A DNA stretch of 64,000 nucleotides. It comes from Cerasicoccus arenae. Lineage in GTDB: Bacteria; Verrucomicrobiota; Verrucomicrobiia; Opitutales; Cerasicoccaceae. Where the stretch lies: the NCBI RefSeq assembly GCF_014651635.1, contig NZ_BMXG01000005.1, positions 1-64,000 on the forward strand, in the 5' to 3' direction. The notes under the pieces were generated by a model. It searched no databases. It had not been told where the DNA came from and saw only the letters and a list, made by a program, of their open reading frames with translations. The translations under genes were made by a program, and so were the position numbers. Positions 1 through 64,000 of the stretch are shown here, in pieces. Within the stretch, counting starts at the first letter, position 1; the number at the start of each line of letters is the position of its first letter.

Positions 1-178
1 TCGGATATCTTTCACGCATCCCAAGTCTATCTCAGACTTGTAAATCAATGTACTGCATTTTTTGCGGGCCCCGACTTTTTAGACGCCCTCTGAGGGAAAT
101 ATGGGCTGTGTGATGTTTTATTAACAAACCGTGAATTCCAACAGCTAGGTAATAATTCGTTATGTTGGGTCGAGTGGG

Positions 179-395
179 TCAAGCGGCGATTCTGTGTTGT
201 AGGTTGTTGGGTGAAAGGAAGTGCAAGGTCTTGCTTGGGCGTTGATTCAGTTCGGTTTCGATGAGGGCGAGGCTAGCCTCGCCCTCATCGAGGAAGTTGG
301 TTCCCTTGGGGAAGTATTGGCGGACGAGTCCGTTGAAGTTTTCGACGCCGCCTTTCTCCTAGGAGTGGTAGGGCTGGCAAGGCGTGTAAGTCCCC
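179..395 (-). pseudogene. IS30-family transposase, C-terminal fragment
   Basis: Read on the minus strand, this stretch encodes the typical C-terminal end of an IS30-family transposase: a PYHS-stop-EKGG segment, then VENFNGLVRQYFPKGTNF, then ETELNQRP and a terminal RIAA before a TGA at 181-179. The tryptophan normally found after PYHS is an in-frame TAG, so the piece cannot be translated through. Everything upstream of about position 395 is missing and is replaced by an IS4-type fragment in another frame. Assignment rests on motif recognition; the exact left boundary is uncertain by about 20 bases. Confidence 0.7.
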
Positions 396-555
396 TCCAC
401 ATGATGATGTTCTCTGGCGCGGGGTCTCGTGCGCGCGCGAGGTAGCCGGCCGAGCTTGGCGATTTAGGTGATGTAGTCTGAGAGCAGCAGCGGTTTGTTC
501 GTCGTGTTGGATTTGGCTGCCCGCAATCGATCCAATACTTGGATCTCATCGTCGG
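380..555 (-). pseudogene. IS4-family transposase, C-terminal fragment
   Basis: Minus-strand translation gives the C-terminal signature of IS4-family transposases: a DYIT segment, IAKLGG, then GYLARARDPAPENIIMW and RGLTRL. Two lesions are visible. A TAA interrupts the frame directly after DYIT, and one extra C within the LGGY segment shifts the frame. The conserved catalytic regions are absent. The fragment runs straight into the IS30 remnant near position 380-395, which implies a deletion or insertion joined two dead elements. It is certainly non-functional; the family call is by motif. Confidence 0.65.
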
Positions 556-567
556 TGAGCGCGATGG

Positions 568-1257
568 ATGCAGGAGCTAGAGGTTCTGCTCAAGCGTGAG
601 GGCTGGCAAGTTGGCCCCAAACGGGTTTACCGTATCTACAAGGCTGAAGGGCTGGATCTGAAGCGTAAAAAATGCAAAAAGCGCGGTTCCCGTGTTGGCG
701 CTCCATTAGCGCAGGCGGATGCTTCCGGTCAACGCTGGTCGATGGACTTCATTACGGACCAGCTCAACGATGGCAGGCGTTTTCGCGTGCTGACAGTCGT
801 GGATCAGTATGACCGAACATGCCCAGTGCTCTACGTGGACCGGTCCATCACCGCATCCAAAGTTGCTTATGCACTGGACCTGGCTGCCCGCACTGCCGGT
901 GCGCTGCCGCAGGCAATCACCGTTGACAATGGACCTGAGTTTGCTGGCAAAGTGCTCGATGCCTGGGCTTATGCCAATGAGGTTCAGCTTGATTTTATCC
1001 GATCAGGCAAACCAACCGAGAATGGCTATATCGAGTCCTTCAATGGCAAGCTACGCGACGAGCTGCTGAACACTGAGATCTTCTTTTCTCTGCCCGAGAC
1101 CAGGGAAAAGCTTGAAGAATACCGCCTCGATTATAATACCTATAGACCGCACAGCTCCCTGGGCTATCGGCCTCCGACCGAATACGCCCAGCGAGCTGTA
1201 TCCAATAAAACAACCACTCAATCGAAACGGAAAATCCTAGCACTGCCCCTGGCATAA
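568..1257 (+). pseudogene. IS3-family transposase OrfB, 5'-truncated
   Basis: The 229-residue product carries an rve-type integrase core with a complete DDE triad: D60 in the WSMDF motif, D120 in VDNGPEF and E156 in YIESFNGK. D120 and E156 are separated by 35 residues, the classic DD35E spacing of IS3 elements. Full-length OrfB is usually about 270-300 residues and begins with an extra helix-turn-helix region; here the sequence starts inside that region, and no OrfA precedes it. The first ATG is therefore only the first start in the remnant. Catalytic residues survive but the element is incomplete, so self-mobility is unlikely. Confidence 0.85.
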
Positions 1258-1394
1258 AGATTGGGAGCGGGTCACTAAGGAACCAGACTGTCGATTCAAG
1301 TGGTCTCAATTACGTAAGCTCGACCCAGCTGCCATGAAACTTGAAGTGTTGGTCGAATGGTAGGGTAATTATAGCTAAGGAAGTTTTGATAGTT

Positions 1395-2510
1395 TCATCC
1401 GCGCATAAAGCTGGTTTCTTCAATAAAGCTAGCCAAGTTCTCGATTGATGCGCTTTTGGCGGTGCGCACAAAATAACCGGCTGATGCGGTGGCGAGCATT
1501 AGCTTATCTTCCAGTGAACACTCGATAAGGCTGCCGAGAATGTATCCGGCATTGAAGCGGTCGCCTGCGCCGGTGGATTTTTTGGGGTTCTCACAGAAGG
1601 GCCCCCATGCCAATGCCGTATTACTGCCATCACATCCCACGGCATAGCGCAGGGAATGGACGATGACTGATTCGATGCCGATATTTGATTTTAATTCGCA
1701 AGCTTGGATGAGAGCCTCTTCGGGGGTCTTTGCCTGTGTGTGGGTTCCATTGGTTAGTCGGCTCAGTACGTTTGTCTCATTCTGGTTCAGGCCCAAAGTG
1801 ACGTGGCAGCATTGGCTAAATTGACTCAAGGCACCAAGCATTTTCTGTATGTCCTCAACCGAGCGACTGGAGGGATCGACTAAATCAAAGAAGATTCTTG
1901 GCTTATGTACGAGTTTTGAAAAAACAACCTCCAGAAGATACTCCCAGCAAGCGGTCATATGTGGGAAAAGAGACCAATTGGTAATGGCAAAGAGAGATGC
2001 TTTTGAGCAATTTTCAAAGAACGCCCCATCTTTTAAGCACAAACTCAGTTTTTCCGGCGTGAATTCTTGCAATTGACTGACGGAGCTGAACATGAGTTTT
2101 CCGTCCGCAAACTCAAATGCTAAAGTCTTTCCGGGAGAATCCCCCCAGCTAACGAGCTGCGCCTTTTGAGCATAATTATTAAAGGCTGAGTGGATGGGCT
2201 CACCTACGGTCGCATAGGTGGATACCGGTATACCAAACTCTGCCAGCCCATCACCAAGGTTGACCGCGCAACCGCCAGGATCGACATTATTGACGACTAT
2301 TTCTCTTAGGCTGCTATGGCCAGCGGCTGCACGTATGACTTCGCCAAACTTATCTATGGTTTCAATACGTTGGTAATCACTAAGCGAATGTCTTTGGCCG
2401 ACAACAGAGATCAGTTCATCAACAAAACCGTCAAATCCAGTGATGACGGATAGATTTTGTAAGCGGCTCTTTTGCTCACGTAAATGCTTGGCTAATTGTG
2501 ATTGGATCAT
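1395..2510 (-). CDS. PfkB-family sugar kinase
   Basis: A 371-residue ribokinase/PfkB-fold protein. The family signature near the C-terminus is clear: STGAGDRFNAGY at about residues 312-323, with D317 as the catalytic base and the GAG anion hole before it. An N-terminal substrate-side glycine pair lies at about residues 78-80. The family phosphorylates sugars or sugar phosphates with ATP. It is the last gene of a four-gene minus-strand operon and starts only 18 bases after an aldolase. By analogy with LacC-LacD, a role as ketose-6-phosphate (for example tagatose-6-phosphate) 1-kinase is attractive, but substrate cannot be read from sequence. Confidence 0.85.
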   Translation of the reverse strand: MIQSQLAKHLREQKSRLQNLSVITGFDGFVDELISVVGQRHSLSDYQRIETIDKFGEVIRAAAGHSSLREIVVNNVDPGGCAVNLGDGLAEFGIPVSTYATVGEPIHSAFNNYAQKAQLVSWGDSPGKTLAFEFADGKLMFSSVSQLQEFTPEKLSLCLKDGAFFENCSKASLFAITNWSLFPHMTACWEYLLEVVFSKLVHKPRIFFDLVDPSSRSVEDIQKMLGALSQFSQCCHVTLGLNQNETNVLSRLTNGTHTQAKTPEEALIQACELKSNIGIESVIVHSLRYAVGCDGSNTALAWGPFCENPKKSTGAGDRFNAGYILGSLIECSLEDKLMLATASAGYFVRTAKSASIENLASFIEETSFMRG

Positions 2511-2528
2511 GTGACGGTTGTCAGGAAA

Positions 2529-3578
2529 TTAGGAGTAACTAAGTGACGTATCGGTGAGCTGTAGGTCGTCTTCAAGTGAACGAGATAGGGGGATGCCCGC
2601 TTTCGTCGTTACATCGTGATAGTAACGAACGGCGTCTTTGGGCGAGAACTCACGATCGGTAACGCGGCGCAGCATTTCGATGAAAATCAAGGGGTTTTCA
2701 GAGAGATTGATTTTGCGGCCAAACAACGCTACTCGCGCCCCATGCTTGCTTGCATCGTGAATCAATTGGAAGGCATCCAAGGTTGTGCCTGAGCTGCCTC
2801 CCAAAATACCGACAACGAGATTGCTATCGTAGCTGACCAGCTCCTCTAGCGGGCCTGGTCCGTTATAAGGAATCTTTAGAAATAAAGGTCGACCGACTTT
2901 AGTGACTCCGGCTAGACAGCGTATAATGCTGTCATTGAGGAAACTACCTGTTTGTTGGGGATCGAAACCTGGGTCTACGTTGGGGTTAAAAACTTCAAGG
3001 AAATATCGAAAATGCTTTTTTTCGGCTTCAATACGAAAATCATGAAAAGCTTCCAGAGCTGCATAATCCCAATCTAAGTTATTCGTGAATGTCACCGAGT
3101 AGAGGCCAAGGTCTGCTCCTAAATGTGGGCGGCCGTAATGAGACTCAAGCTTTCCGTATTTTATATGATCGATGGTGGCTGTTCTAAAATGTCTGGATGG
3201 CTGTTGTGGGTAGCTTCCGCCGCGCACTGCCCAGACATCTGTTGTGTCATTCGCTCGAGCTGCTGGGGTTATGGGGGAATTCTTCAGTAGACCTTCTTCT
3301 ATGCCGAGAACCTCCAGATTGGATGCCGATAAGAGCATGATGTCTACAATCTTTTGATTAATGACATCACGGATTTGAGTTTGGTATTCAGCCAGTGTTT
3401 TGTAGCACTGTTGGGTTCTGTCATAGCCATGGGCACATTTACCTGCACGATTGGGACCAGGTGCCATGATGCCAAAGGCCATGTCTGCATCTTTGGCATC
3501 GGCGATGATGAAATCCTGAAATCTGGTCGAACCGCTTGCGATGCGTTTCAGTTTCTGGTCTAATGTTTTTATCGACAT
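2529..3578 (-). CDS. Class I (Schiff-base) aldolase-like TIM-barrel protein
   Basis: A 349-residue protein resembling the DhnA/LsrF/LacD-type class I aldolases. The segment FLKIPYNG places a likely Schiff-base lysine at K235. A glycine-rich phosphate-binding turn (GILGGSSGTT, about 258-267) and a following ALFGRKI segment (about 286-292) match the C-terminal phosphate site of that fold. No metal-binding histidine set of class II aldolases was seen. It lies between the NagB-like gene (133-base gap) and the PfkB kinase (18-base gap). It probably cleaves a ketose 1,6-bisphosphate or related phosphosugar into triose phosphates; substrate is unknown. Confidence 0.65.
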   Translation of the reverse strand: MSIKTLDQKLKRIASGSTRFQDFIIADAKDADMAFGIMAPGPNRAGKCAHGYDRTQQCYKTLAEYQTQIRDVINQKIVDIMLLSASNLEVLGIEEGLLKNSPITPAARANDTTDVWAVRGGSYPQQPSRHFRTATIDHIKYGKLESHYGRPHLGADLGLYSVTFTNNLDWDYAALEAFHDFRIEAEKKHFRYFLEVFNPNVDPGFDPQQTGSFLNDSIIRCLAGVTKVGRPLFLKIPYNGPGPLEELVSYDSNLVVGILGGSSGTTLDAFQLIHDASKHGARVALFGRKINLSENPLIFIEMLRRVTDREFSPKDAVRYYHDVTTKAGIPLSRSLEDDLQLTDTSLSYS

Positions 3579-3711
3579 CTTGGCTTGTATTGGGGCGAGT
3601 GGTTTTAAGTTCGGGCGGTATTGTTAGTTAGAAGAATGACACTGCAAGTGGCTTGAATGGGCGCTCCATTGATCTTCAATCGACAAGTTTCACCGTTCCA
3701 GTGGTTATGCA

Positions 3712-4650
3712 TCAGTGCATCTCGACTTCTACGCTTCCGATGCCTGAGCGAAGATAGCTGAAGCGGACGTTGTTATGTTTTGCTAAGAGTGACATGGGCA
3801 CAGAGCTGTCGCAAATTCCTTTGGAAATCATAAGTGCAGTTAGCCGAATACCAAATGGATTGTCATGGTGACCAGGATGCCAGATGCTGACGGTTTCCGA
3901 TTTCCAAGTCTCACGGGGGCCAACGGTACAGGCACGTGTTGGAACCATCGAGACGTTGCCTCCGCCGGATGTACGAGCATTTTGCATAATAGTAACTGGG
4001 TGCAGACCGACTACGCGTGTGCCCATCGACAAGTACTGCTCGGGACTTGGAGGGGCATTGCTGAACTCACCCGTTCGGGGTAATGGATCATTGAATGCCC
4101 AATGCTTAATCTCTCCTTGGCCCCCTTGCATGAGAACGCAGCGTACAGCGTCATAACTGTCGGAATATTCCGTTAAGTCGCCACTGGGAAAGTGCTTATT
4201 CGCGTCCAAGAGAGCTAGTTTTGGGCGGATTCGGTCAAAGCACATCTCATTGTCACAGCGAGCAAAGGATAAAGGGTGAGAGACATCGACGGGTTTGTCG
4301 TTAGCGTCGACCCACTCGTCCATTCCCCAGAAATGGGCCTCTTTGCTTTTTAGATTGAGGTCCAGTGCGTTCACCATTTGGGCCACGATTGGCAACTGCT
4401 CTGTTGGCCCGATTGGTCCGCAGATGCCTGTTGGATTGTCAGGTGTTGATTGTTGCCAAGCCGTAATATATTCCAGCGCTTGAGCTGAATAGAATTCTTG
4501 CGGTGTCTCGTAGATGCTAACCGTAAATCCTGGGCGTGAGAGCTGAACAAGATCGTGGGCTGTTAATTTGGCAGCATCGTTAAGTATGTCGGAATCGAGT
4601 GTGGTGTAGTCCCACCAGGCTTCTGCGAGTTTGCTCTTTGGACGGCTCAT
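3712..4650 (-). CDS. Glucosamine-6-phosphate deaminase-like (NagB/6PGL superfamily) isomerase
   Basis: A 312-residue protein with landmarks of the NagB family. GMDEWVD at about 109-115 corresponds to the NMDEY loop carrying the general base, and HWAFNDP with H183 corresponds to the HIAFNEP ring-opening motif. The protein is longer than classical NagB (about 266 residues) and the sequence between the motifs is divergent, so it may act on another hexosamine phosphate. NagB enzymes convert an amino-sugar phosphate into a ketose phosphate plus ammonia. The gene starts only 4 bases after the deacetylase stop, indicating co-transcription and probable sequential action. Confidence 0.75.
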
Positions 4651-4654
4651 AGTA

Positions 4655-5470
4655 TTAGATGCGAGGAGAGTTGGGTGTGGTCGTGCTTATTGGGTAAAAG
4701 TTCTGTGTTAGCAGCATATCTAGAGGATTATATAGGGGGGGGCAAAAACCCAGATGGGAGTGTCGTCTCCAGCCTTCAGCATGGACTACATCGCAATAGT
4801 CGCGGTCTGCCATTTCGCGACTCATGGAGATCATTTCTTCAATATAGGCATCCATCTCTTGCGTTTCTTCGAGCCAGTTCTTTTGGCTTTTATGGCAGTT
4901 CAGCATCTGGCCCTTCGTCGGAATCACAGGCTCTATATCGATGAGGAAGTCTGGTTTAAATAGCTCTCCCAGACCATCACGCAATCCATGTGGCGCAGCA
5001 TGATAGATGCGTACCGAATCGTCATAGGTGGGCTGCTGGGGTGTTGTTCTATGGTTGGGCATTCCTCGGCTAAAGGCAGCCGTGACCACCAGACGGCAGG
5101 CATTCTGGTGATCTTCCATATAGTCATTAGGCGAATGAGTGAGAATGATGCTTGGGCGGATTTCCCGGACAACTGCGCTCACGGCTGCAATTGAATCGCG
5201 ATCATAGAAAATCGACAGGTCGTCGAAGAGTGGGGGATGAGCGATAGCGCCGGCAACTTTTGCCGAATCTTGTGCTTCTCCCCAACGTATGTGGGCGACT
5301 TCATCGCGTGAATGGACCATATCCCCGTAGCAGCCATTGGCTAAATTCCACATATGAATGTCGCAACCGGCCTCTTTGAGCAAAAGTAGAGTGCCGGCGA
5401 AACAGAATTCAATGTCGTCGGGGTGGGCAGCGGCTGCTAGTACTATGGGTTTGGGCTCAATTTTTACCAT
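4655..5470 (-). CDS. PIG-L/LmbE-family N-acetylsugar deacetylase
   Basis: A 271-residue protein opening with the family's AHPDD zinc motif at residues 15-19 (H16 and D19 as ligands) and carrying the second metal site DYMEDH with H121. Family members are zinc-dependent hydrolases that remove the acetyl group from N-acetylglucosamine-type sugars. There is no signal peptide, so it should act in the cytoplasm. It is the first gene of the four-gene operon, reading away from the divergent AraC regulator. Near its C-terminus it contains a C8 run on its coding strand (positions 4735-4742). The exact acetylated substrate is unknown. Confidence 0.85.
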
Positions 5471-5635
5471 TTAGCGCTCATTATAGCAATTTTTTAGGCA
5501 AACGTCTTCCTTTGGCTTGCAAAATAATGATACTCATTTAACACATTGGCTGTATTTTAATGGTCAATTCATACATGTGAATGATAGATATTCTGCAATG
5601 ACATCCCAATTTCGGGTATATTTTCGCTAGGAACT
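5471..5635. promoter_or_regulatory. Divergent intergenic region between deacetylase operon and AraC regulator
   Basis: This 165-base, AT-rich gap separates two divergent start codons and must hold the promoters of both the amino-sugar operon (minus) and the araC-type gene (plus). An AGGA at 5629-5632 sits just before the regulator ATG. No strong sigma-70 pair or clear inverted repeat was recognised. AraC regulators of this layout usually bind direct half-sites in such a gap; that is inference here. Confidence 0.45.
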
Positions 5636-6511
5636 ATGCTCCCCCAGCAACCTAGACTAGAAGTCCTTCCCTCCAGCCAGCATGGAGTAAAGGCAGCTAC
5701 ATTCCACAAGCCTTGCGTTGATTTTCACTGGCATTTTCATCCTGAGGTGGAATTGGTATGGATTGAAAACGGCGAAGGGATCCTCCATGCAGGACGCGCG
5801 ATATATCCTTATCAATCTGGCCAACTAGTCATGCTGGGGGCCAACTTACCACATGCCTACGGTTCTGCACCTAGCCAGAGAACAGGAGCACAATGGTCTG
5901 TTCTGCATTTTCGGCCTCTTATATGGGGTGATGCCTTCTGGAATTTGCCTGAGAATCGTCGGATACGAAATCTCATCGTCCAAGCTGAATGCGGCTATAT
6001 CTTCACTGGTAAAACTGCCAGAGCTTGTGCGGAGTATATTAGACGTATCGAAATACGCGAGCAGAGGGATATGCCTATCGCATTATTACTTCAGTTATTG
6101 GAGGAGTTGGCCGTACAACGAAAGCGCCTTCGCTTGAATCCTAATCCTATCCAAGGCGGAAAGCGGGCTGAACGCGATCTGCGACTGGCCCGTGTTCTAA
6201 AGATGCTTGAGGAGCGCTTGTCGGACTCCACCATGGCCCAAGGAGAAGTTGCGAGTTGGATTCATATGTCTCCCCAGGCATTTAGCCGCTTCTTCCATCG
6301 TCAGAGTGGCCGTACGTTTCATCAACACTTGAATGAGCTTCGAGTAGCCAGCGCCTGCGCTCGGCTTCTTGGAAGCGAAGATTCAATCGCTGAAATTGCA
6401 TTTGGGGCAGGCTTTAACAACCTCTCCAATTTTAATCGTCGTTTCCGCGAAATCACTGGACGTAGTCCGAGGGAATATCGCAAAGATAGGGGAGGGCTTC
6501 TGGGCAAATAA
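5636..6511 (+). CDS. AraC-family transcriptional regulator with cupin sensor domain
   Basis: A 291-residue protein with the usual two-part build. The N-terminal half (about 15-150) has a cupin-type pattern with HWHFHPEVEL near residues 30-40. The C-terminal hundred residues form the double helix-turn-helix of AraC proteins, ending in the signature region IAEIAFGAGF, NLSNFNRRF and SPREYR. AraC proteins with cupin domains usually sense a sugar or related metabolite and activate a neighbouring catabolic operon. The gene is divergent from the deacetylase-led operon and convergent with the beta-helix gene, so the operon is the natural target (inference). Confidence 0.9.
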   Translation: MLPQQPRLEVLPSSQHGVKAATFHKPCVDFHWHFHPEVELVWIENGEGILHAGRAIYPYQSGQLVMLGANLPHAYGSAPSQRTGAQWSVLHFRPLIWGDAFWNLPENRRIRNLIVQAECGYIFTGKTARACAEYIRRIEIREQRDMPIALLLQLLEELAVQRKRLRLNPNPIQGGKRAERDLRLARVLKMLEERLSDSTMAQGEVASWIHMSPQAFSRFFHRQSGRTFHQHLNELRVASACARLLGSEDSIAEIAFGAGFNNLSNFNRRFREITGRSPREYRKDRGGLLGK

Positions 6512-6683
6512 TTGCCTGTGCCAAAGTATTTCGCGTCCCTCGGACAGGGAAAAACTCAGTGTTCAGTTTGTCTGTAATGAGGTCCTTTGACCGCTGCTGC
6601 CCAGTGGCATCCGCCTGAGCCAATGGCGTGCGGGCACAAGAGTCGCGTTTCTTCCTCTTGGATGTGTTAATGTTTGGGCTCGC

Positions 6684-8340
6684 TTATTCTGGAGCATATG
6701 CACGTGCGGCGGGACGTGGCCAGTCCGGAGTTATATCGTATCCAGTTTTAAATGGGCCTGGATTGTATTGGGGCGCATTATTGGTGTAGTCCAGATCAGA
6801 TATCGCGGTTACATAGAATCCATCTTCGCCAGTTAGTTTTGGATTTGTGCTAGGCGCGAGCAGAGCATTACTATTAGCGAAAAAAGGCACAGGTTCTGTG
6901 GCAACACCTTCGGGAAGGAGGATGACGTTACTCAGCCACGTCATGTTTGCCAGTCCAGACTCCCAATCCGGTTTGTACCAAAATAGATCGGTCTTAGTAC
7001 GGCCATAAATTAGATTATGCGCATATACTATGCGCATATGATTATCCCAAGGCCGAGATTTAATTATGGTCCATGGCTTCCACCCCAAATTGACATCTCC
7101 GTCGGCAATAATGACGTTGTGATGTACATAGTGAGGTCCCTTCATCAACCAGCCCTCTCGTTTGGCCTGCTCACGATCGACGCCATTTTGCTGGTGCGAT
7201 AGGTAGCCTCTAGAGAAGCCGCTTACTTTATTCTCATAAAAATTAAGATTGGCCCCTGCCTTGCCTTTTACATTGGGCTCGAATTCTACCGCATTGTCGA
7301 AACAGTCATGGTAAATATTATGGTGGATTGTGCTGTCGTCAAATTGCCCTAGGCCGTCTCCATCAAATACACTGTGGATATAGTTATAGCGGGATTCCAG
7401 AAATCGTGGGGCAGGCACTTTCCGTGAATAAACTAGTCCGCCCTCAAGCCCGCGTTCTTTCATTAAAAAATAAATATAGGTCTTAATTTTCATTAATTCT
7501 TCGTTGAAAGTATCTAGTCCAGGGACCGTGAACTCGCACCATTCAACGAGGGTATAGTCTGCATTTGTCATTACGCCATAAGCCGCACCGAGAATGATAC
7601 AATTTCGAATTGTCGCATTGGTGCTAAGCTCGTCGATGCGTATCCCAGTGCTGCGTCCTTGCAAGGTAAAGCCGTCAAAGATTAAACCGGAGGAGTTCTG
7701 TATTTTGACTAGAGGATTTCCAGAAAGCACTAGTTGTAAATCATCCAGATCGAGATCATCCGGTAATTTTAAATATAGGTACGAGTCGTCATACGCCAGC
7801 CCGTAAGGAGGGCCGTTGAAGTATTCTCCACCGCGATGGTAGCCTTCCGTTTTATTGCGTGCATCTTGAAGATCTTTCAATGAGCTGTAGTTATGTAGGT
7901 AGACATCTCCCAGAAAGGCGCAGGCTACTCTCTCCCCTTCGCTGAAATGGTGTCGCCAAAGTCTCGGTTCGATGACTTCCCAGGTGGATTTCAAGGGAGT
8001 TTTTGGTCTTAGGATAGCCTTGCCAGCCTGCTGACTCACAATTCGTGTTGCGTTCCCGAATGTGGAACCAAGATTATTGACTACAAAGTTTTCGCCTTTT
8101 GGCTCGTACGTGCCAGGCAGGAACGACCAATGTATCCCCGGCAGCTAATTTATCCATGGCGTGATCCCAGGTTGCCCAAGCTTTCGATTCGGATAGGCCA
8201 TTCTCTGAGTCACTTCCTCCTTCTGAAAGGTAATAGACAACAGAATGGCCAATTGTCGTGGTCACGTCCACCTGAGCCCAGGTGCATTGGCCGAAAATTA
8301 GAAGGATAGCTAGAGGCAAGCATCGAAATAACATAATCAA
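6684..8340 (-). pseudogene. Secreted right-handed parallel beta-helix protein, disrupted by a frameshift
   Basis: Two minus-strand pieces belong to one gene. The 5' piece (8340-8074) has a signal peptide ending near QCTWAQ and the opening strands typical of secreted beta-helix enzymes (YYLSEGGSDSENG, then GDTLVVPA). The 3' piece (to 6684) holds many beta-helix repeats over 450 residues. The frame joins perfectly if one base, the A at 8115 (T on the coding strand), is removed: VVPA then continues as GTYEPKGENFVV. About 550 residues would result. The reading between the frames shows no other lesion, so the break is recent or a base-call error. Family members are often polysaccharide lyases or hydrolases; substrate is unknown. 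Confidence 0.8.
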
Positions 8341-8436
8341 ATAATTTCAATAACATGCTAGTCTCTCAAGTAAGCAACCATTCACATCGATGAATGAATG
8401 CTTTGTGGTGTGAGTTTACTTTCGTAAGATAAAAAA

Positions 8437-8460
8437 GCGTCCGAGCCTAGCCTCGGACGC
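8437..8460 (-). terminator. Rho-independent terminator of PEP-CTERM gene
   Basis: A perfect 9-bp stem (8437-8445 with 8452-8460) and a 6-base loop are followed on the minus strand by six T residues (8436-8431). It lies 29 bases past the stop of the 8490-9437 gene and should end that transcript before the beta-helix gene. Confidence 0.85.
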
Positions 8461-8489
8461 TTGATCGAAAACCGATTACGCTGTGGTGT

Positions 8490-9437
8490 CTAGCGCTTCC
8501 GGCGAAGGAAGAGGATAGGCAGGACGAGTGCGCCGAGTAGCATTGCGTAGGTGGAGGGTTCGGGGATGATGCTTACCGTCCAGGTTGAGCCATTGTCAGT
8601 AATGCCGAAATCATCGAGGATGGAGCCATCTTTGCGAATGAAGTCGTTCGTGATGAGGTTTTGTACGTCGGCAATGTTCGAGTAGTTGGTTTTGCCAAAG
8701 GTGAGGGAGCCGAGAGCGTCGTTGAAGAGCACGTATTGGCCGGCGCGGTCTGTCCAGTCGTCGGACATCTCGGTGACGCTGAGTGTGCCTCCAACTGCGG
8801 TGCCAGTTGAGCCGATGATTACGCGGCCGATCGGGTCTGGGTCCAAGTTCGTCGTATTCGCCCAATCAAAGGTAGCGGCGCTTAAGGAGCCGCCGAGGAC
8901 ATTGATTGTCCAGCCCCCAGTCGCGTGACCGCTGGTGCTGGGCGAAAGTCGACCTTGGAAGATGTTGGTGCTCACGAGGCTGCCGCCGAAAATGCTCATG
9001 CTGGCAGATGAGCTGGAGGTGTTATTGGTGTTACCGATATTGAGCGTTCCATCAATGTTGAGCGTGGCTGTGGTGGCTCCGCCATCGACACCGATCTGGC
9101 TGTTGACGCTGCTGCTGGAACCGCCGCCAGTGAAGGACGTGAAGTCTCCGGAGATCGTGAGGGTGCCGTTGGTAAGGGAAAGGCCGTCGTCCGAGGTGCC
9201 AATGATGTCGTTGAAGAAAACGCTGCCGGTCTTGGAGACGCTGTCGCCGTTGTTGATGATGACCTTGTCATTGGCTGCGGGGATACCGGTAGGGTCCCAG
9301 TTCTCGGGTGTGTCCCAGTCCCCGTCTGTGGAACCATTGTCCCAGGTGACGACGGCGGCATGCGCGCTGAGTGAAACGAGAAGAATCGATGCCAATGCAG
9401 CGATGGCTGAATTGCTTTTTAAGATAGGGTTTTTCAT
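8490..9437 (-). CDS. PEP-CTERM-anchored secreted protein with autotransporter-like repeats
   Basis: A 315-residue exported protein. It starts with a signal peptide (about 1-27, ending SLSAHA). Next come a WDNGSTDGDWDTPENWDP segment and glycine/serine/threonine-rich repeats (GTLTISG, ATLNIDGTLNIGN), as in pectate-lyase-like or autotransporter-associated beta-strand proteins. The tail is a full PEP-CTERM signal: IPEPSTYAMLLG, a hydrophobic helix, and terminal RRKR. Exosortase systems cleave such tails and place the protein at the surface or in the matrix. It is a surface protein of unknown function, monocistronic with its own terminator, within the polysaccharide locus. Confidence 0.85.
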   Translation of the reverse strand: MKNPILKSNSAIAALASILLVSLSAHAAVVTWDNGSTDGDWDTPENWDPTGIPAANDKVIINNGDSVSKTGSVFFNDIIGTSDDGLSLTNGTLTISGDFTSFTGGGSSSSVNSQIGVDGGATTATLNIDGTLNIGNTNNTSSSSASMSIFGGSLVSTNIFQGRLSPSTSGHATGGWTINVLGGSLSAATFDWANTTNLDPDPIGRVIIGSTGTAVGGTLSVTEMSDDWTDRAGQYVLFNDALGSLTFGKTNYSNIADVQNLITNDFIRKDGSILDDFGITDNGSTWTVSIIPEPSTYAMLLGALVLPILFLRRKR

Positions 9438-9807
9438 GGGCTTTCTTGGTCGGTTGTGGGGGATGTTTATTTATTAATAGGGTTGTCGAAGCCAGTATTG
9501 GTATGGATTCAACGGCAATTGGCTTGAAGACGTGTGTAGGTAATCGGATAAAATTCTATATAGGGAAATTTTATGGGCAATTGCTTCGTCACTGAAATGG
9601 TTTAGTAGCATTCAGATTTATAGACAACCAAGCCTTGCAGGGTAGGGAGATGATCAGTTCATTCTTTAATAAATATTAGTTGAGGCTTGACTGCATCCTC
9701 GGGCGATTCTATGCGTGAAAACTGTCTCATTTGCCGCTGTATCGTTTACCCAGCCACACCCCTTTGTGTTGGTAGATTCAAGCTAACCCCAAAACTACCC
9801 TGTAAAA
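9438..9807. other. 370-base divergent intergenic region
   Basis: This AT-rich gap separates the PEP-CTERM gene (minus) and the PL6 lyase (plus) and must contain both promoters. No ORF, RNA gene, obvious operator palindrome or hairpin was recognised. A TTGACT at 9687-9692 has only a poorly spaced AT-rich partner, so no promoter is claimed. Confidence 0.4.
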
Positions 9808-11988
9808 ATGAATGTATCCATGATTATGGATCGGCATTGCCCTAGCACGATGTCGTCTCCTTCGATACGCCGAAACCGTATCTTAAAATCGCTTCTTCGA
9901 AGCTGCCTCGCGATCTCAATGGTGAGTTTTATCACGCAAGCACGTGCCGCCACCTACACCGTTAGCTCGGCAGCGGACGTCGCTGATCGGCTCGATGGTA
10001 CGGATAGCCCGCAGGCTGTTTATGGCGATGAGTTGGTATGGTCTGATGGCACCTACGCCAGTCAAGGAATCATGTTGGCAGGTGTTGATGGCATTACTCT
10101 TCGGGCAGAAACGCCGGGTGGTGTGATTCTAACTGGCGATAGTTATCTGCGAATTGGCAGCGATGATAGCACGTTCAGCGGATTTGAATTCCAGATTGAC
10201 GACCCGGTTGATCCGGCAGCGCCGAATGCGCTATATTATCTGACCGACCTGATCCGATTTCGGGCCGAGGACAATGATGACCATGCCTATAACTCGCGCG
10301 TCAGCAATTGCCGCGTAGTGGACTTGCGCACGGGTACCTCTTATCTTGGCGGTCACCATTGGGTCATGTTCTATGGGCGCGGCAACCAGGTTGATAACTG
10401 CTCTTTTATCGGAAAACGAAGTGAGAAATCGTTAATAGTTATTACCCATTATGTGGAAACTGGTGGTAGTGATCGAGGCGGGGAACACACGATTATCAAT
10501 AACTATTTTGGTGACCGCCCCACGCTCAACCCTGCTGATTCCAACGACAACGAATGGGAAATTATCCGCCTGGGCGACAGCAGCTCGGTGTGCTTGGATA
10601 CAGCTACCATCGTGGCGGATAATCTTTTTGAGGAATGTGACGGCGAGCTGGAAACGGTTTCCAATAAATCATCGGGCAATTTTATCCTCGGTAATACCTT
10701 TCGCGACACCGAGGGGCAAATCACGATTCGACAGGGCGAGAATTGCCTGATCGAGGGCAACTATTTCCTTGGCACGGGTAGTTCTTATGAAGGTGGCATC
10801 CGCGTGACTGGCGATGGTCACACCGTCATCAACAACTACTTCGAAGCGCTGAACGGCACGGGCAAACGGGCGGCAATCTCGCTTGTGGCGGGCCAACTGA
10901 ACTGGGATCCCGGCGATGACTGCATTTCCGTCAGCGGTTACCGTCCCGTTACCAACACTCTGATTGGCCATAACACCATCGTGAACTGCAAGCGCCCTTT
11001 TGAATTTGGTGCAGACTCATCCGGCACGCGAAATCAGGCCCCGAGCAGCGTCTCATTGTCCAACAACGCGGTTTACAGCACCGGCTCGAATTCGATCCTG
11101 ACCTACAGTCAGACGGGCTCCAGTATCGCTTATTCTGGTAATGTGTTCTACCATACCTCTGGCACGAGCAAGCTCTTCAGTGGCGTCTCACCCAGCTACA
11201 CGAGCACACAGATTCTCTTTGATAATCCTGACTTGGCAGATGACGCGACTTACGGTTTTTATCGGCCAACGAGTGGCAGTCCGTTGGAGAACGCGGCTCA
11301 GGCAACTGTCAGCGCCGCGGCACTGGACATCTTGGGCAATGACCGTCTAGCGTCGAACCGAGATGTTGGCGCGGAAGAATATTGGGGTGCGACCGTTACC
11401 GGAGCAAATTTACGTCCGCTCGTTGCCAGTGATGTGGGTTGTACTTGGGGCCCCGATGCTGGTCCCGGTCCAGCCAACCCGCAAACAGTTGTGCTCAATC
11501 CAGTCGACGATAGTTACGTCCGCGGCGGTATTCATGCGGGAACGAACTTCGGTGCCAGTGATATGAATTCGCTCAAGGTCGAAATCTCCACCGTCAGCGA
11601 CTATGACAAGCGTGCGTATCTAAAATACAACCTGAGCAGCGTCACGGGGACAGTCACCAGCGCCACATTCCGCATTAAGATTGAGAGCATGGACAGTGGT
11701 GCGAAGAACAACTTGCGCCCCGTAGTCGATGACAGCTGGGGCGAGTATAGCATTACCTGGAGTAATAAGCCTGCTTATGGATCTTCCATGGGAACCATCA
11801 CACTGCCCGGCGATGAGCAATGGATGGAATGGGATGTCACGTCGTTTATCGCCGCGGAAGCGGCGGGCGATGGAGCTGCATCGTTCTGCATTCTACCTCT
11901 ATCAACGACGACCTACCTCAACGCGTATTATTACTCAGCCGAGGCCTCAAGCGGCAATCGGCCGGAATTAGTCGTTACTTACGAATAA
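9808..11988 (+). CDS. Secreted polysaccharide lyase family 6 (alginate lyase/chondroitinase B type) with C-terminal DNRLRE/CBM96 domain
   Basis: A 726-residue exported enzyme. An N-terminal export signal ends near FITQARA (about residue 48); translation may begin at M15 rather than M1. Residues about 50-500 form a parallel beta-helix with PL6 landmarks: HHWVMFYGRGNQVDNCSF, EIIRLGDSSS, ELETVSNKS with the acidic calcium ligands and the Bronsted-base lysine, and ITIRQGENC with the catalytic arginine. Residues about 560-726 match the DNRLRE domain (CBM96), known to bind alginate. PL6 enzymes eliminate across uronic-acid linkages of alginate or dermatan sulfate. The catalytic residues appear intact. 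The nearby amino-sugar operon keeps a glycosaminoglycan-like substrate possible. Confidence 0.85.
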   Translation: MNVSMIMDRHCPSTMSSPSIRRNRILKSLLRSCLAISMVSFITQARAATYTVSSAADVADRLDGTDSPQAVYGDELVWSDGTYASQGIMLAGVDGITLRAETPGGVILTGDSYLRIGSDDSTFSGFEFQIDDPVDPAAPNALYYLTDLIRFRAEDNDDHAYNSRVSNCRVVDLRTGTSYLGGHHWVMFYGRGNQVDNCSFIGKRSEKSLIVITHYVETGGSDRGGEHTIINNYFGDRPTLNPADSNDNEWEIIRLGDSSSVCLDTATIVADNLFEECDGELETVSNKSSGNFILGNTFRDTEGQITIRQGENCLIEGNYFLGTGSSYEGGIRVTGDGHTVINNYFEALNGTGKRAAISLVAGQLNWDPGDDCISVSGYRPVTNTLIGHNTIVNCKRPFEFGADSSGTRNQAPSSVSLSNNAVYSTGSNSILTYSQTGSSIAYSGNVFYHTSGTSKLFSGVSPSYTSTQILFDNPDLADDATYGFYRPTSGSPLENAAQATVSAAALDILGNDRLASNRDVGAEEYWGATVTGANLRPLVASDVGCTWGPDAGPGPANPQTVVLNPVDDSYVRGGIHAGTNFGASDMNSLKVEISTVSDYDKRAYLKYNLSSVTGTVTSATFRIKIESMDSGAKNNLRPVVDDSWGEYSITWSNKPAYGSSMGTITLPGDEQWMEWDVTSFIAAEAAGDGAASFCILPLSTTTYLNAYYYSAEASSGNRPELVVTYE

Positions 11989-12025
11989 TCTCCTTTCCCC
12001 CCCACAAAAAAGCGGGACCTTGGAG

Positions 12026-12066
12026 GCCGCTCGCGAGGATGGCTAATCGCGGGCGGCTTTTTTTTA
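12026..12066 (+). terminator. Rho-independent terminator of PL6 gene
   Basis: A 10-bp stem (12026-12035 with 12048-12057) containing one non-canonical pair is followed directly by nine T residues. It lies 37 bases past the lyase stop codon. Confidence 0.8.
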
Positions 12067-12097
12067 TGAAATTAGCTAGCCGGGGGAGTTCGTCGGG

Positions 12098-12319
12098 TCA
12101 TTTTCCGTCGATGGCTTCATCCATCTGCTTTTCTTCGTAGGAATTGAGCTGGCCTTGCTCATCCATGCCATCGACCACGTTGGTCTGGCGCTGGTTCAGC
12201 TCGCCCAATGTGTCGCCAGTGCTTTCGCTCATGGGCTTGGTGGACCACATATCTTTCTCCGTGGCGGTGCAGCCGATGAGGGCCGTTAGGATGGTAAAAA
12301 GGCAGATGAAGCGTAACAT
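12098..12319 (-). CDS. Small lipoprotein, unknown function
   Basis: A predicted 73-residue protein when started at the ATG at 12319, which leaves a compact lipoprotein signal (hydrophobic stretch, then a LIGC lipobox with cysteine about residue 17). The mature part is short, polar and rich in Glu, Gln and Asp. An in-frame ATG seven codons upstream (12340) would add a polar extension before the signal and seems less likely. No family is recognised. It lies between the PL6 terminator and fusA, convergent with the former and divergent from the latter. Confidence 0.55.
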   Translation of the reverse strand: MLRFICLFTILTALIGCTATEKDMWSTKPMSESTGDTLGELNQRQTNVVDGMDEQGQLNSYEEKQMDEAIDGK

Positions 12320-12495
12320 CACGTCACAATGACTGTCCATGCCGCCTCGACAAACGAAAAATGCTTATTCAAGGGGTGTAATTTTCCAGCTATTTGCACG
12401 ACTATAAGAGTTATGCTTGTCAAGCGGGCGAAATTTTGCTCCCTGAAGCGTTCTTTTGGCTCCAAGGAGCCGTAATTCCAAACAGTAAACCCACC

Positions 12496-14601
<2,106 letters not shown>

Positions 14602-14693
14602 CAACCTGCGGTTGCATCCAGATTTTTCGCACTGCGGAAATGAGGATGCGGCCACCAGTAGACTTCTTCGACAAACGCAAATTTTGCACGAAA

Positions 14694-14723
14694 AGCCCTT
14701 GGTTAATACCGGGGGCTTTTTTT
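14694..14723 (+). terminator. Rho-independent terminator of fusA2
   Basis: A 10-bp stem with two G-U pairs (14694-14703 with 14708-14717), a 4-base loop and six trailing T residues. It sits about 90 bases past the EF-G stop. Confidence 0.8.
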
Positions 14724-14818
14724 GCTAACCGTGCCAATGCACCCGAGGGTGCTAACGGTATACAGCGCCAGAGCTGCTTTCCGATTGACCCATGTCAGCT
14801 GGGCTATTGCTCTTGCTC

Positions 14819-16192
14819 ATGGTGAGATTTGATGACCTACGAGCGGCGAACATCCAGCGATTTCGGCAGAAGATGCCCGAAATGCTGATGCGGCTCGATT
14901 GGTCTCGCGAGCAGATAGAGGCCGAGCAGAGACGTGGTCTCCGCGAGACACTTGCCATTGCTCAGGAGAAGTCACCGTTTTATGCTGCACGTTTGCGGGG
15001 GGTCGATCCGAACTCCTTTACCCTAGCCGACCTGCCGCACATTCAACCCGTCACCAAAAGCGACGTGATGGAGCACTGGGACGGTATTGTGACGGACCCA
15101 CGGCTAACTCTGGATCAGGCCAATGCCCACTTGGCGGCACTACGTGACGAAACTGAAGACAACGCCTACTTCCGTGACGAGTTTTACCTCTGCGCAACTG
15201 GTGGGTCTTCTGGCCGCCGCGGGCTTTTCCTGTGGGACGCTGATTTTTTCGCCACTGCGGCCTGCGTCGCATATCGTTTGGAAGCGCGTGAGGATGAGTT
15301 GAATCCTCCCACTGGTCCACGGCGCACAGCCGTCATCTGCGCGGGCTCTTATTTACATGCTAGTCGAATGATTTTCCCGATCTCACCTGATTTAGAACGC
15401 GAGATCCTCCCTATCTCTGCCAGCGAGTCGATTCAGGTAATCGTCGAAATGCTCAATTCCTTTCAACCTGATCGCATTGTCAGTTATTCGTCGATCATGG
15501 AAGAGCTGTGTGCCGAGGCCTCGGCGGGTCATTTGCAGATTTCTCCCCGCCGGATATCGGTTAACTCTGAACCGCTGACAGACGACGCCCGCGCAGCCAC
15601 GGAAGCCCTCTGGGGGATCAATATCCACAATGCCTGGGGCTCGGTCGAGATGGGCATGTGTGGGATGGAGGGCGACCAGTTTGACGGGCTTATTCTGTCC
15701 GAAGATGTCTGCATATTTGAAGCTATCGACGACGATGGCGCGATCATTCAGGCTGGTCAGGCCGATCATCTACTCGTCACACGACTTTACGGCAATACGT
15801 TGCCTCTGATTCGTTATGAGCTGACTGATTCTCTTCTAATTTCTCCCCATGGTAGCTCCAATGCCCCCGCCTATCGTCGTGTATCTGAGCTGGCTGGCCG
15901 GTCAGATGTGTGGTTTCTTTACGGCGAGCAACGTGTGCATCCCATGGTCTTTCGTGGTGTACTTGGCCAAGAGCCCGCCATCGTTGAATATCAAGTTCGC
16001 CAGACGCGAACGGGGGCCGACATCGATTTGATCACCCAAGCGCCGTTGGATCTGCCGTTGATTCAACGCCAACTGATACAAGAGCTCGCCAGCCAAGGCG
16101 TTATTGCGCCCAGCATCAACGTCGCCATTGTCAACGAACTCCCACGCCACATTGAGACTGGGAAGCTAACTCGTTTCCTTGCGCTAAAATAG
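14819..16192 (+). CDS. Phenylacetate-CoA ligase-like (PaaK family) adenylate-forming enzyme
   Basis: A protein of about 457 residues in the ANL superfamily, closest in layout to PaaK-type aryl-CoA ligases. The P-loop-like A3 motif reads CATGGSSGRRG, and the A5 motif NAWGSVEMG is present. A short C-terminal domain ends in HIETGKLTRFLA, where the lysine may be the A10 catalytic residue. Such enzymes activate aromatic acids with ATP, usually to the CoA thioester. The ATG at 14819 gives MVRFDDLR; an upstream start at 14792 in the same frame cannot be excluded. No aromatic-degradation partners are adjacent, so the acid substrate is unknown. Confidence 0.75.
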   Translation: MVRFDDLRAANIQRFRQKMPEMLMRLDWSREQIEAEQRRGLRETLAIAQEKSPFYAARLRGVDPNSFTLADLPHIQPVTKSDVMEHWDGIVTDPRLTLDQANAHLAALRDETEDNAYFRDEFYLCATGGSSGRRGLFLWDADFFATAACVAYRLEAREDELNPPTGPRRTAVICAGSYLHASRMIFPISPDLEREILPISASESIQVIVEMLNSFQPDRIVSYSSIMEELCAEASAGHLQISPRRISVNSEPLTDDARAATEALWGINIHNAWGSVEMGMCGMEGDQFDGLILSEDVCIFEAIDDDGAIIQAGQADHLLVTRLYGNTLPLIRYELTDSLLISPHGSSNAPAYRRVSELAGRSDVWFLYGEQRVHPMVFRGVLGQEPAIVEYQVRQTRTGADIDLITQAPLDLPLIQRQLIQELASQGVIAPSINVAIVNELPRHIETGKLTRFLALK

Positions 16193-16229
16193 CGAAGAAA
16201 CGGCGGTCGCCCTTGCAGGTGTGTTCGAT

Positions 16230-17315
16230 CTACTGCGCGGCGCGATATTTCTCCAGCAAGGCATCCCAAGCTGGGGTTTGGACGTATTCCAGCAGGGCAA
16301 TGTCGATGGGGCGTAGCTCGTGGTGGCCAATTGGCATCGCCAGTGCAAGATAACTTGGCTCAAACGTGTTCTGGAGGACGTCTACGCTGCCCGAAAAATC
16401 CTTACCCGCCCAGTAACCAAGGATTGCGTTATCGTGGACGAAGGCACCGATGGAGTCATCAGACACTGCTTGGAGTCCCTCCCGTACGCTGTTGAAATAT
16501 TGGGGCGTGACGCCGATGGACTGCAAGTAATCGTCGGCCACGGACTCCTGAATGGCACCGACGCGCACATTACGCAAATCTCGTGGGCCCTTCACGCGTG
16601 GGGTCAGCGAACCCACGGTGAGCGCGGTGGCAATGGCCCCCGTTAAGCCCGAGATGATGATGATCGAAGTGAACATCCAAACTAATCCAATAAAGCGCCC
16701 ACCAGCTGTCGTCGGCGCTTTGTCTCCGTAGCCAACCGTCGTCATGGTGACAGCGGACCACCAAAAAGCCGCGCCAAGTCCGTGCAACGGTCGGCCACCG
16801 AAATGATCAGGATTGTGCTTACGCTCAAACAGCCAAACCAACGCCCCAGCGATCAGTAGGACGAGCATCAGGATGAATATGGCGCGGAAAAATGTCCACG
16901 TAAAGACTCGTTGAGAGATCACGGTCCAAAGGTCGTTTTTCTGGTAATTCGTGGCGATGGCCAACGCCGAGCCATAGTAAGTGTGTGTGAAGTCCATTTG
17001 TTTGGCACGGTCTGCTGTGACAGAAATTGCGGCCGCCCCGACGTCGGCTTTGCCTTTGGAAACCGCATCAAGTGCGTCGGCCAAGTCATATTCGACATAT
17101 TCATAGCGGAGGCCTAAATTACCGGCCACTGCCTCCCAAAGCTCAATCGTAATGCCGACCCATTCATCGTTTTCGTTTTTAAAGGAAAAGGGTGGGGCTT
17201 CTTTGGTTGCGACAATCAACTTCTCCTTCAGCTCAGTCGGTAATTCATCGGACGCTTGTCCGAAGAGCCCACTCCAACAGAATAGCGTGAATAATACGAG
17301 TAGCAGGCGCTTCAT
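16230..17315 (-). CDS. GluR0-like ligand-gated potassium channel
   Basis: A 361-residue protein with the architecture of prokaryotic ionotropic glutamate receptors. It has a signal peptide (about 1-20), then the first half of an SBP_bac_3 ligand-binding lobe (about 30-130, with PPFSF and GITIELWEAVA). The first membrane helix (about 147-168) is followed by a pore loop with selectivity filter TVGYGD, a second membrane helix (about 213-237), then the second half of the binding lobe (to about 355). The TVGYGD filter predicts potassium selectivity, as in GluR0. The ligand is probably an amino acid but cannot be deduced. It is monocistronic, convergent with the adenylating-enzyme gene. Confidence 0.9.
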   Translation of the reverse strand: MKRLLLVLFTLFCWSGLFGQASDELPTELKEKLIVATKEAPPFSFKNENDEWVGITIELWEAVAGNLGLRYEYVEYDLADALDAVSKGKADVGAAAISVTADRAKQMDFTHTYYGSALAIATNYQKNDLWTVISQRVFTWTFFRAIFILMLVLLIAGALVWLFERKHNPDHFGGRPLHGLGAAFWWSAVTMTTVGYGDKAPTTAGGRFIGLVWMFTSIIIISGLTGAIATALTVGSLTPRVKGPRDLRNVRVGAIQESVADDYLQSIGVTPQYFNSVREGLQAVSDDSIGAFVHDNAILGYWAGKDFSGSVDVLQNTFEPSYLALAMPIGHHELRPIDIALLEYVQTPAWDALLEKYRAAQ

Positions 17316-17372
17316 CCGGTAAAAAAATCAAATGCGAATGCGCAGTTCAATGCTCAATCGATCGCCATGCGC

Positions 17373-17960
17373 TTAATGCGGATCACCGTCTTGGCGATCG
17401 ATTACGGCAGTCACTTTTTCTAGCACGGTGGTTATTGCTAGAAAATCGCCCAATGTGCGCTCGCGGTGCAATAGCTCGACCACAAGGTTGCGCCCGACAA
17501 TGATCAGTCCGCCTTGCTGAAGGACGTTGCCTTGAACGGACGTTTGCAGGTTGCCATGACTCAGAGCGCGCACCGCGTTGAATATCGCTGTGGGGCCAAT
17601 GGTGGACAGGACCGAGTTCGTGAGCCCTAGCGCCGTGTGCAGGGTGAGGGTGGGCTCGGTGTAAACTTCGGCAGGCTCACCCGTCAGGCCAGTCTTGGCA
17701 ATGAAGTCGCCGATTTGGTTTGGCTGCCCAATGCCAATGAAGACCACGCGTACGCCAATGCGGTCGAACTCAGCCAGACGGGGTTTCCACGCCGCAACGT
17801 GCTCACTGCACGCCAAGCACCCAAAGTGGCGCAGAAAGACCATTACCGTTAAGCGTTCACCCAACAGTTCGCCCAGCGGGATCTGCCGCCCAGATTCATC
17901 CAGCAGGGCAATTGCCCTCACGGCTTCGGATAGTTCCCGTCCTGATTCCACTGCAACCAT
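17373..17960 (-). CDS. Peroxiredoxin-like 2 family (AhpC/TSA_2) thioredoxin-fold protein
   Basis: A 195-residue thioredoxin-fold protein with a CxxC (C48 and C51) in FLRHFGCLACSEHV, the arrangement of the AhpC-TSA_2/PRXL2 group rather than classical 2-Cys peroxiredoxins. There is no signal peptide or membrane segment. Members are presumed thiol redox proteins; substrates are generally undefined. The gene is divergent from the VIT-family metal transporter across a 154-base gap, which would suit joint response to metal or oxidative stress, but no regulator site was identified. Confidence 0.75.
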   Translation of the reverse strand: MVAVESGRELSEAVRAIALLDESGRQIPLGELLGERLTVMVFLRHFGCLACSEHVAAWKPRLAEFDRIGVRVVFIGIGQPNQIGDFIAKTGLTGEPAEVYTEPTLTLHTALGLTNSVLSTIGPTAIFNAVRALSHGNLQTSVQGNVLQQGGLIIVGRNLVVELLHRERTLGDFLAITTVLEKVTAVIDRQDGDPH

Positions 17961-18114
17961 GAGAAAATCGATAGATCATGCCGGCGGGAGGATCAATTGC
18001 TAAGCGTGACGGGCGGCCATTAGCGGGGATATTGTTGCATCGAATGCATCCTTGTGACTCCAGAATCGTTACGTACGGGCTTGCTCTAGTCGGATTATCG
18101 GTATCATTCCCATC

Positions 18115-18804
18115 ATGCCACCGCCCGAAATGCATCGCACTGATCGAATTGGCTGGCTGAGGGCGGCGGTCCTTGGTGCTAATGATGGGATACTCTCCAC
18201 TGCGAGTATCGTTGTGGGGGTGGCATCGGCAGAAAGCAGTCGAGAAGCCATACTGGTCGCAGGTATAGCGGCGATGGTTGCGGGGGCGTTGTCTATGGCC
18301 GCAGGGGAATATGTCTCAGTGTATTCGCAGGCGGACACCGAAAAGGCCGATCTAAAGCTGGAAGAAGCGGAGCTGATTCGGAATCCAGATGACGAGTTGG
18401 CCGAGTTGGCAAGTATTTACGAAAAGCGTGGGCTGGAGCCAGCGCTGGCGCTCGAAGTTGCCAAGCAATTGACGGAAAAAGATGCTCTGGGTGCCCATGC
18501 CCGTGATGAATTGGGCATCACCGAAATCGCTGCGGCGAATCCTCTGCAGGCAGCGTGGTCCTCAGCGGCAGCATTTGCCGCAGGGGCATCAGCACCGCTT
18601 GTCACGGCATTTTTCGCCAGTGGCGCGTACATGGTCTGGCTGGTCTCGGCGATTTCATTGTTCGCTTTGGCGGTATTGGGCGGAGTGGCCGCACAAGCGG
18701 GTGGGGCTTCGATTGTGCGCGGTGCCATGCGTGTTACCTTCTGGGGTGCTTTCGCAATGGGTGCCACGGGGCTCATCGGCCACCTATTCGGCGTGAATGT
18801 GTAA
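18115..18804 (+). CDS. VIT1/CCC1-family iron/manganese transporter
   Basis: A 229-residue membrane protein of the VIT family. The N-terminal motif RAAVLGANDGILSTASIVVG covers the first helix and its conserved D and G residues, and AAGEYVSVYSQ follows the second. A charged cytosolic helix region (about 75-140) carries many glutamates, as in the VIT metal-binding domain. Three hydrophobic segments follow (about 145-225). Family members export or sequester Fe2+ or Mn2+ in exchange for protons. The start ATG at 18115 precedes MHRTDRIGWLR, the usual beginning. Confidence 0.9.
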   Translation: MPPPEMHRTDRIGWLRAAVLGANDGILSTASIVVGVASAESSREAILVAGIAAMVAGALSMAAGEYVSVYSQADTEKADLKLEEAELIRNPDDELAELASIYEKRGLEPALALEVAKQLTEKDALGAHARDELGITEIAAANPLQAAWSSAAAFAAGASAPLVTAFFASGAYMVWLVSAISLFALAVLGGVAAQAGGASIVRGAMRVTFWGAFAMGATGLIGHLFGVNV

Positions 18805-18849
18805 GCTGACAACGGGGATTTTCAGTAAAGCCTATTACGCTAAAAAACA

Positions 18850-18877
18850 AAAAGCCCCGCCGGAATCGACGAGGCTT
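18850..18877 (-). terminator. Rho-independent terminator of transketolase gene
   Basis: On the minus strand an 8-bp stem with one G-U pair (18877-18870 with 18857-18850) is followed by a T-rich run. It lies about 45 bases past the tkt stop and between convergent genes. Confidence 0.7.
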
Positions 18878-18922
18878 TGTTGCAAAGTTACTTTGCCAGA
18901 CCGAGGTCCAGTGGGACGCTGG

Positions 18923-20914
18923 TTAACCTTTGACGGCGGCGATGACGGCTTCGGCGGTCATGCCGAGTTCCTTCATCACGGTGTTGCCGGGGGCAGAGAT
19001 GCCGAAACGGTCAATGCCGAGCACTTTGCCTTCTGTGCCGACGTATTTCCACCAGGTCAGCGTGACGCCGGCTTCCATCGCAATGCGCTTGGTGCAGGCG
19101 GCGGGCAGAATGGATTCCTTGTAGTCGCAGGACTGAGCGTCGAACAGCTCACAGCAAGGCATTGAAACCACGCGGACGCCGTCTCCGAGAGACTTGGCGG
19201 CTTCCATGCAGTGCTGCACTTCGCTGCCCGTGGCAATGAGGATCGTTTCCAGTGGGCCAGTTTCCTTCTTGGCAATATAGCCACCCTTGAGGGTGCCTTG
19301 GCGGCGGTCTTCCACGGAAATTTCGCTCATGTCCGGCAAGTTCTGGCGGGACAGGACAAGGGCTACCGGGCCGCTGGAACGCTCAATGGCGTGCGCGAAG
19401 GCGGCGGCGGTTTCTTCTGCGTCAGCTGGGCGCATAACGTCCAGATTCGGCATCGCGCGTAGTGAGGCGACGTGTTCGATTGGCTGGTGGGTTGGGCCGT
19501 CTTCGCCCACACCGACGCTGTCATGCGTCCAGATGTAGAAAACAGGCAGCTTGGCCAGCGCAGCAAGGCGGACGCTCGGGCGCATGTAATCTGAGAAGGT
19601 GAAGAAGGTAGCACCTGAGACCTTGTAGATGCCGTCGTAGGCGATTCCGTTCATGATGGCACCCATGCCATGCTCGCGGATACCAAAGTGGAAATTGCGG
19701 CCCGTGAAGTGGTCTGTGTCGAAGTCTCCGCCGTCCTTGATGTAGTTTTTGGTCGAGCCGTGAAGGTCAGCCGAGCCAGAAAGCACGAGTGGTGCGTGGG
19801 CACAAATGGCGTTGAGCGCATCACCGCCTGAGTTGCGAGTGGCGTTGGCCTTGCCTGCTTCGGCGGCAGGAATCTTGGCCAGCAGCTCGGTCGCAGTGGC
19901 GTGGGTGTGGTTAACGCCAGTGTCTAGGAGGGCAGCCTTGTCGGGGTTGGCGGAGCGCCAAGCATCGTAGAGACCGGACCACTCAGCGTAGGCGATTTCC
20001 CGTTCCTGCGTTAGCTTGGTGAAATAGGCTTTGGTGTCTTCGGAAATGAAGAACTTCTCCTCGGGCAAGCCGAGTGCTTTGCGAGCTGCGTCAACGAACT
20101 TGACGCCGGCTTCGCCGTGGGCCTTCTGGGTGCCAGCAACTTCTGGAATGCCGCGACCGATCTCTGTTTTCAGGATGATCAGCTTGGGCTTGCCGTTGTC
20201 ATTGGCCTTGGCCTGCTCGTAGGCAGTGGCGATGGCCTCAATGTCGTTGCCGTTGCTCAGGGTGACGACGTCCCAGCCATAGGCTTCGTAGCGCATGGCG
20301 GTGTCTTCACACTGTGTCTTGTTGGCCATGGCGTCCAGCGTGACGTCGTTGGAGTCGTAGAAGAGGATCAGGTTGTCCAGACCGAAGCGACCGGCATAGG
20401 CGCTAGCTTCGCAGGATACGCCTTCCTGAAGACAGCCGTCGCCCGCGAGGCAGACGATGTGGTTGTCAAAAATCTTGTGGGTGTCGGTGTTGAACTCAGC
20501 CGCGAGCATTTTGCCCGAAACCGCATAACCAACCGAGTTGCCGACGCCTTGGCCGAGTGGGCCGGTCGTGCATTCGACACCATCGGTATCGCCAAATTCC
20601 GGGTGCCCAGGGGTGATACTGTGCAACTGGCGGAAATTCGCTACATCCTTGGCAGACACATTGTATTGCGACAAGCAAAGCCAAGAGTAGAGGAACATGG
20701 ACCCGTGCCCAGCTGAGAGGATGAACCGGTCGCGGTTGATCCATTTGGGCTCCTTGGGGTTACACTGGAGGGCGTGTCCAAACAGGACGGCACCAAGCTC
20801 AGTCGCGCCCAGAGGCAGGCCCAAGTGACCGGAATTTGCGGCGGTAACCGCATCCATTGACAGGCCGCGCGCCTCGGTGGCTGCGCGGGAGAGTGCTTCT
20901 GTATTCAGTGACAT
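18923..20914 (-). CDS. tkt: Transketolase
   Basis: A 663-residue full-length transketolase. The thiamine diphosphate site appears as GHGSMFLYS early on and as [10 protein letters not shown] with a downstream N residue for the metal. The pyrimidine-domain signature is present as [18 protein letters not shown], and the substrate-binding segment as [16 protein letters not shown]. It transfers two-carbon units between sugar phosphates in the pentose phosphate pathway. The gene appears monocistronic, with its own terminator. Confidence 0.97.
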
Positions 20915-21109
20915 GGTAGGAGAATGGGTTTATCGGATTCTGGGCTAATGGGAAGCAAAACTTGCCCCACACGTGTATGTTCGCACGGATGTCACGGCAA
21001 TCGCAATCCCTTTGCCAGCGGAATCATGGGCGAAATTAATTGATCGGATGAATATTATTCACCGTTCAACAGCAGGTGCCAAAGATAAGGCGTGGCCTGT
21101 ACGATCTGC

Positions 21110-21556
21110 CTAATTGACCTTAAATGGGTATTCGTTGCCAAGAATCGACTTTGCCGCAGCAAGCAATCCATTGATGGAGGCATCGGTCCCGACCATCTTA
21201 TAAGTGGTGGAATTTTGGCCCTCGATTTTTTCCAGTGCAAAAATAACGCCGCCTTTCTTATCGGAACTCTTGGCGATGGCGGTATAGGCGTCGGCAAACT
21301 TGGCCGTGAGCGTTTTCACCTGCTCAGGTGTCAGCGAAACGGTCTTTTCGGCCGCCTGATCGGTGTCCATCCAGTAGTCGTAGCTCAGTTGATTGTCCTT
21401 GAGCAGAGAAATCGTAAAAAACTCTTCCTCGCTTGGAGCTGTCACCGTCAGGGAGTAGGTCCAGGCCGCATCGTAATCGAGCTTAATGGCAGTTTTTTGG
21501 GCGGCATGCGCCAACGGAGCGATAAGGCAAATGGCAATGGCAAGAATTGATCTCAT
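21110..21556 (-). CDS. Exported protein, unknown function
   Basis: A 148-residue protein with a clear signal peptide ending in PLAHA (about residues 1-18) and no lipobox. The mature domain alternates hydrophobic strands with polar loops and contains one weakly acidic helix (about 70-90); no family is recognised. It lies between tkt and trxB on the same strand but is separated from trxB by that gene's terminator, so it is probably a single-gene unit. A C9 run (21656-21664) lies about 100 bases upstream of its start. Confidence 0.6.
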   Translation of the reverse strand: MRSILAIAICLIAPLAHAAQKTAIKLDYDAAWTYSLTVTAPSEEEFFTISLLKDNQLSYDYWMDTDQAAEKTVSLTPEQVKTLTAKFADAYTAIAKSSDKKGGVIFALEKIEGQNSTTYKMVGTDASINGLLAAAKSILGNEYPFKVN

Positions 21557-21678
21557 GGGCTTTTTTATGATAATATTTATTTTGTCATTTTTGGACGAAA
21601 ATCAACCTTAATCATCAATGAGGTCGCACTATTTTGACCTAAGTCGGCCGTTCGTCCCCCCCCCGAGAACCCGCCCAC

Positions 21679-21704
21679 AAAAAAAGCACCGGCGGACCGG
21701 TGCT
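21679..21704 (-). terminator. Rho-independent terminator of trxB
   Basis: A perfect 8-bp stem with a 4-base loop (21685-21692 with 21697-21704) is followed on the minus strand by a run of T residues. It is 30 bases past the trxB stop. Confidence 0.85.
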
Positions 21705-21733
21705 CCTTATAGGAAATGTTTGTAACGCCAAGC

Positions 21734-22681
21734 TTAGGCCTCGGCCAGTTCTGGCTGTTCGGCGAGCCAACGCTCGGCCTCAATGGCAGCGCGGCAGCCC
21801 ATGCCAGCGGCGGTAATTGCTTGGCGATAGACGTGGTCCGAGCAGTCACCCGCCACAAAAAGACCGTCCACTTCGGTGTGCACGCCGCTTTCATGGTCGG
21901 AGACAATGTAGCCTTCATCGTCGAGCTTGAGTATCTCAGACGCGAACGTGGTGTTAGGAATATGCCCAATAGCGATAAAGAAGCCCTTGGCTTCCAGCTC
22001 GCGGACTTCGCCAGTCTTGACGTTTTTCACGCGGACGGCGTGCATCATACCGTCGCTGTCGGCAAGCACTTCCTCGGGCACGGTGTCCCAGACGACATCA
22101 ATCTTCGCATGGGCGAGTGTGCGGTCGGCCATCACCTTGGAGGCGCGTAGCTCGTCACGACGGTGGAGGAGGGTGACCTTGGAGCAGAATCGCGTCAGGA
22201 AGAGAGCTTCTTCGCAAGCGGTGTCTCCGCCGCCAACCACAACCACGTCCATATTACGGTAAAAAGCTCCGTCGCAAGTCGCGCAAGTGGTCACGCCTTT
22301 GCCGCCCCACAGCTCTTGTTCACCGGGAATGCCGAGCAGGCGCGGGCGGGCACCCGTGGCGATAATCACCGTGCGCGCTTCGTAGACCTTGCCGCTTTCG
22401 GCGGTGAGCTTTTTAACGCCGTCAATAACCTCGATTTTTTCGATCATGTCATTGGCAAAGCGGGTGCCAAAGCGGGTGCACTGCTTGCGCATGTTGTCCA
22501 TGAGCATGAAGCCGTCGATCCCTTCCGGGAAACCCGGAAAATTCTCCACTTCAGAAGTGGTGGTGAGCTGCCCGCCGGGCTGACCGCCTTCGATGAGCAA
22601 AGGCTCGAGATTGGCGCGGGCGGTGTAGATTGCGGCAGTCAAACCCGCGCAACCAGTGCCTAGAATAATTACGTTTTCCAT
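21734..22681 (-). CDS. trxB: Thioredoxin reductase
   Basis: A 315-residue flavoprotein from the ATG at 22681, which gives [14 protein letters not shown], the normal beginning; an ATG at 22708 would add nine atypical residues. The FAD motif [10 protein letters not shown], redox pair CATC (C133, C136) and NADPH motif [13 protein letters not shown] are all present. It ends with [15 protein letters not shown]. The enzyme reduces thioredoxin with NADPH. It lies next to ahpC on the same strand and opposite oxyR, a typical peroxide-defence grouping. Confidence 0.95.
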
Positions 22682-22763
22682 GTTGTTAGTTAAAGTGCCA
22701 GTGATCAAGGGAAACGCCAGCCATCAAGCGGAGAACTACCTCCGCCAAGCAAGCGTAACGAAA

Positions 22764-22790
22764 GCCGGGGCGATGATCATTCGCCCCGGC
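22764..22790 (-). terminator. Hairpin terminator downstream of ahpC
   Basis: A perfect 10-bp GC-rich stem (22764-22773 with 22781-22790) with a 7-base loop lies 19 bases past the ahpC stop. Only three T residues follow on the minus strand, so termination may be partial and allow some read-through into trxB. Confidence 0.6.
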
Positions 22791-22808
22791 CCGTGTGAAA
22801 TCAAGTCC

Positions 22809-23435
22809 TTACTTGCTCAGAAAGGAAGCAACACCTTCGTGAGAGGGGTCCATGGCTTCAGCGCCCTTTTCCCAGTTGATTGGGCATACTTCGCCGTGCT
22901 GCTCAACGTGCTGAAGCGCGTCGACCATGCGGAGTGCTTCCTTGATGGAGCGGCCCAGCGGCAAGTCGTTGACGACCTGGTGGCGCACGACGCCTTCCTT
23001 GTCGATCAGGAACAGGCCGCGGTAGGCAACGAGCTCACCAGAAGCAACGAGGTTGCCTTCCATGTCGATGTCGTAGTCACCGGTGAGGACGTCATACGCC
23101 GACGCAATGGTCTTGTTGGTGTCCGCAACCAGTGGGTATTTGACGCCTTCGATGCCGCCCTTGTCACGAGCGAGGTTGACCCAGGCCCAGTGGCTGAACT
23201 CGGTATCGGTCGAGCAACCGATGACCTGCGTGTCGCGGGCTTCAAACTCAGCGAGTTGATCTTGGAAGGCGATGATCTCCGTTGGGCAGACGAACGTGAA
23301 GTCCTTCGGGTAGAAGAACAGGACGACGTATTTTTTTCCCAGAAATTGATCAAGCGAGTAGCTCTCGACGATCTGTCCGTTAACAACGGCCTGTGCGTTA
23401 AAATTGGGTGCTTTTTTTCCGACTAATACCGGCAT
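22809..23435 (-). CDS. ahpC: 2-Cys peroxiredoxin (AhpC/Prx1 type)
   Basis: A 208-residue peroxiredoxin from the ATG at 23435 (MPVLVGKKAPNF). The frame extends upstream to 23531, but the extra 32 residues are unlike the family. The peroxidatic cysteine is C50 in FYPKDFTFVCPTE and the resolving cysteine C184 in GEVCPINW, marking a typical 2-Cys enzyme. It reduces hydrogen and organic peroxides and is itself reduced through thioredoxin. Location next to trxB and divergent from oxyR supports regulation by peroxide. Confidence 0.95.
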   Translation of the reverse strand: MPVLVGKKAPNFNAQAVVNGQIVESYSLDQFLGKKYVVLFFYPKDFTFVCPTEIIAFQDQLAEFEARDTQVIGCSTDTEFSHWAWVNLARDKGGIEGVKYPLVADTNKTIASAYDVLTGDYDIDMEGNLVASGELVAYRGLFLIDKEGVVRHQVVNDLPLGRSIKEALRMVDALQHVEQHGEVCPINWEKGAEAMDPSHEGVASFLSK

Positions 23436-23602
23436 GATAAGTGTATGTTGATTGCTTGTTCTTGTTCTCTCAGTGGACATGGCAATGCCATGCCCCTGAT
23501 TCGCCGCAGAATATACGGGGAAATTTGCCATTCGTGAAATATATAGTTCCTATGATTTCAATAGCTATTGCCTATACCTAATTTCGTCCTAAAACAGAGC
23601 TT
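23436..23602. promoter_or_regulatory. Divergent promoter region ahpC/oxyR
   Basis: This 167-base gap lies between the chosen ahpC start and the oxyR ATG and must hold both promoters. OxyR normally binds such a gap at spaced ATAG-type half-sites, and an ATAG occurs at 23561-23564. I could not assemble a convincing four-half-site operator by eye. Confidence 0.4.
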
Positions 23603-24556
23603 ATGGAAATGCACCAGCTGCGTTATTTTACGGCGGTCGCGCGCACGGGTAACTTCACCCGTGCGGCCGAGCAATGCCACATCGCCCAACCCTCGCTCTC
23701 ACAGCAAATTCGCAAGCTGGAGGAGGAATTGGACGAAAAACTCATCCTGCGGCTGCCGGGTGGTAAATCCCGCTTAACGCCTGCTGGGGAGATTCTGTTG
23801 GGCCGCGCTAACCGCATTCTGGCCGAGGCGCAAAGCGCGGTTGAAGAGCTACGCGACCGACAAAAAGTCATTAGCGGGGCGGTTCGTTTGGGGGCGATCC
23901 CGACGATTGCGCCATTTCTGATTCCAGAGGCGCTGTTGGCCTTTAATGCCGAGCACCCGCAGGTCGAGCTCGTCGTCCACGAGGCCACTACCGAGCAGCT
24001 GTTGACTCAACTGGAGCGCAACGAGCTGGATTTTGTCATGGTCAGCCCCCCCCTCACGGGTGGCCCTTGGCACACGGAAGTTCTCGGCGTCGAGCCGCTC
24101 TACCTTGTTGTCCCCGACGGTAATCGCTACATCAAGCAACGTGCACCGCTGCTCGACGACTTGCGCGAAGAAGAATTCATCCTGATGCGCGAGGGGCATT
24201 GCCTGACTGGTCAGGTGATGCGCTTTTGCAAGTTGGCGGAGTTTCGCCCGCGGGTCCGCTTTCTCAGTGCGCAGGTGGAGACGCTTAAGGCACTGATCCG
24301 CTCAGGTGCTGGGGTTTCCCTACTTCCTTCGATGGCTCTGGCTAATGCCTCGCCTGCCGATACGTCACTGCACGTCATCGCCTTCCGCGATCCGGTGCCG
24401 CAGCGTGAGATCGTCTTTGCTTCGCTCCCAGACTTCCCCCTCCCTCGAGCAGCGAAGGAATTTCAAAATCAGCTTCGCGCCGTCTTCGCCAAGCGCCAAG
24501 CCTACCAGCCGCCCACCGCCAAACCCGCTAAGAAAAAGCCAGCTCGGAAACGCTAA
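23603..24556 (+). CDS. oxyR: Peroxide-sensing LysR-family regulator OxyR
   Basis: A 317-residue LysR-type regulator with the N-terminal winged helix (RYFTAVARTGNFTRAAEQ). The redox pair is diagnostic: C200 and C209 in REGHCLTGQVMRFC match the spacing and context of E. coli OxyR C199 and C208. The C-terminus has a lysine/proline-rich tail (AKPAKKKPARKR) not usual for OxyR. A C8 run (24046-24053) lies inside the gene. It is divergent from ahpC-trxB, its likely targets, and should activate them when the cysteines form a disulfide. Confidence 0.92.
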   Translation: MEMHQLRYFTAVARTGNFTRAAEQCHIAQPSLSQQIRKLEEELDEKLILRLPGGKSRLTPAGEILLGRANRILAEAQSAVEELRDRQKVISGAVRLGAIPTIAPFLIPEALLAFNAEHPQVELVVHEATTEQLLTQLERNELDFVMVSPPLTGGPWHTEVLGVEPLYLVVPDGNRYIKQRAPLLDDLREEEFILMREGHCLTGQVMRFCKLAEFRPRVRFLSAQVETLKALIRSGAGVSLLPSMALANASPADTSLHVIAFRDPVPQREIVFASLPDFPLPRAAKEFQNQLRAVFAKRQAYQPPTAKPAKKKPARKR

Positions 24557-24638
24557 CTTCGTCCACCTTTTCCCGAACTTTCCGGTCTTCCTGTTTAAAA
24601 AAAGAGCGTCCTTATCTTCGTCCACCCAATCCGCACAA

Positions 24639-24661
24639 CATCCGCGTTCATCTGCGGCTAA
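24639..24661. repeat. Fragment resembling a dispersed intergenic repeat
   Basis: The gap between oxyR and tatD contains a partly palindromic CCGCGTTCATCTGCGG phrase of a type often scattered between genes in Verrucomicrobia and other phyla. An 11-base word, CTTCGTCCACC, occurs twice in the same gap (24557 and 24616). No coding sense is visible. Copy number elsewhere in the genome cannot be judged from this window. Confidence 0.35.
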
Positions 24662-24705
24662 GAAAAATCCTTCTCTCACGCACGTTCTGCCGCTTCAATG
24701 GTGGC

Positions 24706-25503
24706 ATGGATTTAATCGACAGCCATTGTCACCTGGAAAAATTTCACCTGCGCGGCGAAGTAGACGCTGTCCTTGCGCGGGCGGCGGAAGCCGGTGTTTC
24801 GCGTGTGATCACGGTGGGCACTTCACTCGACGACTGGGCGCTCTACCACAAGCTCGCCTGCAAGCATCCTGGCCGCGTCTATTGGACAGCTGGCCTGCAC
24901 CCGTGCAGCGTGGACGAGGGTTGGCGCGACCAAGTCGCCGCGCTATCGACCTTTTTCACCAACGACCCTAGCCCTGTTGCCTTGGGTGAGATCGGTTTGG
25001 ATAATTTCCATCTACCCAAATACCCAGACGAAGCGGCGGAGCTCAAAAAACATCAGGCCAACGCCTTTCGCGCCCAGCTCGATTTAGCCCTTCAGTTTGA
25101 CATGCCGATCGTTGTTCACTCGCGTAACGCATTCGACGAAACGATGGCTATTCTGGAGGAAAAACAGTTCCCCGGCGAGCGCGTGGTCTTCCATTGTTTT
25201 GCCGAAGGGGCCGACGAGATGCGCCGCCTCAACGCCTATGGTGGCCGCGGTTCGTTTACCGGCGTCGTGACTTATAAGAAGGCCGACAACGTGCGCGAGG
25301 CGCTTTTTGTGCAAGGTGCAGAAAAAGCGATGGTCGAAACCGACGCGCCCTACCTGGCTCCTGACCCGCATCGTGGTAAGGAATGCGAGCCCGCCTTCGT
25401 TCGCTTCACCGCTGAACGCAGCGCCGCATTACTGGGTTTGTCTCTGGAAGATTTTGCCGCCCAAGCCACTCGAAACACCGAGGCGTTTTTCGGCCTGGTT
25501 TAG
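24706..25503 (+). CDS. tatD: TatD-family metal-dependent hydrolase
   Basis: A 265-residue amidohydrolase-fold protein with TatD landmarks: the N-terminal metal motif DSHCHLE, then AGLHPCSVDE, GEIGLDNF, PIVVHSRNA, VVFHCFAEG and the terminal VETDAPYLAPDPHRGK. Members are magnesium-dependent 3'-5' exonucleases/DNases thought to act in DNA repair or turnover. All metal ligands seem intact. The gene stands alone, convergent with the OppB-type permease 42 bases downstream. Confidence 0.9.
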   Translation: MDLIDSHCHLEKFHLRGEVDAVLARAAEAGVSRVITVGTSLDDWALYHKLACKHPGRVYWTAGLHPCSVDEGWRDQVAALSTFFTNDPSPVALGEIGLDNFHLPKYPDEAAELKKHQANAFRAQLDLALQFDMPIVVHSRNAFDETMAILEEKQFPGERVVFHCFAEGADEMRRLNAYGGRGSFTGVVTYKKADNVREALFVQGAEKAMVETDAPYLAPDPHRGKECEPAFVRFTAERSAALLGLSLEDFAAQATRNTEAFFGLV

Positions 25504-25544
25504 CGAGGCGCTTTAGTCAGAAACTCGACGGAGAAACTGCTCGC

Positions 25545-26492
25545 CTACGCAAAACGCAGCTTCGGATTCAACGTGGCTTGGAGGATTTCTGCCGCGAGGT
25601 TGAGCAGGACCAGCAGCGCCGCGTAAAATAATGCGCAGCCGATGACGAGCATCGCGTCACGGTTGATCGCCGCCTCCACGAAAAACCGGCCGAGGCCAGG
25701 TATTCGGAAGATCGTCTCCACCACAAATGAGCCGCTGATAAGCCCTGCCGCCGCAGGCCCAAGGAACGAGATGACTGGCAAAATACCATTGCGCAGGCCA
25801 TGGACCGCATACACGCGCCAGCCGGAGACACCTTTGGCCAACGCCGTCCGCATAAAGTCTGCATTGCGCACTTCCAGCATGCTGCCACGGGTCAGACGTG
25901 CCAAATAGGGGGCGTAAAAAAGGCCGAGTGTCAGCGAAGGCAACACCCGGTCGCCTGGAAATTCCCAGCCCGATACATTGAACCAAGGCAGCTCCAGTGA
26001 AAACGCGAGAATGAGCAGTGGCCCGATGACGAACGTCGGCAGGCAAATACCCAGCATCGCCAGACTCATGGGCAGGTGATCTGTCCAGGAATGAGGCCGC
26101 CACGCAGCGAGCACGCCCATCGTGACGCCGATCAGCACCGCGATGATCAGGGCGTAGAGCCCGAGCTCCAGCGAGACGGGGATTTTCGCGCCCATCAGCT
26201 CGGCAACTGTCCAGCCTGTATAAGTTGTCGAAACGCCGAGATCGCCTTGCAACAATCCCAAATATTGTCCGTTCGGACGCGGCCAAACACCGAGAAAACG
26301 CCCGTATTGCACAATTAGCGGATCATTGAGGCCATATTGTGCCTCATAGGCCGCACGTACGTGGTCGGGGACTTCCTTTTCGCGGTCAAAAGCACTACCC
26401 GGCGCAGAACGCATCATAAAAAACGCCAGTGTCGCCAAGAGCAACAGCACCGGGATCGTCTCCAGCAGGCGGCGTAAGATAAGCTTTGTCAT
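25545..26492 (-). CDS. OppB/DppB-type peptide ABC transporter permease, orphan
   Basis: A 315-residue inner-membrane permease. It has the OppB N-terminus (LILRRLLETIPVLLLLATLAFFMM), the HVRAAYEAQYGLNDP loop, GDLGVSTTY and the coupling region EVRNADFMRTALAKG with RNGILPVI. About six membrane helices are evident. OppB works as a dimer with OppC, with ATPases OppD/F and a binding protein. None of these flanks it here, since tatD and a LacI regulator do, so partners must be elsewhere or it is a relic. The reading frame is intact. Confidence 0.85.
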   Translation of the reverse strand: MTKLILRRLLETIPVLLLLATLAFFMMRSAPGSAFDREKEVPDHVRAAYEAQYGLNDPLIVQYGRFLGVWPRPNGQYLGLLQGDLGVSTTYTGWTVAELMGAKIPVSLELGLYALIIAVLIGVTMGVLAAWRPHSWTDHLPMSLAMLGICLPTFVIGPLLILAFSLELPWFNVSGWEFPGDRVLPSLTLGLFYAPYLARLTRGSMLEVRNADFMRTALAKGVSGWRVYAVHGLRNGILPVISFLGPAAAGLISGSFVVETIFRIPGLGRFFVEAAINRDAMLVIGCALFYAALLVLLNLAAEILQATLNPKLRFA

Positions 26493-26686
26493 GGCTCAAT
26501 CTGGAATAAAGCAGGCGATGGAGACGTTTCCAAGCGCGGAATGTATCGTAAAACGGCACATGGGGCTATGTTCTCACGCTTCTCACCGGGGGGGGATGCC
26601 AAATGGAGGTTACATCAGCTGATAATCCAGTCTATCCAATTAATCAATTGAAGGATTCAACAATATCGTTTCATCTGCCGAATATA

Positions 26687-26700
26687 TCTGAATAATCAGA
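26687..26700. promoter_or_regulatory. Small inverted repeat upstream of LacI-type gene
   Basis: TCTGA-N4-TCAGA forms a dyad 20 bases before the regulator's ATG and in the divergent gap shared with the permease. LacI proteins bind such short palindromes and often autoregulate. This is only a candidate operator, since a dyad this short occurs by chance. Confidence 0.25.
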
Positions 26701-26720
26701 CAGCAATCCGTTTGACCACG

Positions 26721-27785
26721 ATGCCTCGCCCAGAAAAGCCCCCCCCCCCTCCAACATTAAAGACGATTGCACAGGCGCTCGGAATGTCGATTTCTGGGGT
26801 GTCAATCGCCCTTCGCAACGATCCTTCGATCCCTCAATCAACTCGTGAGCGAGTACAGGCTGAAGCCTTACGGCAAGGGTATCAACGGAACCCGCTGGTC
26901 TCTGCTTTTTGCGCAAACCGGCGGCCTCGTGACAGTATTAAGCTGACCACTCTTGCCTATTTGCAGCACAATGTCCCGAAGTCATCGAAAGATCCGCACA
27001 GCACGAATTGGCAGTTCTACGAAGGCGCGCTGGCGGGTGCAGAAGCCTTGGGGTACCGAATCGACGCCTTTGACCCCGTGGCCCAAGGCATCGACTATAA
27101 TCGATTGGACGACATCCTCTTTGCGCGGGGAATTCGAGGGCTTCTCATTGGGTCGCCGTTCCCGACGGACGCGAGAATTGACCTCAAATGGGAGCGTTAT
27201 ACGGTCGTGAGTATCGGCCAAGGGCTTACTCAGCCGGAAATTCATAATGTTTCGATTGATAACTTTGAGACAGTCATTGGCGTTTTCAAAACGCTCCATC
27301 AGATGGGTTACTGTCGCCCCGGTATGGTCTTGGATGACACCTTCGATGGGCGTGTCAGCTACCACTGGAGCGCTGCCTACCACTCTTACACGAATCGTGC
27401 AAAAAGTGGCAGTAAACCAAGTCTGTTCTATCAGCGGGTCAAGCAGCTGGATCATCAGGCAATTGCCGATTGGGTGAGGGAAGCCAAAGTCGATGTCGTG
27501 CTCGGTCATCGGGCAGATTTAATACCCGGATTGAAGGCTTGTGGCTTGAAAATTCCGGAGGAAGTTGGATTTGTCACCATGCAGGGCAATCACCTGGATT
27601 CCGGCATTGCGAGCATCCAAAGAAACGCCCGTGTCATCGGTCAAACAGCCGTCGAGCTTCTGGTTGACGAACTCCACCGCAACCAACGGGGCATTCCGGC
27701 ACTGGCCAAGCGTATTCGTGTCCTCGGAAGCCTACTTCCAGCTCCCAGCCTACCGAATCGCTCTATCAATCACGGCCGAACGTAG
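26721..27785 (+). CDS. LacI-family transcriptional regulator with C11 tract at codons 7-10
   Basis: A 354-residue regulator. After a short leader (MPRPEK and five prolines) comes the LacI headpiece: TLKTIAQALGMSISGVSIALR with the hinge LRQGYQRNP. A periplasmic-binding-type sensor domain follows (about 65-345), with GFVTMQGN and a dimer-side IQRNARVIGQTAVELL. The ATG at 26721 is chosen over a TTG at 26712. The leader contains eleven consecutive C (26739-26749), so a one-base slip would abolish all downstream sequence. The effector is unknown; the divergent permease gene is the nearest possible target. Confidence 0.9.
   Translation: MPRPEKPPPPPTLKTIAQALGMSISGVSIALRNDPSIPQSTRERVQAEALRQGYQRNPLVSAFCANRRPRDSIKLTTLAYLQHNVPKSSKDPHSTNWQFYEGALAGAEALGYRIDAFDPVAQGIDYNRLDDILFARGIRGLLIGSPFPTDARIDLKWERYTVVSIGQGLTQPEIHNVSIDNFETVIGVFKTLHQMGYCRPGMVLDDTFDGRVSYHWSAAYHSYTNRAKSGSKPSLFYQRVKQLDHQAIADWVREAKVDVVLGHRADLIPGLKACGLKIPEEVGFVTMQGNHLDSGIASIQRNARVIGQTAVELLVDELHRNQRGIPALAKRIRVLGSLLPAPSLPNRSINHGRT
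26739..26749 (+). repeat. C11 homopolymer at start of LacI-type gene
   Basis: Eleven C residues encode most of a penta-proline stretch directly before the DNA-binding domain. The frame is on at this length and off at 10 or 12. Confidence 0.9.
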
Positions 27786-27828
27786 CCGTAACATCGGACT
27801 TATCCGCGCCTAATCAAAGTGAAAACGG

Positions 27829-28284
27829 TTAAGGCTCAGCGCGTTGTTCGGCGACAATTTCTGCCGTCACAACATCTTTCCCTCCCCCCCCCCATTGCTG
27901 GCGAGCGTAGTTGGTGAGTTTGGCCAGATCTTCGTTGCTCAGTGAGGTGAATTTCGGCATTTCACCCATCCAAGGTGAGCCATTGGGGTCGCTTGGTGGT
28001 GGGAAGCCATGAATCAGTCCGTGGACAAAATATTCGCCGGATCCGAGGCGCGGGCTGCCCATTAATGGCGGGAAAATCTGCGTCACGCCTTGCCCCTTAT
28101 CCCCGTGGCATGACTGACAATGCAGTGCGTAAAGCTCTGCCCCACTTTTCATCGATGTATCCAGCGATATCGGTTTGGGCGGCGGCTCGGGCGCGCGCAC
28201 GGCTTTGGTCGGAGGAGGTTTGCCGCAGCCGAAGAAGGCCGTCAGCAAGATCATACTCAGCGATAGGAAAATGAAGGGGCGCAT
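27829..28284 (-). CDS. c-type cytochrome lipoprotein
   Basis: A 151-residue exported cytochrome. The signal ends in a lipobox AFFGC (C20), so it is probably a membrane-tethered lipoprotein. A proline-rich linker (PPEPPPKP type) follows. The single haem site is CQSCH (C56, C59, H60), and the likely axial methionine is in GEMPKF (about residue 112). Family members carry electrons in the periplasm. A G10 run on the coding strand (positions 27884-27893) encodes a glycine stretch near the C-terminus. No oxidase or other electron-transfer gene is adjacent. Confidence 0.85.
   Translation of the reverse strand: MRPFIFLSLSMILLTAFFGCGKPPPTKAVRAPEPPPKPISLDTSMKSGAELYALHCQSCHGDKGQGVTQIFPPLMGSPRLGSGEYFVHGLIHGFPPPSDPNGSPWMGEMPKFTSLSNEDLAKLTNYARQQWGGGGKDVVTAEIVAEQRAEP
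27884..27893 (-). repeat. Ten-base G/C homopolymer in cytochrome c gene
   Basis: Ten C on the plus strand are read as G10 in the cytochrome coding sequence, giving a run of glycines about 16 codons before the stop. Confidence 0.9.
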
Positions 28285-28398
28285 GGTCTTACCGATTCAT
28301 TATCCAGCAAAGTTTGATTAGCGTAAAGCCTTGGCTGTCACTTTATACGGCGTGTAGGCAAGTATTTCACACAAACTCTCGAACCAACGGGACGTTGG

Positions 28399-30714
28399 CT
28401 AGATCTTCATCGCGCTGGGGATGGCGTTCTCCCAGATTTCGCGCAGCGAAGATGTGTCCCATTCGATTGGGTGCTCCAGATTGGGCGCGTCGACGTGCAG
28501 AATGCCTTCGTCGTTGGCCTCACCAATGATATCTGCGTGGATGTCGTAACGTTCGGCGTCGTGGACTACGTGGTCCGCGCGGCTGGCGTCGACGGCCAGC
28601 AGGATGCGGCCTTGGCTTTCGCCGAAGAAGAGCGAGTCCCAGCGGTCAATCGGGAGGTCTTCAAAATTAATGTCAGCGCCAAAGGTTTCTTCGCCCGCAA
28701 AGAGCATTTCGCAGAGTCCGACGAGCAAACCACCTTCGGCGATGTCGTGTGCGGCGTGGATGCGCCCCTTTTGGATTTGCACTTGGAGGAAGTCCATCAG
28801 CGCGGCTTGGTTTTCCAAATCCATGCGTGGCGGTAGGCCAGTCTTCAACTGATGCACGACGCGCAAGAAAGCGCTGCAACCCAGCTCCTTTGGCACGTCG
28901 CCTAAGAGAATAAGCGCTTCGTTGCCCTTTTTGATGGTGGAGCTGGTGATGTATTGGCGGCTGTCGATGATGCCGACTACCGAAACGACCGGCGTCGGGT
29001 CGATTTTCGTATCTTGTTTTTCGTTGTAGAGGCTCACGTTGCCACCCACGACGGGCACATCGAAAAATTCGCATGTTTCCGCGAGGCCGCGCACACACTC
29101 TTTGAGCATGTAGAAGGACTCGGGCTTGTTTGGGTTACCAAAATTGAGGTTGTTGGTCATCGCCAACGGACGTGCACCGGTGCAAGCAAGGTTACGGATA
29201 GCTTCAGCGACGGCGATTTTGCCACCTTCGTATGGGTCGCCCCAGCAGTAGCGGCTGTTACAGTCGTTGGTGATCGCGATGTATTTATCTTGGTCCGGAC
29301 CACCGCAGCGGAGGCGAACAACGGCTGCGTCGGACTCGCCAGCATGCTTCACGGTGTTGGTCATGACCATTTGGTCATACTGCCGATGGATCCAGCGTTT
29401 GTTGGCGATGGAAGGGTCAGCAAGTAACTGAGGGAGGGCGTCATAGATGCCGTCATCGGTCAAGTCGGGCAAGGTTTCGATGTCCCAGGCCTGAATCTCG
29501 TCGAGATAGGCAGGACGTGTGGCAATCGGGTCGTTGAGCGGGGCTTCCTCCGTCAAATCCATGGCAGGGATGCGCACCACGACTTGGCCATGCTGCTTGA
29601 CGACCATGTCCTTGCCTTCGGTGACCAGGCCGACTTTGGCGGCGTGCAGGTCCCATTTTTCAAAAATCTTTTCGAGCTCTTCTTCGCGGCCTTTTTTGGC
29701 GATCACGAGCATGCGCTCCTGACTTTCCGAAAGCATGATCTCGTAGGAGTTCATACCGGTTTCGCGCTGAGGAACGAGGTCTAGCTCAATCTCTACACCG
29801 ACATCACCACGGGCGGCGGTTTCGCAAGTGGAGCAGGTGAGGCCAGCGGCACCCATGTCTTGAATGCCAACCACGAGGCCATCGACGCCCATCATTTCCA
29901 GACAGGCTTCCATCAAAAGCTTGCCCATAAAGGGGTCACCCTTCTGGACGGCGGGTCGGTCAGCGGCGGATTCTTCGGAGAGCTCTTTGGAGGCAAAACT
30001 GGCACCGCCAAGGCCGTCACGGCCGGTGGCTGCGCCGACATAATAAACTGGATTACCCACGCCGGATGCCGCGCCGCGCTTTATCTGATCGTGCTTGAGC
30101 ACACCGAGGCAGAGTGCATTGACCAGCGGGTTCCCCTCGTAGCAGGTGTCAAAATACGTGTCACCGCCGATATTCGGAATGCCTACGCAGTTACCGTAGT
30201 GGGAGATGCCGTGGACGACGCCGCGCATGATGCGGCGGGAGTCAGCGGAGGTCAGCTCACCAAAGCGCAGGGAATTGGTGAACAGGGCAGGGCGGGCACC
30301 CATGGTGAAGATGTCGCGCAAAATACCGCCAACGCCAGTCGCTGCGCCTTCGAAAGGCTCGACTGCGCTCGGGTGGTTGTGCGATTCGATCTTAAAGCAG
30401 ATCGCCCAGCCGTCGCCAATGTCGACCACGCCCGCATTTTCCTCACCCGCTTTCACGAGGACTTTGTTGCGGGAGTCCTCGTCAAACTTCTGAGTGGGGA
30501 ACTGCTTGAGTAGCTTTTTGGAATTCTTGTAGGAGCAGTGCTCCGACCACATGACGCTGAATATGCCGAGTTCGGTTAAGTTGGGCTCGCGGCCCAAGAT
30601 CTTCTTAATCCGTTCGTATTCGTCGGGCGTCAGGCCGTGCTTATCCACCAGCTCGGGCGTGATGGGCGCGTTCAGCGTAGGGTCGGGATTCGGCGCGGGT
30701 GCTTCGGTGGGCAT
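28399..30714 (-). CDS. purL: Phosphoribosylformylglycinamidine synthase subunit PurL
   Basis: A 771-residue PurL of the small (Gram-positive-type) class. Early motifs are [16 protein letters not shown] and [15 protein letters not shown]; the ATP-site segment [10 protein letters not shown] and [10 protein letters not shown] follow, and [11 protein letters not shown] lies in the second half. With PurS and PurQ it converts FGAR, glutamine and ATP to FGAM in purine synthesis. It is the third gene of purS-purQ-purL, beginning 21 bases after purQ. Confidence 0.97.
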
Positions 30715-30735
30715 GGGAAAATAAGTTGCTTGGGT

Positions 30736-31413
30736 TTACGCCTTTTGCTGACGGGCCATCTGGGATTTTAGGAACGCCTTGATTACGCCGATGCCGTCGC
30801 GGCTCGGGTGGATTTCCTCCACTGCGCGTTCGGGGTGGGGCATCATGCCAAAGACGTTGCCTTCCTTGTTGCGGATGCCCGCAATGTTGCTAATGGAGCC
30901 ATTGGGGTTGTTCGCATAGCGAAACAGCACTTGGTTATTGGCCTCCAGATCGGCTAGGCCGTCATCATCGATGCGGTAGTTGCCTTCGCCGTGGGCGATG
31001 GGAATGTCAATGGTCTCGCCGAGGCTGCCTTGGTTAAAGTAGTCCATGCTGTCCTCGACATTGAGCTTGGCAGACTCGCAGACAAATTCCATGCCTTCGT
31101 TACGGACGAGGGCACCCGGAAGCAGGCCCGCTTCGCAGAGAATCTGGAATCCGTTGCAAATGCCCAGCACCGGTCCGCCATTATTAGCGAACTCAATGAT
31201 CGAGTTCATGATCGGCGAAAAACGGGCAATCGCGCCGCAGCGTAGGTAGTCCCCATAGGAAAATCCACCGGGCAGCACGACGCACTCCGCACCAGCCAAG
31301 CTCGGCCGCTTATGCCAGAACAAGCGCGTGGGCTGGTTAAATACGCCAAAGAACGCGTGATAGGCGTCGCGGTCGCAGTTGGAGCCAGGAAATTGAATGA
31401 CGGCGATCTTCAT
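30736..31413 (-). CDS. purQ: Phosphoribosylformylglycinamidine synthase subunit PurQ
   Basis: A 225-residue class I glutamine amidotransferase. The nucleophile elbow is GICNGFQIL (cysteine about residue 86), with PGGFSYGDYLR before it and the catalytic MMPHPERA near the end. It supplies ammonia to PurL. It lies between purS and purL on the same strand with short gaps of about 20 bases, so the three are almost certainly one transcript. Confidence 0.97.
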   Translation of the reverse strand: MKIAVIQFPGSNCDRDAYHAFFGVFNQPTRLFWHKRPSLAGAECVVLPGGFSYGDYLRCGAIARFSPIMNSIIEFANNGGPVLGICNGFQILCEAGLLPGALVRNEGMEFVCESAKLNVEDSMDYFNQGSLGETIDIPIAHGEGNYRIDDDGLADLEANNQVLFRYANNPNGSISNIAGIRNKEGNVFGMMPHPERAVEEIHPSRDGIGVIKAFLKSQMARQQKA

Positions 31414-31435
31414 GGGGCGCAGCGTTGGGCGTTAA

Positions 31436-31675
31436 CTAGGCGAGCTCGTAGCGGTAATCTTCGATGACGGGATTGCTGAGCAATCCGTCACAAATCTTTT
31501 CCAGTTGCGCACGCAGCTCGGGCGTGTCGGAGCCTTCCAGCTCGAACTCAATCGTCTTGCCGACGCGCACATCGCTGCTTGGTTTTACATTAAGATGCTC
31601 CATGGCGTGACCGACGGCCGCGCCTTGGGGATCAAGCACCGTCTTCTTGGGTGTGACAAATACCGTGACCTTCAT
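31436..31675 (-). CDS. purS: Phosphoribosylformylglycinamidine synthase subunit PurS
   Basis: A 79-residue PurS from the ATG at 31675 (MKVTVFVTPKKTVLDPQG). The frame is open 12 codons further upstream, but that part does not resemble PurS. The protein has the typical beta-alpha-beta pattern with GKTIEFEL and the terminal NPVIEDYRYEL. It bridges PurL and PurQ in the FGAM synthase complex and is the first gene of the operon. Confidence 0.93.
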   Translation of the reverse strand: MKVTVFVTPKKTVLDPQGAAVGHAMEHLNVKPSSDVRVGKTIEFELEGSDTPELRAQLEKICDGLLSNPVIEDYRYELA

Positions 31676-31908
31676 GCCACTTAGTTGTGAGCATCTCACC
31701 GCCGCTGACAAGCGTTATTCGCCGCTTGGCCGCGATTAACGAGCTCTGCCCCTCTTCTCTCGCTTGGCATCGAAGCTATTGTCCTGCTATTTGGCCATTC
31801 TTGGTGACATGGTTTATTGCTGTTTCGCGCAAGTTGATGGTATTGATTAAGACGGGTTGACCGGTGGGTGCTCGGCGTTATGCTTTGGATAAACGTCAAC
31901 CCCGCGCT

Positions 31909-33396
31909 ATGCCGAAACGCTACCTCCTTGCCCTAGATCAGGGAACGACCAGTTCCCGCGCCATTGTTTTTAACGCCGATGGCGAATCCGTTGCATCTGC
32001 GCAGAGGGAATTTACGCAGTTTTTCCCGGAGTCGGGCTGGATTGAGCACGATCCGAACGACATCTGGGCAACTCAGAACGCTGTTGCTGCCGAAGCGATG
32101 GGTAAGGCGAGCTTGCGAGGCCGTGATCTTGCTGGGGTTGGGATCACCAACCAGCGGGAAACGACATTGGTCTGGGAGCGAAAAACCGGACGGCCCATCC
32201 ACCGCGCCATTGTCTGGCAGGACCGTCGCACCTCAAAGTATTGCGACCGCATGCATAGCGAGGGTAAGGCCAATGACATTACCCAAAAAACCGGACTGCG
32301 GCTCGACCCATATTTTTCGGGTACGAAGCTCCACTGGATACTCGACCATGTAGATGGTGCCCGGAAAGCGGCTGAACGGGGGGAGCTGTGTTTTGGTACT
32401 GTTGACAGTTGGCTGATCTGGAACTTGACCGGGGGAGCTGTCCACGCGACAGACCCCTCTAATGCCAGTCGAACCCTGCTTTATAATATCCATGAAGGTC
32501 AGTGGGACGAAGAATTGTTGGAATGGTTTGGCGTTCCCCACGAAATGTTACCCGAGGTGCGTACTTCATCGGGCGATTTCGGCGAATGCACGGACTTTGG
32601 CGGTGCCACGATTGCAGGGGTTGCAGGCGACCAGCATGCTGCGCTCTTTGGTCAAACCTGTTTTAAGAAAGGCACGGCTAAGAACACCTACGGCACTGGC
32701 TGTTTCCTCCTCCAGCAAACCGGTGAGAAACCCATCGCATCTAAGAATCACTTGCTGACTACCATTGCCTGGCAGACTAAAGGGCGTCGCCGCAAATATG
32801 CGTTGGAAGGCAGTGTGTTCATGGGCGGTGCCGTCATCCAGTGGCTTCGTGATGGGCTGCGAATGATTCATACTGCGAGTGAAAGCGAACCGCTCGCTGC
32901 GAGCGTGCCTGACACCGATGGCGTCATGCTGGTGCCTGCGTTTACCGGGCTTGGTGCCCCGCATTGGGACCCAACGGCTCGTGGTGCAATTGTTGGTCTG
33001 ACTCGTGGCACGACCGCCGCTCACATTGCCCGTGCTGCGTTGGAGTCTATTGCCTTCCAAAGCGCTGAACTGCTTGAGGCGATGAACGCTGATAGCGGTA
33101 TTGCCCTCAAGGAACTACGTGTTGATGGCGGTGCATCGCGCAACGATTTGCTGATGCAGTTTCAGGCTGATCTGCTCGGGGTGCCCGTCATTCGCCCACA
33201 AAACACGGAAACCACCGCGCTTGGTGCGGCCTATCTTGCAGGCTTGGCCACCGGTGTCTTTGCCGATGAAAAGGCGATCAGCGAGCAGTGGAAAATTGAT
33301 CGCACTTTCGAGCCTGCCATGTCCAGCGACGAGGCTACGGAAAAGATGGGTGTTTGGCGTGATGCGGTCTCTCGTGCTAAAGGCTGGGCCAAATAA
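31909..33396 (+). CDS. glpK: Glycerol kinase
   Basis: A 495-residue FGGY kinase from the ATG at 31909 ([18 protein letters not shown]); an upstream in-frame GTG at 31864 would add an atypical leader. Glycerol-kinase landmarks are all present: DQGTTSSR for phosphate binding, [32 protein letters not shown], the ATP-side [10 protein letters not shown] and the FGGY signature near [19 protein letters not shown]. It makes glycerol 3-phosphate. No glpF or glpD lies nearby. Confidence 0.96.
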
Positions 33397-33455
33397 TACG
33401 GATTGCTGAATATTGAGCGGCTTTTTATTGGCCTGTAAACTCTGATTACAACGCC

Positions 33456-34217
33456 TTAGTAATTACGGTAGCTGCTGCGCTCGGACCGCAGGTCTTTGCT
33501 GTAGTAGTCCCCTTCATCCGCTTTCAATGCGTTCTTCACATTGCGCTGGAAGTCGTCTTCGTCTGTTTTGATGTGGGTGATTTCATCTTTGGAGTTGCGG
33601 ATTACCACGATGTAACCCGCGTGCTCCCAACCATATTCATAATTACTGTAATCGGATTCGTAGTTCGCGAACTCGTAGCTGTTGCCATACACTGTGGTGT
33701 CACCGTTGCGGGGGAAGTCAACGACGCTGTCGGAGGCAGAGGTGACCTTTAGAGTCCCCCTGTGATAGGTATGCTCAGCGAAGCAGACAATGCGCACTTT
33801 GTTGCCTTTAAAGCTGCGGTAAAGATCGTCATTGGTGATGCGTACTTCGGGCGTGTAGCTGTAGCGGTTATTATCGCTATAGTAGCTGGAGTTTATGCTC
33901 TTCTTTTTCCGGTTCTGTTTGAAATTGATATCAAGGTCGACATTGGGGCTAAGGAGTTGTCGGGCTTTTTCTTCTTCTTTCCACCATTTTCGAATCGCGG
34001 ACTGGTCGTCAAAGCTCAGTGTGCTCAGGGCGATTTCAAACGAGCGCTGGTCGCTGACTCGTTTAAAGGAGAGCGTTTCGACGCCGTCTTTGTCGATAAG
34101 TTCGTCGAGTTCTGCGACGATGGAGACGCCGTCTTGGTTCGTTAGTGTGCGTTGTAGCGCCCAGGCTGGGGAGAAGCTGGCGGCAAGGATGACCAGTAGG
34201 GAGGCGAATCTTTTCAT
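33456..34217 (-). CDS. Exported protein with SLA1-homology-like N-terminal region, unknown function
   Basis: A 253-residue protein with a signal peptide ending in PAWA (about 1-20). Residues about 22-82 have the pattern RTLTNQDGVSIVAEL, FKRVSDQRSFEIALSTLS, then a W pair, which resembles the SHD1-type domain common in verrucomicrobial and planctomycetal exported proteins. The rest is polar and unusually rich in tyrosine, serine and asparagine (for example NYESDYSNYEYGWEH). No catalytic motif is seen. It is a single gene convergent with glpK. Confidence 0.6.
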   Translation of the reverse strand: MKRFASLLVILAASFSPAWALQRTLTNQDGVSIVAELDELIDKDGVETLSFKRVSDQRSFEIALSTLSFDDQSAIRKWWKEEEKARQLLSPNVDLDINFKQNRKKKSINSSYYSDNNRYSYTPEVRITNDDLYRSFKGNKVRIVCFAEHTYHRGTLKVTSASDSVVDFPRNGDTTVYGNSYEFANYESDYSNYEYGWEHAGYIVVIRNSKDEITHIKTDEDDFQRNVKNALKADEGDYYSKDLRSERSSYRNY

Positions 34218-34377
34218 TATCTTATCCTAGTAGAGGTGGCTGCGTTTGCGGACATACAGGCTAGCGTAATGTTCAGTATCGATCCATTATAAAGGACACA
34301 TTGTTTTGCAATGCGAACTTGTGGGAGCGGATTATGATAATTCACTTCACGATCCGACTAGTCAATCAAACGTTATT

Positions 34378-35283
34378 CTACTCGCGCAGTGGAGATCGGT
34401 CGTGTTCAATGATTTCCAATGCACCATGGTCGGTAGCGACAATCAATGGCTCCATCGAAATGATTTCGCCCGGAGCGCCGGATAGTTCGTCGCGAACGCG
34501 GGTTTGCCAAATAAACGTCCGCTCACCCTGAAAAAGCGCGTCACAAAAGGCTCCTGGGTAGGGATGGGTGACGGCGCGCACGAGATTATGGACTGCGCGT
34601 GCGGGCTGTGCCCAGTCAATGCGGCCATCATCGGGTCGTCGTCCGCCAAAATACGTTGCCAAGCCTTCGTCCTGTGGAATACGGGGTGCGCGCCCAGCGA
34701 GCAGCGCATCTAATTGCCGCCCAAGAACGATGACACCTGCCTCGCGGACACGGACCATGACATCAATGGCGGGTTCATCCGGTCCAATGGCGACCTTTTC
34801 CTGGTCAACGATGTCCCCAGCGTCGGGTGCCTTAACCATGTGGTGCAAGGTTGCCCCGGTGGATGTCTCACCGTGGAGTACGGCCCAGTTGACTGGTGCC
34901 CGCCCACGGTAATACGGCAGATAAGAGCCATGAAGGTTAAATGCGCCTAGTGTCGCCAACTCCAGCGCCCACAACGGCAGCATGTTACGGTAGTAGAATG
35001 AAAAAAATAGATCTGGCCGGAGCGTTTTGCGGAGCAGGTCTTCGTGTTCGGCGCGGGTGATTTTATCTGGCGTATAAACGGAGACGCCGTGTTCGTTCGC
35101 TAATTTGGCGACCGACGGAAACCATTGATTTTCGTTAAGGTTATCCAGATGAGTAAACACCGCGACGACTTGGCAACCGCGCTTGAGCAGCAGCTTCAGG
35201 CAAGCGTGGCCCACATCACTGTAGGCAAAGACAACAATGCGGGGCGACAGGTCAGTTTTCAAAAACGTCCTTTCTGAGCACAT
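34378..35283 (-). CDS. ArnA-like formyltransferase (methionyl-tRNA formyltransferase superfamily)
   Basis: A 301-residue formyltransferase. The N-terminal domain carries the superfamily active site NLHGSYLPYYRGRAPVNWA, with the catalytic N-H pair and later the D in HMVKAPDAGDIV. The C-terminal part includes YFGGRRPDDGRIDW. Wording is closer to the ArnA N-terminal domain (UDP-4-amino-4-deoxyarabinose formylation) than to Fmt. The C-terminal decarboxylase domain of ArnA is absent, and no other arn gene is near. Its ATG lies 32 bases inside the upstream RDD gene, so the two are co-transcribed. The acceptor amino sugar is unknown. Confidence 0.75.
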   Translation of the reverse strand: MCSERTFLKTDLSPRIVVFAYSDVGHACLKLLLKRGCQVVAVFTHLDNLNENQWFPSVAKLANEHGVSVYTPDKITRAEHEDLLRKTLRPDLFFSFYYRNMLPLWALELATLGAFNLHGSYLPYYRGRAPVNWAVLHGETSTGATLHHMVKAPDAGDIVDQEKVAIGPDEPAIDVMVRVREAGVIVLGRQLDALLAGRAPRIPQDEGLATYFGGRRPDDGRIDWAQPARAVHNLVRAVTHPYPGAFCDALFQGERTFIWQTRVRDELSGAPGEIISMEPLIVATDHGALEIIEHDRSPLRE

Positions 35284-35707
35284 GAGTGTGCGTGATCATT
35301 TCCGTTGTGGAACGGAGGCCCCGGAAAATATTGTAGACAGAAAGAGCAGCCATGGCGAAGGAGTAGATCTCCATGAGGCGGAAGACTTCGCGGAGTCCGG
35401 CCTGCCAGCGGCTGATGCCTTGGTTACTCTCGGAGTAGACCTTGAGCCCGACGATTAGCTTGCCCGGAGAGGCTTTGGTGAGCACTCCCATCAGGAAAAA
35501 ATAGGTGAGCGGCCAGACAATGAAAACGCCCAGCGCGGCAATCATTGCGCCGCCTGCAATGCCCTCCATGGAAAAGTCGGGGTCGATGTAGCGCTGAATG
35601 GCGCTGACCAGAAACTTGATCGTCGGCGTGGCGAACAGGTAGAACGACATGAAGAAAAAAGCCAAGTCGATCAGCAGCGCAACCACACGTCTAGTGGCAA
35701 GATTCAT
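35252..35707 (-). CDS. RDD-family membrane protein
   Basis: A 151-residue membrane protein of the RDD family. The opening RRVVALLIDLAFFF carries the R and D that name the family, and the segment TKASPGKLIVGLKV is the conserved cytosolic loop. Four hydrophobic helices are likely. Function is not established for the family; some members are linked to ion or sodium transport. The gene starts 6 bases after the methyltransferase stop and overlaps the formyltransferase start. Confidence 0.8.
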   Translation of the reverse strand: MNLATRRVVALLIDLAFFFMSFYLFATPTIKFLVSAIQRYIDPDFSMEGIAGGAMIAALGVFIVWPLTYFFLMGVLTKASPGKLIVGLKVYSESNQGISRWQAGLREVFRLMEIYSFAMAALSVYNIFRGLRSTTEMITHTHVLRKDVFEN

Positions 35708-35713
35708 AGCTGC

Positions 35714-36481
35714 TTAAAGCTGCGCCTTACCGTGCACCGCGCGGATAATGGCCCCGCCCAAGTGGTTTTCGTGGATTGAGTTGTAGAGCTGAGTGTAGAG
35801 CGATAGCATATGCTCGTAAAAGCCCTCAGGCGTGGATTTACGGATTTTATCTTCAGCCCCCTTTATTTTCTCGATCAGAGCGAGATACCAATCAGCAAAA
35901 TGTGGGTGGAGCGGTTCGATTGTGAAGAGGCGCCAGCCGTTGGCCGCAAGCAACCCCTCTACCTTATCAAGGTGAAGCGGGTTGGGCAGGAAGCGCTGGT
36001 CTCCCTCCATGATGGGATGCTGTTGGTAGTCGCCACGGTCCACATAGTCAAAAATTGTCAGCGAAGAATTGGGCGAGGCGATTTGGGAAAGCGCCTTAAG
36101 CGCAGCACCGGGGTCCTTGAATGCATAAAAAGCCGTGAAGCTGACCAGCACTTCAAAGCCGTGCTCAAGGATCAAGGGCGCGTCCACCACGTCACCATGG
36201 ACGAAATTGCAGCGTTTGTAGGTCTCGTTTGCGTAGACGATGGAGCTGCGGTTGATGTCGATACCAGTCACTTTTCCCCAGCCTTCGGCGCGGATGTGCT
36301 CTGAGGTTCCGCCGAGTCCGCTGCCAATGTCTAGCACCTTGGTGTCGGGCTGGCGTGGCAGCTTCTTAAAGACCATCTCAATCGCTTCGACATCGCCAGG
36401 ATGGGCGAAGTCAGCTTTGCGCACTAGGCTGAGCGCTTTTTTGCCCGCGAGGCTGTTCATCAATATCATGGGTTCCGCCAT
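35714..36481 (-). CDS. Class I SAM-dependent methyltransferase
   Basis: A 255-residue methyltransferase. The SAM site is VLDIGSGLGGTSEHI (motif I, about residues 49-63) with GIDINRSSI as the acidic motif II loop. The later text (VSFTAFYAFKDPGAALKAL) fits the phosphoethanolamine/sterol methyltransferase-like group, but the substrate cannot be assigned. It heads a three-gene unit with the RDD protein and the ArnA-like formyltransferase, which suggests modification of a membrane lipid or glycolipid (inference). Confidence 0.8.
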   Translation of the reverse strand: MAEPMILMNSLAGKKALSLVRKADFAHPGDVEAIEMVFKKLPRQPDTKVLDIGSGLGGTSEHIRAEGWGKVTGIDINRSSIVYANETYKRCNFVHGDVVDAPLILEHGFEVLVSFTAFYAFKDPGAALKALSQIASPNSSLTIFDYVDRGDYQQHPIMEGDQRFLPNPLHLDKVEGLLAANGWRLFTIEPLHPHFADWYLALIEKIKGAEDKIRKSTPEGFYEHMLSLYTQLYNSIHENHLGGAIIRAVHGKAQL

Positions 36482-36749
36482 ATATTTCCATGAAGGCGAA
36501 AACCGTGCCCCGTGTAAAGCCTGCTAATTCTTAGCCGCATTTCCATCTCATACGGTAAGAGAGCAAGTGTTTGGAGTGCCTTTTCGGCCATGATTCGGCT
36601 CATCCTTTTCGGTTAAAAGGGACATTAAGTCGCAGTCGTAACGGGATTTTATGCAGTTGCCCTTTATAAATTTCCCAAGCGGACGTTTGACACGGCGCAG
36701 GGTATCCCCATATAGCCGCTGCTGCTTTTATTATTCAACGCAAGAAACC

Positions 36750-37832
36750 GTGAGCTATAAACTCTTTATTCCTGGACCAGTCCATGTGTCGGACAAGACC
36801 CTTAACGCGATGACTTCGTGGGTGATGGGTCACCGCAGCAAGGACTTCGTCAACCTCTATCAAGCCATCCAGCCACAGCTCCAGCAGCTGATGTATACGC
36901 AGGACCCAGTCTACCTGAGCACCTCCTCCGCTTGGGGTGTGATGGAAGGCGCGATCCGCAACGTCACCAAGAAGGGCGTGCTCAACATCATGTCGGGCGC
37001 ATTCTCGGACAAATGGAACGACGTGGCTCAGCGCTGCAGTCTGCCTTGTGGCGCATTGCAATACGAATGGGGCACGCCTGCTGACCCGGAAGATGTTCGC
37101 CGTGAGCTCTCGACGGGCAAATACGACGCGCTAACCCTTATACATAACGAGACCTCGACCGGCACGATGAATCCGCTGGCTGAGATCATGGCCGTGGTTA
37201 ATGAGTTCCCAGACGTCATCGCGATTGTAGACTCGGTTAGCTCGTTCACGGCTCTGCCGATCAAAAAGGACGAGTTGGGCATTGATGTGCTCCTTACGGG
37301 TTCGCAGAAGGCATTGGCTTTACCACCGGGTTTGGCGCTATTGTCCGTCTCGGAGAAGGCTCGCCAGCGCGCTGCTACAGTAGAAGGCCGTGGATACTAC
37401 TTTGACTTTCTTGAGTTCCATTCGAACTACGAGAAGGGCATGACCCCCAGCACACCAGTCATTCCTTTGATCTATGCGCTTCAAAGCAAGCTTGAGGATA
37501 TTTTCGCCGAAGGTCTGGAAACGCGCTACGCCCGCCACGAGCGCCTGAATAACCTTGTTCGCGCCTGGGGTGCCAAGCACGGCTTGTCGCTGCTCCCCCC
37601 CCCCGAATACGGATCGAAAACACTCTGCTGCTTTAGGAATGACATCGGCATCGATCTGGAAGGCCTCCGGAAGGCTGCGAAATCGCGCTACCAGTTCGAT
37701 ATCGACGGCGGTTACGGTAAGATCAAGGGCAAGACATTCCGAATTTCCAACATGGGCGACGAGACCGACGAAACCATCACTGAACTCCTTGCAAACCTCG
37801 ACGTGCTCGTGCCGGAGTTCACCGCGAAGTAA
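36750..37832 (+). CDS. Class V aminotransferase (alanine/serine-glyoxylate type)
   Basis: A 360-residue PLP enzyme from the GTG at 36750 (SYKLFIPGPVHVSDKTL); the 33 residues upstream in the same frame are unlike the family. The family N-terminal motif GPVHVSDKTLNAM is present, with VDSVSSFTALP for the PLP aspartate and K187 in LLTGSQKALALPPG as Schiff-base lysine. Members exchange amino groups between alanine or serine and glyoxylate or a related keto acid. A C10 run (37595-37604) encodes PPP at residues 283-285. With gcvP elsewhere in the window it would fit glycine/serine metabolism. Confidence 0.88.
   Translation: MSYKLFIPGPVHVSDKTLNAMTSWVMGHRSKDFVNLYQAIQPQLQQLMYTQDPVYLSTSSAWGVMEGAIRNVTKKGVLNIMSGAFSDKWNDVAQRCSLPCGALQYEWGTPADPEDVRRELSTGKYDALTLIHNETSTGTMNPLAEIMAVVNEFPDVIAIVDSVSSFTALPIKKDELGIDVLLTGSQKALALPPGLALLSVSEKARQRAATVEGRGYYFDFLEFHSNYEKGMTPSTPVIPLIYALQSKLEDIFAEGLETRYARHERLNNLVRAWGAKHGLSLLPPPEYGSKTLCCFRNDIGIDLEGLRKAAKSRYQFDIDGGYGKIKGKTFRISNMGDETDETITELLANLDVLVPEFTAK
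37595..37604 (+). repeat. C10 homopolymer in aminotransferase gene
   Basis: Ten consecutive C encode the PPP of the aminotransferase near residue 284. The frame is intact at this length. Confidence 0.9.
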
Positions 37833-37868
37833 ATCAAATTTAATTATACGCCATCGAGCCATTTTTTG

Positions 37869-37946
37869 AACAGAAGGTAGCAAAGAAAGCAAAGCAACCT
37901 GTGCGCGATCACGGAGTGAGCTTTGCTTTCTTTGCTGCCTTCTGTT
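37869..37946. repeat. Long inverted repeat between aminotransferase and topB
   Basis: Two 27-base arms (37869-37895 and 37920-37946) are complementary at all but one position, where a G-T pair results, with a 24-base spacer. The arm reads like AACAGAAGG-(T/C)-AGCAAAGAAAGCAAAGC, purine-rich on one strand. It ends 27 bases before the topB ATG and 37 bases after the aminotransferase stop. It could terminate transcription, block ribosome access or be a miniature mobile repeat. No trailing T run marks it as a simple terminator. Confidence 0.85.
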
Positions 37947-37973
37947 TATAAAAACCGTTTTTATTTTATATCT

Positions 37974-40505
37974 ATGAAAAGTTTAGTCATTGCCGAGAAA
38001 CCATCCGTTGCGGGTGACCTAGCACGCGTGCTGGGCAAAGTCCCGAAGAAGGGCGATTTTTACGAAAACGACGAATGGGTGATCAGCTCGGCGGTCGGCC
38101 ACCTTGTGGAGCTTTTCATGCCCGAGGACATCAGCAAGGACCTCAAGCGTTGGACACTCAAGACGCTGCCTATCGTGCCGGAGAAGTTTCAACTCAAGCC
38201 GATCGACAAGACTAAGCAGAAGTATCAGGAGCTTAAAAAGCTCATTGCACGTAAAGACATCGACCAGATCATCAACGCCTGTGACGCCGGTCGTGAGGGC
38301 GAGCTGATCTTCACCTATGTCAACGAACTGGCCAAGGGCAAAAAACCGGTCAAGCGCCTCTGGATGTCCTCTATGACACCCGGAGCGATCAAGGACGCCT
38401 TCGCTAACCTGCGCGAGGCATCTGAAATGCAGCCCTTGCAGGATGCTGCTCGTTCCCGCTCTGAGGCGGACTGGCTCATCGGTATCAATGGCACTCGTGG
38501 AGCTACAGTTGTCTTTGGCCGCCGGGGTGGCCGCGCTGCCACCGTTGGCCGTGTGCAGACGCCAACCCTCTCCCTCGTTTACCAACGCGAAATGGAAATT
38601 CGCAACTTCAAGCCTCGTGACTATTGGCGTCTTATCGCCGATTTCGGCGTGGCTGCTGGCGAATATCAAGGACTGTATCAAAAGCCGGACTTTAAGAAGA
38701 GCGACGATGAGCATGATCGCGTGGACCGCATCTGGGAACAGGAGAAGGCTGAGGCAATTCTCCAGTCCGTGCTCGCCGCTGGGCCAGCCAAGGTTACAGA
38801 GGAAAAGAAGCGCACCAAGCAGGCCAGCCCGCGCCTCTACGATTTGACGAGCCTCCAACGCGAGGCCAACAGCCGCTTCGGCTTGTCCGCTGGCCACACC
38901 CTGAATATTGCTCAGGCACTTTACGAGAAGCACAAGATGATCACCTATCCGCGAACGGACTCCAAGGCATTGCCTGAGGACTATGGCCCCACGGTGATCA
39001 ACGTTTTGCGCAATCTGGACGAGCCTTACGCATTGCATGCCGAAAAGGTTTTGGAAAATCGCTGGGTGAATACTGGCAACAAACGCATCTTTAATAACGG
39101 TCAGGTCAGCGATCACTTTGCGATCATCCCGACTGATGCATCTGCTAAGAAACTGGGCGAACTGGAAGCAAAAGTTTTCGACATGATCGCACGCCGCACA
39201 ATCGCGATATTCTTCCCGCCAGCAGAATTCGACGTCACCACTCGTACAAGCGTTTTAGGCGAGCACTCCTTCAAGACTGAAGGTAAGGTACTGGCCTTTG
39301 GCGGCTGGATGGATGTCTACGGCAAGGGAGGCCTCGGCGAGGACAACTTGACCCCACTGACCGACCCTGACTTTGCCCGGAGCGATTCGCCCAAGGGCGC
39401 CCTAGCAGATCGCAAGGACGCACAACTCGAAGGCGACGCCACCAAGCCCCCCCCCCGTTACTCGGAAGCCACGTTGCTCTCCGCCATGGAAGGTGCCGGT
39501 AAGCTTATCGACGACGAAGACTTCGCTGACGCGATGAAAGAAAAGGGACTAGGCACGCCAGCGACGCGTGCGCAGACCATCGACCACTTGGTGCATGAGC
39601 GTTATATGGAGCGCCAAGGCCGTGAGCTTGTACCCACGCAAAAGGCGGAAAGCCTGATGCAGTTTTTGAAGCTGTTTGATATTGAGCAACTGACGTCACC
39701 GCAAATGACGGGCGAGTGGGAGCACAAGCTCCGCCTCGTTGAAGAAGGCAATCTATCCCGCGCCGCCTTCATGAAGGACATTACAGACGCGACACAGTCT
39801 ATGGTGAACAAGCTCGCCAGCCCGCCGCCGCCAGAGAAGGTAGATATCATTTCGCCAACAAACAACGAGTCCTTGCTCGAAGACCACCGCGCCTGGTTCT
39901 CCCAGGACAAGATCGAGATTCGGGGTAAAGAATACCCTGCACTTTCAATTAACAAAGTCATTGGTGGCCGCAAGTTGACGATGGATGAAGTTAAGGAGTT
40001 GATCGACAAAAAGGAAGTCGGTCCACTCGATGGCTTTACATCACGCAACGGCAAGGCGTTCTCTGCGCTGCTCAAGTTAATCGTCAAGGACAACGGCACG
40101 CAGCGGGTCGATTTGGACTTCGGCTCCAACGGTGAGGAATCGCTCGATGAAACCGTCGACCTAAGCCAATACCCGGTTGTTGGCCAATCCCCCATTGACC
40201 AGACTCCGGTCCGTGAGACGCCCAACGCCTACGTGAGCGAAGGCCGTGACCCAGACGGCAAACCTGCATTCCGTCTGAGTCGCAACATGCTCGGCAAAGC
40301 CCTCCCCCCTGAGGAGGTTAAAAAAATGCTGGCAGGGGAAAAAACGTCCGTCATCCAAGGCTTCAAGTCCAATCGCACAGGTCGACTTTTTGATGCGCAG
40401 CTTTTCCTGAAGGATGGTGGCAAGATCGGCTTTGAATTCCCGCCGCGACCACCGCGCAAAAAGGCAGCCAAAAAGGCGGCTAAGAAAGCCGCTAAGGATT
40501 CATGA
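37974..40505 (+). CDS. topB: DNA topoisomerase III
   Basis: An 843-residue type IA topoisomerase from the ATG at 37974 (MKSLVIAEKPSVAGDLARVLG), the standard TopB start. The TOPRIM metal motif is NACDAGREGELIF, and the DNA-cleaving tyrosine is Y325 in MITYPRTDSKALP. Two topoisomerase C-terminal repeats (IGGRKLTMDEVKELI and GKALPPEEVKKML types, about 650-825) end the protein, followed by a lysine/alanine tail. A C10 run (39447-39456) encodes PPP at about residues 492-494. The stop overlaps the next ATG (ATGA). It resolves DNA strand interlinks. Confidence 0.93.
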   Translation: MKSLVIAEKPSVAGDLARVLGKVPKKGDFYENDEWVISSAVGHLVELFMPEDISKDLKRWTLKTLPIVPEKFQLKPIDKTKQKYQELKKLIARKDIDQIINACDAGREGELIFTYVNELAKGKKPVKRLWMSSMTPGAIKDAFANLREASEMQPLQDAARSRSEADWLIGINGTRGATVVFGRRGGRAATVGRVQTPTLSLVYQREMEIRNFKPRDYWRLIADFGVAAGEYQGLYQKPDFKKSDDEHDRVDRIWEQEKAEAILQSVLAAGPAKVTEEKKRTKQASPRLYDLTSLQREANSRFGLSAGHTLNIAQALYEKHKMITYPRTDSKALPEDYGPTVINVLRNLDEPYALHAEKVLENRWVNTGNKRIFNNGQVSDHFAIIPTDASAKKLGELEAKVFDMIARRTIAIFFPPAEFDVTTRTSVLGEHSFKTEGKVLAFGGWMDVYGKGGLGEDNLTPLTDPDFARSDSPKGALADRKDAQLEGDATKPPPRYSEATLLSAMEGAGKLIDDEDFADAMKEKGLGTPATRAQTIDHLVHERYMERQGRELVPTQKAESLMQFLKLFDIEQLTSPQMTGEWEHKLRLVEEGNLSRAAFMKDITDATQSMVNKLASPPPPEKVDIISPTNNESLLEDHRAWFSQDKIEIRGKEYPALSINKVIGGRKLTMDEVKELIDKKEVGPLDGFTSRNGKAFSALLKLIVKDNGTQRVDLDFGSNGEESLDETVDLSQYPVVGQSPIDQTPVRETPNAYVSEGRDPDGKPAFRLSRNMLGKALPPEEVKKMLAGEKTSVIQGFKSNRTGRLFDAQLFLKDGGKIGFEFPPRPPRKKAAKKAAKKAAKDS
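39447..39456 (+). repeat. C10 homopolymer in topB
   Basis: Ten consecutive C encode a proline run in an exposed segment of topoisomerase III (KPPPRYSEA). The frame is intact at this length. Confidence 0.9.
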
Positions 40506-41119
40506 GCGACCTGAAGCTGCCGGAAGGCGAGACGTTGGCCTACATTTTTGATTGTGATGGCACGTTGGCCGACACCATGCCGCTGCATTACCGGGCGTGG
40601 CGTCATGCCTTCATCAAGAACAGAGCCAAGTTTGAGTTTACTTGGGACTTGTTTTATTCCATGGCGGGCGTGGGAATGCACCATTCGGTTGAACAACTGA
40701 ATGAGCGCTTTGGTGATTCTCTGGAGCCCGATACAGTCGTTTCGGACCAGAATGATTTCCTGCAAAAGGAGCATGCCAATATTCAGCCCATCCACCAGGT
40801 CGTCAAGCTGGCCACTGAGTTTAAGGCAAAGGGCTTGCCCATTGCAGTCGCCTCGGGTGGTGATCGCCATCAAGTGCATGGTACGCTGCATTATTGCGGC
40901 ATTGACCACCTTTTTGACATCGTTGTGACCAAGCAGGATGTCGTCCACAGCAAGCCTGCGCCTGATGGTTTCTTAAAGGCTGCGGAGCTACTTGGAGTCG
41001 ATCCCACTAAGTGCGTGGTCTTTGAAGACAGCAAGCTTGGACTTACTGCGGCAGAAGCCGCTGGTATGCGTTGGGTCTATGTTGATCCGGATATCTTTTC
41101 GGCAGGCGTAGAGGCATAA
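40502..41119 (+). CDS. HAD-superfamily phosphatase/phosphomutase
   Basis: A 205-residue HAD hydrolase of the beta-phosphoglucomutase/phosphatase subgroup. Motif I is FDCDGTLADT with the nucleophilic D and the acid/base D two residues later. Motif II is VASGGD, the lysine of motif III is in VVHSKPAPDGF, and motif IV is VVFEDSKLGLTAAEAAG. A helical cap lies at about 25-95. Its start overlaps the topB stop by four bases (ATGA), implying translational coupling. The substrate is probably a small sugar phosphate, but it is unknown. Confidence 0.88.
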   Translation: MSDLKLPEGETLAYIFDCDGTLADTMPLHYRAWRHAFIKNRAKFEFTWDLFYSMAGVGMHHSVEQLNERFGDSLEPDTVVSDQNDFLQKEHANIQPIHQVVKLATEFKAKGLPIAVASGGDRHQVHGTLHYCGIDHLFDIVVTKQDVVHSKPAPDGFLKAAELLGVDPTKCVVFEDSKLGLTAAEAAGMRWVYVDPDIFSAGVEA

Positions 41120-41125
41120 TTTCGG

Positions 41126-42220
41126 ATGAAACGGCTATCGCAACTAGATGGTCTCCGCGCTTACGCCGTGGGTGCAGTTGTTTGGTTTCATTGGGCACCG
41201 GAAGCCATCAATGGCACTTTTTGCGGGACATCCGTTGGTGCAATCGGCGTAGAGGTTTTTTTTGTTTTAAGCGGCTTTTTGATTACCGGTATTTTGCTAG
41301 ATGCGCGGTTTAAATCTGACGAAACGGCCAATCGTGGCGTGGTGATGCGGCAGTTTTATATCCGCCGATTTTTGCGAATTTTCCCGCTCTATTATGCGGT
41401 GCTGCTTCTGATGATTTTGCTGGATGTTCAGCCGTTCCGTGAAGCTTGGCTTTGGCACGCGACCTATTTTCAAAATGTTTATCAGGAACTGACAACACGG
41501 AGTATTTGGGGCTCGCATCTATGGTCTCTCGCCGTTGAGGAACAGTTCTATTTGTTCTGGCCATTGTTGATGCTTTTCACGCCTAAAAGACATTTATTGG
41601 CCGTGATGCTCTCATGCATCGCGTTAGCGCCATTGTCGAAGATTATTGTGTGGTCGTCTTCCTTGGGGATTGATCCAGCTCTACTGACGATTGGGACGCT
41701 TGACTGCTTTGGAATTGGTGCCGTTCTCGCGATCTTGGCGCGGCAGATGATGCCCGAACAAATGACCAAACTGTGTAAATGGTTTTTCTTCGTTGGCGTG
41801 GCTTTGTTTATTTTGGCTCAGACTAATCTGATTGGGTTCATGGCCTTTAGACAGACAGGGGTGGCGTTGGTCAGTGGAGCTTTAATTTGGCGCGCGTCTA
41901 TTGGTTTCACGGGCTTGCCGGGGTTTCTGCTGCAGAATCGCTTAGCCGTTTACATTGGGACCATCAGCTACGGCATCTACGTTATCCATGGAATGAGCAT
42001 GCCGATTTGGTTGTGGTTTTATTACAGCGCCCCTATCCCTGGGTACCGCATTTTCGAACGATTGGGTATTCCTGATGATTTTAGTAAAAACTATTGGTTA
42101 CTGTTGGCGGTTAAATTCAGCCTCACGGCGTTGTTGTCTGTGCTGTCTTGGCATTTCTTTGAAAAGCCGATCAACAGCCTAAAGAGGCGCTTTCCCTACA
42201 TCCCGAAATCCGGGAAATAG
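41126..42220 (+). CDS. Acyltransferase family 3 (OafA/YrhL-like) membrane protein
   Basis: A 364-residue inner-membrane acyltransferase. It opens with QLDGLRAYAVGAVVWFHW, the family start with the active-site histidine, then VEVFFVLSGFLITGIL and the RRFLRIFPLYY motif. SLAVEEQFYLFWPLLM is the second signature. About ten membrane helices follow, and there is no C-terminal SGNH domain. Members transfer acetyl or other acyl groups to surface polysaccharides or lipids. It begins 6 bases after the HAD gene stop and so probably shares the topB transcript. Confidence 0.9.
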   Translation: MKRLSQLDGLRAYAVGAVVWFHWAPEAINGTFCGTSVGAIGVEVFFVLSGFLITGILLDARFKSDETANRGVVMRQFYIRRFLRIFPLYYAVLLLMILLDVQPFREAWLWHATYFQNVYQELTTRSIWGSHLWSLAVEEQFYLFWPLLMLFTPKRHLLAVMLSCIALAPLSKIIVWSSSLGIDPALLTIGTLDCFGIGAVLAILARQMMPEQMTKLCKWFFFVGVALFILAQTNLIGFMAFRQTGVALVSGALIWRASIGFTGLPGFLLQNRLAVYIGTISYGIYVIHGMSMPIWLWFYYSAPIPGYRIFERLGIPDDFSKNYWLLLAVKFSLTALLSVLSWHFFEKPINSLKRRFPYIPKSGK

Positions 42221-42329
42221 AGAAAGTCTGGTGATAAGCTAGTTCCACTAGCAAGGGCAACTTTGTTAGCGACCATAATGCTGCTGTTGGCCGTGCGAAA
42301 CCTTCGTCTTTTGCCTTCAAGAAGTGACA

Positions 42330-42339
42330 GGGGGGGGGG
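42330..42339. repeat. G10 homopolymer in intergenic region
   Basis: Ten G residues lie about 100 bases upstream of the PEP-CTERM gene at 42439 in the 218-base gap after the acyltransferase. The rest of that gap is AT-rich with one 5-bp hairpin (42237-42251) and no recognisable gene. Confidence 0.85.
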
Positions 42340-42438
42340 CACGAGTGAATGGGATTCCGGTACACATATTAATAGGATATTTTTCAAGAAACAACGAATC
42401 CTATTGACTAAGTCAGATTTCCCGCTCAATTTAGCCTA

Positions 42439-43110
42439 ATGATGTACCCCAAATCCATACTTCTCTCTTGTGCGCTGTTAGCAAATTCCAGCTTTGGCGT
42501 GGTTCTCTTCAGCGATAGTTTTGAAAATCCACCGGATGTCGTTGGCGAAGCGCCAGTTGGCTGGAATGTCAGCAACGCCGTCAGGATTTTTGTTACCGAT
42601 GCCCGAGCTTCAGTGGGCACGCAGAGCCTATTTCTCTCAAATAGCAGTCTCCGAACCGTTACATCGGGTACTCCGATTGCGATACCGGGTGGTGGCGAGG
42701 ATTTAGTCTTCTCTTTCGATTACGCGATTGCCGATAGTATCGAAAGCAATGAAGGCCTAATTGGGTTTGCTCTTGATTTTGGTTCAGGCTTTGAGGACGT
42801 TATTATTGATCTGGGGCAATCAAATGGCTATGCGAATGTGAGCAACTATTCGGGTTCGACCATTGTTCTACCTAATGCCGCTGGTGGCGATACGGCCTTC
42901 TTCTCTTATGAAGTGACCGTGCCTGCATCGTATTATGGGGCAGCGACGGATGTCTCGATGCGTTTTCGAACGAATTCCAGCGCCGGTGGAGAGGACTTCT
43001 ACTTGGACAACGTCTCTGTGAGCGCGATCGCGATTCCGGAGCCAGCAACTTACGCAATGCTCATGTCGATCGGCGTGCTGATGCTGGTGGGATATTGCCG
43101 CCGCAAGTAA
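42439..43110 (+). CDS. PEP-CTERM-sorted exported protein
   Basis: A 223-residue protein with a signal peptide (about 1-20, ending in SSFG), a beta-rich mature domain resembling a carbohydrate-binding jelly-roll (SFENPPDVVGEAPVGW, then FYLDNVSVSAI) and a PEP-CTERM tail: IPEPATYAMLM, hydrophobic helix, terminal CRRK. Exosortase processing would leave it at the cell surface or in the matrix. Function is unknown; the binding-like fold is suggested only by pattern. It has a shared terminator downstream. Confidence 0.85.
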   Translation: MMYPKSILLSCALLANSSFGVVLFSDSFENPPDVVGEAPVGWNVSNAVRIFVTDARASVGTQSLFLSNSSLRTVTSGTPIAIPGGGEDLVFSFDYAIADSIESNEGLIGFALDFGSGFEDVIIDLGQSNGYANVSNYSGSTIVLPNAAGGDTAFFSYEVTVPASYYGAATDVSMRFRTNSSAGGEDFYLDNVSVSAIAIPEPATYAMLMSIGVLMLVGYCRRK

Positions 43111-43136
43111 GCGTTCGCGCCCATTAATCGTTTTCT

Positions 43137-43168
43137 AAAACTCCCGCCTTCGTTGCGGGAGTTTTTTT
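43137..43168. terminator. Bidirectional terminator between convergent genes
   Basis: An 11-bp stem counting A-T pairs (CTCCCGC with GCGGGAG, flanked by AAAA and TTTT) and a 7-base loop, followed by T7 on the plus strand and an A run on the other side. It serves the PEP-CTERM gene (plus) and the CrtI-like gene (minus), whose stop is 7 bases away. Confidence 0.9.
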
Positions 43169-43174
43169 GTAACC

Positions 43175-44605
43175 TTAACTCCGCAAAAAGCTGTCGACCT
43201 TGCTGGCGACGATGACGCCGTAGTTGATGGTGCCGAGCCAGCCGCTCATGATGATGCCCACTGAGCCTGCGTGGTAGAGGCCAGGGAGCTGCTCAGGTAG
43301 TTCCATCGAGACCTTGAGCCCCTCGAACTTCGTGCCAAACGAAGTCCCGCCAAAGTGGCGGACGTAGTGCTTGACGGTACGCGGGGTTGCGGCTTCGAGA
43401 TGGTCGACCTTCTCGCGGATGTCAGGAATGAATTTCTCCAAGCCCGTGAGGGCTTCCTCGCAAAGACGCTTTTTCGCGGCCTCGTAATCCTGGTCATTGA
43501 GCGCCTTCCAATCGGCCCATTGGGCGTTGAGGGAGGCGACAATAGCGTAGCGATCCTCATCCAGATGCGGCCGCGTTTCTGGATAATAAACGGAGAAGGT
43601 GCGGCTGCTGGTGTTGAAGCTGGTCAGCTCTTCACTGGAAAATTCTTCGGCCTCGGAGGTGAAGACCAGATCGCCAATGTCAGGGATCGATTCACCGCGC
43701 TTGATGCCGATGTAGACTTGGCAAGAGCTGGTGTTTACGCGAACGGCATTAGCTTCAGCAATGAATTCCGGGGTGAAATTCTCTTTGCCCGCCAGCTCGA
43801 AAATCGTATTTTTAATATTGGAGTTCGAGAGCACGGCTTTGCAACGGACCGTGCGAGTTTCGCCAGTGCGTGGAGCGATGGTGACGCCGGTTACGTGGCC
43901 ATTTTCGACGTGCACTTTCTCCACAAGGCAATTCTTGCGTAGGGTGACGCCGTTTTTCTCAAGCTCTTCGGTCATCTGGGCGATGAGTTGGTCGGTGCCG
44001 CCCTGATAGATGAACACGCCTTTGCTCATGAAGTTGGAGAACACGATACCGTAGGTGATCGCGGGATCGTCCCATGTGGAGCCGTTAGCGTAGGAAATGG
44101 GCTCCATAAGCAGACGATGCACGTCGTTACGACCGGGAAAAAACTCCTCGAAGAGTTCTTTGGCGGTGCGTTCGTCGCGATCATAGTAATTCATTTGGCG
44201 GAGGTGCTCGAAAAAGCCCTCCACCTGCTCGCGCGGCACCTTGAATTTTTCCACGAAAATCTTGGTAAAGTCTTCGCGGTCAAAGGTGGTCTCGACATCA
44301 AACTGTGGGTTGATGAAACGGACGCGTTTGAGCTGCACAATGCGTTCGGAGATGTTCTTACCCCAATATTTGCGGCAACTCTTGATCATGCCATGGGGGA
44401 AGCCATGGAGTGAGATGTCGAAGATGTGGCGGCCCGGGCGCTTGAACCAGGTGGCAAGCCCGCCCAACTGATAATGATGCTCCAGCAACAAGACGCGGTG
44501 GCCCATTTTTGCGAGGGTATTGGCACCCGTGAGGCCGCCGAGACCGCTCCCGATCACAACCACGTCGTATTCTTCTTCAATGCCTTCCAGCCAGTCTTTC
44601 GCCAT
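43175..44605 (-). CDS. Phytoene desaturase/carotenoid isomerase-like FAD oxidoreductase
   Basis: A 476-residue flavoprotein. The Rossmann FAD motif [18 protein letters not shown] and the following [16 protein letters not shown] match the CrtI/CrtISO superfamily, and the C-terminal FAD segment ([21 protein letters not shown]) is in place. No signal peptide is present. The family desaturates, isomerises or saturates polyenes such as carotenoids and retinol. No crtB, crtE or other carotenoid gene is adjacent, so the substrate is open. It is monocistronic, with the terminator at its 3' end. Confidence 0.75.
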
Positions 44606-44775
44606 GTTTTCTCGAGGTAAAAACCGGCCAAATTACTCGCCTTGCGTGGAAAGGCAAGGGTGCAGATTATCGGCCTTGTGCAAATTCAACGCTTCCCAAG
44701 CTACCGCTTATGCGCCTATATTGCCGACAACGGCCTGACCGTGGTCGCGATGAAACCTGATTTGAACTCCACTCC

Positions 44776-45615
44776 GTGAAACGTTACCTGAAAGCATTGG
44801 TTGATCAGCGTTTTCCCAGCTTGGGAATCGCTTATCGTCGATTGCGCGATGACTGGATTTACGCGATCACCAAGCCTTACCAGTCTCAATTGGGCTTCAC
44901 GATCTACGGGGACGTGAGCCGTTACTTTACCTCGGGTGACGCCGTTTCTGACCGCCTCGATAGCGAGGAGATCACTGACTTCCAAGATCGGCTCGCTGAT
45001 GCTGACGTCTTTGTGGACATTGGGGCAAACATCGGCGTGTTTACATTGCTGGCGGCCCGGGCGGGTTTGCCCTGTATTGCGATCGAGGCCCATCCAAAGA
45101 ATTTCCAGAACCTGCTGCGGAACTTGGAAGCCAATGATATCAGCGGGGTGGAGTGCTTTAATTTTGCGTTGAGCGACGACGTGGGCTTCGTGCGTCTTTT
45201 TGGCAGCGGCGAAATGGCTTCTCTCAACCAAGAGTGGGGCGGCAAGTCCGCAGTGCAGTCCATGCTCGTTGCTCGGACAACCCTAGACCGCCTGATCGGC
45301 GACCGTTTCGCGGGCAAGCGCCTGTTGATCAAGATGGATGTCGAGGGGCACGAGTTCCACGTGCTTCAAGGTGCATCTGGTATATTGGCGAAAACACCGA
45401 AGCCAACCTGGATGTTTGAACATGGCTTCCGGCATAACTTTGCCGATGTGAATCCGCATTATGTGGATGTGCTCAATATGTTTTGGAACGCTGGATATTG
45501 CCTGACGCCTGCCGATACGGATGCCTCCGTTGAGCCGGATCGCGTTCGTCAGCTAGTCGCCGACAGGGAAGACCCATTTCCCGGCAACCTGAATTTTGTC
45601 GCTCGTGCGAACTGA
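44776..45615 (+). CDS. FkbM-family methyltransferase
   Basis: A 279-residue SAM methyltransferase with FkbM signatures: FVDIGANIGVFTLLAAR as motif I (about residues 78-94), AIEAHPKNFQNLLRNL, and KMDVEGHEFHVLQGA. FkbM proteins O-methylate sugars or polyketides, often in cell-surface glycan synthesis. The start is a GTG at 44776 (encoding MKRYLKALVDQ), the first initiator in the frame. It is followed by the dGTPase gene after about 50 bases. Confidence 0.85.
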   Translation: MKRYLKALVDQRFPSLGIAYRRLRDDWIYAITKPYQSQLGFTIYGDVSRYFTSGDAVSDRLDSEEITDFQDRLADADVFVDIGANIGVFTLLAARAGLPCIAIEAHPKNFQNLLRNLEANDISGVECFNFALSDDVGFVRLFGSGEMASLNQEWGGKSAVQSMLVARTTLDRLIGDRFAGKRLLIKMDVEGHEFHVLQGASGILAKTPKPTWMFEHGFRHNFADVNPHYVDVLNMFWNAGYCLTPADTDASVEPDRVRQLVADREDPFPGNLNFVARAN

Positions 45616-45667
45616 TTGAGTAGGGTTGTCTTTTCCGGTGGGACCGGTTTACCTCAGCACTTTGCTC

Positions 45668-46978
45668 ATGCCTGACGTCTTTTATACCGACTTTGATTAC
45701 GCCGCTTGGGGGGACCAGGGGCCAATGCCGCCCGCAGACGACCCGCATCGCTCGCCGTTTCAGGTGGACCGCGACCGCGTTATTTTCTCCTTCGCGTTTC
45801 GACGTCTGCAATCGAAGACGCAGGTTTTTCAGTCGGGCGAATATGACTTCTACCGCACGCGGTTGACGCACTCGCTGGAGGTGGCACGTATCGCACGGTC
45901 GATTGGGGAATGGCTGCGGCGGCCCGAAAAAGGTGGGCAAGCGATCGACCTGGATCTGCTCGAAGCCATCGGCCTGGCACATGATATTGGCCACCCGCCT
46001 TATGGCCACATTGGCGAGCGTAAGCTTAACGAGTTGATGGCTAGCTACGGCGGCTTTGAAGGCAACGCCCAGACCTTGCGCATTCTGACGCAGCTCATTT
46101 ATGAACGGCCCGATGGTGCAACTGGCTTGCGGCCCACACGTGCGTTCCTGGATGGGGTGCTTAAATACAAGTCACTACGCTCCGAGGAGACAGCCAAACT
46201 GACTGAGGAAGACCTGAAAAAAAGCCCGTGGCCTGATAATCATTTCCTCTACGAGGAGCAGGCAGATGTGCGGAGCTTTGTTTTTGGCGGTGAAGCGGCC
46301 CCGGCGGATCTGGATCTTAACCATTTCAAGAGTGTGGAGTGTCAGATAATGGATTGGGCGGACGACACCGCTTATTCGCTGCATGATATCGTTGATGGTG
46401 CGAAAGCAGGTTTTCTGACCGAGGATACCGTCCGCAAGTGGGCGGCAGGGCTCTCGGGGAAACATGCTTGGATGCGCGATCACCCAGCTTTAATCAAACT
46501 CATTGAGACCATTTCAGAGAATAAACTGGAGCCTCGATTCGCTAATAAGGTCGGACATTTTATCCATGCCTGTTCGTTGAAGCCGACGGAGAATTTTCTG
46601 AGTGGCATGACTGAGCGGCACGCTTTCCGGGTTATCGTGGACCCTGAAATCGAGCGTGAACGCGACATTTACAAGCAACTGGCGCTAGATGTGATTTTTC
46701 TCTCCACCCGTATCCAGCAGATCGAGTTCAAGGGGGGGGTAATCCTGCATAAGCTCTTCACCGCGCTGGCGGAGCATTACCTACCCAGCCAGATTACGGG
46801 CCGCTCGCTCAAGCTGCTGCCTGAGCCGATACACAGTTGGACAATGGCTACGGAAGACGAAGCGACGCGCGCGCGCCTGCTCTGTGACTTCATTGCCAGC
46901 CTGACTGACCCACAGGCCGCTCGGCTTTACAAGCGTTTGTTCGACCCAGACTTCGGCTCAATCACGGATTTGTCGTAA
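45668..46978 (+). CDS. dgt: Deoxyguanosinetriphosphate triphosphohydrolase-like HD protein
   Basis: A 436-residue HD-domain phosphohydrolase from the ATG at 45668; an upstream in-frame TTG (45626) would add 14 residues. The dNTPase motifs are present: RSPFQVDRDRVIFSFAFRRLQ, KTQVF, TRLTHSLEV (H68) and LAHDIGHPPYGHIGE (H105, D106), then the third metal region WADDTAYSLHD. It cleaves dGTP or other dNTPs to nucleoside and triphosphate. A G8 run (46732-46739) lies near the 3' end. The short form (under 500 residues) is the type 2/3 dNTPase class. Confidence 0.9.
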   Translation: MPDVFYTDFDYAAWGDQGPMPPADDPHRSPFQVDRDRVIFSFAFRRLQSKTQVFQSGEYDFYRTRLTHSLEVARIARSIGEWLRRPEKGGQAIDLDLLEAIGLAHDIGHPPYGHIGERKLNELMASYGGFEGNAQTLRILTQLIYERPDGATGLRPTRAFLDGVLKYKSLRSEETAKLTEEDLKKSPWPDNHFLYEEQADVRSFVFGGEAAPADLDLNHFKSVECQIMDWADDTAYSLHDIVDGAKAGFLTEDTVRKWAAGLSGKHAWMRDHPALIKLIETISENKLEPRFANKVGHFIHACSLKPTENFLSGMTERHAFRVIVDPEIERERDIYKQLALDVIFLSTRIQQIEFKGGVILHKLFTALAEHYLPSQITGRSLKLLPEPIHSWTMATEDEATRARLLCDFIASLTDPQAARLYKRLFDPDFGSITDLS

Positions 46979-46981
46979 CGC

Positions 46982-47506
46982 CTACATTACGTGCTCGGGG
47001 TCGCCACTGAGGCCAGAGCGTCCACCGGCGCGTACGGCCTTTTTATCGGTTTCTTCTTCGGGGGTCACATAGCGGTCATTGACCTTGGCAAAAATCTCGT
47101 CGAGTGTTTCATCAACCATGAATTCTGGCGGTTTACGCTGGAGAGATGGGCGGTAGGATTCTCCCGAGGCGATGGTTGAGCCGGTGCGGTTGCGAATCTT
47201 GATTTCCAATTTCAGCATGTACATGGTCATGTCCCACATCCAATTATCCTCATAGGCCAAGATGTAGTCGGCTTCGGCAGGGGCTTCGTTCTGTGGTCCG
47301 GACTTGGCCTGAAAACCGCGTTGACGCAAATTGTCGACAATGAGGTTGTTTACGCCTCGTTCATCCGCAGGCAAACGCTCTACATAATAGATGTCTTGGT
47401 CCTGAAAGACGGCGTTTGAGGCGACTTGGCTTTTCTGCCCAGCGCAACCAGTAAATAGTATGGCAAATAGGCCAAAGAGTAATGATACAGATAGAGATTT
47501 GTTCAT
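46982..47506 (-). CDS. Lipoprotein, unknown function
   Basis: A 174-residue protein with a lipoprotein signal (MNKSLSVSLLFGLFAILFTGC, lipobox LFTGC with C21). The mature part has an aromatic/acidic strand (DNWMWDMTMYMLKLEIKIRN) followed by TGSTIASGESYRPS, a pattern seen in small outer-membrane-associated lipoproteins that describe an export or assembly factor, but no family is recognised with confidence. It is convergent with the dGTPase gene, whose stop is 3 bases away. Confidence 0.65.
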   Translation of the reverse strand: MNKSLSVSLLFGLFAILFTGCAGQKSQVASNAVFQDQDIYYVERLPADERGVNNLIVDNLRQRGFQAKSGPQNEAPAEADYILAYEDNWMWDMTMYMLKLEIKIRNRTGSTIASGESYRPSLQRKPPEFMVDETLDEIFAKVNDRYVTPEEETDKKAVRAGGRSGLSGDPEHVM

Positions 47507-47605
47507 GCGTGTAAAAGGTAAACAAGTAATGTTACCTGAAGAGCAAGAAAAAGTTCCTCTCTTTTTTTAAGTTGCCATAGGAATGGCGTAATTGATGGTT
47601 ATGGA

Positions 47606-48337
47606 ATGGAGCCACATCCTTCGCTGTCGGATCATTATACGACGCTCAATGAGAAACAGTCTTTCCTTCGAAAAGTTTTTGACGATGCAGCGCCGTATTA
47701 CGAAGGCATTGCGAAATGGGGATGGTTTGGCACTGGGCACCGGTATCGTGTATGGGCGCTCAAAGGACATGGCCTAAAGCCGGGCATGAAGGTGCTCGAC
47801 GTCGCTGCTGGCACTGGACCCACCGCTCGCGCAATTCGTGACGTAATTGGTCAGGAGAACGAGGGAGATATTACTTGCCTAGAGCCCAGCGCTGGCATGA
47901 TTGCCGAGTCGAAGAAGCAGCTCAATTGTGAGCACATTCAGGCTGGGGCAGATGAAATGCCCGTGCCAGACAATCATTTTGACTACCTCACGATGGGCTT
48001 TGCCCTGCGTCATGTGAACGAGCTGGAGCAGTCTTTTCGTGAGTTTAACCGCTGTCTTAAGCCTGGTGGTAAAGTGCTCATCATGGACGTGACAATGCCC
48101 ACAAAGAAAGTTGGTCGTTTCTTCTTTAAACTGTATTTTAAGCACATCCTGCCCACGCTGACCAAGCTCTTTACGGGCAGCGAATCCGCCCGTTACCTGA
48201 TGGCTTACTACTGGGAAACGATGGACCAGATGGTCGCCGTCGACGACGTCCTACGCGATTTGAAGAGTGCAGGCTTTAAAGAGCCCAAACACGAATGGGT
48301 CATGGGATGCTTTAGTGAATATTCCGCTGAAAAATAG
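47606..48337 (+). CDS. menG: UbiE/MenG-type quinone methyltransferase
   Basis: A 243-residue methyltransferase of the UbiE/COQ5 family. The family N-terminus VRKVFDDAAPYYE-like segment (here FLRKVFDDAAPYYEGIA) is followed by motif I VLDVAAGTGPTARA and the family segments LTMGFALRHVNELEQSFRE and CLKPGGKVLIMDVT. It carries out the last C-methylation of menaquinone, or of ubiquinone where present. A verrucomicrobial host would be expected to use menaquinone (inference). It is the first gene of a co-directional run continuing to alr. Confidence 0.88.
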   Translation: MEPHPSLSDHYTTLNEKQSFLRKVFDDAAPYYEGIAKWGWFGTGHRYRVWALKGHGLKPGMKVLDVAAGTGPTARAIRDVIGQENEGDITCLEPSAGMIAESKKQLNCEHIQAGADEMPVPDNHFDYLTMGFALRHVNELEQSFREFNRCLKPGGKVLIMDVTMPTKKVGRFFFKLYFKHILPTLTKLFTGSESARYLMAYYWETMDQMVAVDDVLRDLKSAGFKEPKHEWVMGCFSEYSAEK

Positions 48338-48356
48338 AATACCAATACACCGAGAT

Positions 48357-48776
48357 ATGACGATGAAACACGCCACACTCTTGTCCTTGCTGGGGCTCTT
48401 TTGCTTACTGATTGCATCCGGCTGCAATACTCTACGCGGTAAGTCCTCCGTGGAGGATTATAACGCTGATCCGCTGACCGTACAGGCTCCGAATGGGGTG
48501 ACTGATACCGCTGTTCAAGATGTGATGTACCGGGCACTGACGGGCCGTCAATGGAAGATAATTGAGTCGAGTCCAAACAAGGTTGTGGGCACGCTCGACC
48601 ACCGCGGTTTCAAAGCGAAGGTGACTCTGGTGCACGAAGGAAATCAGATTAAAATCTTTTCGGACTCCACGTATTACTCAACGAAGCGCAAGGGTTACTA
48701 TCCGGCCGTGCCTTATGGCTGGTTGGAGAATCTCCAGAAAGACATGAATAACATGTTGGCGCGGTCGACCTACTAA
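48357..48776 (+). CDS. Small lipoprotein, unknown function
   Basis: A 139-residue protein starting at ATG 48357 or 48363, with lipoprotein signal LLGLFCLLIASGC (cysteine about residue 22). The frame is open upstream inside menG, but that part precedes the signal and is discarded. The mature domain is a short beta-alpha pattern (TGRQWKIIESSPNKVVGTLDHRG, then KVTLVHEGNQIKIFSDSTYY) like small periplasmic domains of unknown role. It lies 19 bases after menG and 8 bases before the chorismatase gene, so all are probably co-transcribed. Confidence 0.7.
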   Translation: MTMKHATLLSLLGLFCLLIASGCNTLRGKSSVEDYNADPLTVQAPNGVTDTAVQDVMYRALTGRQWKIIESSPNKVVGTLDHRGFKAKVTLVHEGNQIKIFSDSTYYSTKRKGYYPAVPYGWLENLQKDMNNMLARSTY

Positions 48777-48784
48777 TTGCTGTC

Positions 48785-49693
48785 ATGCCCATACGGGTAA
48801 TCTTTGGAGCCAACCATTCCCACCTGAATCCTGATTATGGGGAAATTCACTTGGCCACGCCTTTATTGGAGGGTGCGGGGCAGGAGGTTATATGCGCTGG
48901 GTCGGTGGATGTCTTTGAGCGCTCGGAGGAGCATTTCGTATCCGAGTCCAATGGCTGGCTGGTCTATGCTAGCAGTGTCCCGGTGAATGGCCCGCTGGCG
49001 GATTGCGCGGAGGATTTATATCATCAGCTTTTTCGTTGTCTGGATGGTTCGGAAATCGTCCGGATATGGAACTTTGTTCCAGCAATCAATGAGGTTGTTG
49101 ATGGTTTGGAGAACTATCGTGCTTTTTGCTTCGGACGTCATGAGGCGTTTGTTGCTAAGTTTGGTGGGCGGGCCTTTGACTCATTTTGCGCGGCTTCTGC
49201 AGTTGGGGTAAATGATAACCAGCTGACGGTATTCGCCATGGCCACCCACCGGCGGGCGCACCATCTGGAAAATCCCTTACAGAGCCCGGCTTATCGTTAC
49301 CCGGAGCGATACGGTCCACGTCCGCCGAGCTTTAGTCGTTCATCATATGTCGCCGGGGAATCTCCGGCGCTGTATATTTCCGGTACGGCTGCAGTGCGCG
49401 GCTCCGACAGTATTGCTTTGGGAGACTTGGCTGGTCAGCTTGAAGTCACCGGAGAAAACCTCGACCGCATTATCGCGGAAAGTGTAGCTGCTTTGGGGGG
49501 GGATATTACGCATGTTGGCTCTGCAATTGGACGTGCGTATGTCCGCCGTCCCGAAGATGCTTCGACAGTGATGGCATGCATTCGCGAGCATGCGTGGTGC
49601 ACGGCCGATCGTTTCAATATCGTGCATTCCGATATTTGCCGTGAAGAACTTCTGGTGGAAATTGAACTTTCCTGGCCCGCTGCGCTTGCGTAA
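48785..49693 (+). CDS. Chorismatase (FkbO/Hyg5/XanB2-like)
   Basis: A 302-residue protein of the YjgF-related chorismatase family. Recognised pieces are NYRAFCFGRHEAF, the ENP-AYRYPERYGPRPPSFSRS loop, YISGTAAVRGSDSIALGDL and the terminal KVYVRRPED-like segment (here AYVRRPEDASTVM). Chorismatases hydrolyse chorismate to pyruvate and a dihydroxy- or hydroxybenzoate; XanB2 makes 3- and 4-hydroxybenzoate for xanthomonadin and quinones. The following gene is a halogenase-like flavoprotein, which fits an aromatic secondary-metabolite role. A G8 run (49495-49502) lies in the gene. Confidence 0.75.
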   Translation: MPIRVIFGANHSHLNPDYGEIHLATPLLEGAGQEVICAGSVDVFERSEEHFVSESNGWLVYASSVPVNGPLADCAEDLYHQLFRCLDGSEIVRIWNFVPAINEVVDGLENYRAFCFGRHEAFVAKFGGRAFDSFCAASAVGVNDNQLTVFAMATHRRAHHLENPLQSPAYRYPERYGPRPPSFSRSSYVAGESPALYISGTAAVRGSDSIALGDLAGQLEVTGENLDRIIAESVAALGGDITHVGSAIGRAYVRRPEDASTVMACIREHAWCTADRFNIVHSDICREELLVEIELSWPAALA

Positions 49694-49720
49694 CTACTCA
49701 CGATCGGATTGGATTTTTCG

Positions 49721-50959
49721 ATGGCGTCCAGTTGCTATGATTGCCTGATTATCGGTGCTGGCCCAGCGGGCACGGCGGCAGGCATCTTGCTGGCACAATC
49801 CGGGCTTTCGGTGCTACTTGTCGAGAAGCGTAGTTTTCCGCGTTTTCACATCGGCGAGTCGTTGATCCCGGCGGTTAACCACATGCTCAAGCGTTTGGAT
49901 GTGTGGGATCGGATGGACGATGCCGGTTTTCTGCGGAAATACGGCGCTGAGTTCTGTTACGGCAGCGGCGAGGCGCGTGTGCACAATATTTTCGCCAATG
50001 GGCTCATTCCCGGCTACGAATATACTTACGAAGTGGAGCGTTCGCGTTTTGATGAACTGTTGCTGAATCGCGCTGGGGAGGTCGGGTGTGAGATTCGCCA
50101 GCCAGTCACCGTAAAGGAACTTACTGAAGTCGACGCTGGTTGGCGTGTGACCTTGGGTGGGGGGGAGGCGGTTAATGCGCGCTGGTTGTTTGACGCCACT
50201 GGACGCAGCGGTTTGCTACCACGCCATTTGGGGATCAAGTCCGATGGATTTGACCTGCCTCGCCGCTTTGCGGTTTTTAATCACTTCCGTGGCGTCAAAC
50301 GTCGGACTGGGCGTGAAATGGGCAATATCATTATCGTGCGGGTGCCCTCCGGCTGGTTTTGGTCCATTCCGCTCGATGATGAGCGCACCTCGGTGGGTTT
50401 AGTGACGACCAGTAATGAAGAACGGCAGCGCCCTCGTGCCATCTTCGAAGCCAATGTCGCAGAGAATCCGTTTATGCGCGATTGGATGAGCGAGGCTGAG
50501 CCGATAGAGGAGTTTCATGTCGAGGCGGACTATTCATACTGTAACCAACAGTTTGCGGGCCGAAACTGGTTTTTGCTGGGTGATGCGGCTGGATTCATTG
50601 ATCCCGTATTCTCATCTGGTATTTACTTGGCGATGGAATCCGCAAATCTCGCGGAAAAACTTCTGTCGGGCAAAGCTTGTCAGCGCGGTTTTCTCACGGC
50701 AAAGGAGCAACGTTTCTACGAGAGCAGTCTTCGGGAAAGCATGGGTGTGATGCTTCAACTGGTTACTTTGTTTTATGATCGTCAGGGCTTTTCCGTGTTC
50801 ATGCAGCCGTCCGATAAGTTTCAGCTCTTCAGTGCGATTAATTCCATTGTTGCGGGCCATACGAAGCGGGATTTTTCAGTTCGCTGGCGCTTCGCGCTTT
50901 TCCGGGCGATCTGCCGCCTTAATCGATACCACACCGTGTCGCCAACCGTGGAACTTTGA
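49721..50959 (+). CDS. Flavin-dependent halogenase-like oxidoreductase
   Basis: A 412-residue flavoprotein from the ATG at 49721. The FAD motif is IIGAGPAGTAAGILLAQ, followed by the FHIGESLIP signature. The halogenase-typical GWFWSIPL (the WxWxIP motif that bars monooxygenation) is present, and a lysine lies in FLRKYGAEF, where halogenases keep their catalytic lysine. GDAAGFIDPVFSSG completes FAD binding. Members halogenate phenolic or indolic substrates, or act as related reductases. Its position 27 bases after the chorismatase suggests a hydroxybenzoate-derived substrate (inference). Confidence 0.75.
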   Translation: MASSCYDCLIIGAGPAGTAAGILLAQSGLSVLLVEKRSFPRFHIGESLIPAVNHMLKRLDVWDRMDDAGFLRKYGAEFCYGSGEARVHNIFANGLIPGYEYTYEVERSRFDELLLNRAGEVGCEIRQPVTVKELTEVDAGWRVTLGGGEAVNARWLFDATGRSGLLPRHLGIKSDGFDLPRRFAVFNHFRGVKRRTGREMGNIIIVRVPSGWFWSIPLDDERTSVGLVTTSNEERQRPRAIFEANVAENPFMRDWMSEAEPIEEFHVEADYSYCNQQFAGRNWFLLGDAAGFIDPVFSSGIYLAMESANLAEKLLSGKACQRGFLTAKEQRFYESSLRESMGVMLQLVTLFYDRQGFSVFMQPSDKFQLFSAINSIVAGHTKRDFSVRWRFALFRAICRLNRYHTVSPTVEL

Positions 50960-51022
50960 GATGGTCGATTCCGCTTGGCCTAGCCGTCTGAGGCTGCATA
51001 AATCGACTGGTAAATCTACCCC

Positions 51023-52297
51023 ATGATTCGCATTCGCCGCACCTCAATCCGCTCTCTGATCGCCACTGATTCTGCGCTTGTTTGTTTCCTCGGTTACACG
51101 CAGGGAGATGAACGGCATGTTATTCGAGGCCTTGCGGTGATCCGTCCGCCTAATGATTCACCGGTTTTCGCACAGGCAGCGGAACAGGCGGCTCGCTATG
51201 CCACCGAAATTCGAGCCAGTAGTGTGTTCGGCTTCTGGTTGAAACTCCGCGACGCCATGATGAGTTGGCGCAAGGCGAATGACAAAACGGAGGCATCAAT
51301 CGCCTTTGGTTTGGCACTTGTGGAGCGCGCATTGGTGGACGCCTTTTGTCGCGGGCAGCAGATGTCGTTTACAGACTGTCTTCGCCAAAACACGCTTAGA
51401 ATCGATTTGGGAAAGCTCTGTAAACCGCTTGCAGGGAAAAAGCCCGCCGAGCTTTTGCAGCCGATCCAGCCTCGTCTCAATATCCAGTTACTCATTGCCG
51501 CCGACACCGAGTTTTCGGTTTTTACAGACGCCTTGGCGCAAGGAATTCGACATTTTCAGTTTGGCTTGAGTGGCCATCCTAGCGTAGATATCGCCCGCCT
51601 GATTGCTTTTTCCGAGCGACTCGATCGCCTCGAAGGTGTCTATTCGGTCAGTCTGGAAGGCAATGCCGCCTTTGCGACCACGACGGATCTTCGCGTGTTG
51701 TGGGACGACATGAGCGCCGCGTCTGAACTGAAGAAGTTTTGCCGCCGCATCGGCTATATTGAGCAACCATTCTCCGTAGAGGAGTCGCTGGGCAATGCTG
51801 TCGTCGCGCTCTTTGCCGAATGGCCCAACCGCCCGCCGATCCTTATTGATGAGGCCGACAATGCGCCCGGTGCTTGTGCGCGCTCGTTTGAATGGGGCTA
51901 CGCAGGTGCGGTCTTTCGCGCTGACCGTGGGCTGATACCGAGCATTGTCGATGCGTGCTTGCTGGGGGCCCGGCGAGACCGTGAGCCGGTGGGCAAATGG
52001 ACCGTGGCCGCTGGCCCCTTGACTACCGGGCATCCTCTTGCGCTACTGCCTGAGTTGGCTGCTTGCGCGGCACTCGGCCTCACATCGGTTACGGCCCAAC
52101 CTGAAATCTTCCAACCCAATGTCGTTGAACTGCCTGAGGCTTGGAAAGCTGATATCTTGCAGGCGCATTCAGAAACATTCGACTCGGAGTTTCGTCTTTT
52201 GCAAAACGATGGCGTACTGTCTCTCGGCGACGAAATAAGCGAATCGCCGTTTGGCTGTCATTGCGAAATCGACGCTACCGCGCTTGCCCATGTCTGA
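51023..52297 (+). CDS. Enolase-superfamily (MLE/OSBS-like) protein lacking canonical catalytic lysines
   Basis: A 424-residue protein with the enolase-superfamily layout: an alpha/beta cap (to about 130) and a barrel with acidic segments at the usual metal positions (SLEGNAAF, GYIEQPF, ILIDEADNA). The KxK motif expected on strand two is replaced by QFG (HFQFGLSG), and the later lysine by R in VFRADRG. It may therefore be a divergent o-succinylbenzoate synthase (MenC-like, given menG nearby) or a non-canonical member. It overlaps the CDF transporter start by 8 bases. Function is not assigned. Confidence 0.55.
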   Translation: MIRIRRTSIRSLIATDSALVCFLGYTQGDERHVIRGLAVIRPPNDSPVFAQAAEQAARYATEIRASSVFGFWLKLRDAMMSWRKANDKTEASIAFGLALVERALVDAFCRGQQMSFTDCLRQNTLRIDLGKLCKPLAGKKPAELLQPIQPRLNIQLLIAADTEFSVFTDALAQGIRHFQFGLSGHPSVDIARLIAFSERLDRLEGVYSVSLEGNAAFATTTDLRVLWDDMSAASELKKFCRRIGYIEQPFSVEESLGNAVVALFAEWPNRPPILIDEADNAPGACARSFEWGYAGAVFRADRGLIPSIVDACLLGARRDREPVGKWTVAAGPLTTGHPLALLPELAACAALGLTSVTAQPEIFQPNVVELPEAWKADILQAHSETFDSEFRLLQNDGVLSLGDEISESPFGCHCEIDATALAHV

Positions 52298-53228
52298 GCC
52301 CAACGCCACCGCCCACGAGCAACGCGCTTTGAAATATAGCGTTTGGGGAAACCTGTCATTGGGTGTGCTAGGGATCGTTTTTGCCGCGCTTTGTCACTCC
52401 GACGCAGTGCTACTCGATGGGGTGTTTTCGCTGATCAACTTTGGAGTGGCGCTACTGTCGCTCAAGGTCGCACGAATGGTCATGCGGCCGACGGACGATC
52501 GCTATCCCTTTGGTTATGCGTATTACGAGCCGATCCTGAATCTTGGCAAGGGCTTGATCATCGCGACGGTCTGCTTGTTGGGGCTTTATTCATCGGCAGG
52601 AGCGCTCTTCCACGGGGGGCGTGAGATTGCGGCGGGCATTGCATTTTTCTACGCCATTTCTGCGAGTGGGATCGGCTTGTTTATTACGCTGACACTCCGT
52701 GCTTTTGCCAAAAAATGCCACTCGCCGATTGTGGATGTGGACGCGAAAAACTGGCTGCTGGACACCGTGCTCAGCGGAATTATCGCCGTTGCGCTGCTCG
52801 GGGTTTACTTACTTGAGAACTCACGTTTTCGAGACTGGGCACCCTATGCGGATCCGGTTGCGGTGATGGTGCTGTGTCTGATTTTCATGCCGGTGCCGAT
52901 CCGTATTATTCGGGAAAACTGGGCGCAGGTGTTGGGGCAAAATGTCGACGCGAAATTGCTCAAAGACGCGCGTGAGGCGATGGCTAATTACCTTGCGGAT
53001 AAGTCCTGCGAATCCCACCAAGTCCGTGCAATTCGGGCGGGACGCTTCGTTTACCTGCATGTATTTCTCATTGTTGCGAAGGATGCAACTTGGCCCAGCA
53101 GCGTGGAAGAGCAGGACGCTTGCCGCCGTGCTATTTGCGAACAGCTCAAGCCCACGTATCCCTACCTCGTGATCGACGTGATGTTCACGCATGACAAGGT
53201 GTGGGCTGATCAGGATTTATTATCGTGA
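52290..53228 (+). CDS. Cation diffusion facilitator (CDF) family transporter
   Basis: A 312-residue membrane protein from the ATG at 52290, which overlaps the stop of the preceding gene; a start at 52251 in the same frame would lie inside that gene. CDF motifs are present: CHSDAVLLDGVFSLIN with H, D and D metal ligands on helix two, RYPFGYAYYEP, and VDVDAKNWLLDT on helix five. About six membrane helices precede a C-terminal cytosolic domain. It should export a divalent metal such as Zn2+, Fe2+ or Mn2+ in exchange for protons; the metal is not assignable. Confidence 0.88.
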   Translation: MSEPNATAHEQRALKYSVWGNLSLGVLGIVFAALCHSDAVLLDGVFSLINFGVALLSLKVARMVMRPTDDRYPFGYAYYEPILNLGKGLIIATVCLLGLYSSAGALFHGGREIAAGIAFFYAISASGIGLFITLTLRAFAKKCHSPIVDVDAKNWLLDTVLSGIIAVALLGVYLLENSRFRDWAPYADPVAVMVLCLIFMPVPIRIIRENWAQVLGQNVDAKLLKDAREAMANYLADKSCESHQVRAIRAGRFVYLHVFLIVAKDATWPSSVEEQDACRRAICEQLKPTYPYLVIDVMFTHDKVWADQDLLS

Positions 53229-53274
53229 AAAAACATTTCGCGCCCAACACTGTTTTGAGTAACGATTTAGACGA

Positions 53275-54447
53275 ATGAATGGCTCGACGCATCGGTGCTG
53301 GGCAGAGATTGATCTTGCCGCTTTGGAGCGTAACCTGGGAAAAATCCGGGCCGCGCTGCCATCGCATATCCGCTATGTTGCCGTGGTCAAAGCAGACGCT
53401 TACGGCCACGGAATGCCGCAAACCGTAGCTCGCCTGATGCAGAGTGGGGCGGATGCCTTTGCTGTTGCGAATGTTTACGAAGCTGCTGAATTGCGTGAGA
53501 TTGGCTCCGGCTGGCCGATACTTGTCTTGGGGGCCGTGCTGCCCGAAGAAGAGGCCCATCTGCTGCACTATGATCTGGTGGCTACAGTCTCAACCGCCGA
53601 AGAGGTTGAGCGCCTGGACAAGCTGGGCCGCAAGCACAAGCGCCCGGTCCGAGTCCACCTGAAAGTTGATACTGGCATGGGCCGTTTGGGGATTTGGCAC
53701 ACCGAGGCGCGCCCGTTGTTCGAGCGAATCGTTGCGGCCAAGAATATTGCGCTGGAGGGCGTCTTTACGCATTTTTCCAGCGCCGATAGCGACCCAGACT
53801 ACACGCTGCTGCAACGCCGTCGGTTTCTCCAACTGCTTGATAAATTACCTGAACTCGCCGACCAGCGACTGCTGATCCATGCCGACAATAGCGCGGGTCT
53901 CGATACACTGGCGCCAGATAGCCCGTTTAACGCGGTTCGTGTCGGTTTGCTTCAGTTCGGCCATGCACCGTATCGCGGTTCGCTGCTGGATCGTATCAAG
54001 CCAGAGCCCGTTCTGAGCTTTCATGCGCGTATTGGCATCGTCAAGGAACTGCCCTCTGGGGTGCCGATTAGTTACTCGCAAACGCACAAGCTGCGCCGTC
54101 GCAGCCAGCTCGCGGTGTTGACTGCTGGTTACGGCGATGGCATCCCAACGACTGCGAGCAACCGCGCATCGGTACTCATTCGTGGCCGGCGTTGCCCGGT
54201 TCTTGGTCGAGTAACGATGGACCAGACGATTGTCGACGTAACGGATCTACCCGAAGCTGCCCCAGGAGACATTGCTACGATGATTGGCGCGCAGGCGGTT
54301 ACCATTGAGCATCAAAAAGACGGCGAGACTCACGAACGCATCACAGTCGAAGAGTTTGCCTACTGGTGTGACAATATTCCTTGGGAAATCTTTTGCTCGA
54401 TCACCAAGCGCGTTCCTCGCCAATATAAGACTACGCGGGATCAGTGA
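53275..54447 (+). CDS. alr: Alanine racemase
   Basis: A 390-residue fold III PLP enzyme. The PLP lysine is K39 in [10 protein letters not shown], and the second catalytic residue (tyrosine) lies in [20 protein letters not shown] and the terminal [17 protein letters not shown] are standard. It interconverts L- and D-alanine for peptidoglycan. It follows the CDF gene by 46 bases and ends 17 bases before the convergent chemoreceptor gene, without an obvious terminator. Confidence 0.95.
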
Positions 54448-54464
54448 TAGTTATAGGCACAATT

Positions 54465-56576
54465 TTAGGCATCCACGTCAAACTTGTCCACTTCGCTGCG
54501 AAGAACCTTAACTGATTGCTGCAATTCGCGGGTCGCTTGATTGAAGCCTAAGATGGATGAAGTCGTGGAGCGGGCAGCGTCTTTAAGACCGAGCATCGCC
54601 TGATCAATGTGTTTGGCACCAATGGACTGTGTGTCCATGCCTTGGCGGACTGATTCAAACTGAGTGGTTAGCTCCTGAACATGCTTAATGATTTCTACGA
54701 GCTGCTTGCTGACGGCTTGGACGCCGCCCATGCTCTGCTTCATTTGTTGACTGAAGTGCTCCATCTCACCAACCCCGCTGGCCACCGAGGAATGCATTTC
54801 CTTGATCATCTGCTCAATGTCCAGCGTGGCGACAGCGGTCTGGTCGGACAGGCGGCGAATTTCGCGCGCGACCACAGAAAAGCCCAAGCCATATTCGCCA
54901 GCTTTCTCCGCCTCAATTGCGGCATTGAGTGAAAGCAAATTCGTTTGATCGGCCACGGTGGTGATCGTGGTGATGACGCGGTTGACGTTTTTTGCGCGGT
55001 CGCTGATCACGGAAAGCTTTGTGGAAATTGCGGCATTGGCCTCGGCGAGCTTGCCCATAACCGTCTCCATATCTTCCAGACTTTTGCGCCCAGAATCTGC
55101 TAGTGCGGCAGTTTCGTTGGCGCTCGAGGTCACATCGCTCATGGTGTTCGAGAGCTCCTGTGAGGTCGTGGAAATTTCCTTCACCGCTGCGGCAATGGAA
55201 TTCGTCGAGGTTTCAAATTCATTGACGGCGGTTTCCTGTTGCTTGGCGTTGGCGGAAATTTTAGTAGCCGTTGCGGACAGTTGGACACTAGAGCCTTTCA
55301 CCTGACCGATGAGCGTGTTGAGGTTACTGATCATGGTCTTGATCGCGCGTAGTAACACTCCAGCTTCATCATTGCCCGTGACGGCGACTTTGGCGGTCAG
55401 GTCGCCATCGGCCACGCGACTGGCCAAGATGGCAGCGTGGGAGATGCGGCGGGAAATGGAATTTGCGAGCCAGACCATGACCACCAGCGTGATGATTAGT
55501 CCGATGATTGACACCGTTGCCATATAGGCGACGTGGCGGTTGAGAGGTGCGTAGATTTCGCTTTTGGCGACACTCATTACGAGCGTCCATTTTCCGGTTT
55601 CGATTTTAACCGAGTCGTAGAAACGCTCCTCGCCGTCGGGCTCTTTTACTAAAAGAATATTGGAATCAAGCGACATTTTATAGAACTTCAGCAGCGTATC
55701 ACTGATGTCCAAGTCCTCGACGCGCTTGCTTTTCAATTTACTGTCCATCGTTGCGGCAATGATGCGCCCGCGGCGGCTGATCAAGATGAATTCCGCGGTC
55801 TTGTAAGGCTTAAGCTCTTCTAGATAGCTTTGCAAAAATGCGAGTGCGCGGTCGACACCGGCAATGCCCTTAAACTCGTCGTCAATGATGATGGGATAAG
55901 TCTGCTCCACGATGAGCTTGCCCTCATAGTCGTAGGGCTCGGTGACCATGGCCAGTTCGTTCGTTGATGTGTGACGGTCTACTTTCTGTGGCACATAGTG
56001 CTTGCTGAGCTCGGTGGCGAAGCCGATGTTTTTTAGCTCGGAGTCACCCAGTGCGCGGTTTTTGACACCCTGATAATAAAAGCTGGTTTCCATGTCGACC
56101 AGCGGAGTCAGCAAGATGTTGGAATCGTTCTCGTGGTCACGATACCAGTAGGGCAGGAAGCGGCCTGTTTCGTCGACGGCCTTGGCGAATTCTTCATCGA
56201 CTGAGCCGATGAACTCGTGGTCTTGGCCATCCGCGTTGGGCTCATAGCCGAAGTAGGCCCCTGTCAACTGCGGGTGTAGTTTCAGAATTTCCTGAGCGTA
56301 GTGAATGGAGTCCTCGCGATGGCCAAACATGCCATTCTGCTGAGCAATGGCCATTGTTTTGGGTAGGGTAATGGACTCCAAGTTGGCTTTATCAATTTCG
56401 TCCGACGCTTTTTCGGTGGTCAGGTTGATGTTGGTGAGTGCGCCGTTCTTTAACTGTTCGTAGAACTCGGTCAGTAGGATGTAAGAGATGAGCGCAATCG
56501 TAGCAATAACCGGTAGCGCAATGCAGACAATGATCTGGGAGCGGAGACTGCGAAAACTGAGCGCCGGTAGCTTCAT
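54465..56576 (-). CDS. Methyl-accepting chemoreceptor with periplasmic Cache-type sensor, Wsp-like signalling tip
   Basis: A 703-residue receptor. A membrane helix (about 13-35) leads into a large periplasmic region (about 36-345) with the WYRDHEN and TEPYDYEGKLIVEQTYP pattern of dCache domains. A second membrane helix (about 350-372), a HAMP segment and the coiled-coil signalling domain follow. The hairpin tip reads VADQTNLLSLNAAIEAEKAGE and VVAREIRRLSDQTAVATLDIEQM, the wording of WspA-type receptors that control c-di-GMP rather than flagella. It overlaps the stop of the response-regulator gene upstream. Ligand is unknown. Confidence 0.88.
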   Translation of the reverse strand: MKLPALSFRSLRSQIIVCIALPVIATIALISYILLTEFYEQLKNGALTNINLTTEKASDEIDKANLESITLPKTMAIAQQNGMFGHREDSIHYAQEILKLHPQLTGAYFGYEPNADGQDHEFIGSVDEEFAKAVDETGRFLPYWYRDHENDSNILLTPLVDMETSFYYQGVKNRALGDSELKNIGFATELSKHYVPQKVDRHTSTNELAMVTEPYDYEGKLIVEQTYPIIIDDEFKGIAGVDRALAFLQSYLEELKPYKTAEFILISRRGRIIAATMDSKLKSKRVEDLDISDTLLKFYKMSLDSNILLVKEPDGEERFYDSVKIETGKWTLVMSVAKSEIYAPLNRHVAYMATVSIIGLIITLVVMVWLANSISRRISHAAILASRVADGDLTAKVAVTGNDEAGVLLRAIKTMISNLNTLIGQVKGSSVQLSATATKISANAKQQETAVNEFETSTNSIAAAVKEISTTSQELSNTMSDVTSSANETAALADSGRKSLEDMETVMGKLAEANAAISTKLSVISDRAKNVNRVITTITTVADQTNLLSLNAAIEAEKAGEYGLGFSVVAREIRRLSDQTAVATLDIEQMIKEMHSSVASGVGEMEHFSQQMKQSMGGVQAVSKQLVEIIKHVQELTTQFESVRQGMDTQSIGAKHIDQAMLGLKDAARSTTSSILGFNQATRELQQSVKVLRSEVDKFDVDA

Positions 56577-57007
56577 GAGGATTGATCCGCTGCGACGGCC
56601 ATCCGGAGATGTCGTAGCTCGAGGGAGGTGTCGATTTTTGCCGTGAGTAGGATTGGGTTGAAGAGCTTTGCCATGTAGTCCTCAGCCCCGTCGGAAATGC
56701 ATTGCGCGACGCTTTCAATATTATCTACCGCGGTGACCATGATCACGGCGATGTCCTTGTAAGCGGGGTTCGCCTTGATTGCCTTGAGCGCTTCGTAGCC
56801 ATTGAGTACGGGCATTTGAATATCGAGCAAGATGAGGTCCACCGGATGTTCAGCAATGTAATCCAGGCACTGCTGGCCATCCTCCACCGATTCGACGTGT
56901 TCATAGCCGGCTTGGCTGAGGTGGCGCATCATCATAATACGCATCATATTCGTATCCTCGACGACGAGGATACGCGCTTTCTTCGGTTCAAAGGGGGGGA
57001 GGTGCAT
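56573..57007 (-). CDS. Single-domain response regulator (CheY-like)
   Basis: A 144-residue receiver domain with no output domain. The acidic pocket is VVEDTN near the start, the phospho-acceptor is D62 in LILLDIQMPVLNG, and the T/S site is in VMVTAVDN, with a lysine in YMAKLFNPIL. The stop overlaps the chemoreceptor ATG (ATGA), so the two are translationally coupled and probably form one signalling unit. No CheA, CheW or CheR gene is in the window, so the histidine kinase must lie elsewhere. Confidence 0.9.
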   Translation of the reverse strand: MHLPPFEPKKARILVVEDTNMMRIMMMRHLSQAGYEHVESVEDGQQCLDYIAEHPVDLILLDIQMPVLNGYEALKAIKANPAYKDIAVIMVTAVDNIESVAQCISDGAEDYMAKLFNPILLTAKIDTSLELRHLRMAVAADQSS

Positions 57008-57022
57008 TAGGCGGAAAATATT

Positions 57023-58483
57023 TTAATCGTTGGGGTCGTAGATGCTCATCCAGACCGCTTCGTTGTGGATGATTTTGGCGGTGCTAGCGGAGTGAGGTGC
57101 GGTCTCGATCATATATGGAGCAACGGCGGCTTCGCGGGCGACTTTACGAAATTGTTCGATGACGAAATCAAGGGATTCGATGCTCTCGGTTTCGGTGGGC
57201 TCGATCAGCATGGCCTCGTCAAATTCTTCTGCGAAGTGGACGCAGCCCGCGCCAACAAGCGTTGGAGGATGCACACCGAAGTCGATCAGACGCTTCACAA
57301 AGTCCGCCCCACGCACCTTGAGCGATCCGCCATGTAGCAGGCACTCGTGCATGCAGTTTTGTGGGAAGGCAGCGGGCAGCAAATCAGCGAGCTGATGCTT
57401 CATGTAGTTCGCATTGAGCACGGCGTTTTCGGTCGCCGTTTTCAAGCCGATCGCGCCGTTGGCCAAGATATAGCAATACGCACGGACGAGCACCTCGACG
57501 TGACCGAAGTGCATCTTGACCTTGCCGACGGATTCTGGGCGATTGCAGTCTGGTGCGGGCACGCCGTCGATCGGGCGGACTACTGGCGTCGGTAAATACG
57601 GTTCCAAAAATGCCTTCACGCCGCAGGGTCCAGCGCCAGGACCTCCGCCGCCGTGGGGAGTCGAGAGCGTCTTGTGCGTGTTGATGTGGATGATGTCGAA
57701 GCCCATGTCGCCCGGGCGGATGAGGCCCATGATGGCGTTGAGATTCGCGCCGTCGTAGTAGAGCAGCGAGCCGTTATCGTGAATGCGCTTGGCGATGTGT
57801 TCGATGTTTTCCTCGAACAGTCCCAGCGTCGACGGATTCGTAATCATCAGGCCCGCGACATTTTCATCAAGGTGCGCTTCGAAGGCGTCGAGGTCCATGA
57901 GTCCCTTGGAATTGGTCGCAATGATCTTGCAGGTAAAGCCGCACATAGCCGCACTGGCGGGGTTGGTGCCGTGCGCGGTGTCCGGGATCAGGATCACCTT
58001 GCGGTTAGTTTGCCCGAGCTTCTCAAAATGCTTCTTCATTACGAGCAAGCCCGTGAACTCGCCATGTGCGCCAGCCGCAGGTTGAAGCGTGACCGCGTCC
58101 ATCCCGGTGATCTCGGCAATGGCGGTCTGCAAATTCCACAGCATCGACCATACGCCGGGCATTGAGTCGCTCGGCTGGTATGGGTGGACTTTCCCAAAGC
58201 CATCCAACATCGCGAGCTTGTCGTTGCGCTTGGGATTATATTTCATCGTGCACGAGCCCAGCGGATACGGCCCGTTGTCCACTCCGTGCGCCTGACGGCT
58301 CAGGTTCGTGAAGTGGCGGACAACGTCGATCTCGGACAACTCCGGCAAGCCTATCGGCGCATCGCGCAAGTCTTCCGCCTCACAGCAAACGCCAATACTT
58401 TCGCCGAGCTGGAAATCAGCATCAACAATGCTCGCGCCACTGACGTTGGGCCGAGACTTTTTGAAAATGGATTTGGGGGTCAT
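57023..58483 (-). CDS. gcvPB: Glycine dehydrogenase (decarboxylating) subunit 2
   Basis: A 486-residue C-terminal-half subunit of the glycine cleavage P-protein. The PLP lysine is K271 in HINTHKTLSTPHGGGGPGAG; PDTAHGTNPASAAMCGF and DGANLNAIMGLIRPGD are diagnostic. It decarboxylates glycine together with GcvPA and passes the aminomethyl group to the H-protein. It lies 56 bases downstream of gcvPA on the same strand. The gap between them contains a piece of a purine-rich dispersed-type repeat (around 58499-58525). No gcvT or gcvH is near. Confidence 0.96.
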   Translation of the reverse strand: MTPKSIFKKSRPNVSGASIVDADFQLGESIGVCCEAEDLRDAPIGLPELSEIDVVRHFTNLSRQAHGVDNGPYPLGSCTMKYNPKRNDKLAMLDGFGKVHPYQPSDSMPGVWSMLWNLQTAIAEITGMDAVTLQPAAGAHGEFTGLLVMKKHFEKLGQTNRKVILIPDTAHGTNPASAAMCGFTCKIIATNSKGLMDLDAFEAHLDENVAGLMITNPSTLGLFEENIEHIAKRIHDNGSLLYYDGANLNAIMGLIRPGDMGFDIIHINTHKTLSTPHGGGGPGAGPCGVKAFLEPYLPTPVVRPIDGVPAPDCNRPESVGKVKMHFGHVEVLVRAYCYILANGAIGLKTATENAVLNANYMKHQLADLLPAAFPQNCMHECLLHGGSLKVRGADFVKRLIDFGVHPPTLVGAGCVHFAEEFDEAMLIEPTETESIESLDFVIEQFRKVAREAAVAPYMIETAPHSASTAKIIHNEAVWMSIYDPND

Positions 58484-58539
58484 GGATTGGGAATTTAGTT
58501 AACCACGAAGGAGACGAAAGCTGCCTCTTCGGGATGACA

Positions 58540-59907
58540 CTACAATGCTGCTGCGAGGCACTCGACCATTCTATCGAGGTCAGCCTTGGTTTTGGTTTCG
58601 GTTACGGCGATTAAGAGCTGATTGTCTGGTGCGGCGGGGTCGAGGTCAGTCACAGCTACGCCCCCGAAGATATCCTGTTCGCGTAGGGTGGCGAGAATTT
58701 CGGTTGCTGGCTTCGGTAGCGTGAGCAGGAATTCGTTGAAAAATGGGCCGGTGTGGACGCGCGATACCCCCCCCAGTGCGGTCAGTTTTTCTTCCAGATA
58801 ATGTGCCTTCTGGACGCAGAGGTCGGCGACATTGCGGAAGCCCTGTTCGCCTATCAGGCAAAGATAAATCAAGGCCCGCAGCGCGAGGTTGGCTTGGTTC
58901 GAGCAGATGTGGCTCGTGGCCTCGTGGCGGGCGACGTGTTGCTCGCGCTCTTCCTTGACGAGGGCTAGGGCTTCTTCGCCTTTGAGGTCCGTGCACTGGC
59001 CCACAATGCGACCGGGCAGGTGCATCTCATACTCGGTCTTGGTGGCAATGATGCCCAGGTAAGGCCCACCGGCGTTCAGGTGTAGGCCGAGACATTGTCC
59101 CTCGCATACGGCGATGTCGACCTCCGCTTGGCCGGGATTTTTCATCAGCCCGAAAATCATCGGGTAGCTCGCCATCACGTTCAGGCAGTCGTGCTCCTTG
59201 ACGAGCTGGCCGATACGGGTCATCGGTTCGACCACGCCAAAGCGATTCGGTGATTGGAAAAGGAAGGATGCCGTTTCTTCGTCGATGAGTGTCGCCAGCG
59301 CGGCTTCGTCAATTTGGCCCGTGGCCTCGTCGGTGGGGGCGGTGATGAGGTTTACCCCGCGGCCGCGTAAATACGTTTCGAGCACGTTGCGGTAGTCCGG
59401 CCAAAGGCTTGCCGAGACCACAATGCGGCGCTTGCCCGTGATACGACAGGTCATCCAGGCGGCTTCTGCGAGTGCGGTGGCACCGTCGTAGACGGAGCAG
59501 TTCACTGCGGGGAGGCCGAGGAATTTGCTGATCGTGAGCTGAAAGTCGTGCAGGAATCGGAGGATGCCTTGCGCCATTTCGGGCTGATAGGGCGTGTAAG
59601 CGGTCAGAAATTCGCCCCGGGTCGCAATGGCGTCGATGACGGATGGCACGAAATGCTCGTAGGCCCCGGCCCCGAGGAAGCTCAACGTGTCGAGTGTGGT
59701 GGCGTTCTGGTTGGCGAGGTCGCGGAGATGACGCTCCAGTTCCCACTCATTGAGGGGGGGGGGGAGGTCAAGCAGGCCCGATACTCTGAGATGCTCCGGC
59801 ACTTCCGTAAAGAGGTCGGCAATGGTGGATTTGCCCATCGCGGCGAGCATCTTTTGGCGATCCTCCTCGGTGTGCACATTATATCCAGTCAAGATGGCGT
59901 CGGACAT
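58540..59907 (-). CDS. gcvPA: Glycine dehydrogenase (decarboxylating) subunit 1
   Basis: A 455-residue N-terminal-half subunit of the P-protein. The family pattern is clear: FLGAGAYEHFVPSVIDAI, TAYTPYQPEMAQGILRFLHDFQ, then NCSVYDGATALAEAAWM and ALRALIYLCLIGEQGFRN. It forms the heterotetramer with GcvPB. Close to its N-terminus a proline stretch (LLDLPPPLNEWE) is encoded by eleven C on the coding strand (59754-59764), and a second C8 tract lies at 58767-58774. No glycine riboswitch was recognised upstream. Confidence 0.96.
   Translation of the reverse strand: MSDAILTGYNVHTEEDRQKMLAAMGKSTIADLFTEVPEHLRVSGLLDLPPPLNEWELERHLRDLANQNATTLDTLSFLGAGAYEHFVPSVIDAIATRGEFLTAYTPYQPEMAQGILRFLHDFQLTISKFLGLPAVNCSVYDGATALAEAAWMTCRITGKRRIVVSASLWPDYRNVLETYLRGRGVNLITAPTDEATGQIDEAALATLIDEETASFLFQSPNRFGVVEPMTRIGQLVKEHDCLNVMASYPMIFGLMKNPGQAEVDIAVCEGQCLGLHLNAGGPYLGIIATKTEYEMHLPGRIVGQCTDLKGEEALALVKEEREQHVARHEATSHICSNQANLALRALIYLCLIGEQGFRNVADLCVQKAHYLEEKLTALGGVSRVHTGPFFNEFLLTLPKPATEILATLREQDIFGGVAVTDLDPAAPDNQLLIAVTETKTKADLDRMVECLAAAL
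59754..59764 (-). repeat. Eleven-base G/C homopolymer in gcvPA
   Basis: G11 on the plus strand, read as C11 in gcvPA, encodes three prolines at about residues 49-51. The frame is intact at this length. Confidence 0.9.
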
Positions 59908-60112
59908 ATCGTGTAAATCTCCCGATTATTAGCGTAAGGTCAAGGATGGACCTGCCGCGCTAATTGGAGCTTCTGGCTCACCCCTGATGTCCGAATGGAA
60001 TTATGGGCATAGTGTAGATTTTCAAACTATGTAACTATGTGGGCGATTTCTGCATTTCAATTCGATTCATTTTGCTCCATACTACTTATAATCAGACACC
60101 CAATTTTACATC

Positions 60113-60883
60113 ATGTCTCAATACCTTAATTTCAATTGTAACACCTTCAAGTTTCTCATTGCTGGCCTTGCGATGACGGCATCTGCTAATGCAGCCACTC
60201 TGATGGGCTCCTTCTCTGCCATCGATGGCACAACCGTTTACGACCTGACTACGGCTGGGGATCTCGACTGGGCATATTGGAATACGAGCAGTAACCCGAC
60301 GACTGGCGTTCCAGCCAATAGTATGCTCTCGGCAACGTTAATTGCAACACCAGTCGCCATTGGCGGAGGCTCCTTGCGCGGTTCCAACTCTGATACAACC
60401 GCAGATTTTTCTTATACCAATGGGACATCTCCAGAAAGTGGTACCACCAACAACGTGAGCGGTATCTTTAATACGCTGTTGAATACAGTTGGGGCCGGAG
60501 TATCCCTAGATATTACCTTGCCGAATGCGGGGACGGCCTACCTGATTACGATATGGGGGTCTCAATACAATACGGAAACGGGTGGTACTTCAGCGGGGCT
60601 TTTTACGGCGAGTCTAAGTGGTGCCAGTGACTATACTAATGACGAGTTTTCAGCTCCTGTTTCGACGTTTAAGCAGTCTGGAATCTATCAGCTGACGGCA
60701 GTTGCCGATAATGACAACGATGTCTTGAACATCGCCTATATCCAACAGACTTTGGTGGGGGCGAACACCCACGTCTTGCTGGATGCGGCCGCTATTTCTA
60801 TCCCCGAGCCCGCGACCTACGGCATGCTTTTGGGCGTGGTCGTGCTCATGGCAGTTATCCAGCGTCGTCACCAGAAGCGTTAA
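60113..60883 (+). CDS. PEP-CTERM-sorted exported protein
   Basis: A 256-residue exported protein. A signal peptide ends in ASANA (about residue 28). The mature part is rich in Thr, Ser, Asn and Gly, with strand-like repeats and no recognised catalytic motif. The PEP-CTERM tail is ISIPEPATYGMLLG, a hydrophobic helix and terminal RRHQKR. Surface or matrix location is expected after exosortase processing. It is divergent from gcvPA and followed by prpE after 152 bases. Function is unknown. Confidence 0.83.
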   Translation: MSQYLNFNCNTFKFLIAGLAMTASANAATLMGSFSAIDGTTVYDLTTAGDLDWAYWNTSSNPTTGVPANSMLSATLIATPVAIGGGSLRGSNSDTTADFSYTNGTSPESGTTNNVSGIFNTLLNTVGAGVSLDITLPNAGTAYLITIWGSQYNTETGGTSAGLFTASLSGASDYTNDEFSAPVSTFKQSGIYQLTAVADNDNDVLNIAYIQQTLVGANTHVLLDAAAISIPEPATYGMLLGVVVLMAVIQRRHQKR

Positions 60884-61035
60884 ATTGCTTCTGCAATGGA
60901 GCACCTGTATGAGATGACTGTTTACAGGGCGATAGGCCTCAAAGATGCGTGATCAAGCATTGACCACCCCGACTGGTTACTGAGTGCTGATGCTTTTTTT
61001 ACCCAATCCGCCATTTCTCCCCCCCCGCATAAATT

Positions 61036-62949
61036 ATGCTGTCTCCCGCCCGATCCTACTCCGAGGTTCATCGTCAATCTATCGACGACCCAGATGGATT
61101 CTGGGGTGAAGCCGCTCAGGCTATTGTCTGGGATCGCCCTTTTAACAAGGTGCTTGATACCTCCCTCCCGCCATTCTACCGCTGGTTTTCGGGAGGCAAG
61201 CTCAACACCTGCTACAATTGCATCGACCGACATATTGATGAAGGTCGTGGGGAGCAGTTGGCGCTAATTTACGATAGCCCCGTCACCAATACTATTCGTC
61301 GCTATTCCTATAATGAGCTACGAGACAAGACCGCGCGTTTTGCTGGGGTGCTTGCCGCGCAGGGTGTGGTGAAGGGCGACCGTGTTTTGATCTACATGCC
61401 GATGGTTCCTGAGACGGTCATTGCGATGCTAGCCTGTGCGCGTCTTGGGGCAATCCACTCCGTGGTTTTCGGTGGTTTTGCGCCCAACGAGCTGGCCAAG
61501 CGCATCAACGACGCTCGGCCCAAGCTTATTGTTTCCGCATCTTGCGGCATCGAGACCAACCGCGTCGTTGAGTATAAGCCGATGCTTGATGAGGCGATCC
61601 ATATGGCGACAGTGAAGCCTAATCGCTGCATCATACTTCAACGTCCTCAAACCATGGCCATGCTCACCTTAGGGCGTGACTTGGATTGGGCGGAGGAAAT
61701 GGCCAATGCTGAGCCCGCCGCCTGTGTGTCTGTCGAGGCAACTGACCCGCTTTACATTCTCTACACCAGTGGCTCGACAGGCGTTCCCAAGGGCATTGTC
61801 CGGGACAACGGGGGGCATGCAGTCGCCATGAAGTGGAGCATGGAGTATGTTTATAACGTCAAGCCGGGCGAAGTCTATTGGGCGGCGTCAGATGTTGGTT
61901 GGGTCGTTGGTCATTCGTACATTGTTTACGGCCCGCTACTGCAAGGCTGCACGACGGTGCTCTTTGAGGGCAAGCCAGTGGGTACACCCGACGCGGGAGT
62001 TTTCTGGCGCGTGGTGGCCGAGCATAACGTCTCGACATTGTTCACTGCACCCACGGCTTTCCGTGCGATTAGGCGTGTGGACCCAACGGGAGAGCTCATT
62101 AAAATGTATGGGAAAAATCAGCTTCGCGCTTTGTTCCTGGCGGGTGAACGTTGTGATCCGGATACCCTAGTCTGGGCAGAGCAGCAGTTGGGCGTGCCAG
62201 TGGTCGACCACTGGTGGCAGACTGAAACGGGTTGGGCCATTGCGGCAAACTGCTTGGGCATTGAGCCATTTTCCGTCAAACCGGGCTCCGCGACGAAGGC
62301 CGCGCCGGGTTACGATGTTCGTGTGCTTAATGTGGACGGAAATGAGGTCTCTCCTGATACAATGGGCAACATTTGCGTCCGCCTGCCGTTGCCGCCGGGG
62401 TCTTTGCCGACGCTCTGGCAGAATGAGCGCCATTTTAAGGAATACTACCTCGATCCGTATCCCGGCTATTATTTGTCTGGTGATGCGGGTTATCAGGATG
62501 CCGATGGCTACCTATGGGTCATGGGGCGGATCGATGACATTATCAATATTGCTGGTCATCGTTTGTCCACGGGAGCGATGGAGGAAGTGTTGGCCAGCCA
62601 TCCCGATATCGCTGAGTGCGCGGTGATCAGTGTGTGGGATGAGCTGAAAGGAGAGCTGCCGCTTGGCCTGATCGTGCTCAAGTCAGGTGTTGATCGCCCG
62701 CATGCGGATATCGTCAAGGAAGTCGTTCAAAAGGTGAGGGCGGAGATTGGCCCAGTTGCTGCCTTCAAGAGCGCTGTGGTTGTCGCTCGGTTGCCGAAGA
62801 CACGCTCTGGCAAAATACTTCGCGCCAGTATGCGTAAGATTGCCGATGGCGATGACTTTAAGATTCCGGCCACCATCGACGATCCCGCAATTTTGAGCGA
62901 AATCGCTGATGCGCTCAAACCCATTGGCTACGCTCAACAGCGAAGTTAG
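61036..62949 (+). CDS. prpE: Propionyl-CoA synthetase (PrpE/ACSS3-type acyl-CoA synthetase)
   Basis: A 637-residue AMP-forming acyl-CoA synthetase. It has the acetate/propionate synthetase N-terminal cap (FNKVLDTSLPPFYRWFSGGKLNTCYN type), the P-loop YTSGSTGVPKGIV, and WWQTETGWAIA in place of the acetyl-CoA synthetase WWQTETGG, a substitution typical of PrpE. The adenylation lysine is K593 in RSGKILRAS. It activates propionate, or a similar short acid, with ATP and CoA. A C8 run (61019-61026) ends ten bases before the ATG, where a ribosome-binding site would be expected. No prpBCD genes are adjacent. Confidence 0.9.
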   Translation: MLSPARSYSEVHRQSIDDPDGFWGEAAQAIVWDRPFNKVLDTSLPPFYRWFSGGKLNTCYNCIDRHIDEGRGEQLALIYDSPVTNTIRRYSYNELRDKTARFAGVLAAQGVVKGDRVLIYMPMVPETVIAMLACARLGAIHSVVFGGFAPNELAKRINDARPKLIVSASCGIETNRVVEYKPMLDEAIHMATVKPNRCIILQRPQTMAMLTLGRDLDWAEEMANAEPAACVSVEATDPLYILYTSGSTGVPKGIVRDNGGHAVAMKWSMEYVYNVKPGEVYWAASDVGWVVGHSYIVYGPLLQGCTTVLFEGKPVGTPDAGVFWRVVAEHNVSTLFTAPTAFRAIRRVDPTGELIKMYGKNQLRALFLAGERCDPDTLVWAEQQLGVPVVDHWWQTETGWAIAANCLGIEPFSVKPGSATKAAPGYDVRVLNVDGNEVSPDTMGNICVRLPLPPGSLPTLWQNERHFKEYYLDPYPGYYLSGDAGYQDADGYLWVMGRIDDIINIAGHRLSTGAMEEVLASHPDIAECAVISVWDELKGELPLGLIVLKSGVDRPHADIVKEVVQKVRAEIGPVAAFKSAVVVARLPKTRSGKILRASMRKIADGDDFKIPATIDDPAILSEIADALKPIGYAQQRS

Positions 62950-63039
62950 TCTCCATGGGTTGAAGCTCTTGTGAATTCATTCCGGCCCGGAGGCCTCGTG
63001 CTGCCGGCGTAAGTGAATCTAGGGCTTTTTGAAGCTAGA

Positions 63040-63066
63040 CAGCCCGGAGTATTTAGCTCCGGACTG
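63040..63066 (+). terminator. Probable hairpin terminator downstream of prpE
   Basis: A 10-bp stem with one mismatch (63040-63049 with 63057-63066), loop of seven, followed by a short T-rich stretch. It lies 91 bases past the prpE stop and may act as a weak terminator. The rest of the gap up to 63169 shows no gene. Confidence 0.45.
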
Positions 63067-63169
63067 CTTTATGGCTAAAGGGCCGAAGCCCCGGAAAGTT
63101 TACGTAAGAGACTCCAGTGGTGGATTTGTTCCCGCAATTATTTAATCAATATCACTTCGAGGGGGGGGG

Positions 63170-63547
63170 CTACTTTCCGGAGTTGAGACGCCGCTGCCAA
63201 TCGTATTCAGAGCTAGTCACGGCGTGTTCGAGTCGGCGAGTTCGACGATCGAGTTGTTCAAAGGTGCGCTGGAGGCGGCCGAGGGCCTGCCGACGTGAAG
63301 TGGAAATGCTGGCGTAAAACTCCTGTTCTTCGTCATTGGAAGTGGGCAGAACAGGGGCGGGCTTAAGCAGCAGCCCGACGATGACGTAGATCGCCAAGCC
63401 GAGCCAGAAGCCCGTTAACATGATTGTGATGAAGACTGCGAGCCGGACCCAGAGCACGGGTACTTGACGCCAATCCGCCATGCCCTGACAGACGCCGAGC
63501 AGCCAGCCGTTACGGGAGCGGTAAAGTGGGAGAGAAGGTGGTTTCAT
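63170..63547 (-). CDS. pspC: PspC-domain envelope-stress protein
   Basis: A 125-residue protein. The PspC domain occupies the first 65 residues: RSRNGWLLGVCQGMADW, then VRLAVFITIMLTGFWLGLAIYVIVGL as its membrane helix. A charged, arginine-rich coiled tail (about 80-120) follows. PspC works with PspA and PspB in the phage-shock response to inner-membrane stress. The start overlaps the stop of the gene upstream by four bases (ATGA), and a G9 run (63161-63169) abuts its stop. The gene belongs to the psp operon running into the window edge. Confidence 0.85.
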   Translation of the reverse strand: MKPPSLPLYRSRNGWLLGVCQGMADWRQVPVLWVRLAVFITIMLTGFWLGLAIYVIVGLLLKPAPVLPTSNDEEQEFYASISTSRRQALGRLQRTFEQLDRRTRRLEHAVTSSEYDWQRRLNSGK

Positions 63548-63786
63548 AATTCAGAATGTTCGCGGTGCTTTTCGTTTTCGATAACGATGGTTTCGAGGGC
63601 CTCAATACGCTTTTCCATTCGGGTTAAGCCTTGATGGATTTCCTGCAAAATCCGTGTCTCGTCGGTGGACAGGTTTTTGGATGTGATCGCCGAACTTCCC
63701 TTGAAGATAGCGGCGATTGCAATAGCCGAGCCGCAGAGAACCGGGATGCCGATGCCAGTAAGGATCAATATGGCGGTTAGTGTCAT
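63544..63786 (-). CDS. PspB-like small membrane protein
   Basis: An 80-residue protein with one N-terminal membrane helix (about 3-28, AILILTGIGIPVLCGSAIAIAAIF) and a charged coiled-coil tail (DETRILQEIHQGLTRMEKRIEALETIV). This layout, and its position between pspA and pspC, match PspB. The sequence itself is not close to the E. coli protein, so the call rests partly on context. Its stop overlaps the pspC start (ATGA). Confidence 0.65.
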   Translation of the reverse strand: MTLTAILILTGIGIPVLCGSAIAIAAIFKGSSAITSKNLSTDETRILQEIHQGLTRMEKRIEALETIVIENEKHREHSEL

Positions 63787-63827
63787 GTGGGTACTTTAGT
63801 TGAGCCAGGGCCAAAAGGCGAGGCGGA

Positions 63828-64000
63828 TTACTTCTTGGCGGTCGCCATTTTTTCTTTCAAGCCAGCCAGCTCAGCTTCGATCGCATCGTCTTGCGCGAGG
63901 CGGGAGAATTCATCATCGAGTGATGGCTTGGTTTTTGGGTTTACCAAATCGGCCTCGGCCTCCAAGCGATCAATGCGGTTTTCAAACTGCTCGAATTTGG
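63828..64000 (-). CDS. pspA: PspA/IM30-family protein, 3' end only
   Basis: The last 57 codons of a minus-strand gene enter from the right edge. The residues read KFEQFENRIDRLEAEADL, then PSLDDEFSRLAQDDAIEAEL and a final KEKMATAKK before the TAA at 63830-63828. This is the C-terminal coiled-coil pattern of PspA/Vipp1 (a MEArID-type segment followed by a short acidic linker and helix). It would be the first psp gene, 42 bases ahead of the PspB-like gene. The N-terminal part lies outside the window. Confidence 0.8.
   Translation of the reverse strand, partial: KFEQFENRIDRLEAEADLVNPKTKPSLDDEFSRLAQDDAIEAELAGLKEKMATAKK

Follow-up and report, generated by a model that had tools for sequence, protein, structure and literature searches.

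Several described systems overlap in part with the operon analysed here. The Aga pathway, in the portion of the published account drawn on here, is composed of AgaA, AgaS, LacC or AgaZ and a LacD-type aldolase, with E. coli AgaI as a galactosamine-6-phosphate isomerase in an auxiliary role (PMC12118421). The association of a PIG-L domain with a NagB domain is already known as a fusion protein, PRK02122, and long NagB proteins with a C-terminal extension of roughly 500 aa have been reported, according to an excerpt of the source (PMC1484493). Free ketoses, in turn, can be phosphorylated at C1: in the sections consulted of a study on haloarchaea, their KHK converts free fructose to fructose-1-phosphate in vivo, and in Haloarcula hispanica 1-PFK adds a second phosphate to this F1P before cleavage as FBP (PMC11519228).

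The window – the whole stretch of 64,000 nucleotides from Cerasicoccus arenae that was analysed – starts at base 1 of its contig, leaving 1.4 kb of visible DNA 3′ of the operon. An ORF check found, in position and order, the four minus-strand ORFs and the divergent AraC-type gene of the preliminary description, and the residues it had named (D111, H183, K235 and GAGD) are all present in the sequence. The features are as follows:

4655..5470, minus strand: gene 1, 271 aa, PIG-L/LmbE-type zinc deacetylase, proposed N-acetylhexosamine deacetylase
3712..4650, minus strand: gene 2, 312 aa, NagB-fold amino-sugar deaminase/isomerase-like protein
2529..3578, minus strand: gene 3, 349 aa, probable DhnA/LsrF-type class I aldolase, proposed ketose-1-phosphate aldolase
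1395..2510, minus strand: gene 4, 371 aa, Khk-family (prokaryotic ketohexokinase) sugar kinase
5636..6511, plus strand: divergent AraC-family regulator (HTH_18 E 1.3e-22, AraC_binding E 9.6e-9)
5471..5635, no strand: intergenic region of 165 nt shared by operon and regulator, defined by the ORF borders; promoters presumed here
568..1257, plus strand: IS3-type transposase (rve) ORF (PF13683 E 7.1e-27, PF00665 E 5.2e-18)

The gaps between genes 1 and 2, 2 and 3, and 3 and 4 measure 4, 133 and 18 nt, with 165 nt up to the AraC start. The divergent regulator, confirmed by its two domain matches, probably controls the four-gene unit; an AraC homologue divergent to PIG-L/NagB-like genes is also found in L031, L032, L034, L051 and L198. 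Scans for promoters and terminators turned up no more sites than in shuffled sequence: two sigma-70-like minus-strand sites lie between 5609 and 5554, in a scanned region that as a whole does not rise above shuffles, and the single inverted repeat located between operon and regulator has arms of 9 nt. The transposase ORF sits just past the 3′ end of the operon, close to the contig start. A chondroitinase-B-type protein, considered as a hint of a polysaccharide source for the sugar, is encoded at 9808-11988; no link between it and the operon was found.

What the analysis shows, as set out below, is gene content, family membership, folds, patterns of residues and gene neighbourhoods; from these we infer the substrate, the order of steps, phosphorylation at C1 and that the sugar is free. 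The reading we prefer, to which we give nearly even chances, is that the operon breaks down a free N-acetylhexosamine via a free ketohexose and a ketose-1-phosphate to DHAP and glyceraldehyde. The unphosphorylated substrate would most likely be a 2-acetamido hexose, for instance GalNAc or GlcNAc. The PIG-L protein would remove the acetyl group; the NagB-fold enzyme would then open, isomerise and deaminate the amino sugar, releasing a free 2-ketohexose (tagatose or fructose) and ammonia; the Khk-family kinase would phosphorylate the ketose at C1; and the LsrF-type aldolase, acting through a lysine Schiff base, would cleave the ketose-1-phosphate to give DHAP together with glyceraldehyde or, were the sugar 6-deoxy, lactaldehyde. 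The broader proposition, that the NagB-fold family deaminates free amino sugars and thereby forms a phosphate-free route from N-acetylhexosamine to ketohexose in several phyla, with a Khk-type ketose-1-phosphate branch here, is put forward tentatively, as a possibility.

The first enzyme is the most readily classified. Gene 1 matches PF02585 at 72.4 bits (E 6.6e-20; cut-off 28.2), and its zinc/base motif is kept throughout the aligned relatives (H16, D18, D19 and E21 in 56/56, H121 in 57/57), which bears out its earlier assignment to the PIG-L/LmbE family. Its score against the NCBIfam BshB1 model, 92.2 bits, lies under the cut-off of 182.5, and its PDB relatives are BshB and diacetylchitobiose deacetylase. 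No canonical NagA was found above cut-off in the genome, the best candidate reaching 19.3 bits.

Gene 2 has no Pfam match at E<=1 and, like gene 3, only weak NCBIfam matches, its 23.1 bits against the curated NagB profile TIGR00502 falling far under the cut-off of 236.9. Profile comparison nevertheless relates it to solved GlcN6P deaminases (E 2.4e-5), and its AF2 model (pLDDT 90.6) superposes on E. coli NagB 1dea with Z 25.1 and rmsd 2.7 over 237 aligned residues, and on 2bkv with Z 26.1; judged by this model, gene 2 has a NagB fold. The earlier NagB-like call accordingly stands for the fold and for D111 and H183, though not at the level of the Pfam and TIGR00502 profiles. The family is tightly conserved, being present in 111 of 387 genomes of the phylum at E<=1e-100, and the full-length members found share 61-87% identity with the window protein in the alignment.

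Residues were tabulated over 107 distinct family sequences, with the window protein counted once and the L041 row, which contains a stop, left out. D111 and H183 correspond to NagB D72 and H143, which we take to be catalytic, and are kept in 107/107. The positions of NagB D141 and E148, presumably residues with roles beside the histidine, are occupied in every family sequence by I/V/T and D, respectively; the canonical NagB–PIG-L fusion of this genome also has T at D141, and the change is therefore no marker of a new substrate. T41, R172 and K208 we assume to form the phosphate site of NagB. T41 is replaced by I/V and K208 by D in 107/107 – the K208 assignment being a tentative one from a sequence alignment at ~20% identity – whereas the genome's own canonical NagB domain retains T and K. 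R172, on the other hand, is kept as R226 in 107/107, which counts against the free-sugar reading, and an invariant R269, six residues past D263 (the K208 position), could stand in for K208, so that the gene 2 protein may have kept the ability to bind a C6 anion.

These residues bear on two alternatives. The preserved NagB fold, D72, H143 and R172 would suit the main rival, the route of the preliminary description, which is unlikely in our estimate: deacetylation of GalNAc- or GlcNAc-6-phosphate and deamination to tagatose- or fructose-6-phosphate would be followed by C1 phosphorylation, and the resulting 1,6-bisphosphate would be split into two triose phosphates. The alteration of the T41 and K208 positions in all 107 sequences argues against this route. 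Such a route would require no aldehyde dehydrogenase, and the window operon contains none, which weighs against the ketose-1-phosphate route. A sugar-6-kinase could be supplied by a ROK-family match in the genome, but the genome search found no EII-Sor PTS and a single PTS_EIIC, of fructose type, in keeping with the free-sugar reading. The fructose-type EIIC does rule out that the genome has no PTS. Alternatively, R226 and R269 may be invariant while T41 and K208 change because the same chemistry acts on an amino sugar whose C6 is not open to phosphorylation, namely an acetamido sugar that is 6-deoxy (QuiNAc/FucNAc), 6-sulfated or uronic; in a 6-sulfated or uronic substrate R226 would hold the C6 anion. 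Degradation of 6-deoxy sugars usually pairs a C1 kinase with an aldolase, which counts in favour of this explanation, as does a sulfohexulose-1-phosphate aldolase at rank 40 of the Foldseek list for the weak gene 3 model. We consider it improbable: of the eight window proteins scanned in the operon's surroundings, none was a sulfatase or a deoxysugar enzyme, and the wide distribution of the gene 2 family suggests a common sugar.

Gene 3, likewise without a Pfam match at E<=1, reaches LsrF in profile comparison at E 0.0037, in an alignment that spans the GG and GR elements of the C-terminal phosphate motif, with two designed TIM barrels scoring better (E 7e-4). Its structural model, compared for a TIM-barrel fold, is weak (pLDDT 62); the top Foldseek matches are LsrF (1.4e-6) and ADH synthase (1.6e-6), at TM about 0.5, with archaeal FBP aldolase, and tagatose-bisphosphate aldolases of LacD type, further down the list, the presence of fructose- and tagatose-bisphosphate aldolases being a point for the 6-phosphate route. 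K235, found in 20/20 aligned relatives, is proposed as the Schiff-base lysine, its match to the LsrF lysine, which we take to be the Schiff-base residue, having been judged by eye. The class I aldolase call draws support from K235 and from LsrF as the nearest aldolase match, against which stand the weak profile match, the better-scoring designed barrels and the quality of the model. The narrower label of a LacD-like enzyme fares less well, as LsrF and ADH synthase score nearer and LacD-type aldolases are among the lower matches to that weak model.

The kinase had been described as LacC-like, which the profiles do not bear out. Gene 4 matches PF25270 Khk ('Prokaryotic ketohexokinase') at 163.7 bits (E 9.1e-48; cut-off 35) and PF00294 at E 3.6e-6, carries GAGD at 314-317, a motif found in 15/15 relatives, and by its sequence is assigned to the prokaryotic ketohexokinase family. 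No LacC model is among its NCBIfam matches at E<=1, and the LacC label is rejected on these profiles; both results also speak against the 6-phosphate route. Matches to PF25270 were found in 3/14 control genomes, Haloferax volcanii among them, with 1/14 (genome not specified) above cut-off.

Neighbourhoods across genomes were compared with genes placed by tblastn, the NagB-like counts referring to the 80 loci kept as the most similar of 582; a second ORF map, which lacks a NagB ORF at 16/80 NagB loci, served for neighbour choice and order, not for counts. PIG-L lies <=1.5 kb from the NagB-like gene in 34/55 loci with enough flank. A search for the four-gene neighbourhood in other genomes, as the preliminary description had proposed, shows that related sets recur but that all four types stand together in three loci only: the window, L031 and L171, each with PIG-L and NagB-like genes before aldolase and Khk. 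That the operon likely forms one catabolic unit, made up of a deacetylase, a deaminase, a kinase and a class I aldolase, is a part of the preliminary interpretation that is supported. Among the same 80 loci an aldolase is near the NagB-like gene in 4 and a Khk in 2, which tells against the preferred reading.

Either pair, PIG-L/NagB-like or aldolase/Khk, is thus mostly found without the other, as expected if two independent modules – one acting on a glycoside or amino sugar, the other on a different ketose – adjoin by chance. This we hold to be very improbable, since NagB-like and aldolase genes lie <=3 kb apart in 4/80 kept loci against about 0.12 expected (one aldolase per 4 Mb genome assumed), in three lineages (L031; L058; and the close kin L083/L087) and two phyla, including an aldolase–PfkB fusion directly after the NagB-like gene in L058. 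The order in L083/L087, whose NagB-like proteins are 92% identical to each other, is NagB-PfkB-aldolase. Planctomycete loci have a gene 3-type aldolase and another PfkB kinase after the NagB-like gene, in one case fused. The kinases of L058, L083 and L087 are PfkB, not Khk, proteins, a point against the Khk-based reading. By the aldolase tree, the NagB-linked label must have changed at least twice, by gain or loss; rows that repeat a gene already present (L141, L142, L144, L149, L153, L215) were placed in 'no group' and left uncounted.

Seen from the aldolase, the neighbourhoods lean towards free sugars. Among 23 verrucomicrobial copies (22 fetched stretches and the window), a D-lyxose isomerase adjoins the aldolase in 9, with an aldehyde dehydrogenase standing between them in L175, a locus that also has DUF4432; 12 copies have a sugar kinase no more than about 2.3 kb away. 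This company – an isomerase family whose name refers to free aldoses and, once, an aldehyde dehydrogenase – fits free ketoses and ketose-1-phosphates, and does not support the earlier placing of all steps on sugar 6-phosphates. Aldolase and kinase are read as a module converting ketose to ketose-1-phosphate and on to DHAP and an aldehyde, with an exchangeable ketose-forming front end. In the Cerasicoccus locus L031 a second PfkB kinase follows about 1.9 kb after Khk and could, by analogy with Haloarcula, yield a 1,6-bisphosphate; 3′ of the set lie two 281-aa proteins and this type of kinase, the first of the two having only a 30% homologue in the present genome (contig C24). The commonest neighbour family of NagB-like genes is GFO_IDH_MocA (21 of 124 proteins scanned with Pfam/NCBIfam, from 227 candidates), and Pfam searches with ten neighbours from L197, L198, L171 and L031 did not point clearly to a substrate.

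If the preferred reading of a free-sugar route is true, part of amino-sugar catabolism in Verrucomicrobiota, Planctomycetota and relatives runs via free ketoses and ketose-1-phosphates, and annotation based on NagA, NagB or AgaS alone misses it. It also suggests a substrate, open to testing, for a NagB-fold family of which the window member matches no Pfam model. The order, ketose first and then phosphorylation and cleavage, probably differs from the textbook route. No paper on this gene set was found in the literature covered, which excludes most subscription journals.

Known systems share some of these features with the operon. In the archaeal chitin route, a PIG-L-family diacetylchitobiose deacetylase, whose PDB entries match gene 1, acts on an unphosphorylated amino sugar; downstream, GlcN is phosphorylated before deamination, unlike the order proposed here. 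The Haloarcula hispanica mannitol/sorbitol route likewise phosphorylates a free ketose at C1, with a kinase probably of the same Pfam family, but the 1.4 kb after window gene 4 holds no second kinase, whereas L031 has one. PRK02122 (NF002557), present elsewhere in this genome at 811.6 bits, pairs NagB and PIG-L domains like genes 1 and 2. The fusion retains the canonical ATGSTP loop and the lysine and its PIG-L half lacks part of the HPDD...DH motif, whereas the window pair consists of two genes, the NagB-like one too distant for the curated NagB model and the PIG-L one with the motif. An NCBIfam model named for AgaI, which we take to be of the NagB family, gives the genome's canonical NagB domain 107.5 bits, below its cut-off of 271. 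The preliminary claim that every step is served by a family different from that in the Aga pathway was overstated, since E. coli, in the portion of the account cited, also has AgaI (PMC12118421). Both systems comprise deacetylation, deamination-isomerisation, C1 phosphorylation and aldol cleavage; they differ in the families of deacetylase, deaminase and kinase, the window kinase being of Khk type and the proposed substrates carrying no 6-phosphate.

The operon reads on the minus strand of the window, with an AraC-type gene diverging from it and an IS3-type transposase ORF adjoining it near the contig end:

5470-4655, minus strand, PIG-L deacetylase (gene 1)
4650-3712, minus strand, NagB-like protein (gene 2)
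3578-2529, minus strand, aldolase (gene 3)
2510-1395, minus strand, Khk kinase (gene 4)
5636-6511, plus strand, AraC-type gene
568-1257, IS3-type transposase ORF

Its intergenic distances – 4, 133 and 18 nt – are compatible with a single operon, whose downstream side can be followed, past the transposase, only to the contig start, as window base 1 is also contig base 1. Nearby are encoded a right-handed beta-helix protein (6684-8039), a product whose C-terminus resembles, by eye, a PEP-CTERM sorting signal (8490-9437) and a chondroitinase-B-type lyase with CBM96 (PF14592, PF24517; 9808-11988), a possible polysaccharide link to the operon.

Gene 4 is a 'Prokaryotic ketohexokinase' (Khk) by Pfam (163.7 bits against a cut-off of 35). 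A second Khk paralogue of Cerasicoccus arenae (contig C6, 17959-19014; 34% identity to gene 4) is perhaps a general fructose kinase; across the order, many genomes carry Khk proteins at similar distance. Pfam at E≤1 finds nothing for gene 3. In a search with its 20-sequence profile, two designed TIM barrels score better than LsrF (E 0.0037). Among the structure matches of a weak model (pLDDT 62), LsrF and ADH synthase rank first, and further down come archaeal FBP aldolase and aldolases of LacD type; K235 is conserved in 20 of 20 aligned sequences.

The phylum sample comprises 387 genomes, of which 40 have an aldolase match at E≤0.001; at E≤1e-80 the family has 23 copies in 20 genomes. All 23 neighbourhoods – 22 fetched stretches and the window – were examined. 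A NagB-like gene is near two copies, 12 have a kinase (Khk or PfkB) no more than about 2.3 kb away, and a D-lyxose isomerase gene stands beside nine (L175, L176, L178, L181, L182, L183, L184, L185 and L189), with one intervening gene in L175, which also carries DeoR, aldehyde dehydrogenase and DUF4432. Pfam assigned Lyx_isomer to all six such proteins scanned (L175, L176, L181, L184, L189 and L083), and the L175 protein matches the NCBIfam D-lyxose/D-mannose isomerase model under its cut-off; such isomerases act on free aldoses. The aldolase tree calls for no fewer than two gains or losses of NagB linkage. The simplest reading is that aldolase and kinase form a module leading from ketose via ketose-1-phosphate to DHAP and an aldehyde, for which the isomerase and the PIG-L/NagB-like pair are interchangeable front ends.

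Gene 1 matches PIG-L (Pfam, E 6.6e-20). All 56 relatives aligned conserve H16, D18, D19 and E21, and H121 is conserved in all 57. Its top NCBIfam models, scoring under cut-off, are bacillithiol deacetylases, and diacetylchitobiose deacetylase is among its PDB matches; these enzymes act on unphosphorylated GlcNAc moieties.

Gene 2 gives no Pfam match at E≤1. A 45-sequence profile finds GlcN6P deaminases at E 2.4e-5, and a good predicted model (pLDDT 90.6) matches 1dea at Z 25.1. The family, whose mean column identity is 77% over 45 chosen sequences, occurs in 111 of 387 genomes at E≤1e-100, and in 149 at E≤0.001, a count that takes in distant paralogues and fragments. Among the 80 most similar of 582 loci, many of them metagenome bins, the closest named relative is Cerasicoccus frondis (87% identity), and titles name Verrucomicrobia, Planctomycetota, Kiritimatiellota, Lentisphaerae, Armatimonadota, Chloroflexi and others. 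Aligned with E. coli NagB, all 107 distinct family sequences retain D72, H143 and R172, have D at the E148 and K208 positions, and carry I, V or T for D141 and I or V for T41. R269, invariant in the 45-sequence alignment, could replace K208, a caveat on reading the site as altered. H217, H262, D263, N264 and H312 are also invariant in the family alignment; this HDN stretch and C-terminal histidine are a possible extra metal or substrate site (H312 has pLDDT <50 in the model).

Among the 55 of these best 80 loci with at least 1.5 kb of flank on both sides, 34 have PIG-L on the same strand within 1.5 kb of gene 2, upstream in 32. Across the 80, an aldolase lies within 3 kb in four (L031, L058, L083 and L087), Khk within 8 kb in two (L031 and L037) and a homologous divergent AraC gene in four (L031, L032, L034 and L051); GFO_IDH_MocA is the commonest neighbour family (21 of 124 proteins scanned). 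In Adhaeretor mobilis (L058), PIG-L and the NagB-like gene are followed directly by a 762-aa LsrF-type aldolase–PfkB fusion (9005-11293), while L083 and L087 read NagB-like, PfkB, aldolase, preceded by a partial PIG-L match in L087 and by none in L083. The four-gene set of the preliminary description, with a Khk-type kinase, was seen in three loci: the window, Cerasicoccus (L031) and a same-family genome (L171: PIG-L, NagB-like, GFO_IDH_MocA protein, aldolase, Khk). Downstream in L031 come two proteins of 281 aa that no Pfam model matches and another PfkB kinase, with which a bisphosphate route is possible. The scarcity of nearby aldolase or Khk fits a free ketose supplying general kinases; fructose-6-phosphate entering glycolysis would fit it too.

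The ketose-1-phosphate module with exchangeable front ends leads us to propose an order in which free N-acetylhexosamine would yield hexosamine, then ketohexose, then ketose-1-phosphate, to be split into DHAP and glyceraldehyde. Within the C. arenae genome (97.6% complete), no NagA scored above cut-off, no EII-Sor PTS was found and the one PTS_EIIC is fructose-type, which fits uptake of free amino sugar without proving it; the single ROK-family match could be a sugar-6-kinase.

The same genome also encodes a canonical NagB fused to PIG-L (PRK02122, 811.6 bits; 634 aa, L213 376-2280, around contig C2 78218-78940). Its PIG-L half has SSEPTDD in place of the expected HPDD, so its deacetylase site looks degenerate. 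Since the fusion retains the ATGSTP loop and the lysine, while gene 2 is changed, the genome holds one phosphate-type and one altered NagB: D141 is missing from both, whereas the T41 and K208 changes are found in gene 2 only.
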